DNA of 64,000 nt from Halopseudomonas xinjiangensis (GTDB lineage Bacteria > Pseudomonadota > Gammaproteobacteria > Pseudomonadales > Pseudomonadaceae), in NCBI RefSeq assembly GCF_900104945.1, contig NZ_LT629736.1, forward strand, positions 2,755,001 through 2,819,000, read 5' to 3'. A model generated the notes under the pieces. The model did not search any database, was not told where the DNA came from, and saw nothing but the letters and a program-made list of their open reading frames with translations. This document shows positions 1-64,000 of this stretch, one piece after another. The number at the start of each line of letters is the position of its first letter. Within the stretch, counting starts at the first letter, position 1. Position numbers and translations under genes: made by a program.

Positions 1-12
1 TCAGGGAGGCGC

Positions 13-40
13 ATTCTACAGCAGCTCTCACCACTGTCAA
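13..40 (-). promoter_or_regulatory. Tandem stringent promoter 1 (leftward, distal copy)
   Basis: On the minus strand this reads TTGACA (35-40), a 16-base spacer, TAGAAT (13-18), then a GC-rich discriminator GCGCC. A perfect -35, a 16-base spacer and a GCGCC discriminator are the pattern of growth-rate and ppGpp-controlled rRNA or tRNA promoters. It fires out of the window; the start site should lie near base 6. Confidence 0.8.
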
Positions 41-117
41 CACCTTCCGTAAACCTCTTGATGAGTCGCCTCATCAACCCGCAAAGCCCGTTACCGCCAG
101 CCTTCACAGAGCGGCGC

Positions 118-145
118 ATTCTACGCCGTCCTTCCAGCCTGTCAA
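118..145 (-). promoter_or_regulatory. Tandem stringent promoter 2 (leftward)
   Basis: Minus strand: TTGACA (140-145), 16-base spacer, TAGAAT (118-123), discriminator GCGCC. The architecture is identical to the copy 105 bases downstream. The stretch just upstream (about 148-190) is AT-rich and could act as an UP element. Confidence 0.8.
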
Positions 146-215
146 CCCCTAAATTATCGCTAACTTATTGATTGTAAAGCGCTTTATTCAAAGCAGCTCG
201 ACTGGAGAGAGGCGC

Positions 216-243
216 ATTATAGGCCTCTGAGCAGGGCCGTCAA
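216..243 (-). promoter_or_regulatory. Tandem stringent promoter 3 (leftward, overlaps tyrS stop)
   Basis: Minus strand: TTGACG (238-243), 16-base spacer, TATAAT (216-221), discriminator GCGCC. The -35 hexamer overlaps the tyrS stop codon, so transcription of whatever lies to the left starts essentially inside the end of tyrS. In P. aeruginosa tyrZ is followed by a 16S rRNA gene (recalled, not searched), which fits these being rrn promoters. Confidence 0.8.
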
Positions 244-1439
244 GCGGTTTTCAGCTCGATGCGCGCGAACTTCTTCTTTCCGGCTTGGCAGACGTAGGAA
301 TTGCCCACTCGAAACATGAAATCCCGGTCCACTACTTCACCATCCACCCGCACCGAACCAGCAGATAGGAGATCCCGAGCAGCCGCCGCATTCTTGACCA
401 TGCCGGCTCGATTAAGGACGGCTGATACAGGGAGGTCTTCTTCGGACTGCACGACCACTTCCGGCAAGTCGTCCGGAAGCTCGCCGTCCTTGAGACGATT
501 TCCGGCGGAACGATGGGCGCTGGCCGCAGCTTCTTCACTATGAAAACGAGCTACCAGCTCTTCCGCTAGCTTTATCTTGATATCGCGAGGATTAGCGCCG
601 CGCTCTACGTCGGCACGATACCCCTCTATCTCCTCCATGCTGCGAAAGCTCAGCAGCTCGTAGTAGCGCCACATCAGCGTATCGGGCATGGAAACGATCT
701 TGTTGTACATTTCGCCAGGCAGGTCATTGATACCCACGTAATTACCCAGCGATTTGGACATCTTCTTCACGCCATCCAGCCCTTCCAATAGCGGCATGGT
801 GACGATGACTTGCGACTCCTGACCATACTGACGTTGTAATTCACGCCCCATGAGGAGATTGAACTTCTGATCGGTCCCGCCGAGCTCGACGTCCGCGCGC
901 ATCGCGACAGAGTCATACCCCTGAACCAGGGGATAAAGGAACTCATGAATTGCTATCGACTGCTCGCTCTTGTAGCGCTTATCGAAGTCGTCTCGCTCCA
1001 GCATTCGAGCCACGGTGTATTTGCCGGCCAGCTGAATCATGTCGGCAGCGCCAAGCTGATCCATCCACGTTGAATTGAACATGACCTCGGTCCGCTCGCG
1101 ATCGAGAATCTTGAACACTTGCTCTTTATAGGTCTCGGCATTCAAGACAACCTGCTCGCGAGTGAGCGGCTGACGCGTGACGTTCTTGCCCGACGGATCG
1201 CCGATCATTCCGGTGAAGTCACCTATGAGGAACATCACATGATGCCCAAGCTCCTGGAACTGGCGGAGCTTGTTGATGAGCACCGTATGACCCAGATGCA
1301 AGTCAGGCGCAGTCGGATCGAAGCCCGCCTTGATCCGCAACGGCTTGTTACGCTCAAGCTTTGCCCGCAACTCGTCTTCCACCAATACTTCACTCGCGCC
1401 ACGCTTGATCAGCGCCAGCTGCTCTTCAACCGACTTCAT
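240..1439 (-). CDS. tyrS: Tyrosyl-tRNA synthetase
   Basis: This class I aminoacyl-tRNA synthetase attaches tyrosine to tRNA-Tyr in the cytoplasm. The 399-residue protein has the HIGH-type signature HLGH at 48-51 and a KMSKS loop at 226-230. A C-terminal S4-like RNA-binding domain covers roughly residues 335-399. The length matches the shorter TyrZ-type enzymes of Pseudomonas rather than the 424-residue E. coli TyrS. The ATG start opens a typical N-terminus with no competing upstream start. It is transcribed away from mepM and toward the three tandem promoters at 13-243. Confidence is limited only by not knowing whether a second tyrosyl synthetase exists elsewhere. Confidence 0.96.
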
Positions 1440-1680
1440 CTATGCTTGATCCTGTGCTGCATCAGGGATGTGAAAAAGGCCACAAACCATACAATATTAC
1501 CGATTGAATTCAACTAAAGATCGCCGCGCAGCGGTCGACAATAAAATAGTGTCGGAAATACGTCACAAAAACCCGCTGTAAAAATGACAGACGGTGTCGA
1601 CAAAAACTTGCCAGATGCAGGTTTCGGTTATAATTTAGCGAGTTAGTCGACAATCCAAAGAATCAACCAGAAGAGCGCTT
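1440..1680. other. Divergent tyrS/mepM intergenic region with repeated GTCGACAA
   Basis: This is an AT-rich divergent control region. The octamer GTCGACAA occurs three times on the plus strand, at 1534-1541, 1596-1603 and 1646-1653. The last copy lies just downstream of the likely mepM -10 element. On the tyrS side only a weak promoter-like stretch was seen. Confidence 0.5.
1607..1634 (+). promoter_or_regulatory. Candidate mepM-anmK promoter
   Basis: A perfect -10 TATAAT lies at 1629-1634. A TTGCCA-like -35 near 1608-1613 gives a short spacer of 15 bases. The start site would fall about 40 bases before the mepM ATG. Confidence 0.5.
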
Positions 1681-3123
1681 ATGGCTTCTCACAAGACAAA
1701 AACGCCGCGATACCCGAAGAGCCACCTCGTGGCCGCCAGCGGTATCGCCGCCGCGCTGAGCATATTTCTGCTCGTCATTCCCACCACGGATGTCGAAGCG
1801 AAGAAGACATTCGTCCAGCTTGAGCTGGATCCGGCACAGCTCCAGTCGCAGGTAACGGCCGCGGCGGAGCTCGACAACCTTGTCAGCGACACCATCACCG
1901 CTGCGTCCCCGCTTGACCTTGCCAAGCCTATCGACGCTATGCAGGCTGAATCGGCGACAGCGGTCCTGCAGGCACTTGATGAGACTCCGGTCGCAGTTGC
2001 CGAGACCATCGCGCCGCAGCCCACCGACTGGGTCAGCGTTACCGTTGCGGCAGGCAACACCCTGTCCGTGCTATTCAGTCAGATAGGTCTTTCGTCAGGT
2101 ACATTGCACTCGGCGATGTCCAGCAAAGAGGCGCAGCGTTTCACCCGTCTCAACGTAGGCCAGGTGATAGAGTTCAAGCTCGACGAACAGGGCGATCTGC
2201 TCGCTATGCGGTCGAAGATCAATGATCTGGAGACTATCCGGCTCGATCGCGAAAGCGGGAAGTTCAAATTCAGCAAAGAGCTAATCGAACCAGAGGTTCA
2301 CACTCGATTCGCATCAGGGACGATCGACAGCTCCCTGTTTCTGTCCGCACAGCGTGCCGGGCTTTCGCATAACCTCACCATGCAAATGGCGAACGTCTTC
2401 GGCTACGACGTTGACTTCGCCCGTGAAATCCGCAAAGGCGATACATTCGAAGTGCTCTTCGAAGAGCTGCGTGTAGGCGACAAGACCGTCGGCAGCAAGA
2501 ATATCCTGGCGGCGCGCTTCGTCAATCGCGGCAAGACGTTCACTGCGGTTCGCTATACCGATAAACAAGGATATAGCAGCTATTACCGGGCCGATGGCAC
2601 GAGCATGCGCAAAGCATTCATCCGTACGCCGGTGGAATTCGCCCGCATCAGCTCGCGCTTCAATCCCGGTCGCCGCCACCCGGTCCTCAACAAGATCCGC
2701 GCGCACAAGGGGGTTGATTATGCAGCGGCTACCGGCACGCCGATCAAAGCCACCGGCGATGGCCGCGTCGTTCATGTGGGACGCAAGGGCGGTTACGGCA
2801 ACACCGTGGTGATTAAGCACGGTCAGAAATACCAGACCCTCTACGCTCACATGGTTCGATACGCCAAAGGCATCGCCCCCGGCAAAAACGTCTCGCAGGG
2901 ACAGGTCATCGGATACGTTGGAATGACGGGATTGGCTACCGGCCCGCATCTGCACTACGAGTTCCGCATCAACGGTGCCCATGTCGACCCGTTGAGCGTG
3001 AAACTGCCAGCGTCCGATCCGATCGCAGCCTCCGAGCGAACCGCCTTCCTGGCGCTTAGCAAAAAACTGATGGCCAACCTCGACCAGCACGGGGACACCC
3101 AGCTGGCGATGTTGCAGGAGTAA
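1681..3123 (+). CDS. mepM: M23 (LytM-type) peptidoglycan endopeptidase, MepM-like
   Basis: This is a periplasmic or membrane-anchored murein DD-endopeptidase expected to cleave peptide cross-links and make room for new peptidoglycan. The 480 residues contain an N-terminal membrane segment (about 17-35), a central OapA/LysM-like region (about 115-200) and a C-terminal M23 domain (about 325-440). The zinc ligands and catalytic residues are visible: H342 and D346 in HKGVD, H390 in LYAHM, and H423/H425 in GPHLHYEF. The stop codon overlaps the anmK start by one base (TAATG), indicating translational coupling. Wall cleavage is thereby paired with recycling of the released sugar. Confidence 0.93.
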   Translation: MASHKTKTPRYPKSHLVAASGIAAALSIFLLVIPTTDVEAKKTFVQLELDPAQLQSQVTAAAELDNLVSDTITAASPLDLAKPIDAMQAESATAVLQALDETPVAVAETIAPQPTDWVSVTVAAGNTLSVLFSQIGLSSGTLHSAMSSKEAQRFTRLNVGQVIEFKLDEQGDLLAMRSKINDLETIRLDRESGKFKFSKELIEPEVHTRFASGTIDSSLFLSAQRAGLSHNLTMQMANVFGYDVDFAREIRKGDTFEVLFEELRVGDKTVGSKNILAARFVNRGKTFTAVRYTDKQGYSSYYRADGTSMRKAFIRTPVEFARISSRFNPGRRHPVLNKIRAHKGVDYAAATGTPIKATGDGRVVHVGRKGGYGNTVVIKHGQKYQTLYAHMVRYAKGIAPGKNVSQGQVIGYVGMTGLATGPHLHYEFRINGAHVDPLSVKLPASDPIAASERTAFLALSKKLMANLDQHGDTQLAMLQE

Positions 3124-4229
3124 TGCCTTCGTTGCATGTCGGTATCATGTCAGGCACGAGCCTGGATGGTATCGACATTGCAGTTGCTTCATTGGATAGT
3201 GATCATCGAAGCGCCGAGCTGCTCGGTGCTATCTGTCTTCCCCTCCCGCCTGAACTCAAAACGCAACTGCTCGATCTCTGCCAGCCAGGCACAGACGAAG
3301 TTCGGCGCGCCGCAGCAGCCGGACAAGCCTGGGCGCGGCTGGCCGCAGAAGGCGTTGCAACGCTGCTGATGCGCTGCAATCTCCAAGCAGCCGACATCCT
3401 GACTATCGGCAGCCACGGACAGACTATCCGCCACCACCCTGAATTGGGGTTCAGCCTGCAGATCGGCGCGCCCGCCCTGCTCGCCGAGCTCACAGGGATC
3501 ACAGTGATTACCGACTTCCGAAGCCGGGACGTAGCGGCCGGCGGGCAAGGTGCGCCACTGGTACCGGCGTTCCACGACTGGTTATTGAGTGATCCCAACG
3601 CAACGCGGGTACTGGTCAACATCGGAGGCTTCGCCAACCTCACGATTTTGCAGCCCGGTCTATCCGTCACCGGTTTCGACAGCGGGCCTGGCAACGTGCT
3701 GATGGACGCTTGGTGTGCTCTACATACCGGTCGTGCCTTCGATGCTGGCGGCGCATGGGCCAGCCGAGGCCGACCGATCCCTCCGCTACTTGCCAGCATG
3801 TTGGCGGACCCTTATTTTTCCAAGACAGGGCCGAAGAGCACTGGACGAGAATATTTCAATCAGGCGTGGCTGAAAGCCAGGCTGCAGGGCTTTCCGTTTC
3901 AGCCGGAGGCAGTCGATGTTCAAGCCACCTTGCTGGAACTGACCGCGCAAACCATCGCCGCTGCCGCCAATGAGCATAATGTCGCCGGGGGGGATCTGTT
4001 CATCTGCGGCGGAGGCGCTCGTAACGACTATCTGATGCTAAGGCTACAACAATTGCTGAGCGATGCATCGGTAAGGTCTACCGAAGCGCTGGGCGTGGAT
4101 CCCGACTGGATGGAGGCGATGGCATTCGCCTGGCTGGCGTCGCGTTGTATTTCAGGCAGGCCGGGAAATCTACCTGCGGTTACCGGCGCGCGCGGCCCCC
4201 GCGTGCTGGGGGCGATCTACCAGGCGTGA
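3123..4229 (+). CDS. anmK: Anhydro-N-acetylmuramic acid kinase
   Basis: The enzyme phosphorylates 1,6-anhydro-MurNAc, released by lytic transglycosylases, to MurNAc-6-phosphate for cell-wall recycling in the cytoplasm. The 368-residue protein opens with the family signature GIMSGTSLDGID, and the central VNIGGFANL block is typical of the ASKHA-like sugar kinase fold. The length matches the family. The start overlaps the mepM stop by one base, so the two are co-translated. Its 3' end converges on erpA with only four bases between the stops, and no terminator hairpin fits there. Confidence 0.95.
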   Translation: MPSLHVGIMSGTSLDGIDIAVASLDSDHRSAELLGAICLPLPPELKTQLLDLCQPGTDEVRRAAAAGQAWARLAAEGVATLLMRCNLQAADILTIGSHGQTIRHHPELGFSLQIGAPALLAELTGITVITDFRSRDVAAGGQGAPLVPAFHDWLLSDPNATRVLVNIGGFANLTILQPGLSVTGFDSGPGNVLMDAWCALHTGRAFDAGGAWASRGRPIPPLLASMLADPYFSKTGPKSTGREYFNQAWLKARLQGFPFQPEAVDVQATLLELTAQTIAAAANEHNVAGGDLFICGGGARNDYLMLRLQQLLSDASVRSTEALGVDPDWMEAMAFAWLASRCISGRPGNLPAVTGARGPRVLGAIYQA

Positions 4230-4233
4230 GCGC

Positions 4234-4587
4234 TTAGACTGAAAACGACGAGCCGCAACCGCACGTAGTTGTCGCGTTAGGATTGTTGATCACGAAGCGA
4301 GAGCCCTCGAGCCCTTCCTGATAGTCCACCTCGGAACCGGCAAGATACTGGAAGCTCATCGGATCCACCACCAGGCGAACCCCCTCGCGCTCAACGATGG
4401 TGTCATCCTCTGCCATTTCGTCATCAAACGTGAAGCCGTACTGGAAACCGGAACAACCACCTCCCGTTACGAAGACACGCAGGCTCAGCCTGTCGTTGCC
4501 CTCTTCCTCGATGAGCGAGCGAACCTTGCCGACCGCATTGTCGGAGAAAATAAGGGGAGTCGGGGTGAAGACTTCAGCAGTAGACAT
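4234..4587 (-). CDS. erpA: Iron-sulfur cluster insertion protein ErpA
   Basis: ErpA is an A-type carrier that delivers Fe-S clusters to apoproteins such as the isoprenoid enzymes IspG and IspH. The 117-residue protein keeps the three cluster-binding cysteines: C45 in GGGCSGF, and C109 and C111 in CGCGSSFSV at the C-terminus. A GGAGG ribosome site sits four bases before the ATG. It has its own near-consensus promoter at 4629-4657, so it can be transcribed independently of the upstream bactofilin gene. Confidence 0.96.
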
Positions 4588-4628
4588 GCAACCTCCAGCG
4601 ACTAGCGTCGCAGCACAACAGGTCGAAC

Positions 4629-4657
4629 ATTATCCTTTTCCCGAGTCTTTTGGTCAA
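4629..4657 (-). promoter_or_regulatory. erpA promoter
   Basis: Minus strand: TTGACC (4652-4657), a 17-base spacer, GATAAT (4629-4634). It lies immediately after the bactofilin gene and about 42 bases before the erpA ATG. No clear IscR-type box was recognised by eye. Confidence 0.75.
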
Positions 4658-4660
4658 CTA

Positions 4661-5077
4661 TTAACCGGGCTCAACGTCTGCAACCGAGGTATTTCGACTC
4701 ACCTGTTCCGGCGCGCCAACGTAATGCAATTGACCGCTTATCTGCGCGCCGATCACCATTTCCATGGCCTGGTAATACAGATCGCCGGTAATCCGAGCCT
4801 TGGTATCGAGCTCCAGATGCTCCAACGCATGAACGTCACCTACCACCTGGCCGTTCACTAACACGCTAGGCGCCTTGATGATGCCTTCGACATAACCATG
4901 CTCGCTGACCCGAACCAGACCCTGATCCGTCTCGATGTCACCTATGATACGACCGTCCACCTGCAAGGCACCGGTGAACCGCACGTCGCCGCGCAGCTCG
5001 GCTTCCTGAGCAATAATGGTGGTCTTGCCGCTGAATTGACCGATATCGGCCCGCTTGTGTTTATCGTTTCCAAACAT
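4661..5077 (-). CDS. Bactofilin family cytoskeletal protein
   Basis: Bactofilins form non-nucleotide-dependent filaments that localise wall-modifying or polysaccharide machinery. The protein shows the polymer-forming beta-helix core, with repeating short G-D-I/V, G-x-I/V and V-x-G turns from about residue 15 to 115. The chosen ATG at 5077 gives 138 residues; an in-frame ATG at 5122 would add 15 residues (153 total). Both have possible ribosome sites (AAGG five bases before the inner ATG, GAAGG before the outer). The inner start gives the usual short polar tail before the core. In Pseudomonas the gene normally follows the DUF6776 gene directly; here two extra genes intervene. Confidence 0.85.
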   Translation of the reverse strand: MFGNDKHKRADIGQFSGKTTIIAQEAELRGDVRFTGALQVDGRIIGDIETDQGLVRVSEHGYVEGIIKAPSVLVNGQVVGDVHALEHLELDTKARITGDLYYQAMEMVIGAQISGQLHYVGAPEQVSRNTSVADVEPG

Positions 5078-5329
5078 CGGAACCTTGCTCCCCTTTCCGC
5101 CCGCTCGATACTGAGCGGACATGTTACCTTCATTCGGCCAAATGCAACGCCATCCGGATTGTATTTCGTGCTCCAGGTGGACCTGCGAAAACGCAGCTTC
5201 ATCTTACAACGCAGCCAACCCTATTTCTGTGTGCTGCGGCTCAAAGGCAGAGCGCCTGACGCCGGCGCGCAACGGGGAGCGACGCGCCGACCGACCTACC
5301 AGGCTTAACCCACGCAGCACATCGTCTAG

Positions 5330-6310
5330 CTAGGCTTTCCGCACAGAGTTGGCGGGAAACCATTTCCGCACAGCCGCTTTCAGCTTGGTGAATCCTTTCG
5401 TACGAACCAAGGCTCCCGTGCGCACAGCGTTGGCCTTGAGCAAGGAGAGTTCGCCGGGCCTGTACATCTCGTTGGTCTCGATGCAGTAAACAGGCTTGCC
5501 TGTTAGCGACATGATTTCGATCGCCTGCTTCTTTTCGCTTTCGATGAACAGGCGTGCCAGAGGCTCCTTCGAGTAGATCTCGGCTTTGAATTTGTGATGG
5601 ATGTTCAAGCGACGCCGCTCTTCAGCAGTTGGAAGGTCGAGCATGTGCAACTTGCCATAGCGAACGCCGTGGCGCTCAAGCCAGTCCTCGGTCTGAGCGC
5701 GATATTTTTCCAGGCGACTGGTCACCAGATGTCCCACTTCGACTGACGGGATAAATAGCGGGTGCGTTTTACCGAGAAAGCTCAGGTAATTCGGTCCGTC
5801 GTCATTTTCTTCATTGGTCGGATCGACGCAAAGCACGCCATCGATATCGAGACAGGCCTGGGCAAGATAGGGATGATGCATGATGTTCCACTCGAACATC
5901 CGTGGTTGTTCGACCAACTCGAAGTGGACGTCGACCATGTGCCGATTGTTCTTCTCGGCAAAAGCGGCAAGCGTGACCACCTCCCCGGAAAACGCTGCCT
6001 TCACCTCTTCGACAGCATCGCGCAGCGAGTTGCCCGAACAGATACTGTCATCCACCAACAAGATCTTCTTCGCGTCCCGCGGGCGAGTGAGCGAAGCGTG
6101 CTTGTAGGTGCGGGTCTTGCCTTTCTTCAGTTCGTCGTTACGCAGGAACGACTGGACATCGGTCAACGGAATGTTGAGCTTGAGCGCTATGATACTCGCC
6201 GCGAGCATGCCGCTTCGTGGTATCCCTACCACCAGCTCTATGTCGTTGGGTATCTGGCATGCGCCCGCGGTACTGAGCCGCGACAGATCGTTCAAGCTTC
6301 TGTAATTCAT
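5330..6310 (-). CDS. Type I phosphoribosyltransferase fused to a HAD-like phosphatase domain
   Basis: The 326-residue protein has two enzyme-like domains. Residues 1 to about 145 are a classical type I phosphoribosyltransferase: the pyrophosphate loop is GIPRSG near 29-34 and the PRPP loop ILLVDDSICSGNSL is near 83-96. Residues about 150-275 resemble a HAD hydrolase: D155-x-D157 in LDIDGVLC (motif I), T197/S198 (motif II), a lysine near 242-248 (motif III) and an acidic pair near E257/E259 (motif IV). The ATG at 6310 is preceded by AAGGAG at good spacing, better than an upstream TTG. It follows a GT4 gene by 30 bases on the same strand. A role in adding ribose phosphate to a glycan or small acceptor and then dephosphorylating it is inference; the substrate is unknown. 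Confidence 0.75.
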   Translation of the reverse strand: MNYRSLNDLSRLSTAGACQIPNDIELVVGIPRSGMLAASIIALKLNIPLTDVQSFLRNDELKKGKTRTYKHASLTRPRDAKKILLVDDSICSGNSLRDAVEEVKAAFSGEVVTLAAFAEKNNRHMVDVHFELVEQPRMFEWNIMHHPYLAQACLDIDGVLCVDPTNEENDDGPNYLSFLGKTHPLFIPSVEVGHLVTSRLEKYRAQTEDWLERHGVRYGKLHMLDLPTAEERRRLNIHHKFKAEIYSKEPLARLFIESEKKQAIEIMSLTGKPVYCIETNEMYRPGELSLLKANAVRTGALVRTKGFTKLKAAVRKWFPANSVRKA

Positions 6311-6340
6311 GACTACTCCTTGCTTCAAAGCGGTAGAGGG

Positions 6341-7627
6341 TTACTCCTGCGGATAACTCCCGCATAGCTGCCTTGCACTGTTTGGCTTGACTGAATAGGG
6401 CGCCAGCACCTCTTCGTAGAGCGCCTGGTACTGGCGAGCGATCACTCGGCTGTCGAACTGACGGACGATCTTTTCCCGGGCGTTTCGAGCCATTTCGTCG
6501 TAGCTCTCCGAATGCGCGACCCATTCGACACCGTCTGCGAGACTCCGTGCCTCAAAAGGCTGCGCCTTGAAGCCGTCCTCTAGGTGGGTGACGATATCCT
6601 TGGGTCCAGTCGCATCGAAACAGACCACTGGCGTGCCGCAACCCATCGCTTCGGCAAGCGTTTTGCCAAATGCTTCCATCAGACTGGGTGCGACGAATAC
6701 ATCGGCAGCGGAATACAGCAGGCGTAGAGAAATACTGTCGTGGAGGAAGCCGAACGAGGTGTAATCGAAGCCCAGGCGGTCAATGATCGATTGCTCGAGC
6801 TTGCCGAAGAAACACAGGTGGTACTGCTCCGGATCGAGAAATTCAAGTGACTCAAGGTATTTACCGAAGCCCTTGTATGGATCGCGCGCATTCGTCGAGC
6901 CGGCCAGCACGATCTTCTTGCCCGTTTCGATGCCCAGCATCTTCCGCGCGATCTGCTTGTCGACCGGGAAAAATTCCGCGCTGTCGACGTTATTCGAAAT
7001 CGTGCGGACGTCGACATCATGGAATAGCTGACTGCGCCTTGCCTGCTCGGTCAACCAGGTACTGATGCCGACCACCTTCAGCGAAGCGGGCAGATATTTT
7101 TTCTTGCGGTTGAGCACGAAGCGCGACAGGTCCAGATCCGAGCGGCTGCCAAGCTGGTCACAGCTGCCGCACCCCGTCTCGAACTTCTCGCAGCCCATCG
7201 AGTAGTGGCAGCCACCCGTCATGGGCCACATGTCACGCATGGTCCAGATCAACGGCTTGTCGATTTTGGCGAGATGCTTCATGTCGATGAAACCAGCGTT
7301 GATCCAATGCAGATGGATGACGTCCGCGGCGCGGTATTCGGCGCTTCGCGTAAAATCTGCGCCCAACAAGCCGGTGCTGAACATGCCTGAGCTACGCTTG
7401 GGGTAGAAGCTGGCCAGCGATTGGTCTGCCTGACTCCGGGCGAGACTTGCAACCATTTGAAGCTTGTTGGTGTTGGTCGAGGCGACCGATTCATCGCCGT
7501 GTGTGGCCCGGCTATTGGTATAGACAACCGAATCGATCCCGATCGAGCGCATCGCCTGGTGTAACCAGTAGGCACCCCTCGCCGCGCCACCGGTGAGTTC
7601 ACCAGCCACTACGTGCATTACCTTCAT
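6341..7627 (-). CDS. GT4-family glycosyltransferase
   Basis: This is a retaining GT-B glycosyltransferase of 428 residues, probably cytoplasmic or membrane-associated and acting on a surface polysaccharide or lipid-linked glycan. The N-terminal acceptor domain opens with HVVAGELTGGAARGAYWLH. A cysteine-rich stretch around residues 140-160 (GGCHYSMGCEKFETGCGSC) is shared with WcaC-like capsule transferases. The donor domain carries the EX7E motif in MEAFGKTLAEAMGCGTPVV. The ATG is preceded by GGGAG. The stop lies 30 bases before the phosphoribosyltransferase-HAD gene, suggesting one transcript. The sugar and acceptor cannot be read from sequence. GC content looks lower than the flanking argC block, by eye only. 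Confidence 0.85.
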   Translation of the reverse strand: MKVMHVVAGELTGGAARGAYWLHQAMRSIGIDSVVYTNSRATHGDESVASTNTNKLQMVASLARSQADQSLASFYPKRSSGMFSTGLLGADFTRSAEYRAADVIHLHWINAGFIDMKHLAKIDKPLIWTMRDMWPMTGGCHYSMGCEKFETGCGSCDQLGSRSDLDLSRFVLNRKKKYLPASLKVVGISTWLTEQARRSQLFHDVDVRTISNNVDSAEFFPVDKQIARKMLGIETGKKIVLAGSTNARDPYKGFGKYLESLEFLDPEQYHLCFFGKLEQSIIDRLGFDYTSFGFLHDSISLRLLYSAADVFVAPSLMEAFGKTLAEAMGCGTPVVCFDATGPKDIVTHLEDGFKAQPFEARSLADGVEWVAHSESYDEMARNAREKIVRQFDSRVIARQYQALYEEVLAPYSVKPNSARQLCGSYPQE

Positions 7628-7935
7628 CCGCTCCCTGCCCTCCTGATCTTATAAATGCTCCCTGCCTTTCCTGGGGAACTACTGGTGCTTGGCGCTGGAT
7701 ATCTTGTTACAAAGCTTAGTAACCATTGTGGCGCGGTGGTTCCATTGGCGTGCCAGCATTAGGACAGCCTCGGGCAAACGCGCCCCTTGCGCGCGGCTAT
7801 GCATGGATGGACCGAGTGTCGAAATGCTCCAACACAGAGCGAGGGAGAAAGCGTCCGATCGGTCGGTTCGACGAATGACAACGAAGGCGGGAGGGGGCAC
7901 ACACGGAGGGGCCGGTTTGACGGTGGCGTGGCCGG
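7628..7935. other. 308-base region upstream of the glycosyltransferase gene
   Basis: No convincing gene was found. The region contains a direct repeat GCTCCCTGCC (7630-7639 and 7657-7666), which on the minus strand duplicates the purine-rich ribosome-site stretch. It also has a small inverted repeat GTTAC-N8-GTAAC at 7706-7723. No near-consensus promoter or T-tract terminator was recognised. A possible 73-codon minus-strand frame (7679-7900) has no good start or family resemblance. Confidence 0.45.
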
Positions 7936-8694
7936 TCAGGAGCCTGCGGTGACGGCCCAGTCGAAAGTCTGCTCGACCAGCAGCTTGTCGTTATGCTTGA
8001 CTCGCAGGCGGACCTGCTTGGGCGTGAAGCCTTGCGGCAAGGAGAGTTCGGAGTCCTGGCTGTTGGCCGGCACCACCTGAAAGTAGCGGAAATCCAGCGG
8101 CAGACCGCCATCATCTTCGGCCAACGTCATGCTCGACAAGGGAACGCTTGCAGGCTCGCCGCCCTCCTCGCCGAGAACGTCGATGAAGAGTCTGGCCTGG
8201 GTAGTGTCTGCCTCGTTCCCTACACGCGTGACCATGACCTTGTAACGAAAGACGCCGGGCTCGTCCGTTCCCTGCAACTCGAACGCCTGGAAACGTAACC
8301 CCGGCGCCATGGCTCGCGGCGACAGGGAACCGCGATAAACGGCCAAATCCTGCTGAACGCGGAACAATTGCTGCTCCAGGTCATGGATCATCACCTGGCT
8401 GCCCTTGAGCGACTCGCGTGATACCAAGAGGTCGACTTCCACCTGTCGATACTGTTGCGACACAGCTTCGAGGTCCAGTTGGGTCTGGGCCAGAGCGACC
8501 GCCAGCTCGTCTCGCTCGGCCCGTACCGCTTCCTGCGAGCGCAGTGCGGCATCCCAGCCAAGCCAGCCCGCGCCCGGAATGGATAGCAATACAAGCAGTG
8601 TCAGAAGCTGGCGCCTGAGCCGCTGCGCGCGGGTCTGATGGGGCACGACAACCAGATTGTGCCCACGTAGCGGCGGGCGGCGTCGCCGTTCCAC
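7936..8694 (-). CDS. DUF6776 family membrane-anchored coiled-coil protein
   Basis: A conserved Pseudomonas protein of unknown function, 252 residues. It has a basic cytoplasmic tail, one transmembrane segment (about residues 28-48) and a coiled coil (about 50-120, rich in Q, E, L and R). A C-terminal beta-rich domain ends in FDWAV. The topology is consistent with a single-pass inner-membrane protein with a periplasmic domain. The GTG start lies one base after the argC stop, so it is almost certainly co-transcribed and coupled with argC. Assignment to DUF6776 is from memory of the family and the argC neighbourhood. Confidence 0.75.
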   Translation of the reverse strand: MERRRRPPLRGHNLVVVPHQTRAQRLRRQLLTLLVLLSIPGAGWLGWDAALRSQEAVRAERDELAVALAQTQLDLEAVSQQYRQVEVDLLVSRESLKGSQVMIHDLEQQLFRVQQDLAVYRGSLSPRAMAPGLRFQAFELQGTDEPGVFRYKVMVTRVGNEADTTQARLFIDVLGEEGGEPASVPLSSMTLAEDDGGLPLDFRYFQVVPANSQDSELSLPQGFTPKQVRLRVKHNDKLLVEQTFDWAVTAGS

Positions 8695-8695
8695 G

Positions 8696-9730
8696 TCAGG
8701 GCATCAACGCGGGATGGGCAAGACCAAGCGTCTCCTCCAGGCCCAGGGCGATGTTCATGTTCTGTACCGCCTGCCCGGAAGCACCCTTGACCAGGTTGTC
8801 GATCACCGACAGTACGACTACGAGGTCGCCGTCCTGTGGGCGGTGCACCGCAATACGACACATGTTGGAGCCACGCACGCTGCGCGTCTCCGGGTGGCTG
8901 CCCTTAGGGAGCACGTCGACAAACGGCTCGTTGGCGTAGCGCTCACTGAAGAGGTTCTGCAGGTCCACCGACCGATCCTTGACCGTCGCATACAGCGTCG
9001 CATGGATACCGCGAATCATCGGTGTGAGATGAGGCACGAAGGTCAATCCTACCGGGCCTTTCGCTGCCAGCTGCAGCCCCTGGCGTATCTCGGGAAGATG
9101 ACGATGGCCGGTCACTGTGTAGGCCTTCATGCTTTCCGACGATTCCCCGAGTAGAGAACCGACGCTCGCTCCGCGGCCGGCGCCACTGACGCCGGACTTG
9201 CAGTCGGCGATCAAGGTGGACGTATCGGCGAGACCGGCTTCGAGCAAGGGAATCAGGCCCAACTGGGTGGCCGTCGGGTAGCAACCCGGCACGGCGATCA
9301 AACGGGCCTGGCGGATGGCATCGCGATTGACCTCTGGCAAACCGTAAACCGCCTGGTCGAGCAGGTCCGGCGCGCCATGTGCCTGCCCGTACCATTTGCT
9401 CCACTCGTCGGCATCACGCAGTCGGAAGTCGGCGGACAGATCGATGATGCGCGTGCCGGTCGCCAGCAGCTCGCCGGCCAGCGAATGAGCAACACCGTGA
9501 GGAGTGGCAAAGAACACCACATCGCACGCGCCGAGCCGGCCCACATCCGGCACGCTGAAAGCGAGGTCATCGTAATGACCACGCAGGTTCGGATACATGT
9601 CCGGCACGCGCATGCCTTCCTCGGAGCGCGAAGTGATGACCTCGACATGCGCCTCGGGGTGCTGTGCCAGCAACCGCAGCAGCTCCACTCCCGTATAACC
9701 GGTTCCGCCTACAATGCCGACTTTGATCAT
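8696..9730 (-). CDS. argC: N-acetyl-gamma-glutamyl-phosphate reductase
   Basis: It catalyses the NADPH-dependent reduction of N-acetylglutamyl phosphate to the semialdehyde, the third step of arginine synthesis. The 344-residue protein has the N-terminal Rossmann signature [14 protein letters not shown] and the catalytic cysteine in [14 protein letters not shown] near residue 150. The length and motifs are those of the type 1 ArgC subfamily. It diverges from hemJ over 116 bases and is followed at once by the DUF6776 gene. Confidence 0.96.
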
Positions 9731-9747
9731 GATTCGCTTCCCGACGT

Positions 9748-9775
9748 TTGAACGTGACTGATGCTGCCCTATGAT
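9748..9775 (+). promoter_or_regulatory. Candidate hemJ promoter
   Basis: TTGAAC (9748-9753), a 16-base spacer and TATGAT (9770-9775), about 70 bases before the hemJ start codon. Confidence 0.6.
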
Positions 9776-9780
9776 AAAAG

Positions 9781-9801
9781 CGCTGGCGGAAATTGCCAGC
9801 G
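9781..9801 (+). other. Hairpin in the hemJ leader
   Basis: Perfect 7-base arms CGCTGGC (9781-9787) and GCCAGCG (9795-9801) enclose a 7-base loop. The stem begins near the predicted transcription start. There is no T-tract, so it looks more like a leader structure than a terminator. Confidence 0.5.
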
Positions 9802-9846
9802 ACCTGTCACCCTGCCCCGTGTCGTCGGAAGATAAGGAAACACCCC

Positions 9847-10269
9847 GTGTATCTATGGATCAAAGCTTTACACATTGTCGCGATCGTCACCTGGTTCGCC
9901 GGCCTGTTCTATCTGCCGCGCCTGTTCGTTTACCACGCGGCCGCGGATGACGCAGCCAGCCGCGAGCGCTTCAAGGTGATGGAGCGCAAACTGTACCGCG
10001 GCATCATGCTGCCTTCGATGATTGCCACGCTGGTATTCGGGATCTGGCTGCTAGTGCTATCTCCGGAATGGATGAAACAGGGCTGGATGCACACCAAGCT
10101 GGCATTGGTCGTCCTATTGATCGGCTACCACCATATGTGCGGAGCCTTCCTCAAGCGGTTCGCTGCGGACGCCAATACCCGTTCTCACGTCTTCTTCCGC
10201 TGGTTCAACGAAGCACCGGTGCTTGTGCTGCTGGCGATCGTCATCCTGGTGGTGGTCAAGCCGTACTGA
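9847..10269 (+). CDS. hemJ: Protoporphyrinogen oxidase HemJ (UPF0093)
   Basis: This integral membrane enzyme oxidises protoporphyrinogen IX to protoporphyrin IX late in heme synthesis, replacing HemG or HemY in many bacteria. The GTG start (AAGGA eight bases upstream) gives 140 residues opening [19 protein letters not shown], which contains the conserved histidine of the first helix. Four hydrophobic segments lie at about 5-25, 55-75, 82-102 and 120-138. The size matches family members of about 140-150 residues. Its stop abuts the convergent AAA ATPase stop. Confidence 0.9.
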
Positions 10270-11748
10270 TCAGTCGGCCATCACCGCTCGCCCCTGGGCC
10301 CAGGCGCGCAACGCGTCGATTCGCTCGGCCATGACGACCGAGAGGGGCGATGTGCTGCAAAGCGTATCGACCAGATCCTCGGTCCGAAGCGGCTCCTGCC
10401 GAGCCGCCGCAGCGTAAACGGCAGAGACCACTGCCTGCTCGATTTCGGCGCCCGAGAAACCTTCACTGGTTGCGGCCAGTGCGGGCAGGTCAAACGCTTC
10501 GACTGGCAGCTCGCGACGGGTCAGGTGAATGGCGAATATGTCGGCCCGGACGTCCTCGCCGGGAAGATCGACGAAGAACATCTCGTCAATCCGCCCCTTG
10601 CGAATCAGCTCCGGCGGCAGCTGCGAAACATCGTTAGCAGTTGCCACCAGAAATACCCGGCTTTTCCGCTCGGCCATCCATGTCAGCAAAGTGCCGAGCA
10701 GACGGCGGGAAACGCCCGACTCTCCGGTATCCGGCGCAAGCCCTTTCTCGATCTCGTCGATCCACAGCACGCAGGACTCCATCGTGTCTGCCAGCTGCAA
10801 CGCTTCGCGGAGGTTCTTTTCCGTTTCGCCGATGTACTTGTCATAGAGGCAGGCGAAGTCCAGCCGCAGCAATGGCAACCCCCAGACGCCCGCCACCGAC
10901 TTGGCAGCCAGGCTCTTTCCCGCCCCCTGCACACCGACAAGCAGCAGCCCCTTGGGCACATCGATACCAACTCCAGCGGTGAAGGTCTGCTGCCGCTCAT
11001 TGAGCCAGCTTTTGAGGGACCTCAGCCCACCCACCTCGGAAAAATGCGCGGTCTCGTATTCGAAGCTGAGCACGCCATTCATGCCAAGCAAGCCGAATTT
11101 AGCGTGATTCAGCACCGGAAGGTCATCGCGCGTGATCGCGCCATCGTCATGGATAAGCTTGCGGGCCAGCTGCCGCGCCTCGGCGTATGTCGTGCCGCGA
11201 AGGTTCCTGACTACCTGCTCAAGCGTCTGATTGTCGGTCCGCACGCGCTTGCCCTGGTTCTGCTCGCTCCACTTTGCCGCCTCTTCTCTGACGATGGCCA
11301 TGAGCTGCTCGGCAGAGGGCATACTCAGGCTGAGTCTTGAAGCCAGGCGGCGCAATTCCGGCGGGAGTGTCAGCGCGTGGCTCACCAGCAGCACGGTCGG
11401 CGCCGACTCATCATGATTCATCGCGAGCATTTTCAACTGACGAACCACTCTGGGCGAGTCGAGAAAAGGGTGCAGATCGCAGAGCACATACAAGGACGGC
11501 TGGTTGTCGCGGCGTATCCGCTCGAGCGCCTTGTCCGGGTCGGCGGTCTCTTCCGACGCGTCGAGATCGCTGCCGAAGCCCAGCCGCCGTAATCCCTCGA
11601 CGTGATTCCAGGTGTACCAGGTCTGGGCTCGCTTGATGGCGAGCATGCCGATTGCCTCCAGCACCCTCGACTCTTCCCAGGTCTCCACGAGGATGAGCCT
11701 GACGCGGGAGTCGAGCAGCAGCGCGAGGTCGTGAATATCGTTTTTCAC
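10270..11748 (-). CDS. AAA+ ATPase, Ycf46-like
   Basis: An AAA+ ATPase of 492 residues. The N-terminal half (about 1-245) lacks a recognisable motif and begins as a degenerate nucleotide-binding-like domain. The C-terminal half has Walker A GVQGAGKS with K278, Walker B VLWIDEIEKGL near 330, and an AAA lid with GFSGAEIEQAV. This arrangement, an inactive-looking N half and an active AAA module, is that of the Ycf46 family, found in cyanobacteria, plastids and pseudomonads with no settled function. The start is GTG at 11748 with AAGGA upstream. It diverges from the HIT gene. Confidence 0.82.
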   Translation of the reverse strand: MKNDIHDLALLLDSRVRLILVETWEESRVLEAIGMLAIKRAQTWYTWNHVEGLRRLGFGSDLDASEETADPDKALERIRRDNQPSLYVLCDLHPFLDSPRVVRQLKMLAMNHDESAPTVLLVSHALTLPPELRRLASRLSLSMPSAEQLMAIVREEAAKWSEQNQGKRVRTDNQTLEQVVRNLRGTTYAEARQLARKLIHDDGAITRDDLPVLNHAKFGLLGMNGVLSFEYETAHFSEVGGLRSLKSWLNERQQTFTAGVGIDVPKGLLLVGVQGAGKSLAAKSVAGVWGLPLLRLDFACLYDKYIGETEKNLREALQLADTMESCVLWIDEIEKGLAPDTGESGVSRRLLGTLLTWMAERKSRVFLVATANDVSQLPPELIRKGRIDEMFFVDLPGEDVRADIFAIHLTRRELPVEAFDLPALAATSEGFSGAEIEQAVVSAVYAAAARQEPLRTEDLVDTLCSTSPLSVVMAERIDALRAWAQGRAVMAD

Positions 11749-11839
11749 AGCGATTTCCTTTCTTCCATGAAGGGCGGCACGGTTTCAATCCGGACGCGGT
11801 CTAGTACACTGAAATGCTCAACCGAAACGAGGACGACCC

Positions 11840-12178
11840 GTGGACTGTCTGTTCTGCAAGATAACCGAGGGAAAAATCCCGGCAAAGAAGATTTTCGAGG
11901 ACGACCAGGTATTGGCGTTCCACGACATCAACCCGCAGGCCCCGGTGCATTTTCTGGTGATTCCGAAAAAGCACATCGCTACGCTCAACGACGTCACCGA
12001 AGCAGACCGTGAACTGGTGGGACATATGGTCTACGTGGGCCAGAAACTGGCGCTGGAACTAGGCTGCGAAGCTGGCTTTCGCACCGTTTTCAATTGCAAG
12101 GAAATGGGCAGCCAGACGGTCTATCACATCCATCTTCACGTCCTCGGTCAGCGCCAGATGGGCTGGCCGCCGGGTTGA
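11840..12178 (+). CDS. HIT family hydrolase, HinT-like
   Basis: Histidine-triad proteins hydrolyse nucleoside phosphoramidates or aminoacyl-adenylates. The 112-residue protein contains the triad YHIHLHVLGQ near residues 97-106. Its N-terminus CLFCKITEGKIPAKKIFEDD is typical of the Hint branch (C4-type start with the paired cysteines). The start is GTG with GAGGA upstream. It lies 63 bases before coq7 on the same strand. Confidence 0.92.
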   Translation: MDCLFCKITEGKIPAKKIFEDDQVLAFHDINPQAPVHFLVIPKKHIATLNDVTEADRELVGHMVYVGQKLALELGCEAGFRTVFNCKEMGSQTVYHIHLHVLGQRQMGWPPG

Positions 12179-12241
12179 CCCAGCGCAAGGCATCCTCCGG
12201 TCGTTCGGGATAACCTGCGGCCATTTTTCACGGAGCACAGC

Positions 12242-12886
12242 ATGACCACACGCCGCCATACCTTTGTAGACCGCCTGCTGATCCAGGCCGATCAGTCGCT
12301 GCGCACCCTGGTGCCCGGCGCCGCCCTGGCCAACCGCCCTTCCCCGGCATTGCCGCTGGCGGACCATGCCTTACCCGAGACCGAGCGCCGCCGGGTCGCC
12401 GGGCTGATGCGCATCAACCATACCGGGGAAGTGTGTGCCCAGGCGTTGTATCAGGGGCAGGCGCTGACAGCGAAACTGCCTGACATTCGCAGAAAGATGG
12501 AGCAGGCAGCGGAAGAAGAGATCGATCATCTCGCCTGGTGTGAACAGCGTCTAAAGGAATTGAACAGTCATCCGAGCGTATTCAATCCGCTGTTCTACGG
12601 GGTGTCGTTCGGTCTGGGAGCGGTAGCAGGCCTGGTCAGCGACCGCGTAAGCCTCGGCTTCGTGGCGGCGACAGAGCAGTTAGTCGAGCGGCATCTGGAT
12701 GATCACCTGACCCGCCTGCCGGTTGACGATGCGCGGTCGCGGGCGATTCTCGAGCAGATGCGCGACGATGAAATCCAACATGGCAACCAGGCGCTGGCCG
12801 CCGGCGGCGTGCGCTTCCCGGCGCCGGTCAAGGCAGCCATGACGTTGATGTCGAAGGTCATGACCACCGCAACCTACCGGGTGTGA
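12242..12886 (+). CDS. coq7: Demethoxyubiquinone hydroxylase
   Basis: This di-iron monooxygenase performs the last hydroxylation of ubiquinone synthesis (C6 of 2-polyprenyl-3-methyl-6-methoxybenzoquinol). The 214-residue protein shows ferritin-like iron-ligand motifs: [17 protein letters not shown] in helix 1, EEEIDHLAW (ExxH) in helix 2, [11 protein letters not shown] and EIQHG. GGAG lies six bases before the ATG. In P. aeruginosa speD sits between this gene and the OsmC-like gene (recalled); here they converge with one base between. Confidence 0.95.
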
Positions 12887-12887
12887 A

Positions 12888-13310
12888 TCAGTCGATATCG
12901 ACGATTTCGTAGTCGTGCGTGATCTCCACCCCGGCGCGACCGAACATGATCGATGCCGAGCAGTACTTTTCAGCAGACAGCTCCACCGCGCGCTTGACGT
13001 GCGCTTCCTTCAGACCTTTGCCGGTCACCACGAAGCGCACGTGTATGCGGGTGAAGACCTTCGGCTCGGCCTCGGCACGCTCCGCCTCCAGCAGGGTGTG
13101 GACGTCGCGGATATCCTGGCGGGCCTTCTTGAGGATGCTGACGACGTCGTAACTGGCGCAGCCACCGAGGCCGATCAGCACGGTCTCCATCGGACGCACG
13201 CCCATGTTGCGCCCACCGGCGTCAGGCGGTCCGTCCATCACTACCGTATGGCCACTACCCGACTCACCGAGAAACATGGCGCCGTCGACCCACTTGATAT
13301 GTGCTTTCAT
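12888..13310 (-). CDS. OsmC family protein (YhfA-like)
   Basis: OsmC-fold proteins include thiol peroxidases that reduce organic hydroperoxides. The 140-residue protein keeps two cysteines in family positions, GLGGCASYDVV and EKYCSASIM. The residue pattern, including GKG and HVKRAVELS, resembles the YhfA branch, whose substrate is not established. The ATG at 13310 with GGAG six bases upstream was chosen over a farther in-frame start. It diverges from vfr. Confidence 0.88.
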   Translation of the reverse strand: MKAHIKWVDGAMFLGESGSGHTVVMDGPPDAGGRNMGVRPMETVLIGLGGCASYDVVSILKKARQDIRDVHTLLEAERAEAEPKVFTRIHVRFVVTGKGLKEAHVKRAVELSAEKYCSASIMFGRAGVEITHDYEIVDID

Positions 13311-13400
13311 CCGCTTCTCCGGCAGGGTAAATTCGCTATTCAGAGGCCGGGCAGAATACCACAGCCATATGAGGCAGAGTGCCGCTATGGCCACGACCGG

Positions 13401-13424
13401 CAAAACTGGACATAATCAGTTTTG
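13401..13424. promoter_or_regulatory. Perfect inverted repeat between osmC-like gene and vfr
   Basis: CAAAACTG (13401-13408) and CAGTTTTG (13417-13424) flank an 8-base AT-rich centre. The site lies 90 bases before the osmC-like start and 125 before vfr, so it could be a dimeric regulator operator serving either gene. No T-tract follows. Confidence 0.5.
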
Positions 13425-13549
13425 GTCTCAATACGAGGCTCTCTCTAACGACCCGCATCAATGGTACGCTCGAAAAATAAGAAGTCTGCAAGCCTTCCAC
13501 CCGCCCTGCCCGGCTGGCTTGACAAGCTTCACTGCCAGGGACACATGTA

Positions 13550-14194
13550 ATGGTTGCAATCGCGCTGACACCGAAAATCAAGAATCTCGACGCCTACCTC
13601 GCTCACTGTCACCGCCGCAAATTCGCCGCCCGCAGCACCATCATCCACGCCGGAGACGCTTCAGACAGCCTGTTCTTCATCGTCAAAGGCTCGGTCACCA
13701 TTCTCATCGAGGATGAACACGGTCGCGAAATGATCATCGCCTACCTCAACCAGGGGGACTTCTTCGGCGAGATGGGCCTGTTCGACCAGTCCGCGGCGCA
13801 ACAGGACCGCAGTGCCTGGGTTCGGGCGAAAACCGAATGCGAAGTTGCGGAAGTCAGCTACGCGAAATTTCGCGAGCTCAGCCAGCGCGATCCCGACCTG
13901 CTGTACGCAGTCGGCCGGCAGATGGCCGAACGGTTGCGCAACACGACGCGCAAGGTCGGCAACCTCGCCTTCCTCGATGTGACCGGGCGCGTTGCCGGCA
14001 GCCTCCTCGAGTTGTGCAAGCAGCCGGACGCCATGACCCATCCCGACGGCATGCAGATCAAGATCACCCGCCAGGAGATCGGTCGCATCGTCGGTTGCTC
14101 GCGGGAGATGGTTGGTCGCGTCCTCAAGAGCCTCGAAGAGCAGGGTCTGATCGAGGTCAAGGGCAAGACCATGGTGATCTACGGTACCCGCTGA
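13550..14194 (+). CDS. vfr: cAMP-responsive regulator Vfr (CRP family)
   Basis: Vfr is the Pseudomonas CRP homologue, controlling virulence, type IV pili and quorum sensing through cAMP binding. The 214-residue length equals the P. aeruginosa protein. The N-terminal cyclic-nucleotide domain (about 1-130) contains [11 protein letters not shown]. The C-terminal winged helix includes the recognition stretch [20 protein letters not shown]. The ATG follows a weak AGGGA ribosome site. Unlike the P. aeruginosa neighbourhood I recall (trpC next to vfr), bioA follows here. Confidence 0.96.
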
Positions 14195-14256
14195 ACTGCA
14201 GCGTGCCGAGGGCTCATGTACAATCGCCTGGATAACATTCCGATGGCGAGGCGAAT

Positions 14257-15609
14257 ATGGGCTTGAACAACCAGTGGATGCAGCGCGACATCTCAGTCCT
14301 GTGGCATCCCTGCACCCAGATGAAGGATCACGAGCACATGCCGGTCATCCCCGTTCAGCGGGGAGAAGGCGTATGGCTTCACGACTTCGAAGGTAACCGC
14401 TATCTGGACGCGGTCAGCTCCTGGTGGGTCAACATCCTCGGGCACGCCAACCCCTATATCAACGAGCGTATCAAGCAACAGCTCGACACTCTTGAACACG
14501 TAATCCTCGCCGGTTTCACCCACCCCGCCGTGGTCGAGCTGTCTGAGCGTCTGGTCGCCATGACGCCAGCGCCGCTGACGCGCTGCTTCTATGCCGACAA
14601 TGGCTCGTCCTGTATCGAAGTCGCGTTGAAGATGAGCTTTCATTATTGGCTGAACAAGGGTCAGCCGAAGAAGAAGCGATTCATCACACTCTCCAACAGC
14701 TACCACGGCGAAACGCTCGCCGCACTGGCCGTTGGCGACGTTGCGCTATACAAGTCGACCTATGCACCGCTGCTCATGGACGTGATCACCGTGCCGTCGC
14801 CCGATTGCTACGAGCGTGACGCCGGGGCAACCTGGGAAGAACACAGCCGACTGATGTTCGAGCACATGGAACGGGCGCTGGCGGAAAACCACGAAGAAGT
14901 CGCCGCGGTTATCGTTGAGCCGTTGATTCAATGCGCGGCCGGAATGCGGATGTACCACCCGGTTTACCTGAAACTGCTGCGCGAAGCCTGCGACCGCTAC
15001 GGCGTGCATCTGATACATGATGAAATTGCCGTCGGCTTCGGGCGTACCGGAACGCTGTTCGCCTGCGAGCAGGCAGACATTGCGCCGGATTTCCTCTGTC
15101 TATCCAAGGCCTTGACCGGAGGTTATCTGCCGATGGCGGTGTGCCTGACCACCGACACCGTGTACGAGGCCTTTTACGACGACTACGAAACCATGCGAGC
15201 CTTCCTGCATTCGCATAGTTATACCGGCAACCCTCTGGCCTGCGCTGCGGCGCTCGCCACGCTCGAACTGCTCGAGCAGAACAACGTGATCGAGGCCAAC
15301 AAGGTCCTGTCCGCGCATATGGCCAAAGCCACCGCACATTTCGTCGACCATCCACACGTGGCCGAAGTACGGCAGACCGGAATGGTGTTGGCCATCGAAA
15401 TGGTCAAGGACAAGGACAGCAAAACGCCCTACCCCTGGCAGGAGCGCCGCGGTATTCGCGTCTATCAGCACGGCCTGAAGAACGAAGCGTTGCTGCGCCC
15501 GTTGGGCAGTGTGGTGTATTTCATGCCGCCGTATGTGATCACGCCGGACCAGATCGACCATCTGGCCGCGGTCGCCTGGGAAGGGATTCAACTGGCTACG
15601 CGGGACTGA
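14257..15609 (+). CDS. bioA: Adenosylmethionine-8-amino-7-oxononanoate aminotransferase
   Basis: BioA is the PLP enzyme that transfers the amino group of S-adenosylmethionine to KAPA, giving DAPA in biotin synthesis. The 450-residue class III aminotransferase has HDEIAVGFGRTG and the PLP lysine K284 in LSKALTGGYLPMA. The N-terminal WHPCTQMKDHE motif is characteristic of BioA rather than of other class III enzymes. The start ATG follows GGCGAGG. The rsmE start lies three bases after the stop, indicating one transcript. Confidence 0.95.
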   Translation: MGLNNQWMQRDISVLWHPCTQMKDHEHMPVIPVQRGEGVWLHDFEGNRYLDAVSSWWVNILGHANPYINERIKQQLDTLEHVILAGFTHPAVVELSERLVAMTPAPLTRCFYADNGSSCIEVALKMSFHYWLNKGQPKKKRFITLSNSYHGETLAALAVGDVALYKSTYAPLLMDVITVPSPDCYERDAGATWEEHSRLMFEHMERALAENHEEVAAVIVEPLIQCAAGMRMYHPVYLKLLREACDRYGVHLIHDEIAVGFGRTGTLFACEQADIAPDFLCLSKALTGGYLPMAVCLTTDTVYEAFYDDYETMRAFLHSHSYTGNPLACAAALATLELLEQNNVIEANKVLSAHMAKATAHFVDHPHVAEVRQTGMVLAIEMVKDKDSKTPYPWQERRGIRVYQHGLKNEALLRPLGSVVYFMPPYVITPDQIDHLAAVAWEGIQLATRD

Positions 15610-15612
15610 GCG

Positions 15613-16335
15613 ATGCGCGTGTCGCGGTTCTATCTTGATGCGCCCCTGAGCGAGGGCGAACACCTGCTCGAAGGCGACCTGGCCCATTATGTCGGCCGGG
15701 TGCTTCGCCTCAGCCCGGGCGCTTCGGTACAAATTTTCAACGGCAGTGGCCAGGAGTGGCCAGGACAGGTCCTTCAGGTGGGCAAGCGCGAGGTACAGGT
15801 GTCGCTGAAACCGGCGGTACCGGGACTTGCCGAGTCTTCGCTGAAGGTCCACCTGGGACAGGCGTTATCGCGCGGCGAGAGGATGGACTGGGCCATTCAG
15901 AAGGCGGTCGAGCTGGGGGTGAGCGAGATCACTCCGCTGTTTACCGAGCGCTGCGAAGTGAAACTGCAGGGCGAGCGCGCCGACAAGCGTCAAAGCCACT
16001 GGCAGCAGATCGCGATCAGCGCTTGCGAACAGTGCGGGCGCAGCGTGGTGCCCCCCGTGCATCCTCCGCAACCTCTCGACGCCTGGCAGGGCTCGCTTGA
16101 TGCCGACCTGAGACTGGTTTTGCATCACCGCACCGATCAAGACCTCACGCAGGTAAGCTCGCCCCGAAAACTGGCGGTGCTGATCGGGCCGGAAGGCGGC
16201 CTGTCCGAGGAAGAAATCGAGCGTTCGATCGCACAGGGCTTCGTCGCTGCGCGCTTCGGACCGCGCGTTCTGCGCACCGAAACCGCTCCGATCGTGGCTT
16301 TGAGCATTGCCCAGCATCTGTGGGGCGACTTGTAA
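15613..16335 (+). CDS. rsmE: 16S rRNA m3U1498 methyltransferase
   Basis: RsmE is a SPOUT-fold methyltransferase that methylates N3 of U1498 in the decoding site of 16S rRNA. The 240-residue protein has an N-terminal PUA-like domain (about 1-70) and the C-terminal trefoil-knot SAM-binding sequences IGPEGGLSEEEI and GPRVLRTETAP. The length is typical. It is coupled to bioA upstream. The TauE/SafE gene starts 35 bases after its stop. Confidence 0.95.
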   Translation: MRVSRFYLDAPLSEGEHLLEGDLAHYVGRVLRLSPGASVQIFNGSGQEWPGQVLQVGKREVQVSLKPAVPGLAESSLKVHLGQALSRGERMDWAIQKAVELGVSEITPLFTERCEVKLQGERADKRQSHWQQIAISACEQCGRSVVPPVHPPQPLDAWQGSLDADLRLVLHHRTDQDLTQVSSPRKLAVLIGPEGGLSEEEIERSIAQGFVAARFGPRVLRTETAPIVALSIAQHLWGDL

Positions 16336-16370
16336 CGCCCGGCTTGCCGGCGTCTCAATCAGGAATGACC

Positions 16371-17147
16371 ATGGACTTGATGCAGGCTGCGCTGATCGCC
16401 ATTGGCGGCTTTGCTGCTGGCGCGATGAATGCGCTGGCCGGCGGCGGCACCTTTTTCTCATTCCCGACGTTGCTGGCGGTCGGCATCGCGCCCGTGACAG
16501 CCAATGCCACCAACGCCGTTGCGCTCTGGCCGGCGAGTGTCTCGGCAGCGCTGGCGCTGCGTCCGGAGCTGCGGCGGTTGTCGCTGCGTCACTATCTCGT
16601 ACCACTGATGGCAGCGGCAGCCATCGGCGGGCTGGTCGGTGGCGTACTGCTTCTACTGACCAGTAACCAGCTGTTCTACCGGCTGGTGCCGTGGCTGCTG
16701 CTCCTGGCAACCCTGCTGTTCACGTTCAGTCCCTGGCTGGGCAGACAAGTGGCCAGACTCGATTCCGGCCAGGGTCGGCGCGAGCATCTCACTGTCACCG
16801 GCTTCTTTGCGCAACTGGCGGTATCGCTCTACGGGGGCTTCTTCGGCGCAGGAATGGGCATCATGATGATTGCCAGTCTGGCGATTTCCGGGCATACCCA
16901 GATCGTCCGCATCAATGCGATCAAGAGCCTGATGTCCTCGGTCATCTACAGTGTCGCGGCGCTGACCTTCATCATTGCCGGCGCGGTACACTGGCCGGCG
17001 CTTGGCATCATGTTGCTGGGCACGGTCAGCGGTGGTTACTGTGGCGGACTCATCGCCCGCTGGCTGCCCAATGTCTGGCTGCGACGCGTGGTGACCGCTA
17101 TCGCCTGGGGACTGACCCTTTATTATTTCCACGACGTATACGCTTGA
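16371..17147 (+). CDS. TauE/SafE family sulfite exporter-like permease
   Basis: A polytopic inner-membrane protein of 258 residues with about eight hydrophobic segments. It carries family glycine-rich motifs, GAMNALAGGGTFFSFP near the N-terminus and FGAGMGIMMIA in the repeat half, plus ATNAVALWP. Members move sulfite, sulfoacetate or other organosulfur anions; the substrate here is not readable. The ATG at 16371 (AGGA six bases before) was preferred to in-frame starts at 16365 and 16320. The last would overlap rsmE. Confidence 0.9.
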   Translation: MDLMQAALIAIGGFAAGAMNALAGGGTFFSFPTLLAVGIAPVTANATNAVALWPASVSAALALRPELRRLSLRHYLVPLMAAAAIGGLVGGVLLLLTSNQLFYRLVPWLLLLATLLFTFSPWLGRQVARLDSGQGRREHLTVTGFFAQLAVSLYGGFFGAGMGIMMIASLAISGHTQIVRINAIKSLMSSVIYSVAALTFIIAGAVHWPALGIMLLGTVSGGYCGGLIARWLPNVWLRRVVTAIAWGLTLYYFHDVYA

Positions 17148-17176
17148 TTGATTCCCCGGGTCGGCTTGGGTAATGT
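17148..17176 (+). promoter_or_regulatory. Candidate xseB-ispA promoter
   Basis: TTGATT (17148-17153), a 17-base spacer and TAATGT (17171-17176). An inverted repeat, CGGGTCGG (17157-17164) with CCGACCCG (17186-17193), straddles the -10 element and could be an operator or a leader stem. Confidence 0.5.
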
Positions 17177-17215
17177 TCGCCGGAACCGACCCGCCCAGAT
17201 TACCGAGGTAAACGC

Positions 17216-17452
17216 ATGGCCCGGAAGAAACCAGTGGATTTCGAACAGTCGTTGAGCGAGCTCCAGGCGCTGGTCGAGCGACTGGAAAGCGGCGACCTGA
17301 GCCTTGAGCAATCGCTGACCGCATTCGAGCAGGGCGTGGCCCTCACCCGGGACTGCCAGCAGGCGCTCACACTGGCTGAACAGAAGGTGCAGCAACTGAT
17401 CGAGCAGAACGGTGCGCTGACCACGACGCCCTTCGACGGCGATGCCGAATGA
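17216..17452 (+). CDS. xseB: Exodeoxyribonuclease VII small subunit
   Basis: XseB associates with XseA to form exonuclease VII, which degrades single-stranded DNA to oligonucleotides. The 78-residue helical protein has the family sequence [19 protein letters not shown] followed by [20 protein letters not shown] precedes the ATG by seven bases. The stop overlaps the ispA start by four bases (ATGA). Confidence 0.95.
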
Positions 17453-18336
17453 GCGGATTTGTCGGCTACTTGCAGCAATGCCAGCAGCGCATCAATCTCG
17501 AGCTGACCCAACGCCTGCACAATCAGCATCCCCGCCTTGAGCGCCTGTACGACGCGATGCGCTACAGCGTCACCATGGGTGGCAAGCGCGTCCGCCCATT
17601 GCTCGCATACGCCAGTTGCGAAGCGCTTGGCGGTTCTGCCGAACAGGCCGACACCGCCGCCGCTGCGGTTGAGCTGATCCACGCCTATTCCCTGATCCAT
17701 GACGACCTGCCCGCTATGGACGATGACGATCTGCGTCGCGGTCAGCCGACCTGTCACAGAGCCTACGACGAGGCGACCGCGATTCTTGCCGGCGATGGCC
17801 TGCAGGCGCTGGCGTTCGACTGGCTTGCACAGGAGTCGCGCTATGCCGCGGAGACCCGTCTGGAGATGATCCGCACGCTTGCCGGAGCCGCCGGGCCGCA
17901 GGGCATGGTCGGCGGCCAAGCGATTGATCTCGCCGCCGTCGGACACAAGCTCGATCTGGCAACACTGGAAGACATGCACCTACACAAAACGGGCGCGCTG
18001 ATCAGCGCAGCAGTGCAACTGGGAGCACTGGCCAGCCAATACGCCACCGATGACCAGCTGCAAACCCTGCGCCGCTACGCTCGCGCCATCGGCCTGGCAT
18101 TTCAGGTCCAGGATGACATCCTCGATGTGCAAAGCGACACCGCCACGCTGGGCAAACAGCAAGGCGCAGACATCGCCCGCGACAAACCGACCTATCCTGC
18201 CCTGCTCGGCCTCGAACAGGCGCAATCCCTGGCACTGCATTTGCGTGACGAAGCACTCGCTGCGATCGAGTGTTTCGGCCCTGATGCTGCTCGCTTGCGT
18301 GAACTTGCCGACTATATTGTGCAGAGACGCTTCTGA
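17449..18336 (+). CDS. ispA: Farnesyl diphosphate synthase
   Basis: IspA condenses IPP with DMAPP and then GPP to farnesyl diphosphate, the precursor of undecaprenyl and ubiquinone side chains. The 295-residue trans-prenyltransferase has the first aspartate-rich motif at D85-D86 in [10 protein letters not shown] and the second, DDILD, at 222-226. GGKRVRPLL is the IPP-binding segment. It is translationally coupled to xseB and lies upstream of dxs, grouping isoprenoid synthesis. Confidence 0.95.
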
Positions 18337-18404
18337 TTGTGGCGCGCCTGCAATGCATGGCGGGAGCTGACAGGGGCCTGCCGGTACGCGCCGGGCACCC
18401 GCGG

Positions 18405-18433
18405 TTGGGCAACGCGAGCCAATCGGGTAAACT
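18405..18433 (+). promoter_or_regulatory. Candidate dxs promoter
   Basis: TTGGGC (18405-18410), a 17-base spacer and TAAACT (18428-18433), about 48 bases before the dxs ATG. dxs may therefore be transcribed separately as well as from the xseB-ispA promoter. Confidence 0.5.
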
Positions 18434-18481
18434 GCCGGTTTGATTTTTCGCCAGCTCGCTGGCACCCAGAGTGCAGTATCG

Positions 18482-20395
18482 ATGCCGAGTACCTTTCACG
18501 ACATACCGCGCGAGCGTCCCAGCACACCGCTTCTGGACAGCATCGACGACACCGCCACGCTGCGCCGGCTGGATGAAGCCAGCCTGCTCGTGCTCGCTGA
18601 TGAGTTGCGCGCGTTTCTCCTGTGGAGCGTAGGCCAGACCGGCGGTCATTTCGGTGCCGGGCTCGGCGTGATCGAACTCACCGTTGCCTTGCATTACGTC
18701 TATAACACGCCGGCCGATCGCCTGGTCTGGGATGTCGGTCATCAGGCCTACCCGCACAAGATCCTTACAGGTCGTCGCGAACAGATGAAAACGCTGCGCC
18801 AGAAGGATGGCCTGGCTGCCTTTCCCCGCCGCAGCGAGAGCCCCTATGACACTTTCGGTGTCGGACACTCGAGTACTTCGATCAGCGCCGCGATGGGCAT
18901 GGCGGTTGCGGCGCGCCTACGCGGCCTCGATCAGCGCACCGTTGCCGTGATCGGTGACGGAGCGCTGACGGCGGGGATGGCATTCGAAGCCCTCAACCAC
19001 GCATCGGACGTTGAACCGGACATGCTGGTGGTGCTCAACGACAACGACATGTCCATCTCGCGCAATGTCGGCGGCCTCTCCAACTATCTGGCAAAGATCC
19101 TTTCCAGCCGCACCTACTCGCATATGCGCGAGGGCAGCAAAAAGGTACTTTCGAAGATTCCGCAGGCGTGGGAACTGGCGAGGCGCACCGAGGAGCATGC
19201 CAAAGGCATGCTGGTGCCAGGCACCATGTTCGAGGAGCTTGGCTGGAACTACATCGGGCCGATCGACGGACACGATCTGCCGACTCTGATTACCACGCTG
19301 GCGAATATGCGCAAGCTCAAAGGGCCGCAGCTTCTTCACGTCATCACGCAGAAAGGCCGGGGATTTTCGCCAGCCGAGGCCGATCCGATCGGCTATCACG
19401 CCATCACCAAGCTCGAGCCCAAGCCGGTCGCAGCGACCTCCACCAGCGCCAGCAAGCCGAAGTTTTCGAATGTCTTCGGCCAATGGCTGTGCGACATGGC
19501 CGCGCATGACAAGCGCCTCGTCGGCATCACCCCGGCGATGAAAGAAGGCTCCGACCTGATCGCTTTCAGCGAGCGTTTTCCTGATCGCTACTTCGACGTC
19601 GCAATCGCCGAACAGCATGCGGTGACGTTGGCCGCGGGTATGGCCTGCGAAGGCATGAAGCCGGTAGTGGCGATTTACTCGACCTTCCTGCAGCGTGCAT
19701 ACGATCAACTGGTGCACGACGTCGCCGTGCAGAATCTCGATGTGCTGTTCGCCATCGATCGCGCGGGCCTGGTGGGTGAAGACGGTCCGACTCATGCCGG
19801 CAGCTTCGACCTTTCCTACCTTCGGTGTCTGCCAAACATGGTCATCATGGCCCCGGCGGACGAGAACGAAACGCGACAAATGCTCAGCACCGGCTTTCTG
19901 TTCTCAGGTCCCGCGGCCGTTCGCTACCCGCGAGGCACCGGTCCGGGCGTGGCGATCGATCCGGCGCTGGAGTCCTTGCCGATTGGGAAGGGCGTGATTA
20001 CCCGTCAGGGTAGGTCGGTAGCGATACTCTGCTTTGGCACCCTCCATGCCAACGCCTTGACCGCAGCGGCCTCGCTGGATGCTACAGTCGCCAATATGCG
20101 TTTCGTCAAACCCCTGGATACCGATCTGGTGCGCCAGCTCGCCGAGCAACACGATCTGCTGGTGACGGTAGAAGAAAACGCGGTCATGGGCGGCGCTGGG
20201 AGCGCGGTCAACGAATGGTTGCTCGCCGAAGGCATCAGCAAGCCCGTGCTGAACCTCGGCCTGCCGGACGTCTACGTCGAACACGCCAAACCGTCCGAAA
20301 TGCTGGTTGAGTGCGGCCTCGACGCGGCCGGTATCGAGCGCTCCATCCGCACACGTCTCGCATCGATCGGCAAGCCAGCCATCAAGCAGGCTTGA
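18482..20395 (+). CDS. dxs: 1-deoxy-D-xylulose-5-phosphate synthase
   Basis: This TPP-dependent enzyme joins pyruvate and glyceraldehyde-3-phosphate, the entry step of the MEP isoprenoid pathway and also a source for thiamine. The 637 residues contain [13 protein letters not shown], the thiamine-binding motif [15 protein letters not shown], and the transketolase-like [15 protein letters not shown]. The ATG at 18482 starts the family-like N-terminus [18 protein letters not shown]; an upstream in-frame start at 18440 is unlikely. The following 329 bases hold the cobalamin riboswitch. Confidence 0.95.
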
Positions 20396-20429
20396 CCCTC
20401 TAACGGCAAACCCCTAGAGTCGCCCGGCT

Positions 20430-20605
20430 TTCCAATCGCAGGGTGCCCGGCCAAGGCCGGGTGAAACGGGAAGTCGGTGCAACCCCGACGCTGCCCCCGC
20501 AACGGTAAACGATCGCAGGTCTGACCTGCAGAGCGCGTCACCAGCCACTGTGCTTCGGCATGGGAAGGCAACGCGCTTGAAGTCGTGAGTCCGGAGACCG
20601 GCCCT
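20430..20605 (+). ncRNA. Cobalamin riboswitch aptamer
   Basis: The leader has the hallmarks of the AdoCbl-class B12 element: a GGGTGCCC-type P2/P3 start, the B12-box region GCCCCCGCAACGGTAA near 20491-20506, GCCACTG and GGGAAGGC near 20550-20570, and the closing GAGTCCGGAGACCGGCC ending at 20603. Known B12 elements repress btuB when cobalamin is plentiful. It lies directly upstream of the B12 receptor gene. Confidence 0.92.
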
Positions 20606-20625
20606 GACGATTGCTGAGGTGACGC

Positions 20626-20718
20626 GGAGGGCGCCACCGGTCAGCGCAGGCGTGCGGCCGCCCTCCAGGACGCCCCATTTCTGCCGACTTTCGCCCTCCT
20701 CAAAAGATTCTTTTGAGG
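20626..20718 (+). promoter_or_regulatory. Expression platform: switchable stem and ribosome-site hairpin
   Basis: GGAGGGCG (20626-20633) can pair with CGCCCTCC at 20659-20666 or with an identical CGCCCTCC at 20692-20699. The second copy runs into a perfect 9-base hairpin, CCTCAAAAG (20698-20706) with CTTTTGAGG (20710-20718). The right arm of that hairpin contains the GAGG ribosome site six bases before the btuB ATG. This predicts translational control by site masking. Confidence 0.7.
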
Positions 20719-20724
20719 ATATAT

Positions 20725-22539
20725 ATGAACAAGCCCCTGATTTTCATTCCCGCACTGCTGAGCTCGAGCCTGGCTGTAGCGGCCGACTCGATCGCCCTGA
20801 GCGACACCATCGTTACTGCATCGCGGCAGCCGCAGCCCGCCAGTAGCAGTACCGCAGCCAGTAGCATTTTCACCCGTGCCGACATTGAGCGCCTGCAGCC
20901 CTACAGCGTAGCCGACCTGTTGCGCCGCGTTCCGGGTGCTTCAATCACCAGCAATGGCGGACTTGGCAGCCTGACGACGCTTTCGCTACGCGGGACCAGC
21001 GCTACGCAAAGCCTGGTTCTGATCGACGGTCAACGCATTGGCAGCGCCTCGGCCGGGCAGCCCAGCCTGGAATTTATCAACGTCGAGAACATCGATCGAA
21101 TCGAGGTCATACGCGGTCCACGCTCCGCCATATACGGTTCGGATGCCATTGGTGGGGTCGTGCAGATTTTCACGCGCCAAGGCGAGCCCGGGCTCAGACC
21201 ACGCGTGAAGCTCGGTATTGGCAGCAACCAGACCTACACTCGCAGCCTGGCGCTTTCCGGAGGCGACGAACGTACCACTGTCGACATCGGTGGGACCCTC
21301 AACGAGACTGCCGGCATCGACCGCACCCGGCACAATGCCGGCGGCGACGAAGACCGCGACGGTTATCGCAACGAAGCGTACAACCTCAGCGTAAGACATT
21401 GGATTACCGATACGTTGGATGTGGGTCTGCGGCTCAACGAGCAATCGGGCAATACCGAGTACGACCTGTTCGGCAACCCGGAAGACGACTTTCGCCTGAG
21501 CACTGTCTCGACCCACCTTCAATGGCAAGCCAACCGGGTCTGGACCGCAAGGTTGGAGGCAGGCCACGTCGAGGATAAGCGCGACAGCCTGTATGACTTT
21601 GCCAGCTATACCTACAACACCTACCGCGACTCCGCCAGCTGGTTGAATACGCTGAAGCTCAGCGACGCTCATCAACTGCAGACCGGGCTCGACTGGTATG
21701 AGGACCGGCTCCGCAGCAATTCGGAATTCACGCGGACCGAGCGCTACAACCGGGCAGCCTTCGCCCAGTACCGCTTCAGCGGAGAGCGCATCAGTGCCGA
21801 ACTGGGCTGGCGGCACGACGATAGCGAACAATTCGGTCACGCCAACACTCGCAATGCGGCGTTGATCGTGCCACTCGCCAACGGTCAGCAGCTGGTCGCA
21901 TCCTATGGCGAAGGCTTTCGCGCCCCGACATTCAACGACCTTTACACGGCGTACGGCGCCAACCCCCTCCTCGACCCGGAATGGTCGAAGAGCTACGAAC
22001 TGCAGTGGCGCGGAGAGGTGGATGAAACCTCGCTGCAGGTGGCGGCATTTCGCACCGATATCGAGGATATGATTCTGCTGGACCCGTTCTACGTGGCGCA
22101 GAACATTTCCCAGGCTCGTATTCACGGACTCGAGCTGAGCGCGACCAGAGATGTACTGGGTTGGCAAACCACTGCGTCAGCCGCCTGGCTGGATCCACGT
22201 GAGCGCGGCACCGGCAGGCAACTGCCCCGCCGGGCCAAACGCACGTTGAGCCTCGACGCGGACCGCCAGTTCGGCAATATCGGCGTTGGGTTCACCATCA
22301 TCGCCAACAGCCAGCGATACAACGACAGGGCCAATCAACAGGAGCTGTCAGGTTTCGGCACGCTGGAAGCCAGAGCAAGCTGGCGGATGCTGCCCTCCCT
22401 GCGCTGGGACCTGGCCATCAGCAATCTTCTGGAACGCGACTATCGACTGGCTAACTATTCCTACGCCGGGCGCACATACGCCTATCAGGAAGAACAGCTC
22501 AACGCCCGACTATCAATGACCTGGACGCCGACCCTGTAA
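20725..22539 (+). CDS. btuB: TonB-dependent cobalamin receptor
   Basis: BtuB is the outer-membrane receptor for vitamin B12, energised by TonB. The 604 residues include a signal peptide (about 1-20), a TonB box DTIVTAS at 27-33, a plug domain (about 45-150) containing SLRGTSATQSLVLIDGQRIG and EVIRGPRSAIYGSDAIGG, and a 22-strand barrel. GEGFRAPTFNDLY is a barrel landmark. The ATG at 20725 sits after a GAGG that is buried in a hairpin. The last residue is Leu rather than the usual aromatic. Assignment to B12 rests on the riboswitch and plug similarity. Confidence 0.93.
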   Translation: MNKPLIFIPALLSSSLAVAADSIALSDTIVTASRQPQPASSSTAASSIFTRADIERLQPYSVADLLRRVPGASITSNGGLGSLTTLSLRGTSATQSLVLIDGQRIGSASAGQPSLEFINVENIDRIEVIRGPRSAIYGSDAIGGVVQIFTRQGEPGLRPRVKLGIGSNQTYTRSLALSGGDERTTVDIGGTLNETAGIDRTRHNAGGDEDRDGYRNEAYNLSVRHWITDTLDVGLRLNEQSGNTEYDLFGNPEDDFRLSTVSTHLQWQANRVWTARLEAGHVEDKRDSLYDFASYTYNTYRDSASWLNTLKLSDAHQLQTGLDWYEDRLRSNSEFTRTERYNRAAFAQYRFSGERISAELGWRHDDSEQFGHANTRNAALIVPLANGQQLVASYGEGFRAPTFNDLYTAYGANPLLDPEWSKSYELQWRGEVDETSLQVAAFRTDIEDMILLDPFYVAQNISQARIHGLELSATRDVLGWQTTASAAWLDPRERGTGRQLPRRAKRTLSLDADRQFGNIGVGFTIIANSQRYNDRANQQELSGFGTLEARASWRMLPSLRWDLAISNLLERDYRLANYSYAGRTYAYQEEQLNARLSMTWTPTL

Positions 22540-22618
22540 AAACAGCGGGCAGCCGCGCGCATCTGCTTGATGCGGCGGCCTGCGCCAGGTTGCCTCTGGG
22601 AACAGGGCCGGGGCGGGG

Positions 22619-23458
22619 CTAGCGCTTTTGGTCAGCCGCAGGGTGCGCTCTGCCCGCAGCGAGCAGGCCGCACAGCTCTGCTACCCCGCGAGCAATCGCA
22701 GGGGTCGGCCTGACCAAGGCGTCGCTGTGCAGCGCATACAACCTGTCATGCCGCACCGCCGGAAGTTGCGGATAAGCGGACCACCGCTCCAGCCAACCAG
22801 CCGCCTGGCTCCTCTCTTCCGCCAGCGCGAGGATCACATCCGGCTGCGCCGCCAGCACCGCCTCGACACTGATCTGCGGTGCCAGTCCGGGTAACGACGC
22901 AAACACATTGCGCGCACCGCAATGTCTCAGCACATCGCTCAGAAGCTGCTCACCAGCCACAGTAAAGATCGGTTCCCTCCACAACTGTACGAACACGTCC
23001 GGCCCTTCGCCCGGCGAGCTTCTGAGCGAACTGGACAACTGCACTCGATAGGCTGTGCTCAGCGCTTGAGCTCGCTCGCGCTCACCGAGCAGGTCGCCCA
23101 AAGCGAGAGTCATGCGGTCGATAGCCTGCAGCGTCTGCGGATCGAAACGCCGCACTGCGATACCGAGCGACTCGAGACGAGTCAGCAGTTCGGGGGAATT
23201 TCCTGAGGTCCATCCCAGCACCAGGTCGGGACGCAGCGTGACTATGCGTTCAAGGGACAGGGACTGGTGGGCACCCACACGCTGCACGCCGTCCAGTTCG
23301 CCGGGAAGGGATTGGTCATCGAGCACACCGACAAGCCTGGCTTCGGCCTCGAAAAGCAGCACCATGTCGGTGAGAAAAGGCGCCAGGCTGACGATGCGCT
23401 CGGCTGCGGACGTTGGCAGGCTGAGGCACAGCACAGCGCCCAGCAGCCACCCACGCAT
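22619..23458 (-). CDS. btuF: Cobalamin ABC transporter substrate-binding protein, BtuF-like
   Basis: A periplasmic binding protein of 279 residues with a signal peptide (about 1-18) and the helical-backbone fold of BtuF/FepB-type proteins. AERIVSLAPFLTDMVLLFEA, VGAHQSLSLERIVTLRPDLVLGW and GLAPQISVEAVLAAQPDVIL are typical. The start overlaps the stop of the upstream membrane-protein gene (TAATG). No BtuC or BtuD gene is in the window. It converges on btuB, which supports a B12 role, although binding specificity is not proven by sequence. Confidence 0.85.
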   Translation of the reverse strand: MRGWLLGAVLCLSLPTSAAERIVSLAPFLTDMVLLFEAEARLVGVLDDQSLPGELDGVQRVGAHQSLSLERIVTLRPDLVLGWTSGNSPELLTRLESLGIAVRRFDPQTLQAIDRMTLALGDLLGERERAQALSTAYRVQLSSSLRSSPGEGPDVFVQLWREPIFTVAGEQLLSDVLRHCGARNVFASLPGLAPQISVEAVLAAQPDVILALAEERSQAAGWLERWSAYPQLPAVRHDRLYALHSDALVRPTPAIARGVAELCGLLAAGRAHPAADQKR

Positions 23459-23883
23459 TACTTGACCCAGGCAGACGGCGGTCGATAGAGCAACATGATG
23501 CCCTGCGTGGCAAGAACCAGCAGGACCAGCGGGACAATCTCAGCGGTGCACACGTAATGCAGTATGCCGATCCAGCCGGGGAGCTTGGCATGCAACAGCC
23601 CCAGCAATTGCTGGTGATGCAGACGACTCCATGCGTCTTCGGCGGTTGGCGAGGCACTCTGTGCGTCGGCTTCGATCAGCGCCCGCTTGTATTGGCGGAA
23701 GCGCCACAGGGTCGGCGCGACGCTGGCCAGGCCGACGATGAACAGCGGCATCGCACCCTCGGGCCAGGCGGGTTCCCAGTCGCCAAGAAACCATACCAGA
23801 GCGACCGGCAGAATCAGCGAGGCTGCGCACTGCATGCGCCAGTTGCGCTGCAGAGCCTGCCAATGGGTGCGAGCTTCAGCCAT
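23458..23883 (-). CDS. Conserved small membrane protein between ribA and btuF
   Basis: A 141-residue protein of unknown function with three or four hydrophobic segments (about 20-35, 43-60, 100-115 and 117-132) and a polar, charged middle section. No enzymatic motif was recognised. The ATG overlaps the ribA stop by one base (TGATG) and its own stop overlaps the btuF start (TAATG), so three genes are tightly coupled. A homologue is recalled at the same position in P. aeruginosa, which suggests a conserved role. Confidence 0.8.
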   Translation of the reverse strand: MAEARTHWQALQRNWRMQCAASLILPVALVWFLGDWEPAWPEGAMPLFIVGLASVAPTLWRFRQYKRALIEADAQSASPTAEDAWSRLHHQQLLGLLHAKLPGWIGILHYVCTAEIVPLVLLVLATQGIMLLYRPPSAWVK

Positions 23884-24494
23884 CACTCCACCTCGGCCTG
23901 ATGCAGATTACCCAGCAGATGTCCGAGCTTGCCTGCTTTGGTTGCCAAGTACTTGCTGTTGTGGGGATTCTGGCCAAACTGCAGCGGCAGGCGGTCGGCG
24001 ACACCGATGCCGATATCTTTCAACGCGTTGACCTTGCGTGGATTGTTGGTCAGAAGCTTGAGACTGGTGATACCCAGATGATCGAGCATCGGCTTGCAGA
24101 TCGCGTAGTCACGCTGATCGGCACCGAAGCCGAGTTGCACGTTGGCCTCGACGGTATCGGCGCCGTTGTCCTGCAGATGATAGGCACGGATCTTGTTCAT
24201 CAGTCCGATGCCACGCCCTTCCTGGCGTAGATACAACAAGGCGCCGCGACCCTCTGCGGCGATTGCTTTTAGCGCAGCTTCGAGCTGGAAACCACAATCG
24301 CAGCGCAGGCTGAACAGGGCATCGCCGGTCAGGCATTCGGAATGCAGGCGGCCGAGAACCGGCTGGCCGTCAGCGACGTCACCCATGGTCAGCACGACGT
24401 GTTCCTTGCCGGTGCCGGGTTCGAGGAATCCATGCATGGTGAACGTGCCCCACTGGGTGGGGAGCTGGGATGACGCAACAAAGGTGACTGGCAC
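23883..24494 (-). CDS. ribA: GTP cyclohydrolase II
   Basis: RibA opens GTP to 2,5-diamino-6-ribosylamino-pyrimidinone phosphate, the first riboflavin step. The 203-residue enzyme has the zinc cysteines C54, C65 and C67 in [14 protein letters not shown], and the GTP-binding loop [16 protein letters not shown]. The start is GTG with AGGAG six bases upstream. This gene provides the intact cyclohydrolase that the RibB protein at 27846-28937 lacks. Confidence 0.96.
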
Positions 24495-24610
24495 ACCAAT
24501 CTCCTGTCTGACCGCTTGAAAAGGGGGGCTATATTAGCAGGTGCGGCCGGTGGCGGCGACGCTCTCGCCCGGATGAATATCGGCACATGGCCGGCGGCCC
24601 CCAAAGCTCG

Positions 24611-25261
24611 TCAAAAACGCTGCTCCAACACCAGCACCGTACCCTGGTCTTCCATCCGTACCCTACGCAGGTAGCTCATCCCCAACAACACTTCCACCGG
24701 AAAGGCGCCTTCCAGAACCAGTCCATCGACGTTGCTGAGTTCGATGTTGCCGACTTTCACCCGCGCCAGACTCACCCGGTAGCCGGACACCTGTCCGCTG
24801 GCGGTGGTCGCCTTTATCGGGGTGCCGTCCAGCTTGTAGTCGACCCCTAGGCGTCGCGCCTGGTCGGAGTTCATCGCTACGCTGGTGGCACCGGTATCGA
24901 CCATGAAAGAAACGCCCTGGCCGTTGACCGAACCACTGGTCCGGTAGTGACCGCCGGCGCTACGGGGAATACTCACCCGCACTTTCTCGCGGTCGGTATA
25001 GGCTTCGCTGTAATCGGTTTCCAGACCGAACTCACGGAGCTGACCATCCACACGCAGGGTCGCACTACGGCTGTTGGCGGTTACCAGTTCGACGCCCTGA
25101 GGACCGGGCCGACCCGCCCGCAACATGTGACGTTTACCGTCTACGGTGACTACCGCAGTATCATTGAACAGGCCGACCACCCGTACGTCAGGTGGGGCTG
25201 CCATCACAACAGATGCGCAAGCCAGTGAACTCAAGAGCAGTGTCGAGCAGATGGTTTTCAT
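24611..25261 (-). CDS. Retropepsin-like clan AA aspartic protease (TIGR02281 type)
   Basis: An exported or membrane-anchored single-domain aspartic protease-like protein, 216 residues. A signal peptide covers about 1-21. The C-terminal half (about 105-216) has the catalytic signature VDTGATSVAM and a hydrophobic GLVLEGAFPVEVLLGMSYL flap/psi-loop region. Such proteins are expected to dimerise like retropepsins. The ATG at 25261 gives a clean signal peptide. The target is unknown. It sits between pgpA and ribA with no overlap. Confidence 0.85.
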   Translation of the reverse strand: MKTICSTLLLSSLACASVVMAAPPDVRVVGLFNDTAVVTVDGKRHMLRAGRPGPQGVELVTANSRSATLRVDGQLREFGLETDYSEAYTDREKVRVSIPRSAGGHYRTSGSVNGQGVSFMVDTGATSVAMNSDQARRLGVDYKLDGTPIKATTASGQVSGYRVSLARVKVGNIELSNVDGLVLEGAFPVEVLLGMSYLRRVRMEDQGTVLVLEQRF

Positions 25262-25326
25262 GATGGAGCGTTCCCTTGCCAGCCGGTCTATCACGTTAGC
25301 CATGCCGCCAGCCGCTGTCCAGGGGT

Positions 25327-25821
25327 CTAGAGGCGGGCGACCAGAAGCTCGGCGAGCCACAGTACACCGAGCGTCATGAAGCCGGCGAGAATGTCGTCCA
25401 GCATGATACCCAGCCCGCCACCGACCCGCTTGTCTACCCAACCGATAGGCCACGGCTTGAGAATGTCGAACAGGCGGAACAGCACGAAGCCAGCGACCAA
25501 CCACGACCAGCCCACCGGCGCCAGCCAGAGCGCGATCCATACGCCGACAAACTCATCCCAGACGATTCCGCCATGATCATGCACGCCAAGATCATCAGCG
25601 GTGCGCTGACACAACCAGATGCCGAACAAGGTCGCAACCAGAATTACCGCGGCATAGCCAGCCACGGAAAACTGCTGCCAGAGCAGAATGAACGGCATGG
25701 CCGCCAGCGTGCCCCAGGTGCCAGGGGCGCGAGGTGCTGCGCCGCTACCGAATCCGAAGGCGAGAAAATGCACCGGATTACGCCATACCGAGGCTGGGAC
25801 CGGCTCGTGCGATTCAGACAC
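25327..25821 (-). CDS. pgpA: Phosphatidylglycerophosphatase A
   Basis: PgpA dephosphorylates phosphatidylglycerophosphate to phosphatidylglycerol at the inner membrane. The 164-residue protein has FGFGSGAAPRAPGTWGTLAA near the N-terminus and the acidic motif HDHGGIVWDEFVGVW, both family hallmarks. Four hydrophobic segments follow. A GTG start at 25821 is chosen because GGAGG lies five bases upstream. It overlaps the thiL stop by eight bases, so the two are coupled. Confidence 0.92.
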   Translation of the reverse strand: MSESHEPVPASVWRNPVHFLAFGFGSGAAPRAPGTWGTLAAMPFILLWQQFSVAGYAAVILVATLFGIWLCQRTADDLGVHDHGGIVWDEFVGVWIALWLAPVGWSWLVAGFVLFRLFDILKPWPIGWVDKRVGGGLGIMLDDILAGFMTLGVLWLAELLVARL

Positions 25822-26809
25822 TGCAACCTCCAAAATGCTGATAGCCCGGCGCTCCGGAATAGGTCTCCAGGCCGTCGCCCCGATCGAGCCAGACACCTTC
25901 GCCACCGACGACCCGACCGATTACCGTAACCGGCCAGCCGGCAGCCCGCCAGACGTTGAGCTGCGGCTCACTGGCGCGTGGCAGTGTGAACAGCAAGACG
26001 TAGTCGTCGCCGCCGCTGAGCATCCAGGCGTCCCGCTGAGCGGCAGGCCAACAGCCCAGCGCAGAGGACAACGGTAGATCGGCAAGCCGGATTTGCAGGC
26101 CGACGCCGCTCTCTTCGGCCAGGTGTCCGGCATCAGCCAACAGGCCGTCGGACACGTCCAGCCCAGCGCTGGCTACCTTTGCCAGCTCCAGACCGAACTC
26201 CCAGTGCACCTGCGGAGACCAGAAGCGGCGCCGCAGGTAGTCACGGTCGGCTTCGGTCAGACCGGCAGGCAGATCCTGGCCGGTCACGACGGCAAGGCCC
26301 GCCGCGCCGTCACCCAGAGGGCCGCTTATGCACAGCAAGTCGCCCGGATGCGCACCGTCCCGGCGCATCTCCGCCCCGCTGGCCACCTCACCGAAAACGG
26401 TTACGCCTATGTTCAACGGACCACGGGTGGTATCGCCGCCGATCAATGACATGCGCAAGTCACCCGCAGCGCAGGCGAGGCCCCTGGAGAAACCTTCCAA
26501 CCAGGCCTCGTCAGTCCGCGGCAAGGTCAGCGCCAGCGTAAACGCCACCGGACGGGCAGCCATGGCCGCCAGATCACTGGCCGCCACGGCAAGCGCTCGG
26601 TAGCCAAGATCAGCGGAGATGTAATCGGAGGGAAAATGAACGGATTCCACCATCGAATCGGTGGAGATGACACTACGGTAACCCGGGCGGACGTTGAGCA
26701 AGGCGGCGTCATCACCTATGCCCAGCGCCACCATCTGGCGATCACCGGCCTGTTCGAGGGCCTTGCTGCGAAAGAACCGGCGGACCAGCTCGAATTCACC
26801 CATTGGCAT
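25814..26809 (-). CDS. thiL: Thiamine-monophosphate kinase
   Basis: ThiL phosphorylates thiamine monophosphate to the active cofactor TPP, which dxs in this window needs. The 331-residue protein of the AIR-synthase superfamily has GIGDDAALL, STDSMVESVHF and LDVSDGLLADAGHLAEESG, which are metal- and ATP-binding segments. The ATG at 26809 follows AGGGAG; a second in-frame ATG at 26803 is possible. Confidence 0.95.
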   Translation of the reverse strand: MPMGEFELVRRFFRSKALEQAGDRQMVALGIGDDAALLNVRPGYRSVISTDSMVESVHFPSDYISADLGYRALAVAASDLAAMAARPVAFTLALTLPRTDEAWLEGFSRGLACAAGDLRMSLIGGDTTRGPLNIGVTVFGEVASGAEMRRDGAHPGDLLCISGPLGDGAAGLAVVTGQDLPAGLTEADRDYLRRRFWSPQVHWEFGLELAKVASAGLDVSDGLLADAGHLAEESGVGLQIRLADLPLSSALGCWPAAQRDAWMLSGGDDYVLLFTLPRASEPQLNVWRAAGWPVTVIGRVVGGEGVWLDRGDGLETYSGAPGYQHFGGCSV

Positions 26810-26828
26810 GCCGGCTCTCCCTTGACTG

Positions 26829-27308
26829 TCAGCGTCCTCGCCGGGCGGCGTTGACCTCGACGCTGCGCAACGACGGCGCCAGCTTGTCGAGAATACCGTT
26901 GACGTATTTGTGGCCATCGGTGGCACCGAAAATCTTCGCCATTTCGATGCCTTCGTTGATGACTACCTTGTAGGGCACGTCGATACGCTTAAGCAACTCA
27001 TAGACGCCGATGCGCAAAATCGCCAACTCAACCGGATCAACTTCTTTCACTGGCCGGTCGAGGACTTTACCCAGCTGCTCGTCGATCTCGTCGAGCGAGC
27101 GCGGCACACCGGTCAGCAGCTCGTGAAAGTAAGCACCGTCTACCTTGGCGAAGTCGTTGTCGGTACGAAACTGAGCCTCGATATCCGACAGAGGCAGGTC
27201 GGCGATCTGCCAGGAATACAGGGCCTGTACGGCAAAGCTGCGTGCTTTGCGGCGCGCGGACGCCTTGGGGCGCCCGGCTTCGGCCGGACGTTGCTCGGAA
27301 TCGGACAC
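26829..27308 (-). CDS. nusB: Transcription antitermination factor NusB
   Basis: NusB with S10 (NusE) binds BoxA RNA and supports antitermination on rRNA operons. The 159-residue all-helical protein has [13 protein letters not shown] at the N-terminus and [11 protein letters not shown] plus [10 protein letters not shown] in the C-terminal half. The GTG start directly follows the ribH TAA, the usual rib-nusB coupling. Confidence 0.95.
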
Positions 27309-27785
27309 TTAAGCCCCCAATTGCTTGATGACGCTGACCATTTCGAGAGCCGACATGGCGGCTTCTGCGCCCTTGTTGCCGGCCTTGGTGCCCGAGCGCT
27401 CGATGGCTTGCTCGATGCTGTCTACGGTCAGCACACCGAAGGCTACTGGAATACCGTATTCCAGCGACACGGCGCCGGTGCCCTTGACGCACTCGCCAGC
27501 GACGTATTCGAAATGCGGGGTGCCACCACGAATGACAGCGCCCAGCGTGATGATCGCATCGAACTGAGCGAGCTCAGCAACCTTCTTGACCATCAACGGA
27601 ATCTCGAAGGCACCGGGAACGCGGACGATGGTGATGTCGGCTTCCTTGATGCCATGGCGCTTGAGGGTGTCGACAGCGCCGGCCACCAGGCTTTCCACCA
27701 CAAAGCTGTTGAAACGGCCGACGATCAGTGCGTAGCGGCCCTGGGCAGCGATGAAATCGCCTTCGATGGTACGGATAGCAGTCAT
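27309..27785 (-). CDS. ribH: 6,7-dimethyl-8-ribityllumazine synthase
   Basis: RibH condenses ribitylamino-uracil with dihydroxybutanone phosphate to give lumazine and assembles as an icosahedral or decameric shell. The 158-residue protein has [29 protein letters not shown] and the catalytic histidine segment [12 protein letters not shown]. The ATG at 27785 is preceded by a purine-rich GAGAG. It lies between ribB and nusB in the usual order. Confidence 0.96.
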
Positions 27786-27845
27786 GTTCACTCTCTCTTA
27801 AAGAACCGGCTGGGCTCGTGGCTCAGCCGTGAATCGGGTGCGTTA

Positions 27846-28937
27846 TTAGCAGGGGACGTATTCTACTACTTCCAGGTCGAACCCGGATATGGCGTTGAAC
27901 TTCATCGGCGCTGACATCAGGCGCATCTTGCGTACCCCCAGGTCGCGCAGAATCTGCGAGCCGGCACCGACCGTATTGTAGGTCGCCGGACGACGCACTG
28001 GCGGCTCCTCGCCAGCCAGTTGCTTGACGTGATGCAGCAGCTCGTCGCCTTCCATGTGGCCGCCGAGCAACAACACGACACCTTGCCCTTCCTCGTTGAG
28101 TCGCGCCATCGCGGCGTGCAGCGTCCAGCGACCCTCCTGTCGAACCATGAACAGGTCGCGAAGCGGATCCATGTTATGCACCCGGACCAGCGTCGGCTCT
28201 TCCGGTTGAATTTCGCCGAGGGTCAACGCCATGTGGATAGTGCTGTCGAGGGTGTCACGAAAGGTCACCAGGTTGAAACTGCCGAGCTCGGTATCCAGCG
28301 GCTGATCGGCAACACGCTGAACGGTGCGCTCGTTGAGCAGGCGGTAGTGAATCATGTCGGCGATCGTGCCGATCTTCAGCCCGTGCTGTTCGGCGAAGGC
28401 TTCCAGCTCGGGACGTCGTGACATGCTGCCGTCCTCGTTCATGATCTCGCAGATCACGCCCGACTCGCCAAACCCGGCCATGCGAGCCAGGTCACAGGCG
28501 GCTTCGGTGTGCCCGGCACGCGCCAGCACATTGCCAGGCTGCGCCATCAACGGAAAGATATGCCCTGGGCTGACGATATCCTCGGCGACGGCATCGTGCG
28601 CAGCGGCGGCTTGAACTGTTCGCGCGCGATCAGCGGCTGAGATGCCCGTCGTCACACCCTCGGCGGCCTCGATCGACACGGTGAACTTGGTACCGAAGCC
28701 CGAGCCGTTGCGCTGAACCATCAGCGGCAGGCGCAGGCGCTCACAGCGCTCCAGGCTCATCGGCATGCAGATCAAACCGCGACCGTGGCGCGCCATGAAG
28801 TTAATATGCTCGGCACGGCAGGCCTCGGCAGCCATGATCAGATCGCCTTCGTTCTCGCGGTCCTCGTCATCCATGAGGATGACCATCTTGCCAGCGCGGA
28901 TATCTTCGATCAGTTCTTCTACGGTATTGAGTTTCAT
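27846..28937 (-). CDS. ribB: 3,4-dihydroxy-2-butanone 4-phosphate synthase with degenerate cyclohydrolase domain
   Basis: RibB turns ribulose-5-phosphate into dihydroxybutanone phosphate for riboflavin. Residues 1 to about 205 are the intact catalytic domain with [15 protein letters not shown] and [16 protein letters not shown]. Residues about 206-363 resemble GTP cyclohydrolase II but lack the zinc cysteine cluster, so that half is probably inactive. This hybrid is common in Pseudomonas, with ribA supplying the real activity. The ATG at 28937 follows GGAGGG. Confidence 0.93.
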
Positions 28938-28960
28938 CTGGCCCTCCCCGGGCACATGAA

Positions 28961-29626
28961 TCAGGGCTTGAGGAAGCCGTTCTCGGCGAGAAAGGCCAGA
29001 CTGATATCGGATTGGCTGCCGGGCTCAGCAGCCTTGTCACCGAGCAACAGGCGCTCCAGGTAACGGGCAATCACATCGACTTCCAGGTTCACCACGCAGC
29101 CTGGCTGGTAACCACCCATGATGGTTTCTTGCATGGTGTGCGGCACGATGTTCAGGTGGAATATTGCGCCATCGACGGCGTTGACCGTAAGGCTGGTACC
29201 GTCGACGGTAATCGAGCCTTTCTCGGCAATGTAGCGTGCCAGCGCTGCCGGCGCTTCGATGCGAAAATGCCAGGAGCGCGCATCCTCTTCCATCGAGACC
29301 ACCTTGCCGACGCCATCGACGTGTCCGCTGACCAGGTGACCGCCCAGCCGCGAAGCCGGCGTCAAGGCTTTTTCCAGGTTGACGCGGCTGCCTGGCTTGA
29401 GGCCCGCCAGCGCGCTGCGACGCAGCGTCTCCTGGCTGACGTCAGCCCAGAAGCCATCACCCGGCAGGTCGACCGCCGTCAGGCAAACGCCATTGACCGC
29501 GATGCTGTCTCCCAGCTTCACATCAGCCAGATCGAGCTTACCGGTCTTAACATACAGACGCACGTCGCCACCCTTGGGTTGCATGGTCTGAATCTGCCCG
29601 ACCGCTTCGATGATGCCTGTGAACAT
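28961..29626 (-). CDS. ribE: Riboflavin synthase alpha chain
   Basis: It dismutates two lumazines to riboflavin. The 221-residue protein consists of two similar barrels starting MFTGIIEAVG and GHLVSGHVDGVG. NGVCLTAV and DGTSLTVN mark equivalent positions in the two halves. The ATG at 29626 has GAGG six bases before. Some Pseudomonas annotations call it ribC. It is separated from ribD by nhaD. Confidence 0.95.
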   Translation of the reverse strand: MFTGIIEAVGQIQTMQPKGGDVRLYVKTGKLDLADVKLGDSIAVNGVCLTAVDLPGDGFWADVSQETLRRSALAGLKPGSRVNLEKALTPASRLGGHLVSGHVDGVGKVVSMEEDARSWHFRIEAPAALARYIAEKGSITVDGTSLTVNAVDGAIFHLNIVPHTMQETIMGGYQPGCVVNLEVDVIARYLERLLLGDKAAEPGSQSDISLAFLAENGFLKP

Positions 29627-29651
29627 AGAGTGCCTCTTCTCAGATGGACGC

Positions 29652-30908
29652 CTAGCCGACCAATAGGCCGACGCCGTATACCGCCAGGAAGCCGAAAGCA
29701 AACGCCATCAGCAGCAGCCCGAAGCTGCGCAGGTATGTCATGAAGGTCAGGCCGGGCACTTTGCTCATCGCCACGATGCCCGCCGCGGAGCCGATTATAA
29801 GCAATGAACCACCCACACCGACAGCATAAGTCAGGCCCATCCACTCGGCAGTGGTCATCTCCAGATCCGACTTGAGCAATGCGGCAGTCAGCGGAACGTT
29901 GTCGATCAGCGCCGAAAGCAGGCCCATCAGGAAGTTCGCGCCCAGGGTCGGCATCACGTCGTACAGCGCGGTGAGCCCCTGCAACACGCCAATGAACTGC
30001 AGCATACCCACCAGCAGCAACACGCCGAGGAAGAACAGCAGCGTCTCGAACTCGATGGCGCGAATGTATTCCAGGATCGGATCGTTTTCGATGTCTTCGT
30101 TGAAGAAACGCGCCACCAGAAACATGACCGCCAGGCCGGTGAGAAAGCTCAGTACCGGCGGAATGGCGAACAGCAGGCTGCCAAGAATGGTGCCGAAAAT
30201 CGTCAACAGGAAGATGCCGGCGATAACCTTGTCGACCCCGCGGATCGGCTTGAGCTCGCTTTTCTGGATCATTACCTCGCCGCTCAGACCGACCGAGAGC
30301 AGACCGGCAAGCAGCAACACGGCCAGCAAAGCCGGGAAGGCAAGTAGCAGGAGGTTGGTGATCTCTACCTTGTTGGCCAGGAAGATCATCAGCGTCGTGA
30401 CGTCACCCGTGATCATCGCCACGCCGCCGGAGTTGACCGCGAAGATCACCAGCGTGGCGAAGCGCAGCGTTTTGCGCAGCTCCAGATTCAGGCTGACGAC
30501 CAGCGCAATGGAGACCAGCGTAGCGGTGATGTTGTCGGCGATCGACGAAAAGACGAAGCAGAACAGACCGGTCAGAAACAGCAGCTTGCGCTCGGTTATG
30601 TGCGCCGGAAGGATCGAGTAGATGATGTTCTCGATCAGGCCTTTCTTGTTCAGATAGGCGACGAAGGTCATGGTCGCCAGCAGGAACAGCCAGAGGCTGG
30701 CGATATCGGTGATATTGTGGCTGAGCGCTGCCTGAACCTGCTCGCGAAAGGCCAGATCAGGCGCGGCGATAAACAGCACCATCCAGGCGAGCGCGCCGAA
30801 GAACAGCACCACCTTGGCCTTGTTTACATGTATGACTTCTTCGAACACGACACCCAGAAACGCTGCGATCGCCATCAGGATCAACAGGACCTGCACACCG
30901 CTATGCAT
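29652..30908 (-). CDS. nhaD: Na+/H+ antiporter NhaD
   Basis: NhaD exchanges cytoplasmic sodium (or lithium) for protons at alkaline pH. The 418-residue protein has about twelve hydrophobic segments and NhaD-type polar membrane motifs: FSSIADNITATLVSIAL, GDVTTLMIFL and SALIDNVPLTAALL. It sits on the same strand between ribD and ribE with 12-25 base gaps, so it is likely transcribed with them. This gene is not in the P. aeruginosa cluster I recall, and suggests a salt-adapted host. Confidence 0.93.
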   Translation of the reverse strand: MHSGVQVLLILMAIAAFLGVVFEEVIHVNKAKVVLFFGALAWMVLFIAAPDLAFREQVQAALSHNITDIASLWLFLLATMTFVAYLNKKGLIENIIYSILPAHITERKLLFLTGLFCFVFSSIADNITATLVSIALVVSLNLELRKTLRFATLVIFAVNSGGVAMITGDVTTLMIFLANKVEITNLLLLAFPALLAVLLLAGLLSVGLSGEVMIQKSELKPIRGVDKVIAGIFLLTIFGTILGSLLFAIPPVLSFLTGLAVMFLVARFFNEDIENDPILEYIRAIEFETLLFFLGVLLLVGMLQFIGVLQGLTALYDVMPTLGANFLMGLLSALIDNVPLTAALLKSDLEMTTAEWMGLTYAVGVGGSLLIIGSAAGIVAMSKVPGLTFMTYLRSFGLLLMAFAFGFLAVYGVGLLVG

Positions 30909-30920
30909 GATGAAACACTC

Positions 30921-32063
30921 TCAGGAAGGAAAAATCGGTCGCGCCGTGATACGCCAGTCCCGGCCGATAGCCCGCATGTCGGTTATCTCGAGATCCATGG
31001 CACCAGCCATGTTGTCGATCGGCAACTCCAACAGCGGTCGCGCCCGGCTGCCCAGCAGCCGTGGCGCCATATAAACGATGACTTCGTCGACCAGGCCCGC
31101 CTGGAAAAACGCTCCGGCCAAACCGGCGCCGGATTCGACGAGTACTTCATTGCATTGCCGTGCGCCGAGCTCAGCCAGGAGCTCCGGCAGATCCACACGT
31201 TCACCGGCATCATCCGGCAGGGTTAGCAGCTCGGCGCCAGCGAACCCATAATCCTGCTCGCGCCCACGCACACCGCGGCACACCACGAGAATCGGGCCCG
31301 GCTCACGAAACAGGCGACTATCCAGCGGAACACGCATACGACCATCGATCAGCACGCGCAGCGGTAGTCGGGCTGCTGCCGCTTCGGCCTCAGCGAGCGG
31401 CAGGCCCAGCTCGGCAGCGCGCACCGTCAGTGCCGAATCATCCTGCAGTACGCTATCGGCACCGCTGATTATCGCGCCACTACGGGCGCGCAGCCGCTGC
31501 ACATCGGCGCGCGCCTCCGGCCCGGTAATCCACTTGCTTTCGCCGCTGGCCATGGCGGTGCGACCGTCAACGCTCATTGCCAGCTTCACCCGCACGTAGG
31601 GCCGGCCGGTTTGCATGCGTTTGATGAAGCCCGGATTGAGTGCGGCAGCTTCGGCCTCGAGCAAACCACAATCGGTTTCGATACCAGCGTCGCGCAACCG
31701 GGCCAGACCGCGTCCGGCGACCTGCGGATTGGGGTCCTGCATCGCAGCGACCACGCGGGCCACGCCCGCCCCGATCAGTGCATCGGCACAGGGCGGCGTC
31801 TTGCCAAAGTGGCTGCAGGGCTCGAGCGTGACGTAGGCAGTCGCCCCCTTGGCTCGGTCGCCGGCCTCGCGCAACGCATTGACTTCCGCGTGGCCTTCGC
31901 CAGCACGCTTATGCCAGCCCTCTCCAACCACCTGACCGCCATTGACCAGCACGCAGCCGACCCGCGGATTGGGCTCGGTGGTGTACAAGCCGCGCGCCGC
32001 CAGTTCCAGCGCACGGGCCATGTGCAAGCGATCCAGACGATCCTGTTCAGCCCTTGTCATCAT
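30921..32063 (-). CDS. ribD: Bifunctional riboflavin deaminase/reductase
   Basis: RibD deaminates and then reduces the pyrimidine intermediate of riboflavin synthesis. The N-terminal deaminase (about 1-145) has the zinc motifs HAEVNAL and [11 protein letters not shown]. The C-terminal reductase (about 150-380) has [20 protein letters not shown]. The first ATG (32063) lies inside the nrdR 3' end, giving a 17-base overlap; a second ATG follows directly at 32060. Confidence 0.95.
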
Positions 32064-32517
32064 GCTCGCGCCGGGACAGTCGTTCGATTTCCTCGCGGAA
32101 CTGATTTAGATCCTGAAAGCGCCGATAGACCGAGGCGAAGCGGATATAGGCCACTTCATCAAGCTGTTTGAGCTCGTTCATGACCATCTCACCAACCACC
32201 ATCGCTTTCACTTCACGTTCCCCGGTGGCACGCAGACGATGCTTGATATGGCTGATCGCCGCCTCGATCTGCTCGACGCTGACCGGGCGCTTTTCCAACG
32301 CCCTGAGCAAGCCGGCACGCAGCTTGTCTTCATCGAACGGCTGACGGCGGCCGTCCTGCTTGATCACTCTTGGCAGGACCAGCTCGGCGGTTTCGAAGGT
32401 GGTGAAGCGCTCCTGACAGGCCAGGCATTCCCGGCGGCGCCGAACCTGGTCGCCATCGGCCACCAATCGTGAATCGATCACTTTGGTGTCATGCGCACTA
32501 CAGAACGGACAATGCAT
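32047..32517 (-). CDS. nrdR: Ribonucleotide reductase repressor NrdR
   Basis: NrdR represses ribonucleotide reductase genes in response to dATP and ATP through an ATP-cone. The 156-residue protein begins with the zinc ribbon C3, C6, C31 and C34. The ATP-cone (about 48-138) includes [18 protein letters not shown] much longer open frame continues upstream but has no start signals; the ATG at 32517 gives the family length. It leads the rib block. Confidence 0.95.
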
Positions 32518-32628
32518 GGGTGGGCAATCCTGGTCACGGGAAATGAGCGCTGCACATGTTACTCCCTTGTCCGCTGCGAATAAATCGGGCCGAGCGTACA
32601 ATGCACGCTTTTGCACAGAGGCCAAGCG

Positions 32629-33282
32629 ATGCTGCGAGCGAACCTGGAAGCTGAACTGCACAGGGTGCTCAGCGAGGCGCGCCTGTGCGAATCCGCACTG
32701 CCTGGAGTGCCTGAGCTGCGGCTGTGCTTGCTGGATCCTCAGAACCTGGCGCGCGCCTTCGCAGCCGAGGAAACCCGCAGGCTGCTCGACGCTCCACCTT
32801 ACTGGGGGTTTTGCTGGGGCAGCGGGTTGGCGCTGGCGCGCTGGGTACTCGACCACCCGGAAGAGGTTCGTGGCAAACGGGTTCTGGACTTTGGTAGCGG
32901 CTCGGGTGTGGTCGCGCTTGCCTGTCAACTTGCCGGGGCAGCCCAGAGTATTGCCTGCGATCTGGACGCCCCGGCACGCCAGGCCTGCGCCCTGAATGCC
33001 GAGCTGAACGGAGTCGAGCTGCAATACGCCGCCGATTATTTCGCCGTCGAAGGCGATCTTGATCTGATCATCGCCGCAGACGTGCTCTATGACAGCGACA
33101 ATCGGCCATTTCTGGATCACTTCCGTCAACGCGCCGACCAGGTATTGATTGCCGACAGCCGAGTACGTGACCTGCAACACCCCGGCTATCGCAAACTGGC
33201 CATGCTGACGGGTGAGACCATCCCCGACCTTGGCGAGCCCCTGGAGTTTCGTCAGGTAGCGCTGTATCTGGCCACACCTTGA
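32629..33282 (+). CDS. Class I SAM-dependent methyltransferase, protein-lysine type (ETFB-like)
   Basis: A 217-residue Rossmann methyltransferase. The SAM-binding loop [17 protein letters not shown] is near residue 82 and [19 protein letters not shown] is the second motif. ADVLYD matches the DxxY/F motif of family 16 lysine methyltransferases, and the N-terminal [11 protein letters not shown] resembles the electron-transfer flavoprotein beta methyltransferases. The target is inferred, not shown. The ATG at 32629 has AGAGG upstream. It diverges from nrdR. Confidence 0.82.
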
Positions 33283-33339
33283 TTCGATGCACGGCCGCCA
33301 CCATATAGTTATCCATTGAACAACTGCCGGATCCAATCC

Positions 33340-34218
33340 ATGAGTCAATCGCCCTACATCTTCGACGTAACCGCCGACGACTTCGACCGTTTCGTCATCG
33401 AAAACTCGTTCCACAAGGCAGTGCTGGTCGACTTCTGGGCCGACTGGTGCGCGCCCTGCAAGGCGCTGATGCCTGTGCTGACGAAAATCGTCGAGGGCAT
33501 GCAGGGCGAACTGTTGCTGGCCAAGGTCAATTGCGACGAACAGGCCGCCCTGACCGAACGCTTCGGTATTCGCAGCCTGCCTACCGTCGTGCTGTTCAAG
33601 GACGGTCAACCGGTGGATGGCTTCGCCGGCGTGCAGCCTGAAAGCGCCATCCGTGCGATGGTCGAGCCCTATGCCACAGCCGCAGAACCCGCTCCTGCGC
33701 CCGAAGCGGATGTGATCGAGCAAGCGACGTCACTGCTGAACGCAGGGGAGCCCGAGCAGGCCATCGCCACGCTGGAGGCTGCGGACAACGACGCTCGCGA
33801 CGAGGGGTTCCTGCTGCTGTTGGCGCGTGCCTTGATCGCCGCGAAGCGTCCCGACGAAGCCCAGCAGGTCATCGAGTCGGTCCCGGCCAGTGATGAGAAC
33901 AAGCAGGCGCTTGCCGGGTTGCGCGCGCAGCTGACGTTTGCCCGCGAGGCCCAGGCTCTGCCGCCGCGCGAGCAATTGGAATCACGTTTGGCTAGCGATG
34001 CGAAGGACACCGAGGCGCTGTATCAATTGTCGCTGCGGGATTTGGCAGATGGCCGCTACGAACCGGCCCTGGATGCGCTGCTCGGGCTGTTTCAGACAGA
34101 TCGGGATTATGCCGACAACAGCCCGCAGCGCACCTTGCTGCAAGTATTCGATGCCCTTGGCGGCAACCATTCCCTGACCATCCAATATCGCCGACGGATG
34201 TACCAGGCGCTCTACTGA
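33340..34218 (+). CDS. cnoX: Thioredoxin-TPR co-chaperone, CnoX/YbbN-like
   Basis: CnoX-type chaperedoxins combine thioredoxin and TPR domains to protect proteins from aggregation during hypochlorous acid or heat stress and pass them to GroEL. The 292-residue protein has a thioredoxin domain (about 1-112) with an intact WCAPC active site (C37, C40), unlike E. coli CnoX, which lacks the first cysteine. It is followed by a helical TPR-like part (about 125-292). The ATG at 33340 was chosen over an upstream TTG. Confidence 0.87.
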
Positions 34219-34261
34219 CCAGCAGCCGGCGAGCCCGGCTGCTGCATTCGCCAAGCAGGGA

Positions 34262-34274
34262 GTTATAAGATAAC
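34262..34274 (+). promoter_or_regulatory. Zur-like palindrome before the DUF2796 operon
   Basis: GTTAT (34262-34266), AAG, ATAAC (34270-34274) resembles the GTTATANNATAAC core of Zur boxes. It lies 28 bases before the start codon, where binding could block transcription or initiation. The equivalent P. aeruginosa operon is known to be zinc-regulated (recalled). Confidence 0.55.
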
Positions 34275-34301
34275 ATCCGATTTTTCTCTCGGAGGCTCAT
34301 C

Positions 34302-34895
34302 ATGGTTTCGATCCGCCCTGCTTTCGCGTTCTGCTGTCTCGCGCTTCCTGTCCTGGCCGTCGGGCAGGCACACCATAGCCGTGAGCACGATCACGTTCAC
34401 CAGCCCGGCGTCCACCAACACGGAGTAGGTGCACTGAATATGGCGCTGGATGGAAGTACACTGGAAATCGAGCTCTCCGGCCCGGCCGACAACTTCCTGG
34501 GCTTCGAATACCAGCCGAGCAGCGACGCGGAGCGTGAGCAGGCGCAACGGGTACTGGACAACCTGCGCCAGCCGGGCGGTTTGTTCATTCTCCCTGCCGA
34601 GGCGCGCTGCGTCCCCGAAGCGGTAGACGTTGAGAGCGCGCTGCTCAAGGACGTCGACTCCGACGCGGCGGAACATGGCCATGATGGGCATGAGCATGCC
34701 GAGTCGGCTGATTCACATCAGGACATCACAGCGCACTATCGATTTAGCTGCGAGAATGCCGATGCCATCGAGCAGATCGAACTGGCGGTGTTCAAGGTAT
34801 TCCCCAATACAGAACGACTGCTGCTTCAGAGCATCGGTACGCGGGGGCAGCTTGGCGGCGAGGTGACCGCTAGCCAGCCGGTGGTGAAGCTGTAA
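34302..34895 (+). CDS. DUF2796 periplasmic zinc-associated protein
   Basis: A 197-residue exported protein with a signal peptide (about 1-22). Two histidine-rich stretches are visible, HHSREHDHVHQPGVHQHG near the mature N-terminus and EHGHDGHEHAES in the middle, suited to binding zinc. The fold is otherwise undescribed. GGAGG lies six bases before the ATG. It heads an operon with an ABC ATPase, a permease and a DUF3299 protein that is thought to help zinc supply; direct transport is inference. Confidence 0.87.
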   Translation: MVSIRPAFAFCCLALPVLAVGQAHHSREHDHVHQPGVHQHGVGALNMALDGSTLEIELSGPADNFLGFEYQPSSDAEREQAQRVLDNLRQPGGLFILPAEARCVPEAVDVESALLKDVDSDAAEHGHDGHEHAESADSHQDITAHYRFSCENADAIEQIELAVFKVFPNTERLLLQSIGTRGQLGGEVTASQPVVKL

Positions 34896-34940
34896 GATGA
34901 GCGCAGCTCGTGTCTAACCCCGGGGAGCGGAAGACTGCGC

Positions 34941-35648
34941 ATGGCAGCCGAAATCATCCGAATCGAATCATTGCGCTATGCCTGGCCGGGTCAACCGCTG
35001 CTACTGGCGATCGACGAATTTCTTCTTGCTCGCGGGGAGCGTCTTTTCCTGAAAGGGCCTTCCGGCAGCGGAAAAACCACCTTGCTCGGATTGATCGGCG
35101 GTGTGAATCGGCCCGATGCCGGCACGGTTCGCCTGCTGGGTGAAGACCTGTACACCCTGTCTTCGTCCCGCCGGGATCGCTTTCGCTCCGATCACATCGG
35201 CTACATCTTCCAGATGTTCAACCTGCTGCCGTACTTGTCGGTCATCGACAACGTCACGCTGGCCTGCAGCTTTTCGCCGGTGCGCCGCGAGCGCGCCCTG
35301 GCCGACCACCAAAGCCTGACGGCCGCCGCCAGGAGCTTGCTGATCGGTCTCGGCCTGCAGGACAGCTATCTGCAGCGCCCCGTCAGCGAGCTATCCGTAG
35401 GGCAGCAACAGCGGGTGGCAGCCGCTCGTGCCCTGATCGGCAAACCCGAACTGATCATCGCCGACGAGCCGACCTCCGCGCTGGATGCCGATACGCGCCA
35501 GACCTTCATCAGCCTGCTGTTCGATGAATGCGCCCGGGCCGGCACCAGCCTGCTGTTCGTCAGCCACGACGCTTCACTGGAAACGCTCTTCGACCGCAGC
35601 CTCTCGCTCGGCCAGCTGAATTTGGCCCAGCGGCAGGAGAACGCATGA
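34941..35648 (+). CDS. ABC transporter ATP-binding protein, LolD/MacB-like
   Basis: A 235-residue ATPase with Walker A GPSGSGKTT at 39-47, the signature LSVGQQQRVAAARAL and Walker B LIIADEPTSALD. Its subfamily pairs with FtsX-like permeases that move lipoproteins, drugs or peptides across the periplasm rather than import solutes. The stop overlaps the permease start by four bases (ATGA), so they form one complex. The substrate is unknown. Confidence 0.92.
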   Translation: MAAEIIRIESLRYAWPGQPLLLAIDEFLLARGERLFLKGPSGSGKTTLLGLIGGVNRPDAGTVRLLGEDLYTLSSSRRDRFRSDHIGYIFQMFNLLPYLSVIDNVTLACSFSPVRRERALADHQSLTAAARSLLIGLGLQDSYLQRPVSELSVGQQQRVAAARALIGKPELIIADEPTSALDADTRQTFISLLFDECARAGTSLLFVSHDASLETLFDRSLSLGQLNLAQRQENA

Positions 35649-36910
35649 TGTATTTGCTGCGGCTGTCACTCAGAAGCCTGGCCAACCGTCGCTTCTCTGC
35701 CCTCTTGACCATGCTGGCCATCGCCCTGAGCGTCGCGCTGTTGCTGGGCGTGGAACGTATCCGTACCGAGGCCCGCGCCAGCTTTGCCAATACCATCTCG
35801 GGCACGGACCTGATCGTGGGTGCACGTTCCGGCTCGGTGCAACTGTTGCTGTACTCGGTCTTTCGCATCGGCAACGCCACCAACAATATCAGTTGGGAGA
35901 GCTACCAGCGCATCAGTGACCACCCTCGGGTGGACTGGGCGATTCCCGTGTCCCTGGGCGATTCGCATCGCGGGTTCAAGGTGATGGGCACCGACGCGCA
36001 GTATTTCGAGCATTTCCGCTTTGGCCGCGAACAGCCGCTGGTATTTGCTCAAGGTGCCGCCTTCGATGATCTCTACCAGGCGGTGATCGGCGCCGACGTA
36101 GCGCGCGACCTCGGCTATAAACCGGGAGATGAAATCGTCCTTGCACATGGTACCGGGTCGGTCAGCTTCGTCGATCATGCGGATAAACCGTTTCGAGTCA
36201 GTGGGATTCTCGCCCGCACCGGTACGCCGGTCGATCGCACGGTCCACATCAGTCTGGAAGGCATGCAGGCGATTCATCTGGGCTGGAACAGTGGCATGCC
36301 GGCGCGCGGCGGCCGCCAGATCAGCGCTGATAACGCCCGGCAGATCGATCTGACACCTGACTCGTTGACCGCGGTCCTGCTCGGCCTGGACAGTCGTATC
36401 GCCACCTTCGCGGTCCAGCGAGACATCAACCAATACCGGGCCGAGCCACTGCTGGCGATTCTGCCCGGCGTCGCGCTTCAGGAGTTGTGGAGCTTGCTGG
36501 GTACGGCGGAAAAAGCCCTGTTCCTGGTATCGAGCTGCGTTGTCCTGACCGGGTTGATCGGCATGCTCACTGCGGTACTCGCAGGCCTCAATGAACGCCG
36601 ACGGGAGATGGCCATCCTGCGCTCGGTGGGCGCGCGACCAATGCATGTTTTCGGATTGTTGCTCAGCGAGGCGCTGGTGCTGACAGTGGCCGGCATCGCC
36701 TGCGGTCTGTTGATTCTCTACGCTGCGCTTGGGGTTGCCAGGCCATGGCTGCTGGACCACTATGGCTTGTTCATCGCGATACAGATGCCGGCATCGAGAG
36801 AGTGGCTGCTACTCGGCGCAATTCTGCTCGCCAGCGTTCTCATGGGTTGCATCCCGGCCTGGCGCGCTTACCGACTTTCGCTCAATGACGGCCTAACGAT
36901 ACGGATCTGA
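35645..36910 (+). CDS. FtsX/MacB-like ABC permease
   Basis: A 421-residue inner-membrane protein with one N-terminal transmembrane segment (about 18-38), a large periplasmic domain (about 40-290), and three C-terminal transmembrane segments (about 300-325, 350-375 and 390-412). This is the MacB/FtsX layout. The conserved RRREMAILRSVGARP loop contacts the ATPase. Two adjacent ATG codons (35645 and 35648) are possible starts. Confidence 0.9.
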   Translation: MMYLLRLSLRSLANRRFSALLTMLAIALSVALLLGVERIRTEARASFANTISGTDLIVGARSGSVQLLLYSVFRIGNATNNISWESYQRISDHPRVDWAIPVSLGDSHRGFKVMGTDAQYFEHFRFGREQPLVFAQGAAFDDLYQAVIGADVARDLGYKPGDEIVLAHGTGSVSFVDHADKPFRVSGILARTGTPVDRTVHISLEGMQAIHLGWNSGMPARGGRQISADNARQIDLTPDSLTAVLLGLDSRIATFAVQRDINQYRAEPLLAILPGVALQELWSLLGTAEKALFLVSSCVVLTGLIGMLTAVLAGLNERRREMAILRSVGARPMHVFGLLLSEALVLTVAGIACGLLILYAALGVARPWLLDHYGLFIAIQMPASREWLLLGAILLASVLMGCIPAWRAYRLSLNDGLTIRI

Positions 36911-36913
36911 ACC

Positions 36914-37423
36914 ATGCGCGTACTGACCGGCTTTGTTTCTGCCCTGGCATGGCTAAGTTGCACTGCCGCGTTCGCCGCGCAGGAGCTTAGCTGGGACGAT
37001 CTCATCCCGCCGGGCTACGAAGAGCCGATGCCGGCCCCGCAGAGCCCGCACGAACTCTCCGGCATGAGTGAGATGATCGACGAGTCCGGCGACCCTGCCG
37101 AGCAGCTGAACCCGGCCGCACCGGTCGTCGAAGAGCTGGACGGCCGCGAGGTGCGGCTGCCGGGCTACGTAGTGCCGCTTGGTCTCAGCGAGGGTCGCGT
37201 CGTCGAGTTTCTGCTGGTGCCCTACTTCGGCGCGTGCATCCATGTGCCACCGCCGCCCTCGAACCAGATTGTCCACGTCATCAGTAGCGAAGGGATCGAG
37301 CTGGACGCTCTGTACCAACCGTTCTGGATCAGCGGCCCGATGCGCGTTCAGAGGGTGGAAAGCGAGCTGGCCACAGCCGGTTACCAGATCAGCGCCAGCC
37401 AGATCGAGCCTTACGTCTACTGA
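36914..37423 (+). CDS. DUF3299 exported protein
   Basis: A 169-residue protein with a signal peptide (about 1-21). The C-terminal domain has VRLPGYVVPLGLSEGRVVEF and LVPYFGACIHVPPPPSNQI, which define DUF3299. The single-cysteine CIHVPPPP patch is the family hallmark. Function is unsettled; its place behind an ABC exporter and a histidine-rich protein suggests a zinc-linked envelope role. Its 3' end overlaps the convergent TPR gene by seven bases. Confidence 0.85.
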   Translation: MRVLTGFVSALAWLSCTAAFAAQELSWDDLIPPGYEEPMPAPQSPHELSGMSEMIDESGDPAEQLNPAAPVVEELDGREVRLPGYVVPLGLSEGRVVEFLLVPYFGACIHVPPPPSNQIVHVISSEGIELDALYQPFWISGPMRVQRVESELATAGYQISASQIEPYVY

Positions 37424-38526
37424 TTCGCGCCTTCCTCGGCCCGTACCGCTTCAACATAGTCGCGCCACTGTCTGATCGTTGCCAATTGCTCGGCACTGGC
37501 GCCCGCCTCTGCCCGCTCCAGCGTGCCGAGCAAGGCTGACCACTGCTGCTTTTCCAGCTGTAGCCTGGCCAGCTGCAGCCAATCGGAACTTGCACCGCTT
37601 TTTCCGGCCAATGCGCTCCAGGCTGCCTCGGCTCGCTCGCGATCACGCGCCTGCGACCATAGCTGCGCCAGAAGCCGCTGACGCTCGGCGCTCGGTCGTA
37701 ACAGGTTCTCGGCAAGCAGCGCCTGCAGCAGACGGGCGGCCTGCCAGGGCGCCCCCGCCTGGACGTGCACGGCCACCAGGTTATGCAGATCCTGGTCGCT
37801 CAAGGATATGCCGCCCTCGTGGGCCAGTCTGAGGGTGGCCGCAGCCTCGACCTGACGCTCATCGAGACTTTGCATGCCAGCCAGTTGCCGCCAGTGCTCG
37901 GACTGGTTGGGTTGTCTGCGTACCAGCACCTTGAGCCAGCGTTCGGCCTGCCGGTAGCGTTCGAGCCGGTGATTCATGCCAGCCAGCAGGCGGTACCACA
38001 CCGTGTCTGCCTGCGGATCGGCAGCCACCACCTGCTCGGCCAGAGGTATGGCTTTGTCGTACTGCTCCAGCTCGCTATAGGCCTGCACCAACAGCCTTTT
38101 GCGCGGGGTCGAGAGCTCGCCTCGTTGTTGTTCCTGCTCGAGTAGCCGCACTGCCTCGGCGTGCTGTCCAGCGCCTATGAGCAACTGCGCCAGGTTCCGC
38201 CGGTCCTGCGCTGCAGCCTGATCGCCCAGCGCCCCGCTATTCAGACCCAGACGCAGCCATTTGATGGCTTCGGACGGCCGGTCCTGCTCGATCGCCAGAT
38301 AGCCCAGACGCTGATGGACAAGCGCCAACTCCAACGAGCCTTCGCGCAAGCCCTGGCGGATAGCTTCCAACCGCGCCCGGGCTTCGGCCTGACTGCCCGC
38401 TTGTTGGAGGCGCTGCGCCTCGGCGATAGCTTCAAAAACCGGCCGGGAAATCTGCTGCTGCGCCTGCACGGCACCACAGCACACCACTAACGACAGCAGC
38501 CCGGCAGATAGGATACGCGGGGTCAT
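37417..38526 (-). CDS. Periplasmic TPR protein of the TonB operon
   Basis: A 369-residue protein with a signal peptide (about 1-22) and several tetratricopeptide repeats between about 30 and 350 (for example GYLAIEQDRPSEAIKWLRLG and AYSELEQYDKAIPLAEQVV). Such proteins end TonB operons in marine gammaproteobacteria and may organise the complex. Its ATG overlaps the TonB stop by four bases. No enzymatic motif was seen. Confidence 0.85.
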   Translation of the reverse strand: MTPRILSAGLLSLVVCCGAVQAQQQISRPVFEAIAEAQRLQQAGSQAEARARLEAIRQGLREGSLELALVHQRLGYLAIEQDRPSEAIKWLRLGLNSGALGDQAAAQDRRNLAQLLIGAGQHAEAVRLLEQEQQRGELSTPRKRLLVQAYSELEQYDKAIPLAEQVVAADPQADTVWYRLLAGMNHRLERYRQAERWLKVLVRRQPNQSEHWRQLAGMQSLDERQVEAAATLRLAHEGGISLSDQDLHNLVAVHVQAGAPWQAARLLQALLAENLLRPSAERQRLLAQLWSQARDRERAEAAWSALAGKSGASSDWLQLARLQLEKQQWSALLGTLERAEAGASAEQLATIRQWRDYVEAVRAEEGANQ

Positions 38527-39248
38527 CGGCGCCGCCCTTGCAGACGGAAGTACAACGTCTTGGTTGCCTCGCGAGGTACCGGCTGACCATTTTCACGCCG
38601 CGGGGCGAAGCGCCAGCGGCTTGCCGCGCGCCGCGCTTCCCGATCGAAGACGCCCGGCGGCTCTGCCTCGGTTACCCGCAGATTGTCGACCTTGCCTTCG
38701 GCGGTGATGGTGAAACGCAACACAACCTTGCCCTCGATCCCGGCAGCACTAGCCCGCGGCGGGTAGTTGGGCGGTATGTCGACCAGCGGCGTCACGTCTT
38801 CGTCGATACTCACCTCGCCCATCTCCGCCGAGGCTGCGGCTTCCGGTTCGGCAGGCTGAGGCGCTGGCGCAGCCGGAGCCGCGACGGGCTCCGGTGTCGG
38901 TTGCGCCACCGCGAGGTTATCGAGGCTCGGCGCAGCAGTGATATTGATCTGCGCAGGCAGGTCGGGAATGCTCAGATCCAGCGCCACCTCCGCCTGCGCC
39001 GGAGCCTCTGGCGCAGCGTCAGGGATCGGCGGCGGCTCGGGCAGATCAGGAGGTTCCGGACGCTCCGGCAATTCGCGACGCTGGCGTTCTTCGCTGGCAG
39101 TATCGCTTACGCTGCGCACGAAGCCGACCCGCGCTATCTCCTCATCGGGCAATTGATCGTCGCGGGGGGGCATGACCAGCAGAATCATCAAGCCGAACAG
39201 GGCCAGGGCAACCAGGACTGCTGCTCCCAGGCTGACTAGCAGCCGCAT
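38523..39248 (-). CDS. tonB: TonB energy-transducing protein
   Basis: TonB links the inner-membrane proton motive force to outer-membrane receptors. The 241-residue protein has an N-terminal transmembrane helix (about 3-27), a proline-, glutamate- and alanine-rich periplasmic linker (about 50-140) and a C-terminal TonB domain with IPPNYPPRASAAGIEGKVVL and SRWRFAPRRENGQPV. It starts in the ExbD stop (TGATG). It could serve BtuB in the same window. Confidence 0.93.
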   Translation of the reverse strand: MRLLVSLGAAVLVALALFGLMILLVMPPRDDQLPDEEIARVGFVRSVSDTASEERQRRELPERPEPPDLPEPPPIPDAAPEAPAQAEVALDLSIPDLPAQINITAAPSLDNLAVAQPTPEPVAAPAAPAPQPAEPEAAASAEMGEVSIDEDVTPLVDIPPNYPPRASAAGIEGKVVLRFTITAEGKVDNLRVTEAEPPGVFDREARRAASRWRFAPRRENGQPVPREATKTLYFRLQGRRR

Positions 39249-39673
39249 CAGCGCGATCCACCCGAGCCCGACGCGGTGGCGGCTAGCGCGACGTCGTCTA
39301 CTCCGGCCAGGCGAACCTGATCCATGATGCGGATCACCAGACCGCTGCGTGCGTCACGATCGGCCTGCACCACCACCGAGCTGTCCGGTTGATCAACGCG
39401 CATGCGCTCGACCGCGGCACGCACCGAGCGGATGTCGACCTGCTGACGGTCGATCCAGATCTCGCCGTTGGCGTCCACCGCGATAAGGATGTTGCCCCTG
39501 GGCTGGTTTTCGGCCGTGTCGGCAGACGGCGTCTGCACCGTGATCCCGGCTTCCTTGATGAAGGAGCTGGTGACGATAAAGAAAATCAGCATGATGAAAA
39601 CGATGTCGAGCATGGGCGTCAGATCGATGCCGGCTTCGTCGTCACTGCTTGCTTGGTGCCTGCGCATGCGCAT
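39248..39673 (-). CDS. exbD: ExbD/TolR family proton-channel component
   Basis: A 141-residue single-pass protein. The segment GIDLTPMLDIVFIMLIFFIV carries the essential membrane aspartate. The periplasmic domain has DAASGLV-like beta sequences. Two start codons are possible (39673 and 39667). It lies between the short ExbB and TonB, forming the standard ExbB-ExbD-TonB module. Confidence 0.93.
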   Translation of the reverse strand: MRMRRHQASSDDEAGIDLTPMLDIVFIMLIFFIVTSSFIKEAGITVQTPSADTAENQPRGNILIAVDANGEIWIDRQQVDIRSVRAAVERMRVDQPDSSVVVQADRDARSGLVIRIMDQVRLAGVDDVALAATASGSGGSR

Positions 39674-39682
39674 GGTCGATTC

Positions 39683-40198
39683 CTAGTCGTGGTGCAGCTT
39701 GTCGGTGAGCATCTGCAGGGCGCGACGCGCCTGCTGATCGAGTCTTGCCAGGCAGAACAGCCCGCTGATGGCGATGACCATACCCGCCATCGTCGGCACC
39801 GTGGCGCGGGAGACCCCGGCGGCCATCTCGCGCGGGTTGCCATTGCCGCTCAGCGCCATGACATCGAACACCTGAACCATGCCGGTCACCGTCCCGAGCA
39901 AACCAAGCAGGGGGCACAGGGCGATCAGTACGCGTACCAGCGGGAGGTAGCGATTCAGGCGCAACTGCGCCTGTGACAGCCAGGCATGGCGGATGCAGCG
40001 AGCTGCCACGGAATGTCGATCGCCTCGGTGAAGCCAGTCGGCTTGCAGGCGCCGGGCCTCGCTGGGAAAGACCCGAGCGAGGAACCACAACCGCTCGAGC
40101 ATGAGCGTCCAGAGCAATATCGTGGTGAACAGGATGGTCCACAGCACCCAGCCGCCACTGTCGAGGAAATCCCTGAGCAGCCACAGCCCTTCAGTCAC
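39683..40198 (-). CDS. exbB: ExbB/TolQ/MotA family protein (short form)
   Basis: A 171-residue three-helix membrane protein with the family signature PLLGLLGTVTGMVQVFDVMA and VPTMAGMVIAISGLF. This short type is the ExbB2 of marine TonB systems. The GTG start at 40198 overlaps the stop of the upstream long paralogue by eight bases. It forms the proton channel with ExbD. Confidence 0.9.
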   Translation of the reverse strand: MTEGLWLLRDFLDSGGWVLWTILFTTILLWTLMLERLWFLARVFPSEARRLQADWLHRGDRHSVAARCIRHAWLSQAQLRLNRYLPLVRVLIALCPLLGLLGTVTGMVQVFDVMALSGNGNPREMAAGVSRATVPTMAGMVIAISGLFCLARLDQQARRALQMLTDKLHHD

Positions 40199-41561
40199 CT
40201 CGACGCTCTCCGTTGCCCAGATGCAGGGCAATCAGGCCGGCGCTTTGCTGTTCGAGCAATTGCACGAGCGCTTTGCTTCGCGCGGCAACCAGGCTATGCA
40301 GGAACAACAGCGGGATCGCCACGACCAGACCCAGGACGGTTGTCACCAGCGCCTGTGAAATGCCGCCGGCCATCATCTTCGGATCGCCGGTGCCGTACAG
40401 CGTGATCGCCTGGAAGGTGGCAATCATGCCGGTCACGGTACCCAACAGCCCGAGCAGCGGCGCAACCGCGGCAAGCAATTTGATCAGCCCCTGCCAGCGT
40501 TCGAGGCGCGGCGTTTCACGCAGGATCGCCTCGTCGAGCTTGAGCTCCAGCGTATCGATCTCTTCCAGGCGCGGCCGGTCGCCGATGACCCCGAGGACTC
40601 GGCCAAGTGGATTATCGGTGCGCAAATCGCCGAGATCGTCCGCTTGCCGATCGACACGGCGCGACACCCGCTGCAGCCAGATCAGCCGGCCGATGGCGAG
40701 CAGTAAGCCGAGCAGGCCCAGGCCGAGAATCACGTAGCCAACGAGCCCGCCCTGGCGAACCCGCTCAAGCAGCGATGGTGTCAGCTGTTGCTGCGCCAGC
40801 ACGTTGCCCCGCGTCGGATCGACCCAGAGATCGGCAAGCTCGTCGCGCGGCTCGACAAAATCCTCGGCCAGGTTGCCGTCACCGGGCTGACGCGCCGCTA
40901 CCATAAAACGATTGGCGTCAGGCTCGTACAGAAGGTAGTCATCTCCTTGAAGGGCGACGAAGGGACCAACGGCTACGACCGGCAATGTCTGCTGCTGGCC
41001 ATCCCGGCCCGCCACCGCTGCGGTGAAGCGGCTGACCTGACCGCTGGCTGTCATGTCCTGCTGCAGTATGTACCAGAACTGTTCGAGTTCTTCGACCGTC
41101 GGAATGCTGCGGCTTTGCTCAAGCTGTTGAAGCCCCTCGGTCCGCTGCGGGAAACGAGCATTCAATAGCGAGTCTCGCCATTGGCCACGGGTGTCCGCGG
41201 CCATCTGCCTGACTACCCCGAACAGCTCACCAAGATTTCCGCTGCGCTCGTCGAGCTGCGCTTGCGCCTCGCCCAGCTCGCTTTCGAGTCGCTCGAATTC
41301 AGCTTGCAGCCGGTCCGTCTGCGCCTGTACCTCGGCAAGTGCCTGCTCCGCTTCGCGTAGCGTCTGCTGGCGCTGGTCTCGCTCGGCGATGAACCGCTGC
41401 TCCCGCTCACGCATTGCCTGCTGCTCCGCGCTACGCACCTCGCGAATGCTGCGCAACAGCTCATCAAGGCTGTCCGGGCCCGTGTCGGCCTGGGCAAAGC
41501 ACAGGGGGGCGATCAGCGCCAGTAAGCCTGCTCCTATCCATCGCCGTGTCGCTGCGCTCAT
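40191..41561 (-). CDS. Long MotA/TolQ/ExbB family protein with coiled-coil periplasmic domain (TtpC-like)
   Basis: A 456-residue protein. A signal peptide (about 1-24) is followed by a coiled coil (about 30-115, rich in R, E, Q and L) and a periplasmic domain. A C-terminal ExbB-like membrane unit from about 280 contains APLLGLLGTVTGMIATFQAI and ALVTTVLGLVVAIPLLF. This is the TtpC architecture that adds to TonB2 systems in Vibrio. The start ATG overlaps the DUF3450 stop (ATGA). Confidence 0.88.
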   Translation of the reverse strand: MSAATRRWIGAGLLALIAPLCFAQADTGPDSLDELLRSIREVRSAEQQAMREREQRFIAERDQRQQTLREAEQALAEVQAQTDRLQAEFERLESELGEAQAQLDERSGNLGELFGVVRQMAADTRGQWRDSLLNARFPQRTEGLQQLEQSRSIPTVEELEQFWYILQQDMTASGQVSRFTAAVAGRDGQQQTLPVVAVGPFVALQGDDYLLYEPDANRFMVAARQPGDGNLAEDFVEPRDELADLWVDPTRGNVLAQQQLTPSLLERVRQGGLVGYVILGLGLLGLLLAIGRLIWLQRVSRRVDRQADDLGDLRTDNPLGRVLGVIGDRPRLEEIDTLELKLDEAILRETPRLERWQGLIKLLAAVAPLLGLLGTVTGMIATFQAITLYGTGDPKMMAGGISQALVTTVLGLVVAIPLLFLHSLVAARSKALVQLLEQQSAGLIALHLGNGERRGD

Positions 41562-42322
41562 TGGGCATTCTCCTGATCCTGCACTGGCGGAAGCGGCAAA
41601 CGCAGCATGACCGGCGTCTGTTGCTGCCTGGCGATGTTCAGGCCTTGCTCCAGAGTGCGTCGATACTCTCCAGGCAAAGCTGCCCAATCGCCCTGCTCCG
41701 GCTCCCAGTATCCTTGCTCGCTACCATCGGGCGTCTGGTAGAACAGCATCAGCCTGCCAAGACGCAGAAAGTCCACCACCCGCGTTCCGGTATCGTCCTG
41801 CAATGTGCCGCGCCACGCTTCAAGCGTGCGGCCATAGTCGCTTTCGATCTGGTACGCCTCGAGCACACGCCGATACTTCTCGGCAATGCTCACCGCCGGG
41901 TTGGCCATCAATGTCTTGAGCTGCGCGACCCGCTCGTGTCGCTCCTCGGACTGAAACGGCAGATCCAGCTCAACGAAACGTTCCAGCGAGGCGAGCATGC
42001 GCTGCAACAGAGGCAGCACCTCGTGCTGGGTATCTTCGATGGAAGCCAGCTGTGACTGCAGGCGTTGGAGCTCTTGCCGCTGAGCAGAAACGATATCCTC
42101 GAGTTGCTGGTTGTAATCGCGCAGCTGATCGCCCCGGCTGATTGCCTCTCTGTAGCGCTCAAGCGCTTCGCGGGTAGCGTCATCCAGCTGCTCGACACGT
42201 TGCTGAGACTGCACCGCTTCTCGGGTCAGCGCCGCGCTTTCGTCGAACGCGCGCTCCCCGGCATTCTGTGCCAGGGCTGCAGAGGACACGAGCGTCGCCA
42301 GAACCATGCATACCGCTCTCAT
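41558..42322 (-). CDS. DUF3450 periplasmic coiled-coil protein
   Basis: A 254-residue exported protein with a signal peptide (about 1-18), a long coiled coil (about 35-115) and a C-terminal globular part. DUF3450 genes almost always precede TtpC-like, ExbB, ExbD and TonB genes, and the product is thought to assist TonB-dependent transport. GGAG lies seven bases before the ATG. It is the first gene of the operon behind the promoter at 42381-42409. Confidence 0.87.
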   Translation of the reverse strand: MRAVCMVLATLVSSAALAQNAGERAFDESAALTREAVQSQQRVEQLDDATREALERYREAISRGDQLRDYNQQLEDIVSAQRQELQRLQSQLASIEDTQHEVLPLLQRMLASLERFVELDLPFQSEERHERVAQLKTLMANPAVSIAEKYRRVLEAYQIESDYGRTLEAWRGTLQDDTGTRVVDFLRLGRLMLFYQTPDGSEQGYWEPEQGDWAALPGEYRRTLEQGLNIARQQQTPVMLRLPLPPVQDQENAQ

Positions 42323-42377
42323 TCAAAGGCTCCATCGGGGGAAGCTGGCGACCAGATGAGGCCAGCCACAAAAGAGA

Positions 42378-42396
42378 ACCATTATCATCTGAGTCT
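42378..42396. promoter_or_regulatory. Partial Fur box over the TonB-operon -10
   Basis: The stretch AACCATTATC (ending at 42386) matches nine of ten bases of the right half of the 19-base Fur consensus; the left half is weak. It covers the -10 hexamer, where Fur-iron would block transcription. Confidence 0.45.
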
Positions 42397-42409
42397 GTGC
42401 GGAGTTCAA
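42381..42409 (-). promoter_or_regulatory. Promoter of the DUF3450-TonB operon
   Basis: Minus strand: TTGAAC (42404-42409), a 17-base spacer, GATAAT (42381-42386). The start site would lie about 55 bases before the DUF3450 ATG. Confidence 0.75.
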
Positions 42410-42448
42410 CCGCTGTGGCAGAGCGTCGCAGCGGGCCAAAGCGAAGCA

Positions 42449-42490
42449 TTGCTGTAGATCAATAATCCACGTCCCTTCGACGCATACAGT
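42449..42490 (+). promoter_or_regulatory. Anr/FNR-type box and promoter of oprG
   Basis: TTGCTGTAGATCAA (42449-42462) matches TTGAT-N4-ATCAA with one mismatch. A -10 TACAGT lies at 42485-42490. With a start near 42497 the box is centred at -41.5, the class II activator position. No good -35 is present, as expected for an activator-dependent promoter. Confidence 0.65.
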
Positions 42491-42524
42491 GAGCCCTGAC
42501 AACACATGCATCAGGAGCTACACC

Positions 42525-43193
42525 ATGTCACGCGTTACACAGAAGCTGTCCGCTGCCCTTATCCTCGCTCCAGCCCTGCTGGCCGTGTCAGTTACCGCCC
42601 ATGCCTACGAGGCCGGCAACGTAATTCTGCGAGCGGGCGCGGTAGCGGCTGATCCGCAAGAAAGTAGCGGCGACGTCAAACTGGGCGGTGCGCCTACCGG
42701 ACTGGAAGTCGGTGTCGACAGCAACATACAACTGGGTTTGACCGGGACCTTCATGCTGAGCGACAGACTGGGCCTGGGCCTGCTCGCAGCCACCCCGTTC
42801 AAGCACACCATCAATCTCAACGGCGTGGGTGAACTGGCTGACGTCAAGCACCTGCCTCCGACGTTGACACTGCAGTATTTCCCGCTGGGTTCGGCATCTG
42901 CATTACAGCCCTATGTTGGCGCCGGTCTGAACTACACCACGTTCTTCAGCGAAGACTTCAAGTCCGATCCCGCTGCCGCTGGCTTCAACGGCTTGTCGCT
43001 GGATGACTCCTGGGGTCTGGCTCTGGAAGCTGGACTGGACTATATGTTGACCGAAAACGTCGTTCTCAATGCAGCCGTCTGGTATGCGGACATCGACACC
43101 GAAGCGACCTTCGACGTAGGCGGCGTGCCTGGCAAAGTCAGCGTGGATATCGACCCGTACGTCTACATGGTGGGCCTGGGATACAAATTCTAA
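42525..43193 (+). CDS. oprG: OmpW family outer-membrane protein OprG
   Basis: An eight-stranded barrel that helps small hydrophobic molecules or amino acids cross the outer membrane. The 222 residues contain a signal peptide (about 1-27), YEAGNVILRAGAVAADP at the mature N-terminus and a C-terminal YVYMVGLGYKF ending in phenylalanine. AGGAG lies seven bases before the ATG at 42525. In P. aeruginosa oprG is Anr-dependent, consistent with the upstream box. Confidence 0.94.
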   Translation: MSRVTQKLSAALILAPALLAVSVTAHAYEAGNVILRAGAVAADPQESSGDVKLGGAPTGLEVGVDSNIQLGLTGTFMLSDRLGLGLLAATPFKHTINLNGVGELADVKHLPPTLTLQYFPLGSASALQPYVGAGLNYTTFFSEDFKSDPAAAGFNGLSLDDSWGLALEAGLDYMLTENVVLNAAVWYADIDTEATFDVGGVPGKVSVDIDPYVYMVGLGYKF

Positions 43194-43205
43194 GCGGCAA
43201 GACTG

Positions 43206-43243
43206 GAACGCATGACGGCCGCCTTTGCGGCCGTCATGCGTTC
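43206..43243. terminator. 17-base-pair hairpin between oprG and the convergent reductase gene
   Basis: Perfect arms at 43206-43222 and 43227-43243 enclose a CTTT loop. The stem includes the stop codon of the convergent reductase gene. No T-tract follows on either strand, so it may act as a bidirectional attenuator or RNA-stabilising stem rather than a classical intrinsic terminator. Confidence 0.6.
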
Positions 43244-44115
43244 TGCGGGTCGATCAGTGCGGAAAGCTGAGCGCGCCAGGCGCGCGGCTTGATGCCGAAG
43301 GCCATCAACAGCCGGCGAGAAGCCAGTGCGGCATTCTGCGGCTCGCGCCCAGCCATTTGCTGGCTGGCGAAAGAAACCGGCTGTACGATCGGATCGACTT
43401 CCAGCTGCTGGCTGGCCAATAACTCTTGCGCCAGACTCTTGGCAAAGGAAATCCAGCTGGATACTTCGCTACTGCCGTAGTGGTAGGTGCCATAGAGCGG
43501 TGCGTCGCAGTCAAGTTGCTTGAGTATCGCCAGCATGACCCGGGCCGCATCGTTGATCGGAGTGGGATTGCCCCGCCACTCTTCGGCCAGTTGAACGGGT
43601 TCGCCAGTTTGCATCTGCGCCAGCAGCCGCCCCAGCAGGCCGTCGCCGGACCGGTCCAGAAGCCAGCTGAAGCGCAGGATGACGTGCCGCTCGCTGGCCT
43701 GGCGAAGCCGTCCTTCGAGCTCTGCCTGCAGCGAGCCCAGCGGATCGGAAGGAGCGAGCGGATCTTTCTCGCTGTAAGCACTGGTCTTTAGCCCGTCGAA
43801 TACCCTGGCGCTGGAAGGCATAAAAAGTGCGCAGTCATGGCTGACGCAGCTTTCGATCAGCTTGTTGGTAAAACGCCGCTGCTCGTCGAGTGCTGGTTGT
43901 TCCAGCAGACCCAGTTGAAACTGCTCATGGTAGAAAGCCAGATTTACCAGCATGTCCGGACGCTCTCGCGCCAGTGCCTGGTCGACAACCTCATTCGACC
44001 AGCCGCCCGGCGACTGCCCAAGCGTCTGAAGCTGGATCGATTCCATCGACGCCTGCGCCAGCAAGGCCTGACCCAGACGGGTCTCTTCCCCAAGCAGCAA
44101 CACCCGCATGCGCAT
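43234..44115 (-). CDS. RmlD-like NAD(P)-dependent sugar reductase/epimerase family protein
   Basis: A 293-residue extended short-chain dehydrogenase-like protein. The N-terminal MRVLLLGEETRLGQALL is a weakened Rossmann motif (GEETRLG instead of GATGQLG). LVNLAFYHEQFQL and SSARVFDG stand where RmlD has its N-A-A-x and S-T-D-Y-V-F-D-G stretches. The catalytic YxxxK is not obvious, so activity may differ from dTDP-rhamnose synthesis. A homologue is recalled next to oprG in P. aeruginosa. Confidence 0.78.
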   Translation of the reverse strand: MRMRVLLLGEETRLGQALLAQASMESIQLQTLGQSPGGWSNEVVDQALARERPDMLVNLAFYHEQFQLGLLEQPALDEQRRFTNKLIESCVSHDCALFMPSSARVFDGLKTSAYSEKDPLAPSDPLGSLQAELEGRLRQASERHVILRFSWLLDRSGDGLLGRLLAQMQTGEPVQLAEEWRGNPTPINDAARVMLAILKQLDCDAPLYGTYHYGSSEVSSWISFAKSLAQELLASQQLEVDPIVQPVSFASQQMAGREPQNAALASRRLLMAFGIKPRAWRAQLSALIDPQNA

Positions 44116-44191
44116 CTGAATCAGCCTTGTCTCATCGAACGGAACCTGCCCCTATTGTGCAGTGTTACGGCGATGGCGTCACCACGCAGCG

Positions 44192-44869
44192 TCATGCGTA
44201 GGTGATCAGTGACTGATGCTGCGGATGGTCCAGATGCGGCACGCTGTTGAAGCTGCTCAAGCGCATCGAGCGCTGATTGAACACGCAGTGGATGAGACCG
44301 GTGTTACGCGTCTGCAGATTGAGTTCGACCATGGTCTCGCAGGGCGCATCCAGCAACTGGCGAACCAGCATCGCAATCGCTCCTCCGGAACTGATTGCCA
44401 GGACCCGCTTGCCCGCGCAGCGAGCCATGAGATCTTCCTTCATAAAGCGAACGCGCTCTTCGAACGCCGCCCAGGTTTCCGGCAAATCGCCCTCCAGGCC
44501 TGACTGTGACCAGAGGATGATGCCCTTGCGCAGACGCTTGAAGAAGTCGGATACCGCTGGTTTCTCCGGGAGCTTCTCTTCCGGGAACTGAGCCGTATAG
44601 GCGGCGAGAATGGCGTGGAAATCGAACTCGTTCAGCTGGGTGAATACTTCGAACGAGGGGTCCTTCAGGTCCAGACCGGCACAGATGCCCTCTGCGGTCT
44701 CGCGATGACGCACCATATCGCCGGTGAGAATGTGATCGAAGTGCATGTCGCGCTCGCGGAAGTACTCACCAAGCAACCGCGCTTGGCGATGACCCTTGTC
44801 CGACAGCTGATCGTAATTGCTCGAGCCGAAGGACGCCTGGCCGTGACGTACAAAGTAAACTTCTGACAT
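44192..44869 (-). CDS. Histidine phosphatase family protein
   Basis: A 225-residue phosphoglycerate-mutase-like phosphatase with the catalytic R8-H9-G10 in YFVRHGQASFG. A later histidine-region AISSGGAIAMLV stands where the second catalytic histidine lies in the family (often SHGG, here SSGG), so that histidine appears replaced by serine. The substrate is unknown. The ATG at 44869 gives the usual MSEVYFVRHG start. It is downstream of ssb behind a terminator. Confidence 0.87.
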   Translation of the reverse strand: MSEVYFVRHGQASFGSSNYDQLSDKGHRQARLLGEYFRERDMHFDHILTGDMVRHRETAEGICAGLDLKDPSFEVFTQLNEFDFHAILAAYTAQFPEEKLPEKPAVSDFFKRLRKGIILWSQSGLEGDLPETWAAFEERVRFMKEDLMARCAGKRVLAISSGGAIAMLVRQLLDAPCETMVELNLQTRNTGLIHCVFNQRSMRLSSFNSVPHLDHPQHQSLITYA

Positions 44870-44892
44870 CTTGGATTCGCTTTTTCCTGGGC

Positions 44893-44943
44893 AAAACAAA
44901 GCCCGGTGAGCCGAAGAACATCATCCTCGACCAAGCCGGGCTG
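44893..44943 (-). terminator. Intrinsic terminator of ssb
   Basis: On the minus strand AGCCCGG (44936-44942 on the plus strand) pairs with CCGGGCT (about 44900-44906) around a long loop, followed by TTGTTTT. It ends ssb transcription before the histidine phosphatase gene. Confidence 0.6.
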
Positions 44944-44959
44944 GTTCGACAGCTACATT

Positions 44960-45445
44960 CTAAAAAGGAATGTCGTCGTCAAAACTATCGTAATCGGGCA
45001 TCGATTGCGGCTGCTGTTGCGCCGGCTGCGGCGATGGCTGCTGCTGTTGCGGGCGCTGTTGCTGCGGACGCGGCGGGGCCATGCCCTGCTCACCGCCCTG
45101 CGGGCGACCGTCGAGCAGCTGCATCTGGCCGCCCATGTCGACGACGATTTCGGTGGTGTAGCGCTTGACGCCGTCTTTTTCCCATTCACGGGTCTGCAGA
45201 CGACCTTCGATGTACATCTTCGAGCCCTTGCGCACGTATTCACCGACGACCTCGGCAATACGGCCGAAGAACACCACTCGGTGCCATTCGGTGCGCTCTT
45301 GCTGCTGGCCTGTTTGCTTGTCCTTCCAGCTATCGGAGGTAGCAAGCGTGACGTTGGCGACGGCATTGCCATTGGGCAGGTAGCGGACTTCCGGATCGCC
45401 CCCGACGTTGCCGATCAGAATTACCTTGTTGACGCCTCTGGCCAT
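44960..45445 (-). CDS. ssb: Single-stranded DNA-binding protein
   Basis: SSB coats single-stranded DNA and recruits repair and replication proteins. The 161 residues comprise an OB fold (about 1-112) starting [20 protein letters not shown], a glutamine- and proline-rich linker (about 115-150) and the acidic tip [14 protein letters not shown] precedes the ATG. The MFS gene ends 28 bases upstream. Confidence 0.97.
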
Positions 45446-45472
45446 GATTCAAATCTCCTGACGTGCCTGAGC

Positions 45473-46843
45473 TCAGGCTGGTTGTAGAACTCGATCCAGC
45501 GCTTCGCGATCCAGCACCTGCGTATCGACTTTGATGTATGCGGCCGCTTCCTCGGCCACGATGACCGCCTCGGCCACGCCCGGCACCGCGAGAATTCGCC
45601 GGAGCAGCGCCTCATCCCGGAACGGTGCATCGGGCAACGGCAGGCGATAGCTTTTGACATATGGCGGCTGCTTCATGGTAACACCAATCATCAGCCAGGA
45701 AAGAGCGAGCAAACCGCAAAGCAGGAAAACCCCGCCCAGGCCAAACTCCCCATAAGCCGCTCCTCCCAAGGCACCACCCAGCGCTGCGCCGATGAACTGG
45801 CTGGTCGAATAAACGCCCATCGCAGTCCCCTTGGCACCGGGAGGCGCGATCTTGCTCAGCAAGGACGGCAGAGTGGCCTCGAGCAGATTGAACGCAGTGA
45901 AATACACCACGATCGCCACCACCAGCCCATTCAGCGAATCGAGATTCAGCCAGATCATACCCTGCACCGCAGCCAGCAAGGCCACAGCGGCCAGAAGCAC
46001 CTGCTTCACCCGGCGCTTGCGTTCGGCATAGATGATCGCGGGCACCATCGCGACGAAGGAAACCAGCAAGGCCGACAGGTATACCCACCAATGCTGACTG
46101 GTGGGTAAACCGGCGTGGTCCTGCAGTGCCAGCGGGATCGCCACGAAACTCGCCATGAGGATCGCGTGCAGCGCGCCAATTCCATAGTTGAGCCGCAGCA
46201 ACTCCGGATTGCGCAGCGCCGGCATCAATGCGGAGCGCACCACGCCGGCCTCCCGGTGTTGCAGCGCCAGGGTCGGTGTTGGCACCACCCAGGTCACCAA
46301 TGCCAGGCCAACCAGCGCCAGCGCAACGGTGACGTAAAACACGCCGGAGAGCCCGGCGACCGAAGCGATGAGCGGGCCGGCGATCATCGCCACGCCGAAC
46401 GAGACGCCAATGCTCATACCTATCATCGCCATCGCCTTGGTCCGATGTTCGTCCCGCGTCAGATCAGCGACGAGCGCCATGATTGCCGCTGCGATCGCAC
46501 CGGCACCTTGCAGAATACGGCCCATCACCACACCAAGCATGCTGTCTGCCTGGGCCGCCACCAGCCCGCCCAGCGCGAACAACAGCAGTCCGCCAATGAT
46601 CACTGGCTTGCGACCGATACGGTCGGACAACATGCCGAACGGAATCTGCAGTAACGCCTGGGTGAAACCATAGGCACCGATTGCTACTCCTATGAGCAAC
46701 GGCGTCGCGCCATCGAGGTGCTGTCCGTAGGTGGCCAGCACCGGCAGGACCATGAACAATCCGAGCATGCGAAAGGCGAACACGGCTGCGAGCGATACCG
46801 CAGCGCGGCGCTCGATCGGCGTCATCGATTCAGCCTGTTGCAT
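45473..46843 (-). CDS. MFS transporter with C-terminal HMA-like extension
   Basis: A 456-residue major facilitator with twelve transmembrane segments and the loop signature GMLSDRIGRKPVI. The last 60-65 residues (after about 392) form a soluble domain with a beta-alpha-beta look around LLRRILAVPGVAEAVIVA and AAYIKVD, resembling a small metal-binding-like fold but without the CxxC metal ligands. The substrate is unknown. A GGAG site five bases before the ATG at 46843 fixes the start. Confidence 0.87.
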   Translation of the reverse strand: MQQAESMTPIERRAAVSLAAVFAFRMLGLFMVLPVLATYGQHLDGATPLLIGVAIGAYGFTQALLQIPFGMLSDRIGRKPVIIGGLLLFALGGLVAAQADSMLGVVMGRILQGAGAIAAAIMALVADLTRDEHRTKAMAMIGMSIGVSFGVAMIAGPLIASVAGLSGVFYVTVALALVGLALVTWVVPTPTLALQHREAGVVRSALMPALRNPELLRLNYGIGALHAILMASFVAIPLALQDHAGLPTSQHWWVYLSALLVSFVAMVPAIIYAERKRRVKQVLLAAVALLAAVQGMIWLNLDSLNGLVVAIVVYFTAFNLLEATLPSLLSKIAPPGAKGTAMGVYSTSQFIGAALGGALGGAAYGEFGLGGVFLLCGLLALSWLMIGVTMKQPPYVKSYRLPLPDAPFRDEALLRRILAVPGVAEAVIVAEEAAAYIKVDTQVLDREALDRVLQPA

Positions 46844-46974
46844 GAAATCTCCGGGATTGAAAAAGGCGCGCATTTTAGCATGCATGACTACGCAGCGTAG
46901 CGCTGGCAACGCCGCGCATGGACATCTTTGGTTGCAAAGCGAACGGGGGAATATGGCCTGCAACGGCTGCGATT

Positions 46975-47004
46975 TTGCTGCCTCGTTCCCAGGCAACGTA
47001 TACT
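46975..47004 (+). promoter_or_regulatory. Candidate uvrA promoter
   Basis: TTGCTG (46975-46980), an 18-base spacer and TATACT (46999-47004), 34 bases before the uvrA GTG. No clear LexA box (CTGT-N8-ACAG) was seen near it. Confidence 0.55.
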
Positions 47005-47037
47005 AACCGGCTTTGCTGGCCGCTGGGTAAATGTACT

Positions 47038-49875
47038 GTGGATACCATTCTCATCCGTGGGGCGCGCACCCACAATCTGAAGAACGTCGATCTCGATCTG
47101 CCCCGTGACAAGCTCATCGTCATTACCGGTCTGTCCGGTTCGGGAAAATCATCACTCGCCTTCGACACGCTCTACGCCGAAGGCCAGCGTCGTTACGTCG
47201 AGTCGCTGTCGGCCTATGCCCGCCAGTTCCTGGCGATCATGGAAAAGCCGGACGTCGACCATATCGAAGGTCTGTCGCCAGCGATCTCGATCGAACAGAA
47301 ATCGACTTCGCACAACCCGCGTTCGACTGTCGGCACCATTACCGAAATCTACGATTATCTGCGCCTGCTATTCGCGCGAGTCGGCACCCCGCGGTGCCCG
47401 GACCATGATCTGCCGCTGACTGCTCAAACCGTCAGCCAGATGGTCGACCAGGTGCTTGCCATGCCCGAGGGCAGCAAGCTGATGCTGCTCGCGCCAGTGA
47501 TGCGCGAGCGCAAGGGCGAGCACCTGGCACTGTTCGACGAGCTGCGTGCGCAGGGCTTCGTTCGCGCTCGCATCAACGGCCGCATTCATGATCTGGACGA
47601 AGCACCGGCACTGGAAAAGAACAAGAAGCACACCATCGAAGTCGTCGTCGATCGCTTCAAGGTGCGCGCCGATCTGCAGCTGCGTCTGGCCGAGTCCTTT
47701 GAGACCGCGCTGAACCTCGCCGACGGGCTGGCGATCATCGCGCCCATGGAAGGTGAAGAACTGGCGCCGGAAATCGTCTTCAGCGCACGTTTCGCCTGCC
47801 CGCAATGCGGTCACTCGATCAGCGAACTGGAGCCGCGGCTGTTTTCGTTCAACAATCCCGCCGGTGCCTGCCCCGTTTGCGATGGCCTGGGGGTCAAGCA
47901 ATTTTTCGACAGCAAGCGACTGGTCAACGGCGAGCTGACTCTGGCCGAAGGCGCGATTCGCGGCTGGGACCGGCGCAACGTCTACTATTTTCAGATGCTC
48001 AGTTCGCTGGCCAACCACTACGGTATCGATCTGGATCAGCCATTCGGCGAACTGCAGGACAAACATCGCAAGCTCATCCTAAGCGGCACCGGTACCGAGA
48101 AGGTCAGCTTCCGTTATCTGAATGATCGCGGCGATGTCGTCAAGCGTGAGCACCCGTTCGAAGGCATCCTGCCTAATATGGAGCGCCGTTATCGAGAAAC
48201 CGAATCGCAAAGCGTGCGCGAAGAGCTGGCCAAGTACCTCAGTACTCAGCCGTGTCCGGAGTGCGCCGGCACCCGACTGCGTCGCGAGGCCCGCCATGTA
48301 TTCATCGACGAGCGCAACCTCCCCGGGCTGACAACTCTTCCGGTCGGCGCCGCTGCCGAATACTTTGCGCAGCTGACGCTGCCGGGCAATCGCGGCGAGA
48401 TCGCCGAGAAAATCCTGAAGGAAATCCGCGAACGCCTGGCGTTCTTGGTTAACGTCGGGCTCGATTACCTGACGCTTGACCGCAGCGCAGACACACTGTC
48501 AGGCGGTGAAGCGCAGCGCATTCGCCTCGCCAGCCAGATCGGCGCAGGGCTGGTCGGGGTGATGTACATCCTTGACGAGCCGTCCATCGGCCTGCACCAG
48601 CGAGACAACGAGCGCCTGCTGGGAACGCTCGTACACCTGCGTGATCTGGGCAATACCGTCATCGTGGTGGAACATGACGAAGACGCGATCCGACTCGCCG
48701 ACTATGTTGTGGATATCGGTCCCGGCGCCGGTATCCACGGTGGTCGAATCGTATCGCAGGGCACGCCCGGGGAAGTGATGAACGACCCCAATTCGTTGAC
48801 CGGGATGTACCTGTCGGGCCGGATGAAAATCCCAGTCCCGCCGGAGCGCACCCCGCCGCGCAAGAACGAGTGGCTGCGCCTGAAAGGCGCCTGCGGCAAC
48901 AATCTGCAGAACGTCAACCTGGAGATACCCGTCGGCCTGATGACGTGCGTCACCGGCGTCTCCGGGTCGGGCAAGTCGACGCTGATCAACAATACTCTCC
49001 ACCCAATCACGGCGACCGCGCTGAATGGCGCGACGACGCTGGATGTCGCGCCTTACACGAGCTTCGACGGCCTGCAGCATCTGGACAAGGTCGTGGACAT
49101 CGACCAAAGCCCGATCGGACGGACTCCACGCTCCAACCCAGCGACCTATACCGGACTGTTCACCCCGATTCGCGAACTGTTCGCCGGTACCCAGGAAGCG
49201 CGCTCACGCGGCTACAAGGCCGGACGCTTCTCGTTCAACGTCAAGGGCGGGCGCTGTGAAGCCTGTCAGGGCGACGGCCTGATCAAGGTCGAGATGCACT
49301 TCCTACCGGACATCTACGTGCCATGCGACGTCTGCAAGAGCAAGCGCTACAATCGCGAGACGCTGGAGATCAAGTACAAGGGCAAGAGCATCCACGAGGT
49401 GCTGGAGATGACCATCGAGGAGGCGCGGAGCTTCTTCGACGCGGTACCGGCACTGGCCCGCAAGCTGCAAACGCTGATTGAGGTGGGTCTGTCATACATC
49501 CGCCTTGGTCAATCCGCGACCACTCTGTCGGGGGGTGAAGCCCAGCGCGTCAAACTGGCTCGCGAACTGTCCAAGCGCGACACTGGCAAGACGCTATATA
49601 TCCTCGACGAACCGACGACCGGCTTGCACTTTGCCGATATTCAGCAACTGCTCGATGTCCTGCATCGTTTACGTGACCACGGCAACACGGTCGTGGTCAT
49701 CGAACACAACCTGGATGTGATCAAGACGGCCGACTGGGTCGTCGATCTGGGGCCGGAAGGAGGCTTCAAGGGCGGGCAGATCATTGCCGCCGGCACCCCT
49801 GAGCAGGTATCGGAAATGAAGCAATCGCATACCGGCCTGTTTCTGGGGCCGCTTCTCAAGCGGGATAGGGCATAG
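47038..49875 (+). CDS. uvrA: Excinuclease ABC subunit A
   Basis: UvrA finds bulky DNA damage and loads UvrB in nucleotide excision repair. The 945-residue ABC protein has two nucleotide-binding domains: Walker [11 protein letters not shown] near 28 and [10 protein letters not shown] near 640, signature [12 protein letters not shown] and [12 protein letters not shown], Walker [13 protein letters not shown] and LDEPTTGLH. Zinc cysteines include CPQC, CPVC, CEAC and CDVC. The GTG at 47038 matches the usual N-terminus [14 protein letters not shown]. It is followed by a strong bidirectional terminator. Confidence 0.97.
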
Positions 49876-49881
49876 CGGGTA

Positions 49882-49912
49882 TAAAAAACCGGGCGATACG
49901 CCCGGTTTTTTA
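49882..49912. terminator. Bidirectional terminator between uvrA and katA
   Basis: CCGGGCG (49889-49895), loop ATA, CGCCCGG (49899-49905), followed by TTTTTT and preceded by AAAAAA. It should end both uvrA and the convergent katA transcripts. Confidence 0.95.
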
Positions 49913-49927
49913 TTCGGAGACAAAACG

Positions 49928-51373
49928 TCAAGCCGAAGCTTTAAGCGCCTCGCGCACGCCAACGCCGTATTCCGGATGCACCTTGTCGAAATGGCCAAGC
50001 TGCCGCGCGACGATGAACTCCGGCACACCTTGCATGGCTGCAGCGATATTGCTGAACAAACGCTGCTTCTGTCCTTCGTCAAACAACTCGAACAACGCAC
50101 GGGGCTGGCTGTAGTCGTCGTTGCCTTCGCGATGGTCAAACCGGTCCGCATCGCCTTCGAGGGGCAGAGGCGGCTCACCGTATTCCGGATTCTGCGCTGG
50201 GCCGCCGAATGAATTGGGTTCGTAATAGGCGTCCGCCACCGGCATATTCGGGGAAAAGCGCATTGCACCGTCTTTGTGATAGTGATGCACCGGACACTTC
50301 GGTGCGTTGACCGGCAGCGCTTCGTAGTGCGTCCCCAAGCGGTAACGGTGCGCATCAGCGTAGGAAAACACGCGAGCCTGAAGCATCTTGTCCGGAGAAA
50401 AACCAACGCCGGGTATCACGTTCGAGGGCGAGTAAGCAGCCTGCTCTATTTCGGCAAAATAGTTGTCAGCGTTACGGTTGAGCTCGAGGATGCCGACCTC
50501 AATCAGCGGAAACTCGGCATGCGGCCACACCTTCGTCAGATCGAACGGATTGTACGGGGTCTGCCGTGCCTGTTCTTCTGTCATGATCTGTACGCACATT
50601 CTCCAGCGAGGGAAGTCACCATTGTCGATCGCGCTGTACAGGTCCTCCTGTGTGCTTTCGCGAGTCTTGCCAACGACCTTTTCCGCCTGCTCGTTGGTCC
50701 AGTGCCGGTGTCCCTGGAGCGTCTTGAAGTGAAACTTGACCCACACGCGCTCGTTGGCTGCGTTAATGAAGCTGTAAGTATGCGACCCATAACCATTGAT
50801 GTGGCGAACGTCCGTCGGCAGCCCACGGTCAGACATCAGCATGGTGACCTGGTGGAGGCTTTCGGGCGACAGCGACCAGAAGTCCCACATCGCAGTGGGC
50901 GAACGCAGATTGGTGCGTGGGTGGCGTTTCTGAGTGTGAATGAAATCAGGAAACTTCAGCGGGTCGCGAACGAAGAACACTGGCGTATTGTTGCCGACGA
51001 CGTCCCAGTTACCCTCTTCCGTGTAGAACTTCACGGCGAAACCTCGAACGTCGCGCTCGGCATCTGCGGCGCCAAGCTCACCGGCCACGGTGGAAAAGCG
51101 CATGACCAGTTCAGTCTGCTTGCCGACCTCGGAGAAAAGCCGAGCGCGCGTGAAACGGGTGACGTCATTAGTGATAGTCAGCGTACCGAAAGCACCCGAC
51201 CCCTTGGCATGCACAACGCGCTCGGGGATGCGCTCCCGGTTCTGGTGAGCGAGCTTTTCGATGAGCTGGTAATCCTGTAACAACAGCGGACCCCGAGAAC
51301 CCGCACTAAGGGAGTTCTGGTTGTCGGCGATCGGATTGCCGGCACTGGTCGTCATGGTTTTTCTATCAATCAT
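49928..51373 (-). CDS. katA: Monofunctional heme catalase KatA
   Basis: KatA dismutates hydrogen peroxide. The 481-residue small-subunit clade catalase has the distal histidine H55 in [12 protein letters not shown], the asparagine segment [11 protein letters not shown] and the heme-ligand tyrosine segment [19 protein letters not shown] lies seven bases before the ATG. In P. aeruginosa bfrA separates uvrA from katA (recalled); here they are direct convergent neighbours. Upstream is an AT-rich region with no clear -35. Confidence 0.95.
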
Positions 51374-51504
51374 GGTTGGTTCCTTGTGCGAAATAGGTCC
51401 GGTTTCACCGGGCCAAAGCAGTATCGACCGCCTCGCTTAAGAGAACCAATTTATATATCCAAGCATCCTAATAGAGATACCCTAACATCGAGCCGCAGCC
51501 ACAA

Positions 51505-51529
51505 AAAAGCCGAGCAATGCTCGGCTTTT
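51505..51529. terminator. Terminator at the end of the alpha operon
   Basis: AAAAGCCGAGC (51505-51515), loop AAT, GCTCGGCTTTT (51519-51529). Both strands end in a T-run, so it terminates rplQ on the minus strand and could also block any rightward transcript. Confidence 0.92.
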
Positions 51530-51546
51530 CTTACGCAGCGGACAGC

Positions 51547-51930
51547 TTACTCTTCAGAAGCAGCAGCCAGCTCCGGACGATCCACCAGCTCCACGTAGGC
51601 CATGGGCGCGGCATCACCAGCGCGGAAACCGCACTTGAGAATGCGCACATAACCGCCGGGACGATCGGCGTAGCGCTTGCCCAGGTCATTAAACAGCTTA
51701 CCAACAGCTTCTTTGCTGCGGGTGCGGTCGAATGCCAGGCGACGGTTGGCCACGGTGTCTTCCTTGGCCAGGGTGATCAGCGGCTCAGCCACTCGGCGCA
51801 GTTCTTTCGCCTTGGGCAGAGTAGTCTTGATCAGTTCGTTTTCGAACAGCGACACCGCCATGTTCTGGAACATGGCCTTGCGGTGTGAGCTGGTCCGATT
51901 CAGGTGACGACCACTTTTACGATGACGCAT
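51547..51930 (-). CDS. rplQ: 50S ribosomal protein L17
   Basis: L17 lies near the peptide exit tunnel. The 127-residue protein starts [20 protein letters not shown], the family hallmark, and ends with the VELVDRPE strand. It is the last gene of the alpha operon, 26 bases after rpoA, followed by a strong terminator. Confidence 0.97.
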
Positions 51931-51956
51931 CTTTCAAATCCTCGGTGTCGAGACGA

Positions 51957-52958
51957 TCAGGCGGAAACCTTATCGTCCTTCTTCAAGCTTGCCGGCGGCC
52001 AGTTGTCCAGACGCATACCCAGTGACAGACCACGCGAGGCCAGAACATCCTTGATCTCTGTCAGGGACTTCTTGCCAAGGTTCGGGGTCTTCAGCAGCTC
52101 CACTTCGGTACGCTGGATCAGATCGCCAATGTAATAGATATTTTCGGCTTTCAGGCAGTTGGCTGAACGCACTGTCAGTTCCAGATCGTCTACCGGGCGC
52201 AGCAGGATCGGATCGATCTCGTCTTCCTGATGCTCAACAACCGGCTCGTGATCGCCCTTGAGATCGACGAAAGCGGCCAGCTGCTGCTGCAGGATAGTCG
52301 CAGCACGACGGATCGCCTCTTCGGGATCCAGCGTGCCGTTGGTTTCCAGATCGATGATCAGCTTGTCCAGGTTGGTACGCTGCTCCACCCGGGCGCTCTC
52401 AACGACGTAGGCGACGCGACGAACCGGCGTGTAGGTAGCATCCAGCTGAAGGCGGCCAATCGAACGGCTCTCGTCTTCATCAGACTGACGAGCGTCGGCA
52501 GGCTCATAGCCACGGCCGCGAGCGACGGTGAGCTTCATGTTGAGCACACCATTGGCAGACAGGTTGGCGATGACGTGATCGGGGTTAACGATCTCGACAT
52601 CGTGGTCCAACTGGATGTCCGCACCAGTCACGGCACCCGGACCCTTCTTGGAAAGGTTCAGGGTAACGTGATCACGACCGTGCATCTTGATAGCCAGGCC
52701 TTTCAGGTTCAGCAGGATCTCGATGACGTCTTCCTGCACGCCTTCGATGGCGCTGTACTCATGCAACACGCCGTCGATTTCCGCCTCTACCACAGCGCAA
52801 CCGGGCATGGAGGAGAGCAGAATGCGACGCAGCGCATTGCCCAGGGTGTGACCGAAACCACGCTCCAACGGCTCCAAGGTGATCTTGGCGCGCGTGGGCG
52901 AGCTTTCCTGTACGTCGATATGACGCGGTGTTAGAAACTCGGTAACCGAACTTTGCAT
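51957..52958 (-). CDS. rpoA: RNA polymerase alpha subunit
   Basis: Alpha dimerises to start RNA polymerase assembly. The 333-residue protein has the N-terminal assembly domain (about 1-235) with [20 protein letters not shown], and the C-terminal domain (about 250-320), which contacts UP elements and activators, with [18 protein letters not shown]-like helices. The ATG at 52958 gives the standard N-terminus [18 protein letters not shown]; a longer upstream frame is artefactual. Confidence 0.97.
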
Positions 52959-52984
52959 GGGAGGCACCTTTTGCTGTCTGTCGC

Positions 52985-53605
52985 TTACTTGGAGTACAGC
53001 TCGACGATCAGGTTTTCGTTGATGTCGGCGTACAGGTCGCTGCGTGAAGGCAGGCTTTTGAACACGCCTTCCTTCTTCGCTGCGTCGACTTCCAGCCATT
53101 CGACCGAGCCACGCTGAGCAGCCAGATCCAGCGAGCCGCTAATGCGCAGCTGATTCTTGGCCTTCTCACGAACCGCTACCACGTCGCCTGGCGATACCAG
53201 GAAAGACGCTACGTTCACGGTCTTGCCGTTTACCATGATTGCCTTGTGCGAAACCAGCTGACGCGATTCGGCACGGGTGGAGCCAAAGCCCATCCGGTAT
53301 ACGACATTATCCAGACGACGCTCGAGCAACTGCAGCAGGTTTTCGCCAGTCGCGCCTTTCAGGCGAGCAGCTTCCTTGTAGTAGTTGCTGAACTGACGCT
53401 CGAGGATGCCGTAAATACGACGAACCTTTTGCTTTTCACGCAGCTGGGTGCCGTACTCGGACAGACGACCACGGCGCTGGCCGTGGACGCCCGGAGGGCT
53501 TTCCAGCTTGCACTTCGAATCGAGGGCGCGCACGCCGCTCTTGAGAAACAGGTCAGTGCCTTCGCGACGAGACAGCTTGCACTTGGGACCAATATATCGA
53601 GCCAT
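52985..53605 (-). CDS. rpsD: 30S ribosomal protein S4
   Basis: S4 is a primary 16S rRNA binder and, in E. coli, the translational repressor of the alpha operon. The 206-residue protein starts [19 protein letters not shown] and has the S4 RNA-binding domain (about 95-160) with [12 protein letters not shown]. It is 15 bases after rpsK. Confidence 0.97.
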
Positions 53606-53619
53606 TTACCGTCTCCTGA

Positions 53620-54009
53620 TTAAACGCGGCGCTTCTTGGGCGGGCGGCAGCCGTTATGTGGGATAGGGGTGACATCAGTGATGCCGCTGATCTTGTAACC
53701 ACAAGCATTCAGCGCGCGTACAGCTGACTCACGACCCGGGCCAGGGCCCTTCACGTTAACGTCGAGGTTCTTGAGACCATATTCCAGGGCCGCTTGACCA
53801 GCACGCTCTGCAGCTACCTGGGCAGCGAACGGAGTGCTTTTGCGCGAACCACGGAAACCGGAGCCACCAGAGGTAGCCCAGCTCAGAGCGTTGCCCTGGC
53901 GATCGGTAATGGTGATGATGGTGTTATTGAAAGACGCGTGGATGTGGGCGATCCCGTCGACCACCGTCTTTTTGACTTTCTTGCGAACACGAGCAGCAGG
54001 CTTAGCCAT
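53620..54009 (-). CDS. rpsK: 30S ribosomal protein S11
   Basis: S11 lies on the platform of the small subunit near the mRNA exit. The 129 residues include [20 protein letters not shown] and the C-terminal [15 protein letters not shown], both family-specific. It is 21 bases downstream of rpsM in the alpha operon. Confidence 0.97.
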
Positions 54010-54029
54010 ATCTGTATATTCCTTCGCGA

Positions 54030-54386
54030 TTACTTACGGATCGGCTTGCGCGGACCCTTGCGGGTACGAGCGTTGGTCTTGGTGCGCTGACCGCGGACCG
54101 GAAGGCCCTTACGGTGACGCAGACCACGATAGCAACCCAGATCCATGAGACGCTTGACGTTCATGTTGATCACACGACGCAGGTCACCTTCAACGGTGCT
54201 CTTGGCTACCTCATTGCGCAGCAGATCGACCTGCTCCTCGCTGAGTTCCTTGATCTTTGCACTGGGGGCGATGCCAGTGGCGGCACAGATTTCCTGTGCC
54301 TTGGTCTGACCGATACCGAAGATATAGGTCAGTGAGATAACAGTATGCTTGTTATCCGGGATGTTGACGCCTGCAATACGGGCCAT
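54030..54386 (-). CDS. rpsM: 30S ribosomal protein S13
   Basis: S13 sits in the head of the small subunit and contacts the P-site tRNA and L5. The 118-residue protein starts [20 protein letters not shown] and ends in the basic [18 protein letters not shown] tail. It is the first gene of the alpha operon, preceded by a structured leader at 54422-54457. Confidence 0.97.
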
Positions 54387-54421
54387 CCAAATTACTCCGT
54401 CTGACAGCTACCTGACTCAAC

Positions 54422-54457
54422 CTGCACGTCACGTAAGTTGCGTGAAAAAGGGTGCAG
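54422..54457 (-). promoter_or_regulatory. Nested stem in the rpsM leader (alpha-operon leader candidate)
   Basis: Minus-strand RNA: outer arms CTGCAC/GTGCAG and inner arms TCACG/CGTGA with a 7-base loop. It lies 36 bases upstream of the rpsM start codon. In E. coli S4 represses alpha-operon translation through a leader pseudoknot; whether this element does the same is inference. Confidence 0.45.
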
Positions 54458-54468
54458 TAGGGTAGCGC

Positions 54469-54516
54469 TAACAAAAACAAAATTCAACCACCCGGCCAAT
54501 ATCATTGGCCGGGTGG
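54469..54516 (-). terminator. Terminator between rpmJ and rpsM
   Basis: A perfect 13-base stem, 54488-54500 with 54504-54516 around a 3-base loop, is followed on the minus strand by the T-rich stretch TTGAATTTTGTTTTTG (54472-54487). It should end or attenuate spc-operon transcription, so the alpha operon needs its own promoter just downstream. Confidence 0.9.
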
Positions 54517-54558
54517 TGAGTTATCCTGAGACGTAGTCTTCAATCAGTAGGCCGGGAT

Positions 54559-54675
54559 TTAACCCTGGCGCTGCTTGTGACGGGGCTCAGCGCTGCAGAT
54601 GACCCGAACGCTACCATTGCGACGGATAACCTTGCAGTTACGGCAAAGCTTTTTGACTGATGCAGCAACTTTCAT
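54559..54675 (-). CDS. rpmJ: 50S ribosomal protein L36 (zinc-ribbon form)
   Basis: A 38-residue protein read directly from the minus strand: [19 protein letters not shown] and onward, ending HKQRQG. C11, C14, C27 and H33 form the zinc site, so this is the zinc-containing form, which zinc starvation often replaces. It lies between secY and the terminator at 54469-54516, as the last spc-operon gene. Confidence 0.96.
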
Positions 54676-54699
54676 AACGTACTCCTGAAACCCGACGAC

Positions 54700-56028
54700 T
54701 CAGCGCAGCATGCCGCTACCGTAGCCTTTCAGGTTCGATTTCTTCATAAGAGACTCGTACTGCTGAGAAACGAGGTGCGATTGTACTTGCGACATGAAGT
54801 CCATCACAACCACCACGACGATCAACAGCGAGGTCCCACCCAGATAAAAGGGTACATTTGCCGACACCACAAGAAACTGCGGCAACAGGCAGACCGCGGT
54901 GATGTACAGCGCACCGAACATCGTCAGGCGCGTGAGCACTCCGTCGATGTAACGTGCGGATTGCTCACCCGGGCGGATGCCCGGAATGAAAGCACCGGAT
55001 TTCTTCAGATTCTCGGCCACATCCTTCGGATTGAACATCAAGGCCGTGTAGAAGAAGCAGAAGAAGATGATGCCGGCGCTGAACAGGATGATGTTCAACG
55101 GCTGCCCCGGAGCGATAGCCTGAGACACAGCCTGCAACCAACCCATGTTTTCGCCCTGTCCGAACCAGGTCCCTAGCGATGCCGGGAACAACAGGATGCT
55201 GCTGGCGAAGATCGCCGGAATTACGCCCGCCATATTCACCTTGAGGGGCAAATGGCTGGTTTGCGCTGCAAAGACCTTGCGGCCTTGCTGACGCTTGGCG
55301 TAATTGACGGTGATCCGACGCTGGCCGCGCTCGACGAACACCACGAAGGCGATCAAACCTACTGCCAGGAGCGCGATAGCGATCAGAGCGAAGATGTTGA
55401 TGTCACCCTGCCGGGCAGCTTCGAACGACTGACCGACAGCACTGGGCAAGCCAGCGACGATACCGGCGAAGATCAGCATGGAAATACCGTTGCCGATCCC
55501 GCGCTCGGTAATCTGCTCACCCAGCCACATCATGAACATCGCACCCGCTACGAAGGTGGTCACGGCTATGAAGTAAAAGGCGAAACCGTCCGAGAAAGCG
55601 ACGCCCTGACTAGCCAGACCAACCGACATACCCACCGCCTGGACCAACGCAAGCACCAGCGTCAGATAACGGGTGTACTGGCTGATCTTGCGGCGACCGG
55701 ACTCGCCCTCCTTCTTCAACTGTTCCAGCGAAGGACTGATCGCTGTCATCAATTGCATGATGATCGACGCAGAGATGTACGGCATGATGCCCAGCGCGAA
55801 GATGCTCATTCGCTCCAAAGCACCGCCCGAGAACATGTTGAACAGGTTAAGGATGGTTCCCTCGTTCTGTCGGAACAGGTCGGCCAAACGATCAGGGTTG
55901 ATACCGGGAACCGGGATATGAGCCCCGATGCGGTAAACGATGATCGCCAGGAACAGGAAGCGCAGGCGCCCCCAAAGCTCGGTCAGACCGCCTTGTTTCA
56001 TGCCAGAGAGAGCGCCTTGCTTAGCCAT
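54700..56028 (-). CDS. secY: Protein translocase subunit SecY
   Basis: SecY forms the channel of the SecYEG translocon. The 442-residue protein has ten transmembrane segments and starts [26 protein letters not shown] at the C-terminus and [15 protein letters not shown] in helix 2 are conserved. It begins one base after the rplO stop and precedes rpmJ by 24 bases. Confidence 0.97.
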
Positions 56029-56463
56029 TTATTCCTCGAACTTGCCGCCAGCTGCTTCAATCGCTGCCCGCGCGCCCTTGGTCGCCATCAGACCCTTGAC
56101 CGTTACAGCCTTGGTCAGGTCGCCGGACAGGACAATCTTCGCACGGGTGTACTTGTTGCCGATAATGTTGGCATCTTTCAATGCCTGCAGATCGACGACC
56201 TCCGCATCCAGCTTGTTCAGCTCGCTAGTACGAATTTCAGCAGTAACCATCGCGATTTTCGACACGAAGCCGAATTTCGGCAGGCGGCGGTGCAACGGCT
56301 GCTGGCCACCCTCGAAGCCCGGTGCAACACTGCCGCCGGAACGCGAAGTCAGACCCTTGTGGCCGCGGCCACCGGTCTTGCCGAGGCCGCTACCGATACC
56401 ACGACCGGGGCGATGCTTTTCACGGCGCGCGCCCGGTGCGGAACGTAGATCATTCAGTTTCAT
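56029..56463 (-). CDS. rplO: 50S ribosomal protein L15
   Basis: L15 is a late assembly protein of the large subunit with a long basic extension. The 144-residue protein has [20 protein letters not shown] and [14 protein letters not shown] near the N-terminus. It directly precedes secY, with adjacent stop and start. Confidence 0.97.
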
Positions 56464-56466
56464 GTT

Positions 56467-56649
56467 TTAGCCCTCAACCCGAACCATGTAGGCGACCTTA
56501 TTGATCATCCCACGTACAGACGGGGTATCTTCGACCTCGACGGTGTGCCCGATACGGCGCAGACCCAGGCCCTTGATGCATGCCTTGTGGTTCGGCAGGC
56601 GACCGGCAACGCTTTTGAACTGCGTTACTTTGATTGTTGCTTTAGCCAT
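56467..56649 (-). CDS. rpmD: 50S ribosomal protein L30
   Basis: A 60-residue protein with [18 protein letters not shown] and [20 protein letters not shown], typical of bacterial L30. It is three bases upstream of rplO and six downstream of rpsE. Confidence 0.96.
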
Positions 56650-56655
56650 GACCGA

Positions 56656-57159
56656 TTACCCCACGATGTCTTCAACGGTCTTGCCGCGCTTGGCTGCTAC
56701 AGACTCAGGAGCCTGCATAGCCTTCAGACCCTTATAGGTAGCCTGAACGACGTTGACCGGATTGGTGGAACCGTAGCACTTGGCCAGAACGTTGTGCACG
56801 CCCGCAGCTTCCAGAACGGCACGCATCGCGCCACCGGCGATTACGCCAGTACCTTCCGATGCCGGCTGCATGAATACTCGGGAAGCGCCATGGGCAGCTT
56901 TGACCGGGTACTGCAGCGTCGAACCGTTGAGGTCGACCTGGATCATGTTACGACGTGCGGCTTCCATGGCCTTCTGGATTGCAGCAGGCACTTCACGCGC
57001 CTTGCCGCGACCGAAGCCCACGCGACCCTTGCCATCACCTACAACAGTCAGTGCGGTGAAAGCGAAGATCCGGCCACCCTTAACTACTTTGGCAACGCGG
57101 TTAACCTGTACAAGCTTCTCGATATAACCTTCGTCGCGCTTCTGCTCGAAATTAGCCAT
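56656..57159 (-). CDS. rpsE: 30S ribosomal protein S5
   Basis: S5 helps decoding accuracy and mRNA helicase activity at the entry channel. The 167-residue protein has [20 protein letters not shown] and the S5 C-domain with [13 protein letters not shown]. The ATG at 57159 gives [15 protein letters not shown]; a longer frame upstream is not needed. Confidence 0.97.
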
Positions 57160-57169
57160 AGATCTACCC

Positions 57170-57520
57170 TTAGAATTCCAGCCCGCCTTCACGAGCGGCG
57201 TCGGCCAGCGCTTTCACGCGGCCATGGTACTTGAAGCCGGAACGGTCGAAGGAGACCTGTGTAACACCGGCGGCCTTGGCGCGCTCAGCCACGAGAAGAC
57301 CGACTTTCTTGGCGGCTTCGATATTACCGGTACCGCCATTGCGCAGACTCTCGTCGAGAGTGGAGGCGCTGGCCAGTACCTGCGAGCCGTCAGCTGAGAT
57401 CACTTGTGCGTACATGTGCTGCGAAGAACGGTACACGCACAGACGTACGGCTTCCAGCTCGCGCTGCTTCAGACGCGAACGGCGAGCGCGACGGAGACGA
57501 ATAACTTTTTTATCGCTCAT
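57170..57520 (-). CDS. rplR: 50S ribosomal protein L18
   Basis: L18 binds 5S rRNA with L5 and L25. The 116-residue protein has a basic N-terminus ([14 protein letters not shown]), [13 protein letters not shown] and the C-terminal [20 protein letters not shown]. It lies between rplF and rpsE. Confidence 0.97.
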
Positions 57521-57530
57521 TTGCTATGCC

Positions 57531-58061
57531 CTACTTCTTCTTGGCTTCTTTACGACGCACGACCTCATCGGCGTAGCGCACACCCTTGCCCTTATAAGGC
57601 TCGGGACGACGGAAATCACGAATTTCCGCGGCTACCTGACCGACCAGCTGCTTGTCGATGCCCTTGATGATGATGTCCGTCTGGCTCGGGGTTTCCGCAG
57701 AAACGCCTTCCGGCAGCTGGTAGTCGATCGGGTGCGAGTAGCCAAGCGCCAGCGAAAGGGTCTGACCCTTGGCCTGCGCCTTGTAACCAACACCTACGAG
57801 CTGTAGCTTGCGCTCGAAACCTTGAGTGACACCCAGGACCATGTTGTTGACCAGGGCACGAGTAGTGCCGGCCATCGCCATGTTCGGACTGCCAGGACGA
57901 GCGGCAAACCGCAGCTCACCGTCTTCCTGGACGACTTCAACAGTAGGATGCAGGTTCAGTTCCAGTGCGCCCTTGGCGCCCTTGACTGACAGTTCCTGAC
58001 CGTTGACCTTAACTTCTACACCCTGCGGCAATTTGACAGGGTTCTTCGCGACGCGAGACAT
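57531..58061 (-). CDS. rplF: 50S ribosomal protein L6
   Basis: L6 binds near the factor-binding site of the large subunit. The 176-residue protein starts [20 protein letters not shown] and has two L6 repeats, ending with [16 protein letters not shown] and a lysine tail. The ATG at 58061 is used; an upstream frame has no family resemblance. Confidence 0.97.
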
Positions 58062-58074
58062 CGGTAACCCCCTA

Positions 58075-58467
58075 TCAGAATACGGTGCAGAGCACTTCGC
58101 CGCCGATACCGGCAGCGCGAGCAGCACGATCAGTCATCACACCCTTGTTGGTGGAAACGATCGATACGCCCAGTCCACCCTTGACCTTCGGAATCTGGTC
58201 AACGGACTTGTACTGACGCAGGCCGGGACGGCTGATGCGCTTCAGTTCTTCAATTACCGGCTTGCCCTCGAAGTACTTCAGCTCGATCGACAGCACAGGC
58301 TTGGCTTCACCCTGCACTTCGTAACCGGCTACGTAACCTTCTTCTTTCAATACTTTGGCGACAGCCACCTTCAGCTTTGCCGAAGGCATGCTGACACTGG
58401 ACTTTTCAGCCATCTGGGCATTACGGATACGGGTCAGCATGTCTGCCAACGGGTCCTGCATACTCAT
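58075..58467 (-). CDS. rpsH: 30S ribosomal protein S8
   Basis: S8 binds the central domain of 16S rRNA and in E. coli represses the spc operon. The 130-residue protein has [20 protein letters not shown] at the start and [20 protein letters not shown] near the end. It is 39 bases downstream of rpsN. Confidence 0.97.
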
Positions 58468-58506
58468 GGGCTTTCTGCTCCTGAAACTGAGTAATTAAGG
58501 TCTGGT

Positions 58507-58812
58507 TTACCAGCTGGCTTTGACCAGACCGGGTACATCACCACGCATTGCAGCTTCACGCAACATGATGCGCGAGAGGCCAAACTTGCGGTATACGCCG
58601 TGCGGACGGCCGGTCAGGCGGCAGCGGTTACGCTGACGGACTGGGCTCGCATCACGCGGCAGTTTTTGCAGAGCCACCTGGGCATTCCAACGGTCTTCAG
58701 CAGACGCGTTGATGTTGCCGACGATGGCTTTGAGCTCGGCACGCTTTGCAGCGTACTTGGCAACCGTGCGAGTGCGCTTGGCCTCGCGGTTCTTCATGCT
58801 AACTTTAGCCAT
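58507..58812 (-). CDS. rpsN: 30S ribosomal protein S14 (zinc-free form)
   Basis: A 101-residue S14 starting [20 protein letters not shown]. It lacks the CxxC pairs of the short zinc-containing S14, having only one cysteine in the [14 protein letters not shown] region. It is therefore the long, zinc-independent version. It sits between rplE and rpsH. Confidence 0.96.
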
Positions 58813-58822
58813 TGCCTGACTC

Positions 58823-59362
58823 CTAGTTGCGGAACGGGAAGTTGAACGCACGCAGCAGCGCACGGCCTTCGTCGTCGGTCCGTGCAGTGGTGGTCAAAGT
58901 AATATCCAGACCACGCATGGCATCGATCTTGTCGTAATCGATTTCCGGGAAAATGATCTGTTCCTTGACGCCCATGCTGTAGTTACCGCGACCATCGAAC
59001 GACTTGGCGTTCAGACCACGGAAGTCACGTACACGCGGCAGGGAGATGGCCAGCAGACGATCGAGAAACTCGTACATCTGCTCGCGGCGCAGGGTCACCT
59101 TGACACCAATCGGCCAGCCGTCACGGATCTTGAAACCCGCGATCGACTTGCGTGCATAGGTCACGATGCCCTTGCGACCGGTGATCTTTTCCAGATCAGC
59201 CAGGGCATTTTCGATGACTTTCTTGTCACCGACGGCCTCACCAAGACCCATGTTGAGGGTGATCTTGGTGATCTTGGGGACTTCCATTACGTTCTTCAGG
59301 CCCAGTTCTTCCTTGAGCTTGGGAACGATGTTCGTCCGATACTGCTCTTTCAATCTTGCCAT
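58823..59362 (-). CDS. rplE: 50S ribosomal protein L5
   Basis: L5 binds 5S rRNA and contacts S13. The 179-residue protein starts [20 protein letters not shown] and has [16 protein letters not shown] and [20 protein letters not shown]. The ATG at 59362 matches the family start. Confidence 0.97.
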
Positions 59363-59379
59363 GGTAAGCACCTAGATTC

Positions 59380-59694
59380 TCAAGCGTCGACGGCTTTTTG
59401 CGTCGACTTGAAAATACGAACCTTCTTACCGTCTTCGACCTTGAAGCCGACGCGATCGGCCTTGCTGGTCTCCGGGTTGAAGATAGCCACGTTGGAGACG
59501 TGGATTGGCGCCTCCTTCTCAACAATACCGCCTTGCGAACCAGCCATAGGATTCGGCTTGGTGTGGCGCTTGATAATGTTGACGCCGGACACGAGAAGGC
59601 GGGCATCAGCCAGGACTTTTACGACCTTGCCGCGCTTGCCTTTATCTTTACCGGCGATGACGATAACGTCGTCGTCACGTTTGATCTTTTGCAT
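59380..59694 (-). CDS. rplX: 50S ribosomal protein L24
   Basis: L24 starts large-subunit assembly. The 104-residue protein has a KOW motif in [20 protein letters not shown] and the family stretch [13 protein letters not shown]. It lies between rplN and rplE. Confidence 0.97.
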
Positions 59695-59705
59695 GACCGG
59701 GCTCC

Positions 59706-60074
59706 TTACAGCACTTCGGGCGCGAGGGAAACGATCTTCATGAACTGCTCATTACGCAGTTCGCGAGTCACTGGCCCAAAGATGCGGGTACCGATCGGCT
59801 CATTCTTGTTGTTGAGCAGAACGGCAGCGTTGCCATCGAAACGGATCAGCGAACCGTCGGTACGGCGAACGCCGTGACGAGTACGCACGATGACCGCGTT
59901 GAGCACCTGGCCTTTCTTTACTTTGCCGCGCGGAATCGCTTCCTTCACGGTCACTTTGATGATGTCGCCAATGCCGGCGTAGCGGCGGTGAGAACCGCCC
60001 AGAACCTTGATACACATCACGCGACGTGCACCACTGTTGTCAGCCACATCCAGCATGGATTGAGTCTGAATCAT
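59706..60074 (-). CDS. rplN: 50S ribosomal protein L14
   Basis: L14 bridges to 16S rRNA and lies near the factor-binding region. The 122-residue protein starts [20 protein letters not shown], the family hallmark, and ends with [15 protein letters not shown]-like residues ([16 protein letters not shown]). It follows rpsQ by 42 bases as the first gene of the spc operon. Confidence 0.97.
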
Positions 60075-60116
60075 AACTTTCTCCGACCCTTGAAAATTCC
60101 GCTATGTGCGCGGGGC

Positions 60117-60380
60117 TTATACTTGCGCCGCGCGCTCGTCGATCTGCACCAGGGTCCAGTTCTTGGTTTTAGCCAAGGGACGGGTTTCCCGGATGGTGAC
60201 CATATCGCCGATGCGGCAATCGTTGTTCTCGTCGTGTGCGTGCAGCTTGGTAGAGCGGGTGATGTACTTTCCGTACAACGGGTGCTTTACCTGACGCTCG
60301 ATGAGCACAGTAACGGTCTTTTCCATCTTGTCGCTGACCACACGGCCAGTGACGGTACGAACTGCTTTAGTCTCGGCCAT
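60117..60380 (-). CDS. rpsQ: 30S ribosomal protein S17
   Basis: S17 binds 16S rRNA early in assembly. The 87-residue OB-fold protein has [20 protein letters not shown] and [17 protein letters not shown]. It is the last gene of the S10 operon; 42 bases separate it from rplN. Confidence 0.97.
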
Positions 60381-60382
60381 GA

Positions 60383-60574
60383 TCAGTTACCACCCTTCTG
60401 GTTGAGCACGGTCTTGACTCGGGCGATATCGCGCTTTACCTGCTTGAGCAGGTGGCTCTGGCCGAGCTGACCGGTTGCCTTCTGCATGCGCAGGTTGAAC
60501 TGATCCCGCAGCAGAGTGAGCAGCTGCTCATTGAGCTGCTCGGCAGATTTTTCACGAAGTTCTGTCGCTTTCAT
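60383..60574 (-). CDS. rpmC: 50S ribosomal protein L29
   Basis: A 63-residue helical protein near the exit tunnel, [20 protein letters not shown] followed by [17 protein letters not shown]. Its ATG overlaps the rplP stop by one base. Confidence 0.97.
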
Positions 60575-60987
60575 TACATCACCGTCCGCTTAACAAAGGT
60601 GGTAGCGAGAGGCAGCTTGGCTGCGGCCAGGGCGAAAGCCTCGCGCGCCAGCTCTTCGGAAACACCTTCAATCTCGTACAGGACCTTGCCCGGCTTGATC
60701 TGGGCAACCCAATACTCGACGTTACCCTTACCTTTACCCATCCGGACTTCCAACGGCTTCTTGGAAATCGGCTTGTCCGGGAAAACTCGGATCCAGATTT
60801 TACCGCCACGCTTAACGTGACGAGTCAAAGCACGACGGGCAGCTTCAATCTGACGCGCAGTCAGACGACCACGACCCACGGCCTTCAGTGCAAATTCGCC
60901 AAAGCTCACTTTACTGCCGCGATGCGCCAGGCCACGGTTGTGGCCGGTCATCTGCTTGCGGAACTTCGTACGCTTGGGTTGTAACAT
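60574..60987 (-). CDS. rplP: 50S ribosomal protein L16
   Basis: L16 is needed for tRNA accommodation at the A site. The 137-residue protein starts [20 protein letters not shown] and has [20 protein letters not shown]. It overlaps rpmC by one base. Confidence 0.97.
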
Positions 60988-60998
60988 GTGCGTACCCC

Positions 60999-61679
60999 TT
61001 ACTTAGCAGCTTTTTTCTTGGGTGCGGCAGCTTTGGTTTCCTCGGGCTGACCACCAATGATCTCGCCTTTGAAAATCCAAACCTTGACGCCAATCACACC
61101 GTAGGTGGTGTGGGCTTCAGCTGTCGCGTAATCGATATCGGCGCGCAGGGTGTGCAACGGCACACGACCTTCACGGTACCATTCGGTACGGGCAATCTCG
61201 GCGCCGCCGAGACGGCCGCTAACCTGGATCTTGATACCTTTGGCGCCAATGCGCATGGCGTTTTGTACGGCGCGCTTCATTGCACGACGGAACATCACAC
61301 GACGCTCGAGCTGCTGAGCAACGCTTTGTGCAACCAGGGCACCGTCGAGCTCCGGCTTGCGGATCTCTTCGATGTTGATGTGCACGGGCACGCCCATCTG
61401 CTGAGTCAATTCCTGACGCAGCTTTTCGACGTCCTCGCCCTTCTTGCCAATCACTATGCCTGGACGGGCAGTGTGAATAGTGATGCGGGCGGTCTGTGCC
61501 GGGCGCTGAATGTCAACGCGGCTAACCGAAGCGCTCTTCAGCTTGGTCTGAATGTACTTACGTACTTTCAGATCGGTGAGCAGATAGTCAGCATAAGTGC
61601 GACCGTCTGCGTACCACACCGAAGTGTGCTGTTTAACGATACCGAGGCGGATGCCTATCGGATGTACTTTCTGACCCAT
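60999..61679 (-). CDS. rpsC: 30S ribosomal protein S3
   Basis: S3 lines the mRNA entry tunnel. The 226-residue protein starts [20 protein letters not shown] and has the KH domain [20 protein letters not shown]. The C-terminal tail is lysine- and alanine-rich. It lies between rplV and rplP. Confidence 0.97.
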
Positions 61680-61690
61680 GTGATCGACTC

Positions 61691-62023
61691 CTACTTGTCA
61701 GCAACCTTGACCGTGATATGGCAAGACCGCTTAACGATGCGATCAGCACGGCCTTTGGCACGTGGCATGATGCGCTTCAGAGAGCGACCTTCGTTGACAA
61801 ACACGGTGGAGACCTTCAGGTCATCCACGTCCGCGCCATCATTGTGCTCGGCGTTGGCAATAGCCGACTCCAGAACTTTCTTGATGACGTCAGCGGCCTT
61901 CTTGTTGCTGAAACTCAGCAGGTTCAGGGCCTCATCCACCTTCTTCCCGCGGATCTGGTCTGCGACCAAGCGAGCTTTCTGGGCAGAGAGTCGGGCGCCC
62001 TTGTACGTAGCGGCTACTTCCAT
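61691..62023 (-). CDS. rplV: 50S ribosomal protein L22
   Basis: L22 lines the exit tunnel and its loop contacts macrolides and nascent chains. The 110-residue protein has [20 protein letters not shown] and [20 protein letters not shown]. No deletion in the loop was seen. It lies between rpsS and rpsC. Confidence 0.97.
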
Positions 62024-62034
62024 CTTCTAACCCC

Positions 62035-62310
62035 TTAGCGCTTGGCTTTCTTGTCTGCAGCGTGCCCACGATAGGTACGCGTAGCAGAGAATTCGCCCAA
62101 CTTGTGGCCGACCATGTCTTCAGAGACGATGACCGGAACATGCTGGCGACCGTTATGCACGGCGATGGTCAAACCAACCATCTGCGGCAGAATCATCGAA
62201 CGGCGCGACCAGGTCTTGACCGGCTTACGATCGTTCTTTTCAACTGCGACTTCGATCTTCTTTAACAGGTGAAGATCGATAAAAGGACCTTTCTTCAGAG
62301 AACGCGGCAC
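62035..62310 (-). CDS. rpsS: 30S ribosomal protein S19
   Basis: S19 binds the 16S head with S13. The 91-residue protein starts [20 protein letters not shown] and contains [20 protein letters not shown]. It lies between rplB and rplV. Confidence 0.97.
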
Positions 62311-62327
62311 TGTCGTATCCCCTCTAA

Positions 62328-63152
62328 TTACTTGCTGCGCCGACGGACAATCATCTTGTCAGTGCGCTTGTTGGACCGAGTCTTGGCACCCTTGGTCGGG
62401 AAGCCCCACGGCGACACCGGATGACGACCACCAGAAGTACGACCTTCACCACCGCCATGCGGGTGGTCGACCGGGTTCATGGCAACACCACGAACAGTCG
62501 GACGTACTCCGCGCCAGCGCTTGGCACCAGCTTTACCCAGGGAGCGCAGGCTGTGCTCGCCATTGGACACTTCGCCCAATGTCGCGCGGCACTCACCGAG
62601 CACCTTGCGCATTTCACCGGAGCGCAAACGCACGGTGACATAGGCACCTTCACGCGCAACCAGCTGAACGGCTGCGCCAGCGCTACGCGCGATTTGTGCG
62701 CCCTTGCCCGGCTTGAGCTCGATACCATGGATGGTGCTACCAACCGGGATATTGCGCAGCGGAAGGGTGTTGCCAGCCTTGATCGGCGCATCGGCACCGG
62801 AAATCAGCTGATCGCCAGCACTAACGCCCTTGGGAGCGATGATGTAACGGCGCTCGCCATCGGCATATTTCAGCAGAGCAATATGAGCGGTACGGTTCGG
62901 ATCATATTCGACGCGCTCTACAACGGCAGGGATGCCGTCCTTGTTGCGACGAAAATCGACCAAACGGTAATGCTGTTTATGACCGCCCCCACGATGACGC
63001 GTGGTGATGCGACCATTGTTGTTACGACCACCGGACTTGCCTTGCTTCTCGACCAGAGGCGCGAACGGTGCACCCTTGTGCAGGTTGTCGTGAACAACCT
63101 TGACTACGAAGCGGCGGCCAGCGGAAGTAGGTTTACATTTAACAATTGCCAT
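62328..63152 (-). CDS. rplB: 50S ribosomal protein L2
   Basis: L2 supports subunit association and peptidyl transfer. The 274-residue protein starts [20 protein letters not shown] and has [20 protein letters not shown] and the conserved [20 protein letters not shown] near the C-terminus. Confidence 0.97.
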
Positions 63153-63166
63153 GATGTATTCCTTTC

Positions 63167-63463
63167 TTATTCAGCGCTGGCGAAGTCGATGTCTTGACCG
63201 GGCTGCAGGCTGACATACGCCTTCTTCCAGTCACTACGCTTGCCCAGGCCGCGAACGGTTCGCTTGGTCTTGCCTTTAACATTCAGGGTCGACACAGACT
63301 GGACCTTGACGTTGAACAACTGCTCAATCGCCTTCTTGATTTCCAGCTTGGTCGCTGTGGTATCGACCTTGAAGACAAACTGGTTCTTGCTATCAGCCAG
63401 CATCGTAGCCTTCTCGGATACATGCGGGCCAAGCAGGACTTTGAAAATGCGCTCTTGGTTCAT
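63167..63463 (-). CDS. rplW: 50S ribosomal protein L23
   Basis: L23 sits at the exit tunnel and docks trigger factor and SRP. The 98-residue protein has [18 protein letters not shown] and [19 protein letters not shown]. Its ATG overlaps the rplD stop by four bases. Confidence 0.97.
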
Positions 63464-64000
63464 CCCAGCATCTCCTCGAACTTCTTAACAGCAGGTACGG
63501 TGATCAGTACCTTGTCGTAAGCGATCAGGCTGACCGGGTCCGAACCCTGCACATCACGTACGTCGACATGCGGCAGGTTGCGCGCAGCCAGGTACAGGTT
63601 TTCGTCAATGTTATCGGTAACGATCAGCACGTTATCCAGGTTCAGATCCTTGAGCTTGCCGAGCAGAGACTTGGTCTTCGGTGCGTCTACTGCAAAGCTC
63701 TCAACCACGATCAGGCGATCCAAACGGACCAGCTCGGACAGGATCGAGCGCAGGGCACCGCGATACATCTTGCGGTTCAGCTTCTGCTCATGGTTCTGCG
63801 GGCGAGCTGCAAATGTGGTACCGCCCCCACGCCAAATCGGGCTGCGGATAGTACCAGCACGAGCGCGGCCGGTACCCTTCTGACGCCAGGGCTTCTTGCC
63901 GCCGCCGGATACGTCGGAACGGTTCTTCTGCTGCTTGGTGCCCTGACGACCGCCAGCCATATAGGCGACGACAGCCTGGTGAACCAGTGTCTCGTTAAAC
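63460..64000 (-). CDS. rplD: 50S ribosomal protein L4 (5' end outside window)
   Basis: L4 lines the exit tunnel and in E. coli represses the S10 operon. The visible part runs from the window edge: [20 protein letters not shown] in frame, then [20 protein letters not shown] and [20 protein letters not shown]. The start codon lies beyond base 64000, roughly 20 codons upstream of the edge by comparison with the family. An internal ATG at 63960 is not the real start. Confidence 0.96.

What the first reader, a model, noticed from the sequence alone, without database searches (positions are those of the whole stretch)
5330..7627. Phosphoribosyltransferase-HAD fusion paired with a GT4 glycosyltransferase, inserted into a conserved block
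One protein joins a classical type I phosphoribosyltransferase (intact PRPP loop) to a HAD-like phosphatase domain, and lies 30 bases after a GT4 transferase. A two-step transfer of phosphoribose followed by dephosphorylation is known for ribofuranose addition in O-antigens by dual-domain proteins, but there the transferase domain is a divergent fold. Here it is canonical, so this could be a different route to ribosylated glycans or another ribosylated acceptor. The pair interrupts the argC-DUF6776-bactofilin-erpA order usual in Pseudomonas and appears lower in GC by eye. A bactofilin lies directly downstream and could position such a system.
Basis: partly seen in the sequence, partly recalled or inferred. 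Interest (0 to 1): 0.72.

Follow-up and report, generated by a model that had tools for sequence, protein, structure and literature searches.

The report
Candidate new ribose-adding polysaccharide enzyme
A protein that joins a nucleotide-salvage-type phosphoribosyltransferase to a phosphatase recurs in bacterial slime-polysaccharide gene clusters, so it may attach ribose to these sugars by an enzyme of a different make from the known ones; this copy, with a partner sugar transferase, appears to have been moved out of such a cluster.

Summary
Window 5330-6310 (-) encodes a 326-aa protein: a type I phosphoribosyltransferase (PRT; Pfam 3e-15), then a HAD domain that Pfam misses but that structure prediction and profile search place, weakly, near PNKP-type HAD phosphatases. 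It starts 30 bases after a GT4 gene. The pair splits argC-DUF6776-bactofilin-erpA in 2 of 30 loci read from its genus.

Relatives show what it is. PRT-HAD sits in exopolysaccharide (EPS) clusters in all 15 close Stutzerimonas-type loci and in 9 of the 10 genus genomes that have it, and near wzx or other sugar genes in 15-18 of 22 loci from other taxa. A GT4 like the window's sits in 7 of the 15 Stutzerimonas-type clusters. The window PRT-HAD groups with those clusters, not with its own genus. The window's genome keeps its EPS cluster, 35 kb away, but PRT-HAD is missing from its usual slot there.

Best reading: a PRPP-dependent two-step ribofuranose transferase for EPS, working like the known gPRT-PRP enzymes but not filed as a member: ordinary PRT domain, different HAD type, reversed domain order. 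Ribose transfer is unproven; a tempting published link (ribose in P. stutzeri A1501 EPS) failed when tested, and 14 of 23 genus copies lie outside EPS clusters.

The parts
5330..6310 (-). PRT-HAD fusion protein (P0001, 326 aa)
6341..7627 (-). GT4 glycosyltransferase (P0002, 428 aa)
   Evidence: 73-75% identical to the GT4 upstream of gmd in 7 Stutzerimonas-type EPS clusters
6203..6226 (-). PPi-binding loop of the PRT domain, GIPRSGML (residues 29-36)
   Evidence: R32 in 79 and G34 in 80 of 81 copies; role inferred from type I PRTs
6023..6061 (-). PRPP loop LLVDDSICSGNSL (residues 84-96)
   Evidence: D87 and D88 each in 80 of 81 copies; the phosphate-binding part is more variable, G93 is Gly or Ala in 74 and S95 is Ser or Thr in 63 of 81
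5876..5905 (-). PRMFEWNIMH motif at the end of the PRT domain (residues 136-145), candidate acceptor site
   Evidence: P136 81/81, R137 80/81, W141 81/81, N142 80/81, H145 80/81; role inferred
5450..5863 (-). HAD phosphatase domain (about residues 150-287)
5828..5854 (-). HAD motif I CLDIDGVLC (D155 nucleophile, D157)
   Evidence: D155 79/81, D157 81/81; T197 79/81, K242 80/81, E257 81/81 complete the set
7628..7938 (.). spacer between DUF6776 and GT4, one edge of the insertion
   Evidence: absent in 28 of 30 loci; only short chance-like repeats found
5123..5329 (.). spacer between PRT-HAD and bactofilin, other edge of the insertion
7939..8694 (-). DUF6776 gene (flank, not part of the system)
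4661..5122 (-). bactofilin gene (flank, not part of the system)

Best explanation
The PRT-HAD protein is a two-step, PRPP-dependent ribofuranose transferase for a Wzx-dependent exopolysaccharide. The type I PRT domain moves 5-phosphoribose from PRPP to a sugar of the lipid-linked repeat unit in the cytoplasm, and the attached HAD domain removes the 5-phosphate, which leaves a ribofuranose (expected beta-linked). In this genome the gene was lost from its slot in the EPS cluster, and a second copy, together with a GT4 of the kind found in Stutzerimonas EPS clusters, was acquired into the argC-bactofilin site and now serves the EPS from outside. Shown: domains, conserved catalytic residues, EPS linkage of relatives, absence from the usual slot, clade of the window copy, selection. 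Inferred: PRPP use, sugar acceptor, ribose product, the direction of transfer, and that the relocated pair serves the EPS.
For: PRT and HAD fold support. PRPP Asp pair, PPi loop and HAD catalytic residues nearly invariant in 81 copies, not all independent. PRT-HAD beside wzy-like and GT2 genes in 15 of 15 Stutzerimonas-type loci (GH5 in 14; from a search that finds close relatives) and between manC and GH5 in 9 of the 10 genus genomes that have it. Wzx, a GT, Wza or ManC within 7 kb in 15 of 22 loci from other taxa, 18 of 22 when a GT seen by annotation or by eye is counted. A P0002-like GT4 is adjacent to PRT-HAD again, on the opposite strand, in a distant genome of the class (L141, 35% identity). 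In 93 genomes of two genera: PRT-HAD and the EPS wzy-like gene in 33, the latter alone in 2, PRT-HAD alone in 0, neither in 58. G000 lacks the gene at its EPS cluster (92 bases between manC and GH5) yet has it with the GT4 at argC. The window copy falls in a clade with the Stutzerimonas-type EPS copies (SH-aLRT 96).
Against: I found no biochemical or sugar data for a strain shown to carry it. Co-occurrence is partly trivial (same cluster), and only 2 independent changes exist in the 30 genus genomes put on a tree. 14 of 23 genus copies lie outside EPS clusters: two argC pairs, ten at three other loci (L022 placed there by sequence only), L062, and L023 whose context was not fetched; several have broken PRPP loops. 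L038, L142 and L143 have no sugar genes found nearby. The published ribose in P. stutzeri A1501 EPS does not help: the A1501 pslA promoter occurs in 16 of 56 Stutzerimonas-genus genomes, none of which has PRT-HAD. G783 has the wzy-like gene without PRT-HAD. The family is rare: 10 of 398 genomes of the phylum, 6 of 369 of the class at E 1e-40.
Confidence: 0.5

Rival explanations
1. It is a base-to-nucleoside enzyme: the PRT domain makes a nucleotide from a purine-like base and the HAD domain dephosphorylates it, for salvage or for a nucleoside-like metabolite or signal tied to biofilm growth.
For: The closest PRT structures are 6-oxopurine PRTs; the nearest HADs, PNKP/SAK, act on nucleic acid ends (function recalled).
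Against: Neighbours are often polysaccharide genes and no nucleotide-salvage genes were noticed among those read by eye (not searched systematically). The column that aligns with the Lys of the KP motif of archaeal HGXPRT is Glu, Gln, Leu or Thr in most copies; Lys is not among the seven residues that account for 78 of 81 (that this Lys reads the purine is recalled, and the next column has Lys in 21 of 81). A conserved PRxFEWNxMH motif stands at the hood.
Confidence: 0.17
2. It is a regulator: a PRPP-sensing, PyrR-like protein that tunes EPS synthesis to nucleotide state, with a HAD domain that binds or trims a phosphorylated effector.
For: Orphan paralogues with broken PRPP loops are under purifying selection, which fits roles other than transfer; weak PyrR similarity, 29 bits against a cut-off of 140.
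Against: The catalytic residues of both domains are kept in most copies; the model shows only the two domains and a low-confidence C-terminal helix.
Confidence: 0.13
3. The protein makes polyprenyl-phosphate-ribofuranose as a lipid donor for a GT-C enzyme, as in the three-component pentofuranose systems.
For: Same PRPP-then-phosphatase logic (PMC11127046); Wzx genes stand beside it; the neighbour in L042 looks by eye like a GT-C-type membrane protein (no Pfam match).
Against: The known polyprenyl phosphoribosyltransferases are membrane proteins of another family (PMC11127046), whereas the model here is two alpha/beta domains. I did not search the clusters for GT-C proteins.
Confidence: 0.1
4. 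The window pair is an idle relic of horizontal transfer and no longer serves the EPS.
For: It lies away from the cluster, and the simple scan finds no promoter-like site before it.
Against: dN/dS about 0.03 and 0.07 between G000 and G009, intact motifs, ribosome-binding sites by eye.
Confidence: 0.05

Closest known systems
gPRT-PRP dual-domain ribofuranosyltransferases (Klebsiella O4/O7 enzymes; Bcs3 CriT/CrpP of Hib; Cj1432 of Campylobacter)
   Same: A PRT-like domain that uses PRPP and a HAD phosphatase in one protein, in polysaccharide clusters; two-step phosphoribosyl transfer then dephosphorylation (passages of PMC11127046, PMC11231755, PMC10299916, PMC12096443). The CriT catalytic core is itself described as resembling PRTases in arrangement (PMC10299916).
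   Different: CriT/gPRT is described as a new GT fold; CrpP has a 98-residue helical cap and keeps only the first Asp of DxD; in Bcs3 and Cj1432 the HAD precedes the transferase. Here the PRT matches the ordinary Pfam PRT family, the HAD is small and PNKP-like with full DxD, and it follows the PRT. No known enzyme of this kind was among the hits shown, but I did not superpose or align one directly.
Type I phosphoribosyltransferases of the XGPRT/HGXPRT kind
   Same: Fold, PPi loop, PRPP loop.
   Different: Fused HAD, conserved PRxFEWNxMH hood motif, base-contact Lys position not conserved, EPS context.
PNKP / Swiss-Army-Knife HAD phosphatases
   Same: HAD motifs, weak profile and fold match.
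   Different: No kinase or ligase domain; fused to a PRT.
Three-component pentofuranose systems (PPPRS + PRP + flippase + GT-C)
   Same: PRPP donor and HAD-type phosphatase logic.
   Different: Membrane-bound transferase of another family and a GT-C enzyme are needed; the transferase here is a soluble-type domain. GT-C partners were not searched for.

Membership tests
gPRT-PRP ribofuranosyltransferases | gPRT domain that diverges from ordinary PRTs (new GT fold) | tested here: not met
   PF00156 E 3.4e-15; the 50 Foldseek hits shown are ordinary PRTs. Not superposed on a gPRT; PMC10299916 says CriT also resembles PRTases in arrangement
gPRT-PRP ribofuranosyltransferases | HAD PRP domain with inserted helical cap (98 residues in CrpP) | tested here: not met
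   152-aa HAD model, 41 residues between motif I D155 and motif II T197; PNKP on top, CrpP not among the 50 hits shown (cap from PMC10299916 passages)
gPRT-PRP ribofuranosyltransferases | HAD domain before the transferase domain, as in Bcs3 and Cj1432 | tested here: not met
   PRT about 1-145, HAD about 150-287
gPRT-PRP ribofuranosyltransferases | gene lies in a polysaccharide cluster | tested here: met
   relatives; the window copy itself has only the GT4
gPRT-PRP ribofuranosyltransferases | transfers Ribf-5-P from PRPP to glycan, then dephosphorylates | not testable with these tools
   needs enzyme assay
Type I PRT superfamily | Pfam Pribosyltran, PPi and PRPP loops | tested here: met
Purine salvage PRT (XGPRT/HGPRT) | purine-contacting Lys of the KP motif | tested here: inconclusive
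   aligned column mostly E/Q/L/T, but the alignment could be off by one and the next column has Lys in 21 of 81; role of the Lys recalled
HAD phosphatases | DxD, Ser/Thr, Lys and acidic motif IV | tested here: met
   D155, D157, T197, K242, E257
Retron/defence PRTases (PADLOC) | match to defence PRT models beyond the PRPP-loop region | tested here: not met
   matches cover about residues 53-123, best E 1.5e-4; none for GT4

The most novel reading that the evidence does not exclude
A second, separately evolved family of ribofuranosyltransferases: an ordinary nucleotide-salvage PRT was turned into a glycan phosphoribosyltransferase and fused to a PNKP-type HAD, occurs in alpha- and gammaproteobacteria with EPS clusters, and can be moved as a GT4 + PRT-HAD pair to alter an EPS from a distance. 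Paralogues with broken PRPP loop but intact HAD, beside EPS copies with worn HAD motifs in the same genomes, would then split the two steps between proteins.
Probability: 0.4. Interest if true: 0.78.

Novelty: new variant of a known kind. Interest (0 to 1): 0.62.

Why it matters
The 2024 discussion in PMC11127046 says that all beta-linked ribofuranose residues its authors identified were accounted for by the PRPP-using gPRT-PRP enzymes, while pentofuranose side chains came from lipid-donor systems. A further enzyme family of different make would show that PRPP-fed ribosylation of glycans was reached more than once, or diverged further than known, and would let ribose be predicted in environmental EPS from genome sequence. 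It is also small (326 aa) and easy to test.

Tried and rejected
Link to published ribose in EPS: P. stutzeri A1501 EPS has 15.2 mol% ribose, 3.4 mol% in the pslA mutant (PMC8249394, passages). I searched its published 27-base pslA promoter site, up to 3 mismatches, in 56 genomes of the Stutzerimonas genus: 16 hits (G812 exact), none in the 23 genomes with PRT-HAD, and the G812 cluster is a different one. Rejected as support. That G812 is the A1501 species is inferred from the exact match.

Bactofilin as a positioner: rejected, it is there without the pair. Low GC as a sign of transfer: not distinctive; the gene tree is the better evidence. Defence system: PADLOC matches are partial; Pfam GT4-conflict passes its cut-off (28 against 26 bits) but lies far under the ordinary GT4 match of 78, and PRTase-CE is under its cut-off, 13.7 against 27. 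Mobile-element borders: only chance-like short repeats. Promoter: one site in the scan, not before the pair, 1.4 expected by chance. Viral structure search: separate PRTs and PNKPs of phages, nothing decisive. Co-occurrence as a statistical test: dropped, 2 independent changes only. The tree is a quick one with long branches; distant rows are unsure. My ORF caller mislabels some high-GC antisense frames, so counts of neighbours come from tblastn, whose queries include proteins of L136, L138, L141 and L144 themselves (these match by construction; the queries from L138, L141 and L144 have Pfam support). Paper searches that found no description of a type I PRT-HAD protein in polysaccharide clusters: (open-access PMC only, listings read). 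Seen of papers: passages of PMC11231755, PMC10299916, PMC12096443 and PMC8249394; passages and the first part of the Discussion of PMC11127046. Kelly et al. 2022, the founding gPRT-PRP paper, was not read; what I say of it is recalled or comes through papers that cite it.
Full report
What is there. Two genes on the - strand, GT4 (6341-7627) and PRT-HAD (5330-6310), 30 bases apart, each with a ribosome-binding site by eye. The PRT domain scores 3.4e-15 against PF00156. The AlphaFold model of the whole protein has mean pLDDT 85, and the 50 Foldseek hits shown are all PRTs, chiefly XGPRT, HGXPRT and other 6-oxopurine enzymes. The HAD domain is invisible to Pfam in the window copy. Its own model (pLDDT 90.5) has Pnkp1 and T4 PNKP entries as the first four hits, E 5e-3 to 1.1e-2, none under 1e-3; a profile search of the PDB finds Pnkp1 as its only hit up to E 1 (E 0.0022). 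The HAD residues D155, D157, T197, K242 and E257 are present in 79 to 81 of 81 copies (named and unnamed records of the same species are both in this set, so copies are not all independent).

The insertion. In the window's genus 36 of 37 genomes have DUF6776. Of the 30 loci returned, 28 show argC-DUF6776-bactofilin-erpA without a gap, and only G000 (the window) and G009 hold the pair. So the interruption is real and confined to one lineage of the genus, and bactofilin is a bystander.

Where the relatives live. PRT-HAD is in 10 of 37 genus genomes at E 1e-20, 23 copies. Nine of the ten carry it between manC and GH5 in an EPS cluster with wzy-like, GT2 and wecG genes and, where the stretch reaches, fcl, gmd and wzx (gmd and wzx are beyond the contig end in L050). 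The tenth is G000. One search, a search that favours close relatives, gave 19 loci; the 15 Stutzerimonas-type ones all have it directly after wzy-like and GT2 genes, 14 with GH5 behind it. Seven of the 15 (L024, L026-L030, L034) also have a GT4 73-75% identical to P0002 upstream of gmd, in six of them directly after wzx; two of the others (L025, L036) are too short to tell. L210 shows a whole cluster: wza, wzc, ugd, wzx, GT4, gmd, fcl, wzy-like, GT2, PRT-HAD, GH5. Pfam supports the names wzx, wecG, manC and GH5; gmd, fcl, ugd, wza, wzc and GT2 of this cluster are named by eye, and the wzy-like protein has no Pfam match, so its name is inferred from place and look. Of 22 loci from other taxa (L038, L040-L042, L071-L076, L134-L145), 15 have Wzx, a GT, Wza or ManC within 7 kb by tblastn; three more (L073, L075, L140) have a glycosyltransferase about 0.6-1.8 kb downstream by annotation or by eye; L038, L142 and L143 have none found, and L042 is a contig end with an unclassified membrane protein. 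These 22 are not independent: six (L134-L139) are one genus, and L073, L075 and L140 are one type. In L141, a distant genome of the class, the gene next to PRT-HAD, on the other strand, is again a P0002-like GT4 (35% identity). The family is rare overall: 10 of 398 genomes of the phylum and 6 of 369 of the class at E 1e-40, 41 of 72,556 plasmid records.

Co-occurrence. In the window's genus the EPS wzy-like gene is in exactly the 10 genomes that have PRT-HAD. In the Stutzerimonas genus (56 genomes; G829 has the contig of S. stutzeri NT0128, L024) PRT-HAD is in 23 and the wzy-like gene in 25; all 23 have both; G783 and the 71%-complete G804 have only the latter. This is weaker than it looks: the genes are usually in one cluster and the tree of 30 genus genomes needs only 2 changes. 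The informative case is G000: its EPS cluster (about 2,705,600-2,725,900 of its chromosome) lacks PRT-HAD, with 92 bases where about 1 kb should stand, and its only copy is the window pair 35 kb away. G009 has both the argC pair and an EPS copy, and the latter is on a long branch.

Origin of the pair. The window and G009 copies are sisters (100) inside a starred clade (96) with 15 Stutzerimonas-type EPS copies and L038, apart from the EPS copies of their own genus (quick tree). With the GT4 similarity this points to transfer of two genes of a Stutzerimonas-type EPS cluster into the argC site; how they moved is unknown. Both genes are under strong purifying selection since the split of G000 and G009.

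How it most likely works. Shown: both domains, conserved catalytic residues, EPS linkage of relatives, absence from the usual slot, constraint. Inferred: the PRT domain binds PRPP and passes phosphoribose to a sugar hydroxyl; the HAD domain removes the phosphate. The same logic is documented for gPRT-PRP enzymes in Klebsiella, Haemophilus and Campylobacter polysaccharides (passages in PMC11231755, PMC10299916, PMC12096443, PMC11127046). The profile alignment puts Glu, Gln, Leu or Thr where archaeal HGXPRT has the Lys of its KP motif, and aligns the invariant W141 of PRxFEWNxMH with the hood Trp. That the Lys reads purines is recalled, and the alignment may be off by one. I take this as a hint that the acceptor changed from a base to something else.

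Family membership. It works like a gPRT-PRP enzyme in outline but does not show three described features: divergent transferase fold, capped HAD, HAD-first order. One caution: PMC10299916 says the CriT catalytic core resembles PRTases in arrangement, and I did not superpose the two, so distant kinship is not excluded. It is a type I PRT and a HAD protein by test, and not a defence PRT by test.

What speaks against. I found no EPS structure or sugar analysis for a strain shown to carry this gene (paper searches). A1501 ribose is not attributable to it. Of the 23 genus copies, 14 are outside EPS clusters: the two argC pairs, three at locus A (L045, L046, L051; beside an exchanger and a sugar-kinase-like gene), four at locus B (L055, L057-L059; beside gltX), three at locus C (L060, L061, and L022 by sequence only; beside sco/cytochrome genes), L062, and L023 (context not fetched); locus names are by eye. 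At loci B and C the four copies with a readable loop have damaged PRPP loops, and L055 and L059 did not match the loop pattern at all, yet the pairs compared are constrained, HAD more than PRT. Locus A copies keep the loop. These may be phosphatase-only or regulatory derivatives, and they leave room for the rival readings.

Noticed in passing
L045, L046, L051, L055, L057-L061: Orphan PRT-HAD paralogues at three fixed loci; those beside gltX and sco have damaged or unrecognised PRPP loops with intact HAD motifs and are under purifying selection, while EPS copies L053, L054 and L056 of the three genomes with four copies keep the PRPP loop and the HAD Asp pair but have worn residues around HAD motif I and after it.
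   Followed up: partly
L050:12700-13671: EPS-cluster copy in G033 with the HAD nucleophile Asp changed to Gly.
   Followed up: no
L073 and L075 (Rhizobium plasmids), L140: PRT-HAD of about 430 aa follows a caspase-family gene and precedes a small protein and a glycosyltransferase; VgrG of a type VI secretion system is annotated next in L075. L075 also has a D-ribose ABC transporter gene 8 kb upstream.
   Followed up: no
Stutzerimonas genus: The A1501-type pslA promoter (16 of 56) and the PRT-HAD EPS cluster (23 of 56) never occur in the same genome, as if two EPS types exclude each other.
   Followed up: partly
window 20425-20620 (+): Cobalamin riboswitch, 106.9 bits.
   Followed up: no
window 54354-54460 (-): Alpha-operon ribosome-binding-site RNA, 38.8 bits, just above threshold.
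   Followed up: no
L072 (Bosea plasmid): Cas6/RAMP CRISPR-type genes lie 3-8 kb before PRT-HAD and its EPS genes.
   Followed up: no
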